From a bacterium (lineage in GTDB: Bacteria > Blakebacterota > Blakebacteria > Blakebacterales > Blakebacteraceae), in the NCBI GenBank assembly GCA_025774205.1, contig JALGWK010000110.1, positions 1 to 8,727 of the forward strand: 8,727 nucleotides of DNA. The letters are read 5' to 3'. How positions within the stretch are numbered: the first letter of the stretch is position 1; the number at the start of each line of letters is the position of its first letter. This document shows positions 1 through 8,727 of the stretch, in pieces. Below the pieces are notes generated by a model. It searched no databases. It saw only the letters and a list, made by a program, of their open reading frames with translations, and was not told where the DNA came from. Both the position numbers and the translations under genes were made by a program.

Positions 1-113
1 TCAGTACACAACATCCGGAACCCGCCGCTATCATGACAGTAGAAGGCACAGTATCTCCTGCCCGTCGAGCGTCGCCCGGTACTGCCCAGCCGAAGACCCA
101 CACACGGGATCTC

Positions 114-410
114 ATGATGAAGACTTCTTGTTGTTTCGGTCATTTTCTCCGTGCCGGTCTCTTTCTCCTCATCGGTATACTCATGCTGGGAGCCTGTTCC
201 AATTCCTCCCCGGAGGAGCACTCCTTCCGGGAGGTTTTAACCGACGGCATCATGGTGGCCGAGAATCGGGGCGGACCCCGGTTCGACGGCGAACTCTTCC
301 GGTACGAACCGGTCGTCACCCTGCGTCAGGACGAGGAAGAACCCGGATCGCTCATCTATCCGAGCAGTTCCTTCATCCGTACCGTCAGGTGGCCGGTATT
401 ATCTGAATGA
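114..410 (+). CDS. 6-bladed beta-propeller lipoprotein, N-terminal fragment (frameshifted)
   Basis: This is the front part of an exported lipoprotein whose remainder lies in another frame at 433-1365. From the ATG at 114 the protein begins with MMK, then a hydrophobic stretch, and a lipobox LGAC with the lipidated Cys at residue 28 (codon 195-197), so it should be processed by signal peptidase II and anchored to a membrane. An in-frame ATG at 33 would put 27 polar residues before the signal peptide, so 114 (or 117, which has GGGA at 106-109 at good spacing) is preferred. The frame is coherent up to about residue 90 (YPSSSFIRT) and then gives unrelated residues to the stop at 408-410. Just past the break, the +1 frame reads GGRYYLNDSGGARIAVFGP, the expected continuation of a propeller blade. 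Removing one base near 380-395 gives a 416-aa protein. Export is seen directly; the family comes from the second fragment. Confidence 0.75.
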   Translation: MMKTSCCFGHFLRAGLFLLIGILMLGACSNSSPEEHSFREVLTDGIMVAENRGGPRFDGELFRYEPVVTLRQDEEEPGSLIYPSSSFIRTVRWPVLSE

Positions 411-432
411 CAGCGGAGGAGCGCGGATCGCC

Positions 433-1365
433 GTGTTCGGACCTGAGGGCGGATATGAGCGCTCTCTCGGACGCAGGGGACAGGGTCCCGGTGAGTTCAT
501 GGTGTCCGAACTGGTCGATCTCTCCGACGGCGTTCTGACTAGTGTCGATTACAACCTGCACCGCGTGACCCGGTTCCGGACCGATGGTGAACTGCTGGAA
601 ATCATCACCGGACGGGATCGATATCGGGTCGGTTCGGACATCTTCTGCCGGCTCGACCACCGATCCAGATATGATGACAGCGGACATCTCTGGATGGGAG
701 CCGGATTCCTGGCCACGACTGCTGCCGGGGATACCATCGGAAACGCCACGATGCCCGAGGTCAGGATCCACTACGAATTCGATACCCCGGGGCACGGCAA
801 GGGAGGGAAGAGCCGTCCGCCCCTCCCCTACACCGATCGACCGTTCGGGATGCTCATGTCCGACGGTAGTGTCCTGCTGACCGATGGAGTCGAGCCCTTG
901 CTTCTCTGGTATCAGCCGGATGGTTCCCTGCGGAAGCGTTTTGAACTGGGGATCCCCGCCCGACCGGTTATGGAACGGGAGAGGGACCGCTTCATCCGAG
1001 ACCTCGACGAGCAGTTCCAGGCTGCCGATGACAACCAGAAGGTCTACCTGGGCTGGATGAAGGACGCGGTGATCTTCCCTGAATTCAGAACCCTCTGGAA
1101 TCATATCACGGTCGATGATGCCGACTTCATCTGGCTGGAGGGATCCGAGATGGATTTCGAGCGGAACGATCGGGGAGGCGGCTGTACATACCATCTGCTC
1201 AGTCCGGAGGGGGAATACCTGGGAACCACCCTGGCTCCGGGAGTCGGACGGATCACCCGCGGGTATTTCATGGGCGAGGTCACCGATCCCGAAACCGGTC
1301 TGGTTGAGTACGCTGTCTGGCGCCTGAATCCGCGGACAGAAGGATTTGTCTATCCCGGCGGCTGA
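433..1365 (+). CDS. 6-bladed beta-propeller protein, main C-terminal fragment of the gene starting at 114
   Basis: This is the body of the broken lipoprotein. The nominal start is a GTG at 433, but coherent sequence in this frame extends back to about 390 (RYYLNDSGGARIAV), so 433 is very unlikely to be the natural start, and no ribosome binding site fits it. The opening IAVFGPEGGYERSLGRRGQGPGEF pattern, split across the start, is the signature of the 6-bladed beta-propeller family: a strand, a 'dG' turn, then 'iGr.GqGPGEF'. Further blade-like pieces follow, such as VTRFRTDGELLEI, LLWYQPDGSLRKRFELG and YHLLSPEGEYLGTT. These proteins sit outside the cytoplasm and are thought to bind ligands or partners; no catalytic residues are evident. 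The stop is TGA at 1363-1365, followed by a hairpin. The family assignment is good; the substrate and role are unknown. If the frameshift is real the gene is probably dead, and if it is a sequencing error the gene is intact. Confidence 0.8.
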   Translation: MFGPEGGYERSLGRRGQGPGEFMVSELVDLSDGVLTSVDYNLHRVTRFRTDGELLEIITGRDRYRVGSDIFCRLDHRSRYDDSGHLWMGAGFLATTAAGDTIGNATMPEVRIHYEFDTPGHGKGGKSRPPLPYTDRPFGMLMSDGSVLLTDGVEPLLLWYQPDGSLRKRFELGIPARPVMERERDRFIRDLDEQFQAADDNQKVYLGWMKDAVIFPEFRTLWNHITVDDADFIWLEGSEMDFERNDRGGGCTYHLLSPEGEYLGTTLAPGVGRITRGYFMGEVTDPETGLVEYAVWRLNPRTEGFVYPGG

Positions 1366-1401
1366 ACTCGTGCCCTGTCACGCAACAACCGTCGCATTCG
1401 A

Positions 1402-1431
1402 GCGGCGCCGTATCACGGCCGGCCGCGCTTT
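1402..1431 (+). terminator. probable terminator of the beta-propeller gene
   Basis: The stem has an outer part 1402-1406/1422-1426 (GCGGC/GCCGC) and an inner part 1407-1411/1415-1419 (GCCGT/ACGGC), with a 3-base ATC loop and a 2-base bulge on the right arm. GCTTTCTG follows, so the T-run is short. It lies 37 bases after the stop codon, the right place for an intrinsic terminator, but the weak T-tract lowers confidence. Confidence 0.4.
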
Positions 1432-1456
1432 CTGCTCCAATTTATTCCCCAAAAAA

Positions 1457-1470
1457 TGTGGAATTCCACA
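1457..1470. promoter_or_regulatory. perfect 14-bp palindrome, candidate activator (UAS) site
   Basis: TGTGGAATTCCACA is an exact inverted repeat with no spacer, directly preceded by six A residues (1451-1456). It is too short and loopless to act as a terminator, and has the look of an operator for a dimeric helix-turn-helix protein. Its centre is about 176 bp upstream of the start point predicted for the sigma-54 promoter at 1614-1629, within the usual distance for enhancer sites of sigma-54 activators (bEBPs). I saw only one copy in the window. The palindrome is observed; its role as a UAS is inferred from position. Confidence 0.45.
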
Positions 1471-1548
1471 CTTTCTCTGAGCTGATGATACTGATCCGTG
1501 CGCAGATATGTCTACCCGGGTAATACTCGATCTTCCTGTTATCATTTT

Positions 1549-1561
1549 CAAAGTGTTGATT
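1549..1561 (-). promoter_or_regulatory. candidate IHF (DNA-bending) site
   Basis: Read on the minus strand, AATCAACACTTTG fits the IHF consensus WATCAANNNNTTR at every defined position. It lies between the palindrome (1457-1470) and the -24/-12 promoter (1614-1629), around -85 relative to the predicted start. In sigma-54 control regions, IHF bends the DNA there so that the distant activator can touch the polymerase. The match and its position are seen in the sequence; whether this organism has IHF, or uses an HU-like protein instead, is unknown. Confidence 0.45.
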
Positions 1562-1613
1562 GACAACGGCTTACTCGAATTCAGGCAGCCCCTTATCCCG
1601 TCTGTCCATTTTC

Positions 1614-1629
1614 TGGCATGAACCTTGCA
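1614..1629 (+). promoter_or_regulatory. sigma-54 (RpoN) -24/-12 promoter
   Basis: TGGCATGAACCTTGCA, preceded by C, agrees with the sigma-54 consensus YTGGCACGRNNNTTGCW at all fixed positions but one (T for C at 1619). The invariant GG (1615-1616) and GC (1627-1628) are separated by exactly 10 bases, as the sigma factor requires. Transcription should start near 1640, giving a leader of about 53 bases before the ATG at 1693, with the Shine-Dalgarno sequence at 1681-1686. Sigma-54 promoters are silent without an ATP-driven activator, so the downstream lipoprotein is probably made only under a specific signal. Confidence 0.7.
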
Positions 1630-1692
1630 AGAATATCAGTAAAACAACCATGCCTGTCATCTATCGACGCTCCACACCCAGGGAGATGACCG

Positions 1693-2301
1693 ATGAGGAG
1701 ACTACTCGCCGCCGCTGCCGCCCTTCTGCTTACCCTTACCGCCTGTGAAACTAGCACGATCGTCGGTTTCGATCCCGCTGATGCCCCGTCCTACATCTCC
1801 ATCGTCATCGGCTTGACAGCCGGCGAGGTCCTCGATCCGGGAGATGATGAAGATATCGGTCAGGTCCTCGGGGAGAAATGGGCCGAACAGGAGCGTGAGA
1901 ACCGCCTGGAAGATTCGGTACTCAAGGCTGAGAAAATAGCCCTCATGCTGCCTGACCTGATCGACATATCCATTTCCAACATCTCATTCGATAATGAAGA
2001 CACCAGTCGACCATCACTCTGGGATGATGGCTGTGGCGGGTACATGGCTACCATGCTGGACGCTCTTGAGAATGCAGGCCTCGACTACCGGATCCAGGGA
2101 CAGACCACTTCCTGCGAGGAAGCCTTTGTCATCCTTATGCCCAGCGGCCGGGAGGTTCTGGCCAACGTCAGAGTAATGGAGTACTACCTGGTACTCGTTA
2201 AGCCGGTCCCTCCGGATGACCAGAAAGATGCAGTTGTCGCTCCGTCCCATGAGCCTCGTTACGATCCACCCACCACCCGCGAAAAACGGGCCGGTGGGTA
2301 G
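1693..2301 (+). CDS. small lipoprotein of unknown family, apparently sigma-54-controlled
   Basis: This gene encodes a 202-aa exported lipoprotein that I do not recognise. The start is firm: GGGAGA at 1681-1686 lies six bases before the ATG, and the protein opens with MRRLL, an Ala/Leu-rich core and a lipobox LTAC with Cys18. The mature part has a hydrophobic stretch (YISIVIGLTAGEV, 34-46), a charged probably helical segment (about 57-82, EKWAEQERENRLEDS), then a mixed alpha/beta region with two cysteines (C114 and C141) that could form a disulfide. The last 30 or so residues are rich in Pro, Lys, Arg and Asp and look disordered. It has no catalytic motif and no transmembrane span besides the signal. 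The gene stands alone: its own sigma-54 promoter is upstream and the next gene is convergent. It may be an envelope-stress, surface or assembly lipoprotein, but nothing in the sequence decides this. Confidence 0.8.
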   Translation: MRRLLAAAAALLLTLTACETSTIVGFDPADAPSYISIVIGLTAGEVLDPGDDEDIGQVLGEKWAEQERENRLEDSVLKAEKIALMLPDLIDISISNISFDNEDTSRPSLWDDGCGGYMATMLDALENAGLDYRIQGQTTSCEEAFVILMPSGREVLANVRVMEYYLVLVKPVPPDDQKDAVVAPSHEPRYDPPTTREKRAGG

Positions 2302-2328
2302 CCGTGAGGGTGATGAAGTTCTACTATC

Positions 2329-2348
2329 GGCTGCCGCCGACCGCAGCC
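2329..2348. terminator. weak hairpin between convergent genes
   Basis: GGCTGC (2329-2334) and GCAGCC (2343-2348) form a 6-bp stem with an 8-base loop in the 81-bp gap between the convergent lipoprotein and permease genes. No T-run follows on either strand, so any terminator role is only suggested by position. Confidence 0.2.
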
Positions 2349-2382
2349 TCGGAATCGGCTTCCCCTGACCCTCGTCGTACCG

Positions 2383-4785
2383 TCATTCCGTCCGCAGAGC
2401 CTCGATGGGATCCACCCTCGAGGCGCGAAAAGCCGGCAGGAAGCAGGCCAGGAGGGTGATCACCAGCAGGGCTGCCGCCGCTCCGAGATAACTGGCGATA
2501 TCCACCAGCTCGACCCCGAAGACGAGATCGCGCAGGGGGCGGGTTCCGAGGAACGCCGATCCGACACCGACAACGAGGCCGATTCCGACCAGGAGGAGGC
2601 CTCGTTTCACGATCATCCTGATCAGTTCGTTCTCGGTGGCGCCCAGCGCCTTGCGAATACCGATCTCGTTGGTGCGCTGACTCACGTAGTAGGCCAGCAC
2701 CCCGTAGAGACCGATAGCCGTCAGGAGGAGCGCGATCAGCGAGAAGAGGCTGAGTGAAGAGGTGATGATCCGGTAATCGGCGAGTGATTCATCCACGACC
2801 GTGGACATCACGGCCGCATTCACGAAGAGCGCGTTCTGATCCTTCTCACTGATTATTTCCCTGACCGGCGCGACAAGACCTGCAGGATCACCAACGGTCC
2901 GGATCGCGATCTCCATCACCGGCCTGGGATTCTGGGAGAGGGCCATGTACATGGTGCGATACGGTTCGGCGGTCACGCTCCACATCATAACATCATTCAC
3001 CACGCCGATCACTTCATGGGTCACCTGCTCTCCCATATCCACGACCAGGGGCTGCCCGATCGGATTCTGATCGGGGAAGAAGGTATCCACCATCTCCTGG
3101 CTGATGATGATCACCCGGGGGGTACTGGCGGAATCGGTTTCTTTGAAATCACGCCCCATCTGCATCGTGATCCCCATCGTTTCGAAATAGTCGGGCGCGG
3201 TAACGCGGAAATACGCCGAGCGCGTTTCCTGGGAAGAGGCCGGCGGATCGTCGGGCCTCCAGACGTAAATATCATTTCCTGAATTCACGATCGGTAACTG
3301 ACTGCAGAAACTGACCGATGATACTCCGGATCGGGCTTCGATCTCTTCGGCCAGCGAGTTGAAGAAGAGGGTCATCTGAGCCGGATCGGCATAATCCTCC
3401 GGTGCAAGTTCGACCTCACCCACCAGCAGATCGTCGGGTTGGAATCCCAGATCCCTGCCGGCCTGCTGGCCAAGACTGCGGATGAGCAGACCGGCCCCGA
3501 TAAGGAGCATGATGGAGAGAGCCACCTGGGCGACCACCATGCCGTTGCGCAGCTTCGACCCACTGCTCCCTTCGGTTGTCCGAACCCCGCTCTTCAACTG
3601 ATTGGTGATACCTGCTGTCGTGCTCCGCAGGGCCGGTACGATCCCGAAGATGAGCCCGGTGAGGAGGGAGACACCGACCGCGAACAGAAGAACAGCGCCA
3701 TCGATAGCGGGTTCACTGATGCCGATCGAACCCATCGGCAGCAGCTGCAGGATCAGGACCTGGAAGAGGTAGGCGAAGAGTATCCCCACTCCACCGGCCA
3801 CGATCGCCGACAGCATGCTCTCGGTAAGAAGCTGTCCGACCAGCCGTTTCCGTCCGGCACCCAGGGCGGAACGCACAGCCAGTTCAGGGAGACGCGCCTG
3901 CCCTTTCGCCAGCAGGAGTCCCGCCACGTTGCCGCAGGCGATGAGCAGGACCAGCAGGACTGTTCCCATGAGCAGCAGGAGACTGGTCCGCACATCTTCC
4001 ACCATGTAATCGTGCAGGCCGACGATCCGGATGCCCTTGCCCTCGTTCGACTCCGGATATTCCTGGCCCAGCCGGGCGGCGATGATATCCAGGTCGGACT
4101 GAGCCTGTTCGAGGGTAATCCCGTTATCCATGCGACCGAGGACGATCAGATTGTGCCAGCGTCTGGCGTTGAGCAGCGGTCCCTCCCGGAAGGTGAGCAC
4201 CCACGCGTCACCCTCGAAAAGGAACCTGAAATCCTCGGGCAGCACCCCGATGATCGTGTAGGGAGCTCCCATGACGGTCACCGAGCTGCCAAGGGCGGCG
4301 GGGTCGCCTCCATATCGCCGCTGCCAGTAGCCATTGCTGATCACCACGACATTGGCGCGCTCCGCGGTGGCTTCCTCCTCGGCGAAGAAACGGCCGGCTC
4401 CCGGTTCGACACCGAGGGTGCTGAAGAGGTTCCAGGTCGAGATCACGATGCTGATCCGCTCCCGCTCTTCACCGCTCACGATCGTCATGTCACTGGTAAA
4501 GCCGGAACAGGCCGCGAGGGATTCAAATGACCGGTTCTGTTCCTCGAAATCGAGATAGTCGTAGCCGGAGACAGGTCCCTGCAGGTTGCCGTCCCGTGTT
4601 TTCCGTCCCAGGACCAGTTCCCCGGAGTCCTCGAAAGGCAGCGATCTGAAGAGGGCGGCGTTGATGGTGCTGAACATCGCGGTGTTGGCGCCGATCCCGA
4701 TCGCAAGAGTGAGGATGACGACGATAGTGATGGCCGGGTTTCGGGCCATCTGACGGAGGGCGATCCGAAGATCGTTCAACCACAT
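2383..4785 (-). CDS. ADOP-family ABC transporter permease (duplicated MacB/FtsX type)
   Basis: This is an 800-aa inner-membrane permease of the ADOP type (acidobacterial duplicated orphan permease), in which two MacB-like halves are fused. Half one: the N-terminal motif RQMARNPAITIVVILTLAIG with membrane segment about 19-43, a periplasmic MacB core (about 45-260), then an FtsX domain with spans near 268-292, 323-345 and 362-388. Half two: a span at 416-436, a second periplasmic core (about 440-665), then spans near 674-698, 727-748 and 765-786. The family motifs PELAVRSALGA (300-310) and NEIGIRKALGA (706-716) appear once in each half, and the protein ends in VDPIEALRTE. Length and order are normal and the frame is intact. 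The start is supported by AGGGAG seven bases before the ATG. No ATPase gene is adjacent, as usual for ADOPs; the substrate cannot be read from sequence. MacB relatives move lipoproteins, peptides or macrolides, or transmit force. Confidence 0.93.
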   Translation of the reverse strand: MWLNDLRIALRQMARNPAITIVVILTLAIGIGANTAMFSTINAALFRSLPFEDSGELVLGRKTRDGNLQGPVSGYDYLDFEEQNRSFESLAACSGFTSDMTIVSGEERERISIVISTWNLFSTLGVEPGAGRFFAEEEATAERANVVVISNGYWQRRYGGDPAALGSSVTVMGAPYTIIGVLPEDFRFLFEGDAWVLTFREGPLLNARRWHNLIVLGRMDNGITLEQAQSDLDIIAARLGQEYPESNEGKGIRIVGLHDYMVEDVRTSLLLLMGTVLLVLLIACGNVAGLLLAKGQARLPELAVRSALGAGRKRLVGQLLTESMLSAIVAGGVGILFAYLFQVLILQLLPMGSIGISEPAIDGAVLLFAVGVSLLTGLIFGIVPALRSTTAGITNQLKSGVRTTEGSSGSKLRNGMVVAQVALSIMLLIGAGLLIRSLGQQAGRDLGFQPDDLLVGEVELAPEDYADPAQMTLFFNSLAEEIEARSGVSSVSFCSQLPIVNSGNDIYVWRPDDPPASSQETRSAYFRVTAPDYFETMGITMQMGRDFKETDSASTPRVIIISQEMVDTFFPDQNPIGQPLVVDMGEQVTHEVIGVVNDVMMWSVTAEPYRTMYMALSQNPRPVMEIAIRTVGDPAGLVAPVREIISEKDQNALFVNAAVMSTVVDESLADYRIITSSLSLFSLIALLLTAIGLYGVLAYYVSQRTNEIGIRKALGATENELIRMIVKRGLLLVGIGLVVGVGSAFLGTRPLRDLVFGVELVDIASYLGAAAALLVITLLACFLPAFRASRVDPIEALRTE

Positions 4786-4914
4786 GGGGATGCTCCCTGT
4801 ATGAATCCGGCAGTTCGATCGATTCGGGCGGGGCGATAACGTCGATCACCATGTTCATACGAGAGAGGCCGGGGAAAAGTTGATGAGGAATTACCGGCGG
4901 GCCTGAAAATAGTG

Positions 4915-4946
4915 AAGCCCGGCGCTCTGCGGCCGACGCCGGGCTT
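4915..4946 (-). terminator. hairpin 1 of 3, probable terminator of the VIT/VWA gene
   Basis: AAGCCCGGCG (4915-4924) pairs perfectly with CGCCGGGCTT (4937-4946) around a 12-base loop. Read on the minus strand it is followed by CACTATTTTC, a broken T-run, about 140 bases after the VIT/VWA stop codon. It is the strongest terminator candidate in the 301-bp gap and would separate that gene from the downstream permease. Confidence 0.45.
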
Positions 4947-4949
4947 CTT

Positions 4950-4971
4950 GGGCCGGGTGAGTACCCGGCCC
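4950..4971. repeat. hairpin 2 of 3 in the gap between permease and VIT/VWA genes
   Basis: GGGCCGGGT (4950-4958) and ACCCGGCCC (4963-4971) form a perfect 9-bp, very GC-rich stem with a tight GAGT loop. It starts three bases after hairpin 1. It shares the CCCGG/CCGGG core with hairpin 1, so arms of the two could also pair with each other. No T-run is attached. Confidence 0.5.
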
Positions 4972-4972
4972 C

Positions 4973-5001
4973 GGGGTGGAGGCGTTTCGGAACTCCACCC
5001 C
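4973..5001. repeat. hairpin 3 of 3 in the gap between permease and VIT/VWA genes
   Basis: GGGGTGGAG (4973-4981) and CTCCACCCC (4993-5001) form a perfect 9-bp stem with an 11-base loop, starting one base after hairpin 2. On the minus strand it is the first of the three to be transcribed after the VIT/VWA stop. The rest of the 301-bp gap shows no gene; the 5' leader of the permease gene (from about 4870 to 4786) has no promoter I can defend. Confidence 0.5.
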
Positions 5002-5086
5002 TTCGCCGGTTGGACGCACCGCAGAAACTCTCCGTTCACAATCCCGACGATTCATTCACCTGCCGGGATCGATCGCCCGATGGATC

Positions 5087-7087
5087 TCAGCTCGCACCCT
5101 CGGGAAGGATGAGACGGTACGCCTGATCTCCCAGCTGGACCTCGACCTGTTCGCCGAGCGCAACGTATTGGCCCAACGACTCATGCAGGTCGAGCAGCCT
5201 TATGAACTCCCGGCTGCCGATTTCGACTTCGATGATCCGGGTTTCCGCCTTGATCGACTGATCGCGCCAGATCTGCTTCTCCCGGTCGAGCTGGAAGGTC
5301 CTCTCCCCCACCCGCTGAACACTGAGGAAGTCGAGCCGGTTGATCAGACTCGAGGTCTGCAGTTCCTGCTCGGCCACGCTCAGGGAGACGTCGCCGACAC
5401 CGGTCTGCTGCCGCGCCCCGGCCCTGCCTCCGTACACGGACGTCTCACGTGCCCGAACCTGCGCGAGCGCCTCATTCGCCATCCGCGCCGACGCCACATC
5501 CCGCTGGATCATCCGTCTGGCTTCTGTCGAGGGAGCCGCTACGGCCATCCGCTCCATCTCATCGAGGTCGTACATGTGCTCTTCGATCACGAGGTAGGCG
5601 GTGAAGGGAGTCACGATCCCGTAGGTCTCCCCCAGGTGCACCACCTCATCCTTCAGTTCGTCAGACTCGCCGTGGAGGCGGATCTGTTCGAGAAGGAAAC
5701 CCACCTTCCGCTGGGCCCACATCGGCGCCAGGAAGGCGGTCTCCGATTCGCGACGCGGGAGGGTGACCTGATGCCGGATTCGCTGTTCCCTGCCGTCTGC
5801 CCGGCCGGTCAGTCTCACCTCCGCCCGTCCGCTGCCCCGGTATCGTCCCATCACGGTGATCTCGGCACCTTCGAAGAGATCAGGGAGCCGGGCCGGAACG
5901 AGATCCCAGGTTTCGGCGCCGACGACTTCGATGGCCAGATCGGCCAGGACCGGGGTGCTGATCCTGCTGAAAAAGGCGCTGATCTTCACCTCCAGGTCCT
6001 CCATCGGTTCGACGTAGGCTGAGTGACCCCCGTGTTCGGTGGCCAGGCGATCGAGCAGGAACGAATTCACATCATACCCGACACCCCAGGTGAAGAGCCG
6101 TACTGATCGCGGCAGCCCCTCGCTCGCCTGCTCGAGGAGCGCATCGGGTTCGGTCTCGCCCACCGTGGGAAGACCGTCGGTGAGGAACACAACATAGGTG
6201 AGGTGAGAGCCGTCACCGTTCTCCTCGACCGATTCGGAAGCGAAATCGAGCGAAGCGGTGAGCGCCCCTTCGATATTCGTTCCACCCTCGGCAGCGAGCT
6301 GCCTGATGTATTCCCGGGCTTCCTTGTAGGTCACCAGCGCGAAACGATCGCGCCCACCGAGAGTGCTCAATCCGAAGTCGAGCGCTTCGATTGCCTGTTC
6401 AAGCTTGCGGTCCCCCCGCATCGATCCGGAAGTGTCGAGAACAAAGATGACATCGCGCGGCAGACCTTCCCGGCGACTGACACTTCCCGGGGTTATCGTC
6501 AGCAGGAAATAACCGTCTTCACCGGGTGGTCGATGGGTCAGCATGCCCATCCCGATCTCCTGTTGCTCACCTGTCCCATAATAGAGGGTGAATCCCTCAC
6601 GGCTCTGGAGCCGCCCCTCGGCGGAGAACTCCGCCCGGGACCCTTCCTCCAGATGTTCGACGCTGAGAGCATGGGTGGGTGAATAGATCGAACGGATCGG
6701 TCGGTCATCACGGATGGTGCCCTCGACCACGAACGAGGTGCTTCTCCTCCGCTGTTGCCCCTCCTGCCCGGGTTGGGTTCTCCTGACCTGACCCGTCTGC
6801 CGGTCGAGTGTCGGTACTATTCCCGGTTCCCGCAAAGCGATCATATCGGGCGGGGCTGTCATGGTGCCCTGTCCGGTGAGATAGCGGAAAACCCGGAAAT
6901 CCCCTTCCTTCGGAAGGATCTGGGCATAGGAGAGGGTCAGGGTGCGTTCCCCGCCCGGTTCGAAGGGGAAGATACGGGCCTGGAATACCCGGTTGTTGAT
7001 CCATTCGAGCAGCGCCGGGTCCCGGATCCGTCGTACGATGTCGAGATAGATAGATGTTCCTGGCCTCTTCCCGGTCGAGTACTTCAC
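5087..7087 (-). CDS. VIT/VWA domain protein, main C-terminal fragment (frameshifted)
   Basis: This is most of an exported protein resembling inter-alpha-trypsin inhibitor heavy chains. The nominal start, a GTG at 7087, is an artefact: true homology in this frame begins at about 7055 with YLDIVRRIRDPALLEW, the second half of a VIT domain. In the repaired 768-aa protein, VIT spans about 42-165 and a von Willebrand A domain about 312-490. The metal-binding MIDAS set is complete: D320-T-S-G-S324, T372 (GGTNIEG) and D406 (TDGLPT), so it can probably bind a divalent metal and a protein ligand. A conserved tail segment, HLGETYGIVTPFTAYLV, follows the VWA domain, and a second region ends in RLILPEGAS. 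I see no C-terminal anchor, LPXTG or PEP-CTERM signal. The likely role is adhesion or protein binding outside the cytoplasm; the partner is unknown. Hairpins at 4915-5001 lie downstream. Confidence 0.85.
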   Translation of the reverse strand: MKYSTGKRPGTSIYLDIVRRIRDPALLEWINNRVFQARIFPFEPGGERTLTLSYAQILPKEGDFRVFRYLTGQGTMTAPPDMIALREPGIVPTLDRQTGQVRRTQPGQEGQQRRRSTSFVVEGTIRDDRPIRSIYSPTHALSVEHLEEGSRAEFSAEGRLQSREGFTLYYGTGEQQEIGMGMLTHRPPGEDGYFLLTITPGSVSRREGLPRDVIFVLDTSGSMRGDRKLEQAIEALDFGLSTLGGRDRFALVTYKEAREYIRQLAAEGGTNIEGALTASLDFASESVEENGDGSHLTYVVFLTDGLPTVGETEPDALLEQASEGLPRSVRLFTWGVGYDVNSFLLDRLATEHGGHSAYVEPMEDLEVKISAFFSRISTPVLADLAIEVVGAETWDLVPARLPDLFEGAEITVMGRYRGSGRAEVRLTGRADGREQRIRHQVTLPRRESETAFLAPMWAQRKVGFLLEQIRLHGESDELKDEVVHLGETYGIVTPFTAYLVIEEHMYDLDEMERMAVAAPSTEARRMIQRDVASARMANEALAQVRARETSVYGGRAGARQQTGVGDVSLSVAEQELQTSSLINRLDFLSVQRVGERTFQLDREKQIWRDQSIKAETRIIEVEIGSREFIRLLDLHESLGQYVALGEQVEVQLGDQAYRLILPEGAS
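7044..7055. repeat. (AGAT)3 tetranucleotide tract at the frameshift site
   Basis: Three perfect AGAT units on the + strand (ATCT in the coding direction) lie exactly where the VIT/VWA reading frame breaks. With two units the codons read N-I-Y-L-D-I-V, as the family expects; with three the frame shifts by one. This is the pattern left by slipped-strand replication. Confidence 0.85.
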
Positions 7088-7397
7088 CCCGAACGGGAAT
7101 GCCGTCCATCGTCAGTCGGAAATCGGTCACCGCCGCGCCCTCAGGCAGGGGGAAGAGATAGATCCCCTCGGCCTGCCAGCTGTTGGGGTTGGCGAAGACC
7201 TGCGTCAGGGTTGAATGAGCCACCCCGCCCCGTATCTCGACACTCAGACTCGCCGAGGCCAGATAGATGGCGTTGGGATGGTCATGTCCCGGCGCGGGTA
7301 CGATGTGGACCTGTTGTCCAGAAGCGGCTGGAGAGGCGATCGCGAGACCCAGAATAGTCAGCGCGAGCGCCCGGACACGTCGTTTCCTCATGTACAT
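7044..7397 (-). CDS. VIT/VWA domain protein, N-terminal fragment (frameshifted)
   Basis: This is the front of the VIT/VWA gene. The start ATG at 7397-7395 has a strong GGAGG six bases upstream. Residues 1-27 form a signal peptide: basic MYMRKRRVR, a hydrophobic core, then ASPAASG before QQ. The first half of the VIT domain follows (about 42-117), with the typical VEIRGGVAHSTLTQVFANP and GEVLDREEARNIYL. At residue 117 the frame runs into an (ATCT)3 tract and is lost: it stays open to 6708, but residues after YL resemble nothing in the family, while the other frame carries on correctly. Taking one 4-base unit out joins the fragments exactly into a 768-aa protein. Confidence 0.8.
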
Positions 7398-7596
7398 GAT
7401 CTGCCTCCATACAATTGTCGGCAGCTCACACTCTCCTCACTCTGTTACCTGTCAAACGATCTTCGGCCGGATTAGTTCACGCGGAATGAAAAGAACCGAT
7501 CGGGCCTGAAACGACGGTGTGGTTGATACCGTAGTGATTGATTATGATATGGTGCTGTATTCCATGACATCGCGCGCGAATAACATGGGGGAGAAC
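7398..7596. promoter_or_regulatory. divergent intergenic region
   Basis: These 199 bp separate the divergent VIT/VWA (-) and M14-like (+) genes and must hold both promoters. I see GGAGG (minus strand) before the VIT/VWA start, GGGGGAG at 7587-7593 before the M14 start, and on the plus strand a TATGAT at 7543-7548 that could serve as a -10 box, but without a good -35. No sigma-54 site and no copy of the 1457-1470 palindrome occur here. Confidence 0.3.
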
Positions 7597-8727
7597 ATGG
7601 CTGTGAAGCTGTACCGTAAGTCCGCCCTGGCGGTTCTGGTGACCGGGATCCTGTTCCTGCCATTATCGGGGACGGTCCGTGCCCAAGCGGGATCGTACGA
7701 TTCCTATCTCAATTTCGAAGATCTTTCGTCAAGGCTGCAGAATATCGCCGGGGCGCATCGTGACCTCTGCACCCTGGAAAGTCTGGCCACGACCGCCGGC
7801 GGAAGGGACCTGTGGCTGCTGACCATCGGTAATCCGAACAACGGGAACACAGATGAGAATCCCGCTCTGCTGGTGGTCGCGAACCTGGAATCGAATCATC
7901 TGATCGGCAGCAACGCTGCCCTTTTCCTGATCGACCAGCTCGTGAACGGCTATGGTACCGACCAGGCGATCACCAGTCTGGTCAATGCCCATACCTTCTA
8001 TGTGATCCCCCGTCTCAATCCCGACGGCGCCGAACTCTTCTGGTCGAACCCCGAGACCGAGATCCCCTGGAAGGGAGACCCGGAAGACGAAGACCGGGAC
8101 GGCAGCGCGGATGAAGACCCGGGTGACGACATCAATGGTGATGGCCTGGTGACACAGATGCGTGTCCGGGATCCTGAGGGGATATGGATGGTCGATCCCG
8201 ACGAACCGAGACTGCTCAAGCGGGCCGATCGCACCCGGGGGGAACGGGGCATCTATTCCATCTACACCGAGGGTCTGGATGACGACGGCGACGGTGAATA
8301 CAACGAAGATGGTCTCGGCGGTACCCATCTCAACCGGAACTGGCCCCATCAGTACCCCCATTTCCAGGATCACAGCGGGCTCAACATGGTCTCGGAGATC
8401 GAGACGAGGGCTCTGGCCGATTTCGCGTTCACGCATCGCAATCTGGCGAGGGCTCTGGCCGATTTCGCGTTCACGCATCGCAATCTGGCAATGACCGTCA
8501 CTTTCAGCCCCTATGACAACCTTCTCAAACAGCCGGAATCGAGACCGGAGCGCGCGGCGCCGGTGAACCTCCCCGAGGGCCTGGAACTTCCCCCCGGCAT
8601 GAGCATGGCAGATGTCATGGAGTTCTTCCGGGAGCGGAGCGCGCCGACTTCCGTACTGCAGCAGGACGCGCCCTACTTCCGCTTCATCTCGGAACAGTTC
8701 GTGGAGATGACCGGACTTTCGGGACAG
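7597..8727 (+). CDS. noncanonical M14 zinc-carboxypeptidase-like exported protein (3' end outside window)
   Basis: The first 377 residues are present, open to the window edge. Start: ATG 7597 with GGGGGAG just before it (short spacing); in-frame ATGs at 7585, 7564 and 7549 are possible but would lengthen the N-terminus. Residues 1-30 form a signal peptide cleaved near TVRA/QAG. The fold is M14: ICxLE-SLATTAGGRDLWLLTIG, then LLVVANLESNHLIGSNAA, FYVIPRLNPDGAE, HLNRNWPHQYP (244-254) and SEIETRALADF. Between 161 and 242 is an acidic insert with calcium-loop-like DEDRDGSADED, DDINGDGLVTQMRV and DDDGDGEYNEDG, typical of one subfamily. In standard carboxypeptidases zinc is held by HxxE and a later His in HSYG. 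Here the first motif reads E98-S-N-H101, reversed, and the later site reads VTFSPYDN without His; the N-R of NRN (246-247), which binds substrate in the family, is kept. Activity is therefore uncertain. A 14-residue duplication (271-298) is also present. Confidence 0.85.
   Translation, partial: MAVKLYRKSALAVLVTGILFLPLSGTVRAQAGSYDSYLNFEDLSSRLQNIAGAHRDLCTLESLATTAGGRDLWLLTIGNPNNGNTDENPALLVVANLESNHLIGSNAALFLIDQLVNGYGTDQAITSLVNAHTFYVIPRLNPDGAELFWSNPETEIPWKGDPEDEDRDGSADEDPGDDINGDGLVTQMRVRDPEGIWMVDPDEPRLLKRADRTRGERGIYSIYTEGLDDDGDGEYNEDGLGGTHLNRNWPHQYPHFQDHSGLNMVSEIETRALADFAFTHRNLARALADFAFTHRNLAMTVTFSPYDNLLKQPESRPERAAPVNLPEGLELPPGMSMADVMEFFRERSAPTSVLQQDAPYFRFISEQFVEMTGLSGQ
8405..8488 (+). repeat. exact 42-bp tandem duplication inside the M14-like gene
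   Basis: Copies at 8405-8446 and 8447-8488 are identical in all 42 bases. The duplication is in frame and gives RALADFAFTHRNLA twice (residues 271-284 and 285-298), in the helix that follows the SExETRAL motif. Identity at every third codon position means it is very recent or an assembly artefact. Confidence 0.95.

Follow-up and report, generated by a model that had tools for sequence, protein, structure and literature searches.

A lipoprotein gene with a predicted sigma-54 control region and a putative operator in common with a repeat-peptide locus

We find that the gene for a predicted lipoprotein of no known family is preceded by a putative sigma-54 control region, the operator of which recurs upstream of a gene for a repeat peptide elsewhere in the same genome. 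From sequence comparison, we consider it quite probable that the two genes form a small sigma-54 regulon, in which the lipoprotein gene has a working promoter with a distal enhancer and has its operator in common with the repeat-peptide locus. The window, i.e. the whole stretch of 8,727 nucleotides that was analysed, is contig C356 of the draft genome G000 (3.09 Mb, 527 contigs, 86% complete), and we know of no cultured member of its lineage. The comparison set consisted of three other genomes of the family, i.e. G001 from the same genus as well as G002 and G003 (63% complete) from the same family, and motif backgrounds were based on whole-genome pattern searches together with individual loci.

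The lipoprotein gene (1693-2301, plus strand) encodes 202 amino acids with a signal peptide and the lipobox LTAC with Cys18, as read from the sequence. The protein had no match in a Pfam and NCBIfam search, a peptide-pattern search in GTDB species genomes and viral contigs returned no homologues, and an AlphaFold prediction from the single sequence was uninformative (mean pLDDT 36). Among the family genomes compared, the sole orthologue is found in G001 (44% identity over 201 amino acids), where it has the same neighbours on both sides. The earlier note had described the gene as an orphan; this is correct for its own neighbourhood but not genome-wide, as its operator is common to a second promoter elsewhere. 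The gene upstream of it (117-1365) has its own lipobox (LGAC) and an apparent frameshift near 385, which gives two ORFs (one to 410, the other from 433); the G001 homologue ends with its contig before the frameshift point, and a sequencing error and a real break are indistinguishable here. Further along the window, a gene for a VWA-domain protein (5087-7397, minus strand) lies in two overlapping ORFs with an apparent frameshift at ~7050-7090, and an M14 peptidase gene contains an in-frame 42-bp tandem duplication at 8409-8494 (RALADFAFTHRNLA twice), which is perhaps an assembly artefact.

The -24/-12 element TGGCATGAACCTTGCA is located at 1614-1629 on the plus strand, and transcription is predicted to start near 1640. 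It had been described as having exact GG-N10-GC spacing and one mismatch; the spacing holds, while the mismatch exists only relative to TGGCACG, and the element fits TGGCAYRN4TTGCW with zero mismatches. This strict pattern has three matches in 3.09 Mb, each followed after 22 to 63 nt by an ORF, i.e. the lipoprotein gene of the window, a pilC-like gene and a response-regulator-like gene. The sites of the latter two genes lie directly downstream of bEBP genes and, thus, follow the pattern expected for working sigma-54 promoters. Moreover, G000 encodes one rpoN (Sigma54_DBD match 7e-62) and 13 bEBPs, the two components on whose presence the earlier note had made its reading depend. In the upstream region of the G001 orthologue, the only one available for this comparison, TGGCATGATCATTGCG is found at the position matching the -24/-12 element of the window, and both this element and the operator block described below are kept. 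Other sigma-54 promoters of G000 (at loci L028, L031, L037 and L036) have distinct upstream inverted repeats (TGCACAATATATTGTGCA, ATTTGCACTATCTATTGTGCAAAT, CATTGCATTTTGCAATG and GTTGCAACGCATGCAAC), which are probably the operators of other bEBPs; two of these promoters precede pilin-like genes.

The elements might instead have arisen by chance, with the lipoprotein gene transcribed from an ordinary promoter or by read-through from upstream and the palindrome at 1457-1470 weakly terminating the gene before it. A scan for terminator-like structures does list 1457-1470; however, the tail of this structure has only 4 T, no plus-strand sigma-70-like site was found in the region, and the elements are kept in the orthologue as well as common to the second promoter. 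The terminator and sigma-70 readings of the control region were set aside as being without plus-strand support, and we regard this explanation as highly improbable. In total, the presence of rpoN and of bEBPs, the conservation in the orthologue and the enrichment of IHF boxes reported below support the proposed sigma-54/bEBP switch, and the sequence argues that the lipoprotein gene is almost certainly under sigma-54 control.

The perfect 14-bp palindrome TGTGGAATTCCACA noted upstream of the promoter is present at 1457-1470. Its centre had been placed about 176 bp upstream of the predicted start, which is correct for the predicted transcription start (~1640); counted from the ATG at 1693, the distance is 229 bp. 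Perfect palindromes of this length are not rare (12 in 118 kb of G000), and the G001 orthologue has TGTGGACTTCTGCA at the corresponding place, which is no longer palindromic. Near-copies of the palindrome on contigs C419, C37, C104 and C220 are located within or across ORFs, lack an adjacent strict sigma-54 site and were dismissed as chance matches. We think it probable that the functional operator extends beyond the palindrome and has a different architecture, i.e. a putative bEBP operator block TTCCCCA-AAAAA-TGTGGA-A-TTCCACA at 1445-1470 on the plus strand, which consists of an inverted repeat with a 5-bp spacer (1445-1462) and a directly repeated half-site 19 bp further on (1464-1470). The palindrome can now be read as the junction at which the right arm, TGTGGAATTC, of the inverted repeat meets the following half-site, GAATTCCACA, via a self-complementary GAATTC.

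Near-matches to the palindrome led to the second promoter, on contig C130 of G000, where three GAATTCCACA-like half-sites lie upstream of TGGCACGCGCTTTGCG. A composite search, in which a half-site had to be followed at 150-180 bp by a strict sigma-54 site, gave six matches in four genomes, and a reversed control gave none; all six are in the promoters of the lipoprotein gene (G000 and G001) or of the repeat gene (G000, G001 and G002). A relaxed version gave three extra matches (G000:C72, G000:C372 and G002:C22), which were rejected; the G002:C22 match precedes a pilC-like gene, and its TTCCGCA was taken as a chance occurrence. In all three genomes, the repeat-gene promoter has three half-sites at steps of 24 and 19 bp, and TGCGGA follows the first half-site after five bases, which gives the inverted repeat TTCCRCA-N5-TGYGGA. 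Exact matches to this repeat occur four times in ~10 Mb, all of them in lipoprotein-gene or repeat-gene promoters, where about one would be expected by chance if all bases were equally frequent. The window itself has TTCCCCA-N5-TGTGGA (1445-1462) and the orthologue TTCCACA-N5-TGTGGA, within an upstream region that carries TTCCACAAATAATGTGGA. The distance from the centre of the repeat to the -24 GG is 151, 152 and 152 bp in three promoters, 161 bp in the window, i.e. about one helical turn more, and 177 bp in G002.

While the operator rule as a whole was found by inspecting five promoters, the pattern TTCCRCA-N12-TTCCACA was derived only from the three repeat-gene promoters in three genomes and, therefore, is a partly independent test on the window. 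In 372 kb scanned with up to two mismatches, it was found in the window at 1445-1470 with one mismatch, in the orthologous lipoprotein promoter with two, and at one unrelated place; among 10,000 shuffles of window positions 1366-1613, four matched as well as the window. It could be argued that the 14-bp palindrome itself is the operator and the wider block incidental, as the palindrome is perfect and includes two overlapping copies of the half-site GAATTCCACA of the repeat-gene promoter. However, in the orthologue the N5 inverted repeat is retained and the palindrome broken, and none of the four other promoters contains the palindrome. The palindrome as a conserved operator is, thus, not borne out, and we consider this alternative distinctly unlikely. 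Altogether, the five sequences from three genomes suggest that the lipoprotein-gene and repeat-gene promoters very probably have a common operator. To our knowledge, no described operator matches TTCCRCA in paired half-sites repeated at 19 bp.

Between the operator block and the promoter, the full IHF consensus previously reported is present as the exact match AATCAACACTTTG at 1549-1561 on the minus strand. Its chance frequency at equal base use, given as 1 in 65,000 for each position and strand, is actually 1 in 32,768. When either strand of the 143-nt stretch was considered, an exact match occurred in 1.5% of dinucleotide shuffles, which on its own is modest; when up to one mismatch was allowed, the figure was 23.5%. 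Twelve sigma-54 sites of G000 were chosen by eye as intergenic and ORF-preceding before any boxes were counted; an exact IHF box lies at most 140 bp upstream of five of them (four of 11 when the window is excluded), with a mean of 0.15 in shuffled sequences and none of 2000 shuffle sets reaching five. An exact box was found at none of the four poorly placed sigma-54 sites of G000, and the reversed pattern had zero matches at the sigma-54 sites of this genome. This enrichment upstream of G000 sigma-54 sites supports that the box at 1549-1561 is probably real. In the relatives, none of eight strict sigma-54 sites has an exact box; with at most one mismatch, boxes are present at four of seven sites with 1.7 expected, a weak enrichment that was reached in 62 of 1000 shuffles. 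The G001 orthologue has only TGTCAATATGTTG, a site with one mismatch, at a comparable distance. We therefore regard the box as probably functional and subject to turnover between species; in G000, sigma-54 promoters are marked by boxes of the IHF type. As to ihfA and ihfB, for which the earlier note had proposed to look, G000 encodes two HU/IHF-family proteins, both of which score below the curated IHF and HU cut-offs, i.e. one on contig C136 with its best score to IHF-beta (98.5 bits; cut-off 115) and a second with its best score to HU. From the sequence, assistance by IHF at the lipoprotein promoter appears fairly likely.

The second gene with this operator (G000:C130, L054:3660-4163) encodes near-identical 15-residue repeats, MTDEPRKPVFKENEELEEKEAPRRAP(xGEELQEKEAPRRAP)n. 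It is present in three genomes with repeats that have changed between genomes, and its product is possibly an undescribed exported peptide. The locus also encodes two M50-type intramembrane peptidases, one of them weakly PqqD-like at its N-terminus, together with an adaptor of the HlyD type, a channel of the TolC type and a kelch protein. Partner-switching proteins of the RsbW, STAS and SpoIIE type are encoded there as well, the first two of these identified by reading the sequence. Over long stretches, the peptidases are similar to the RiPP metalloproteases of the daptide (NF041824) and YydH/LiaK (NF058609) types, and the PqqD-like N-terminus of one of them is a further likeness; however, they score 172 and 30 bits to NF041824 (cut-off 300) and 53 and 23 bits to NF058609 (cut-off 225), and the precursor is a long perfect repeat. 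With 172 bits against the 300 required, the locus is not assigned to the daptide RiPPs. In two genomes, a gene that by eye resembles a lysine 2,3-aminomutase (radical SAM) is present in the broader surroundings of the repeat gene (L107:1592-3070 and L174:15394-16500).

A 581-residue GAF-AAA+ bEBP is encoded at a distance of three genes from the repeat gene in G001. The orthologue of this GAF-bEBP in G002 (~59% identity) is on a contig that begins inside the repeat gene, from which it follows that the two genes are direct neighbours. No orthologue was found in the G000 assembly, in which none of the 13 bEBPs is orthologous to the candidate, and neither the promoter nor the GAF-bEBP was found in the 63% complete G003. 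Contig C130 of G000 breaks off within the kelch gene, one gene short of where the GAF-bEBP gene would be expected; given this break and the completeness of 86%, an assembly gap is the likely reason for its absence. Judging from gene neighbourhood, the GAF-bEBP is likely the activator of both promoters. Alternatively, the promoter could be a sigma-54 promoter with IHF assistance that is activated by one of the 13 other bEBPs, none of which is an orthologue of the candidate, and there would be no dedicated-regulator tie to the repeat-peptide locus. This we consider unlikely: the common operator lies beside the GAF-bEBP gene in two genera, the contig break would explain the absence from the G000 assembly, and other G000 sigma-54 promoters bear inverted repeats of a different kind, e.g. 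TGCACAATATATTGTGCA or CATTGCATTTTGCAATG.

With the GAF-AAA+ protein encoded beside the repeat gene as the most likely activator, we propose that a bEBP dimer or higher oligomer would bind 1445-1470, ~160 bp upstream of the -24 GG, and that an IHF-like protein at 1549-1561 would probably bend the DNA. With this bend, the AAA+ hexamer would be able to reach RNA polymerase-sigma-54 at 1614-1629, and the lipoprotein gene would be transcribed from near 1640. Sequence comparison shows the elements and their conservation, the common operator and the neighbourhood of the bEBP gene; binding by the bEBP, bending by IHF and the identity of the activator are what we infer from this arrangement, as is a functional link between the lipoprotein and the repeat peptide. 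The lipoprotein gene and the repeat gene would probably be turned on together, and the lipoprotein would be a co-regulated envelope partner of the peptide/export locus. Some functional partnership between the two products, in the form of immunity, export aid or surface anchoring, is perhaps evenly balanced between true and not. A more specific version, in which a dedicated GAF-bEBP controls through two promoters a new exported repeat peptide, possibly processed by the PqqD/M50 proteins, and a separately encoded partner or immunity lipoprotein, is tentative and on balance doubtful.

Enhancer, IHF box and -24/-12 element are ordered and spaced as in sigma-54 promoters of the NtrC, NifA and orp type, which have a bEBP enhancer and IHF, and the genome of the window has rpoN, bEBPs and HU/IHF-family proteins; a role of IHF was shown at the sigma-54-dependent orp operons of Desulfovibrio vulgaris (PMC3897727). 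By contrast with that type, the operator sequence is different, the lineage is uncultured, and the target is a lipoprotein of no known family. Sigma-54 control of envelope and lipoprotein genes has been described in a comparative study (PMC3162934) and is also known for natural-product genes (PMC7910581). The targets here, an outer-surface lipoprotein and a peptide/export locus, are of a similar sort but lie outside any described family. Literature searches for sigma-54 in Latescibacterota, and for RiPP loci with such a make-up, gave nothing directly relevant.

Altogether, the kind of control is known, and its members, i.e. the lipoprotein and the repeat locus, are new. What was an isolated promoter reading becomes a testable regulon, as the putative common operator connects a family-less lipoprotein with an undescribed repeat-peptide/export locus and points to a candidate regulator. 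This operator link would be the first handle on the role of both the lipoprotein and the repeat peptide.

Follow-up and report, generated by a model that had tools for sequence, protein, structure and literature searches.

A predicted bacterial M14 pseudopeptidase encoded beside an intact M14 paralog

The locus and its M14-like gene

The window, the whole 8,727-nucleotide stretch of DNA that was analyzed, makes up the entire contig C356 of its source genome. The ATG at position 7597 starts an M14-like gene whose frame is still open at the end of the window, which holds 377 of its 619 codons. Contig C306 of the same genome opens with a 114-base exact overlap to C356 and carries the gene on to a stop codon at C306:841-843, giving a protein of 619 amino acids whose general-base position is encoded in the C306 half, outside the window. 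The part of the protein encoded in the window matches the Pfam family Peptidase_M14 (PF00246) with an E value of 3e-29, compared with 2.7e-30 for an ortholog from a genome of the same genus, and gives no match to NCBIfam. The AlphaFold model of this ortholog (75% identity, pLDDT 89) superimposes on carboxypeptidase A (2abz) in VIA-align with a Z score of 32.1 and an rmsd of 2.2 over 274 residues, and the fold predicted from it is that of carboxypeptidase A. Together, the profile match and the ortholog model assign the window protein to peptidase family M14 on grounds of descent and fold. The features of the gene are as follows.

7597..8727, continuing at C306:115-843, plus strand: predicted M14 pseudopeptidase gene (open reading frame and 114-base exact contig overlap)
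7597..7689, plus strand: probable signal peptide (MAVKLYRKSALAVLVTGILFLPLSGTVRAQA), from reading of the sequence
7888..7899, plus strand: E98-S-N-H101, at the zinc ligand positions H69 and E72 (profile alignment)
8017..8028, plus strand: NPDG fold motif, kept (sequence and alignment)
8332..8337, plus strand: N246-R247, at the N144/R145 positions, kept (alignment)
8405..8488, plus strand: 42-base perfect tandem duplication, two copies (RALADFAFTHRNLA) (sequence and ortholog alignment)
8506..8508, plus strand: S304, replacing the third zinc ligand H196 (alignment)
8515..8520, plus strand: D307-N308, a motif new to the pseudopeptidase clade (alignment)

The reading of the N-terminus as a signal peptide suggests that the protein is probably secreted. 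The tandem duplication, which is absent from the same-genus ortholog, adds 14 residues directly ahead of the strand that bears the H196 position and is either a recent event or an assembly error. Two other genes in the window look broken. A von Willebrand factor A protein with an N-terminus judged VIT-like by eye occupies 5087-7397 on the minus strand in two overlapping frames (6708-7397 and 5087-7087), and since its homolog at locus L026, which lies beside a related gene, is in one frame, the split is an apparent frameshift. A probable secreted beta-propeller-like lipoprotein at 33-1365 on the plus strand looks split into frames 33-410 and 433-1365, the second of which has no match in Pfam.

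The zinc motif is encoded by GAA at codon 98 (7888-7890, Glu) and CAT at codon 101 (7897-7899, His), in the context LLVVAN-L-E98-S-N-H101-LIGS. In the alignment of the family profile with the solved carboxypeptidase T, E98 falls on H69 and H101 on E72, and the ExxH that the first-pass annotation had read in place of HxxE is therefore in register with the first two zinc ligands. The same loss extends to the remainder of the catalytic site. The profile alignment puts Ser (in the window protein) or Gly at the H196 position, located after a Phe, and Pro at the E270 position, so that the three zinc ligands of catalytic M14 enzymes, H69, E72 and H196, are all replaced (by E, H and S) together with the general base. 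The pair N144/R145, which binds the C-terminal carboxylate of the substrate in M14 enzymes, is present as N246/R247. Under the mechanism established for the family, peptidase activity is not to be expected of an M14 protein in which the three zinc ligands and the general base are all missing. As all four residues are lost, the window protein should neither bind a catalytic zinc nor hydrolyze peptides. An M14 fold under selection with replaced catalytic residues and predicted inactivity would make it an M14 pseudopeptidase.

Relatives and the adjacent intact paralog

The reversed motif is widely shared. The same-genus ortholog reads E-G-N-H, and ExxH is found in 66 of the 109 distinct relatives that were tabulated from at least seven phyla; this rules out a sequencing error as its cause. 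A scan of GTDB genomes contributed 80 loci, with records labelled Bacteroidota, Acidobacteriota, Aminicenantes, Gemmatimonadota, KSB1, Verrucomicrobiota, Planctomycetota and Sumerlaeota, among others. The OTbin.62 record (L090 / L192) is labelled Actinomycetota, a label that may be wrong. The scan used two search patterns, and as one of them contained ExxH (the second did not), the 80-locus set is biased for the motif. Pattern-free profile searches of whole genomes, which are without this bias, give ExxH in 20 of 37 members and Glu at the first position in 30 of 37.

A maximum-likelihood tree of 115 rows, computed quickly, unrooted and with some long branches, omitted the four motif columns. 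A single branch (SH-aLRT 95) parts all pseudopeptidase members from all HxxE members, and with the motif columns excluded this split is independent of the motif itself; the pseudopeptidase members are one clade. Relatives with HxxE, which the first-pass annotation had proposed to look for as a sign that the reversal was a local oddity, do exist, but they are the adjacent paralogs, and the members of the clade carry ExxH or a further-eroded form. The outlier L023 has RxxE and a very long branch.

The gene immediately downstream on C306 encodes an M14 paralog with HGNE, SWHN and NELW, in which H69, E72, H196 and E270 are all present; the partner model superimposes on carboxypeptidase T with a Z score of 38. 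Additional HxxE paralogs are found on other contigs of the source genome, and the same-genus ortholog is followed by the same partner gene. Wherever the DNA downstream of an ExxH member could be read (57/57; the remaining 9 of 66 stop at contig ends), the following gene is an intact M14 gene in the same orientation, so that catalytic and non-catalytic homologs are encoded together in an arrangement like that of M16B peptidases. In the scan loci the two genes share a strand and the pseudopeptidase gene always precedes the HxxE gene, and the downstream neighbors have HxxE...H...E in all cases where this can be read. For six ED/DD members no M14 gene was found in the downstream stretch first examined. 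Further reading in five genomes located a same-strand partner one gene away or past a gap of about 2.2 kb in G154, G155, G107 and G146, and met the contig end in G150. One pseudopeptidase gene has no partner within the 1.5 kb that remain before its contig end. The pseudopeptidase and partner genes are separated in some genomes by a further gene, for example an HtpG-like one. Loci L190, L194, L195 and L196, all of one phylum, have an HtpG-like chaperone gene between the M14 genes or next to them, and the pseudopeptidase gene is sometimes missing. No neighbor family indicative of a wider conserved operon occurs in more than 7 of the 80 loci, and shadow ORFs make up most of the top clusters.

The pairing is also seen in gene content and in descent. 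Of 82 genomes from one phylum, both genes occur in 27 and neither in 50, while 3 carry the pseudopeptidase alone and 2 the partner alone, a co-occurrence with a Fisher p of 4e-16 in which related genomes are not independent. The distance matrices of pseudopeptidases and partners are correlated (Spearman 0.87, 64 pairs); shared descent accounts for part of this correlation, and congruent trees are expected from descent alone. In each of the two pairs of the same-genus genome, both partners sit beside the corresponding relatives in their own half of the tree. A fusion of pseudopeptidase and active M14 domains, as proof of contact, was sought and none was found.

Among the alternatives to an inactive partner subunit, the one that survives best is a secreted protein acting on its own, which would bind the C-terminus of peptides or cell-wall stems and share no more than a transcript with the enzyme. 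It would account for the retention of N144 in 81 of 86 and R145 in 76 of 86 clade members, and for the few members without direct adjacency to an enzyme gene. The near-obligate adjacency to, and co-occurrence with, one specific M14 paralog argue against it, as does an arginine invariant among the partners (probably R127) that is not conserved in the pseudopeptidase clade, and we regard this account as unlikely.

Residue variation and selection in the clade

The positions of the former catalytic site differ in how far they vary. Glu at position 69 is kept in 76 of 87 members, and the motif in the 109 distinct members is ExxH in 66, ExxD in 18 and ExxQ in 7, with few of the remaining forms; the residues at position 72 are H, D, Q, R, T and Y, a range hardly compatible with a metal ligand. 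The H196 position is nearly always Gly, Ser or Cys (71, 28 and 4 of the 109), and the E270 position is not Glu in nearly the whole clade, with Pro in 50, Asn in 14, Arg in 12, Lys in 8 and Gln in 7, and also Ser. Three residues past the lost H196, Asp-Asn (D307-N308) replaces the Gly-Gly of the active partners, and its two residues are kept in 80 and 82 of 85 members. On the tree, position 72 changes at least 11 times within the clade while Asp-Asn is kept. A salt-bridge replacement (Asp at 72 with Arg or Lys at 270) was also considered; it occurs in one large clade but, with only two independent pairs on the tree, is not significant.

The first-pass annotation had proposed that the exchanged Glu and His could hold a metal in a changed geometry, and a rearranged site of E98 and H101, perhaps with D307, for a different metal would fit the frequent Glu at position 69, the prevalence of ExxH and the new Asp-Asn. 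A position 72 that varies even to Arg or Tyr shows that the Glu/His exchange is not a conserved metal site, the more so as H196 and E270 are lost almost throughout and Asp-Asn stays constant through the changes at position 72. With Arg, Thr or Tyr at that position and the third ligand missing, this was dropped as the leading reading, and we give it only a slender chance. The proposal of a divergent M14 subfamily holds, with ExxH kept across much of the clade, and a non-catalytic role is likely; the part that lacks support is altered metal use.

A comparison of the two genomes of the genus gives a dN/dS of about 0.11 for the pseudopeptidase gene and about 0.09 for the partner, rough figures since dS is above 1 and near saturation; the pseudopeptidase gene is under purifying selection. 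A decaying pseudogene or local sequencing oddity, which the tandem duplication and the two other apparently frameshifted genes of the window might suggest, is hardly credible given this selection, a 619-codon frame open across two contigs and the recurrence of the motif in dozens of genomes from several phyla, and is refuted for the family as a whole.

Another M14 paralog type (L013 554-2479, L029 75-2018) keeps HxxE and has Asp at the H196 position (TYDTT/SMDTS) and His-Arg-Asn in place of NRN. It is possibly a second altered-ligand group, unpaired at these loci.

A probable inactive partner subunit and its known counterparts

Because the gene is so strictly paired with that of an intact paralog, a role as partner subunit suggests itself, and the window protein is probably a secreted, catalytically dead M14 pseudopeptidase that serves as a subunit of the active M14 enzyme encoded downstream. 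The two-gene unit would yield the pseudopeptidase and a canonical M14 paralog, and the pseudopeptidase could stabilize or regulate its active partner or hold the peptide substrate, at its C-terminus and via the kept Asn-Arg pair, in the manner of the non-catalytic subunit of two-gene M16B peptidases. Judged by the alignment, the tolerance of D, Q, R, T and Y at position 72 together with the retention of N144/R145 and Asp-Asn makes the pocket look metal-free and possibly peptide-binding. The two proteins would form a physical complex, although two secreted proteins that act in one process with no contact would also be consistent with the gene order and co-occurrence. A more far-reaching possibility, put forward tentatively, is that M14 peptidases of two subunits are widespread in bacteria, and that their obligate inactive subunit, typically ExxH, would hold the peptide C-terminus and complete or regulate the active site of the adjacent catalytic paralog, making them the M14 counterpart of the M16B pairs.

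M14 is among the best-studied metallopeptidase families, and a dead clade that selection maintains, in at least seven bacterial phyla, beside an intact paralog offers a testable case of a pseudoenzyme retained alongside its active partner. It is also a warning, as automatic annotation (Pfam 'Zinc carboxypeptidase') labels such pseudopeptidases as enzymes. M14 pseudopeptidases are already known, as are active/inactive bacterial pairs in M16B. Searches of the open-access literature turned up no bacterial M14 active/inactive pair, although such searches do not prove that none has been described.

Comparison with known systems sets the window protein apart from each of them. It resembles the M14 carboxypeptidases T and A in fold (Z 31-32, 274-292 aligned residues), NPDG and N144/R145, and carboxypeptidase T also by a sequence profile match (E 7e-25). 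It differs from both in the replacements H69 to E, E72 to H, H196 to S and E270 to P, in an Asp-rich insert, and in an extra C-terminal domain within its total of 619 amino acids. In the two-gene M16B peptidases, the catalytic subunit works with a homologous partner, and the genes are adjacent in bacteria (PMC11266112, PMC12731061). In the M14 pair, as in SPH2681/SPH2682, TTHA1264/TTHA1265, AlbF/AlbE and the mitochondrial processing peptidase, one gene encodes the catalytic protein and another its homologous partner. However, M16 (HxxEH) is unrelated to M14, and the heteromer is proven in M16B and inferred for the M14 pair. The M14 entries in a review of metallopeptidase pseudoenzymes are only AEBP1 (AEBP1/ACLP), CPXM1, CPXM2, CPD-III and Ecm14, all animal or fungal, and its table shows that these proteins keep H69 and usually E72 and have R145 changed (PMC11266112). 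The window protein shares with AEBP1/ACLP, CPXM1, CPXM2, CPD domain III and Ecm14 an M14 fold with replaced catalytic residues, and is unlike them in the exchange of H69 and E72, in its retained R145 and in its bacterial gene, which is paired with that of an active paralog.
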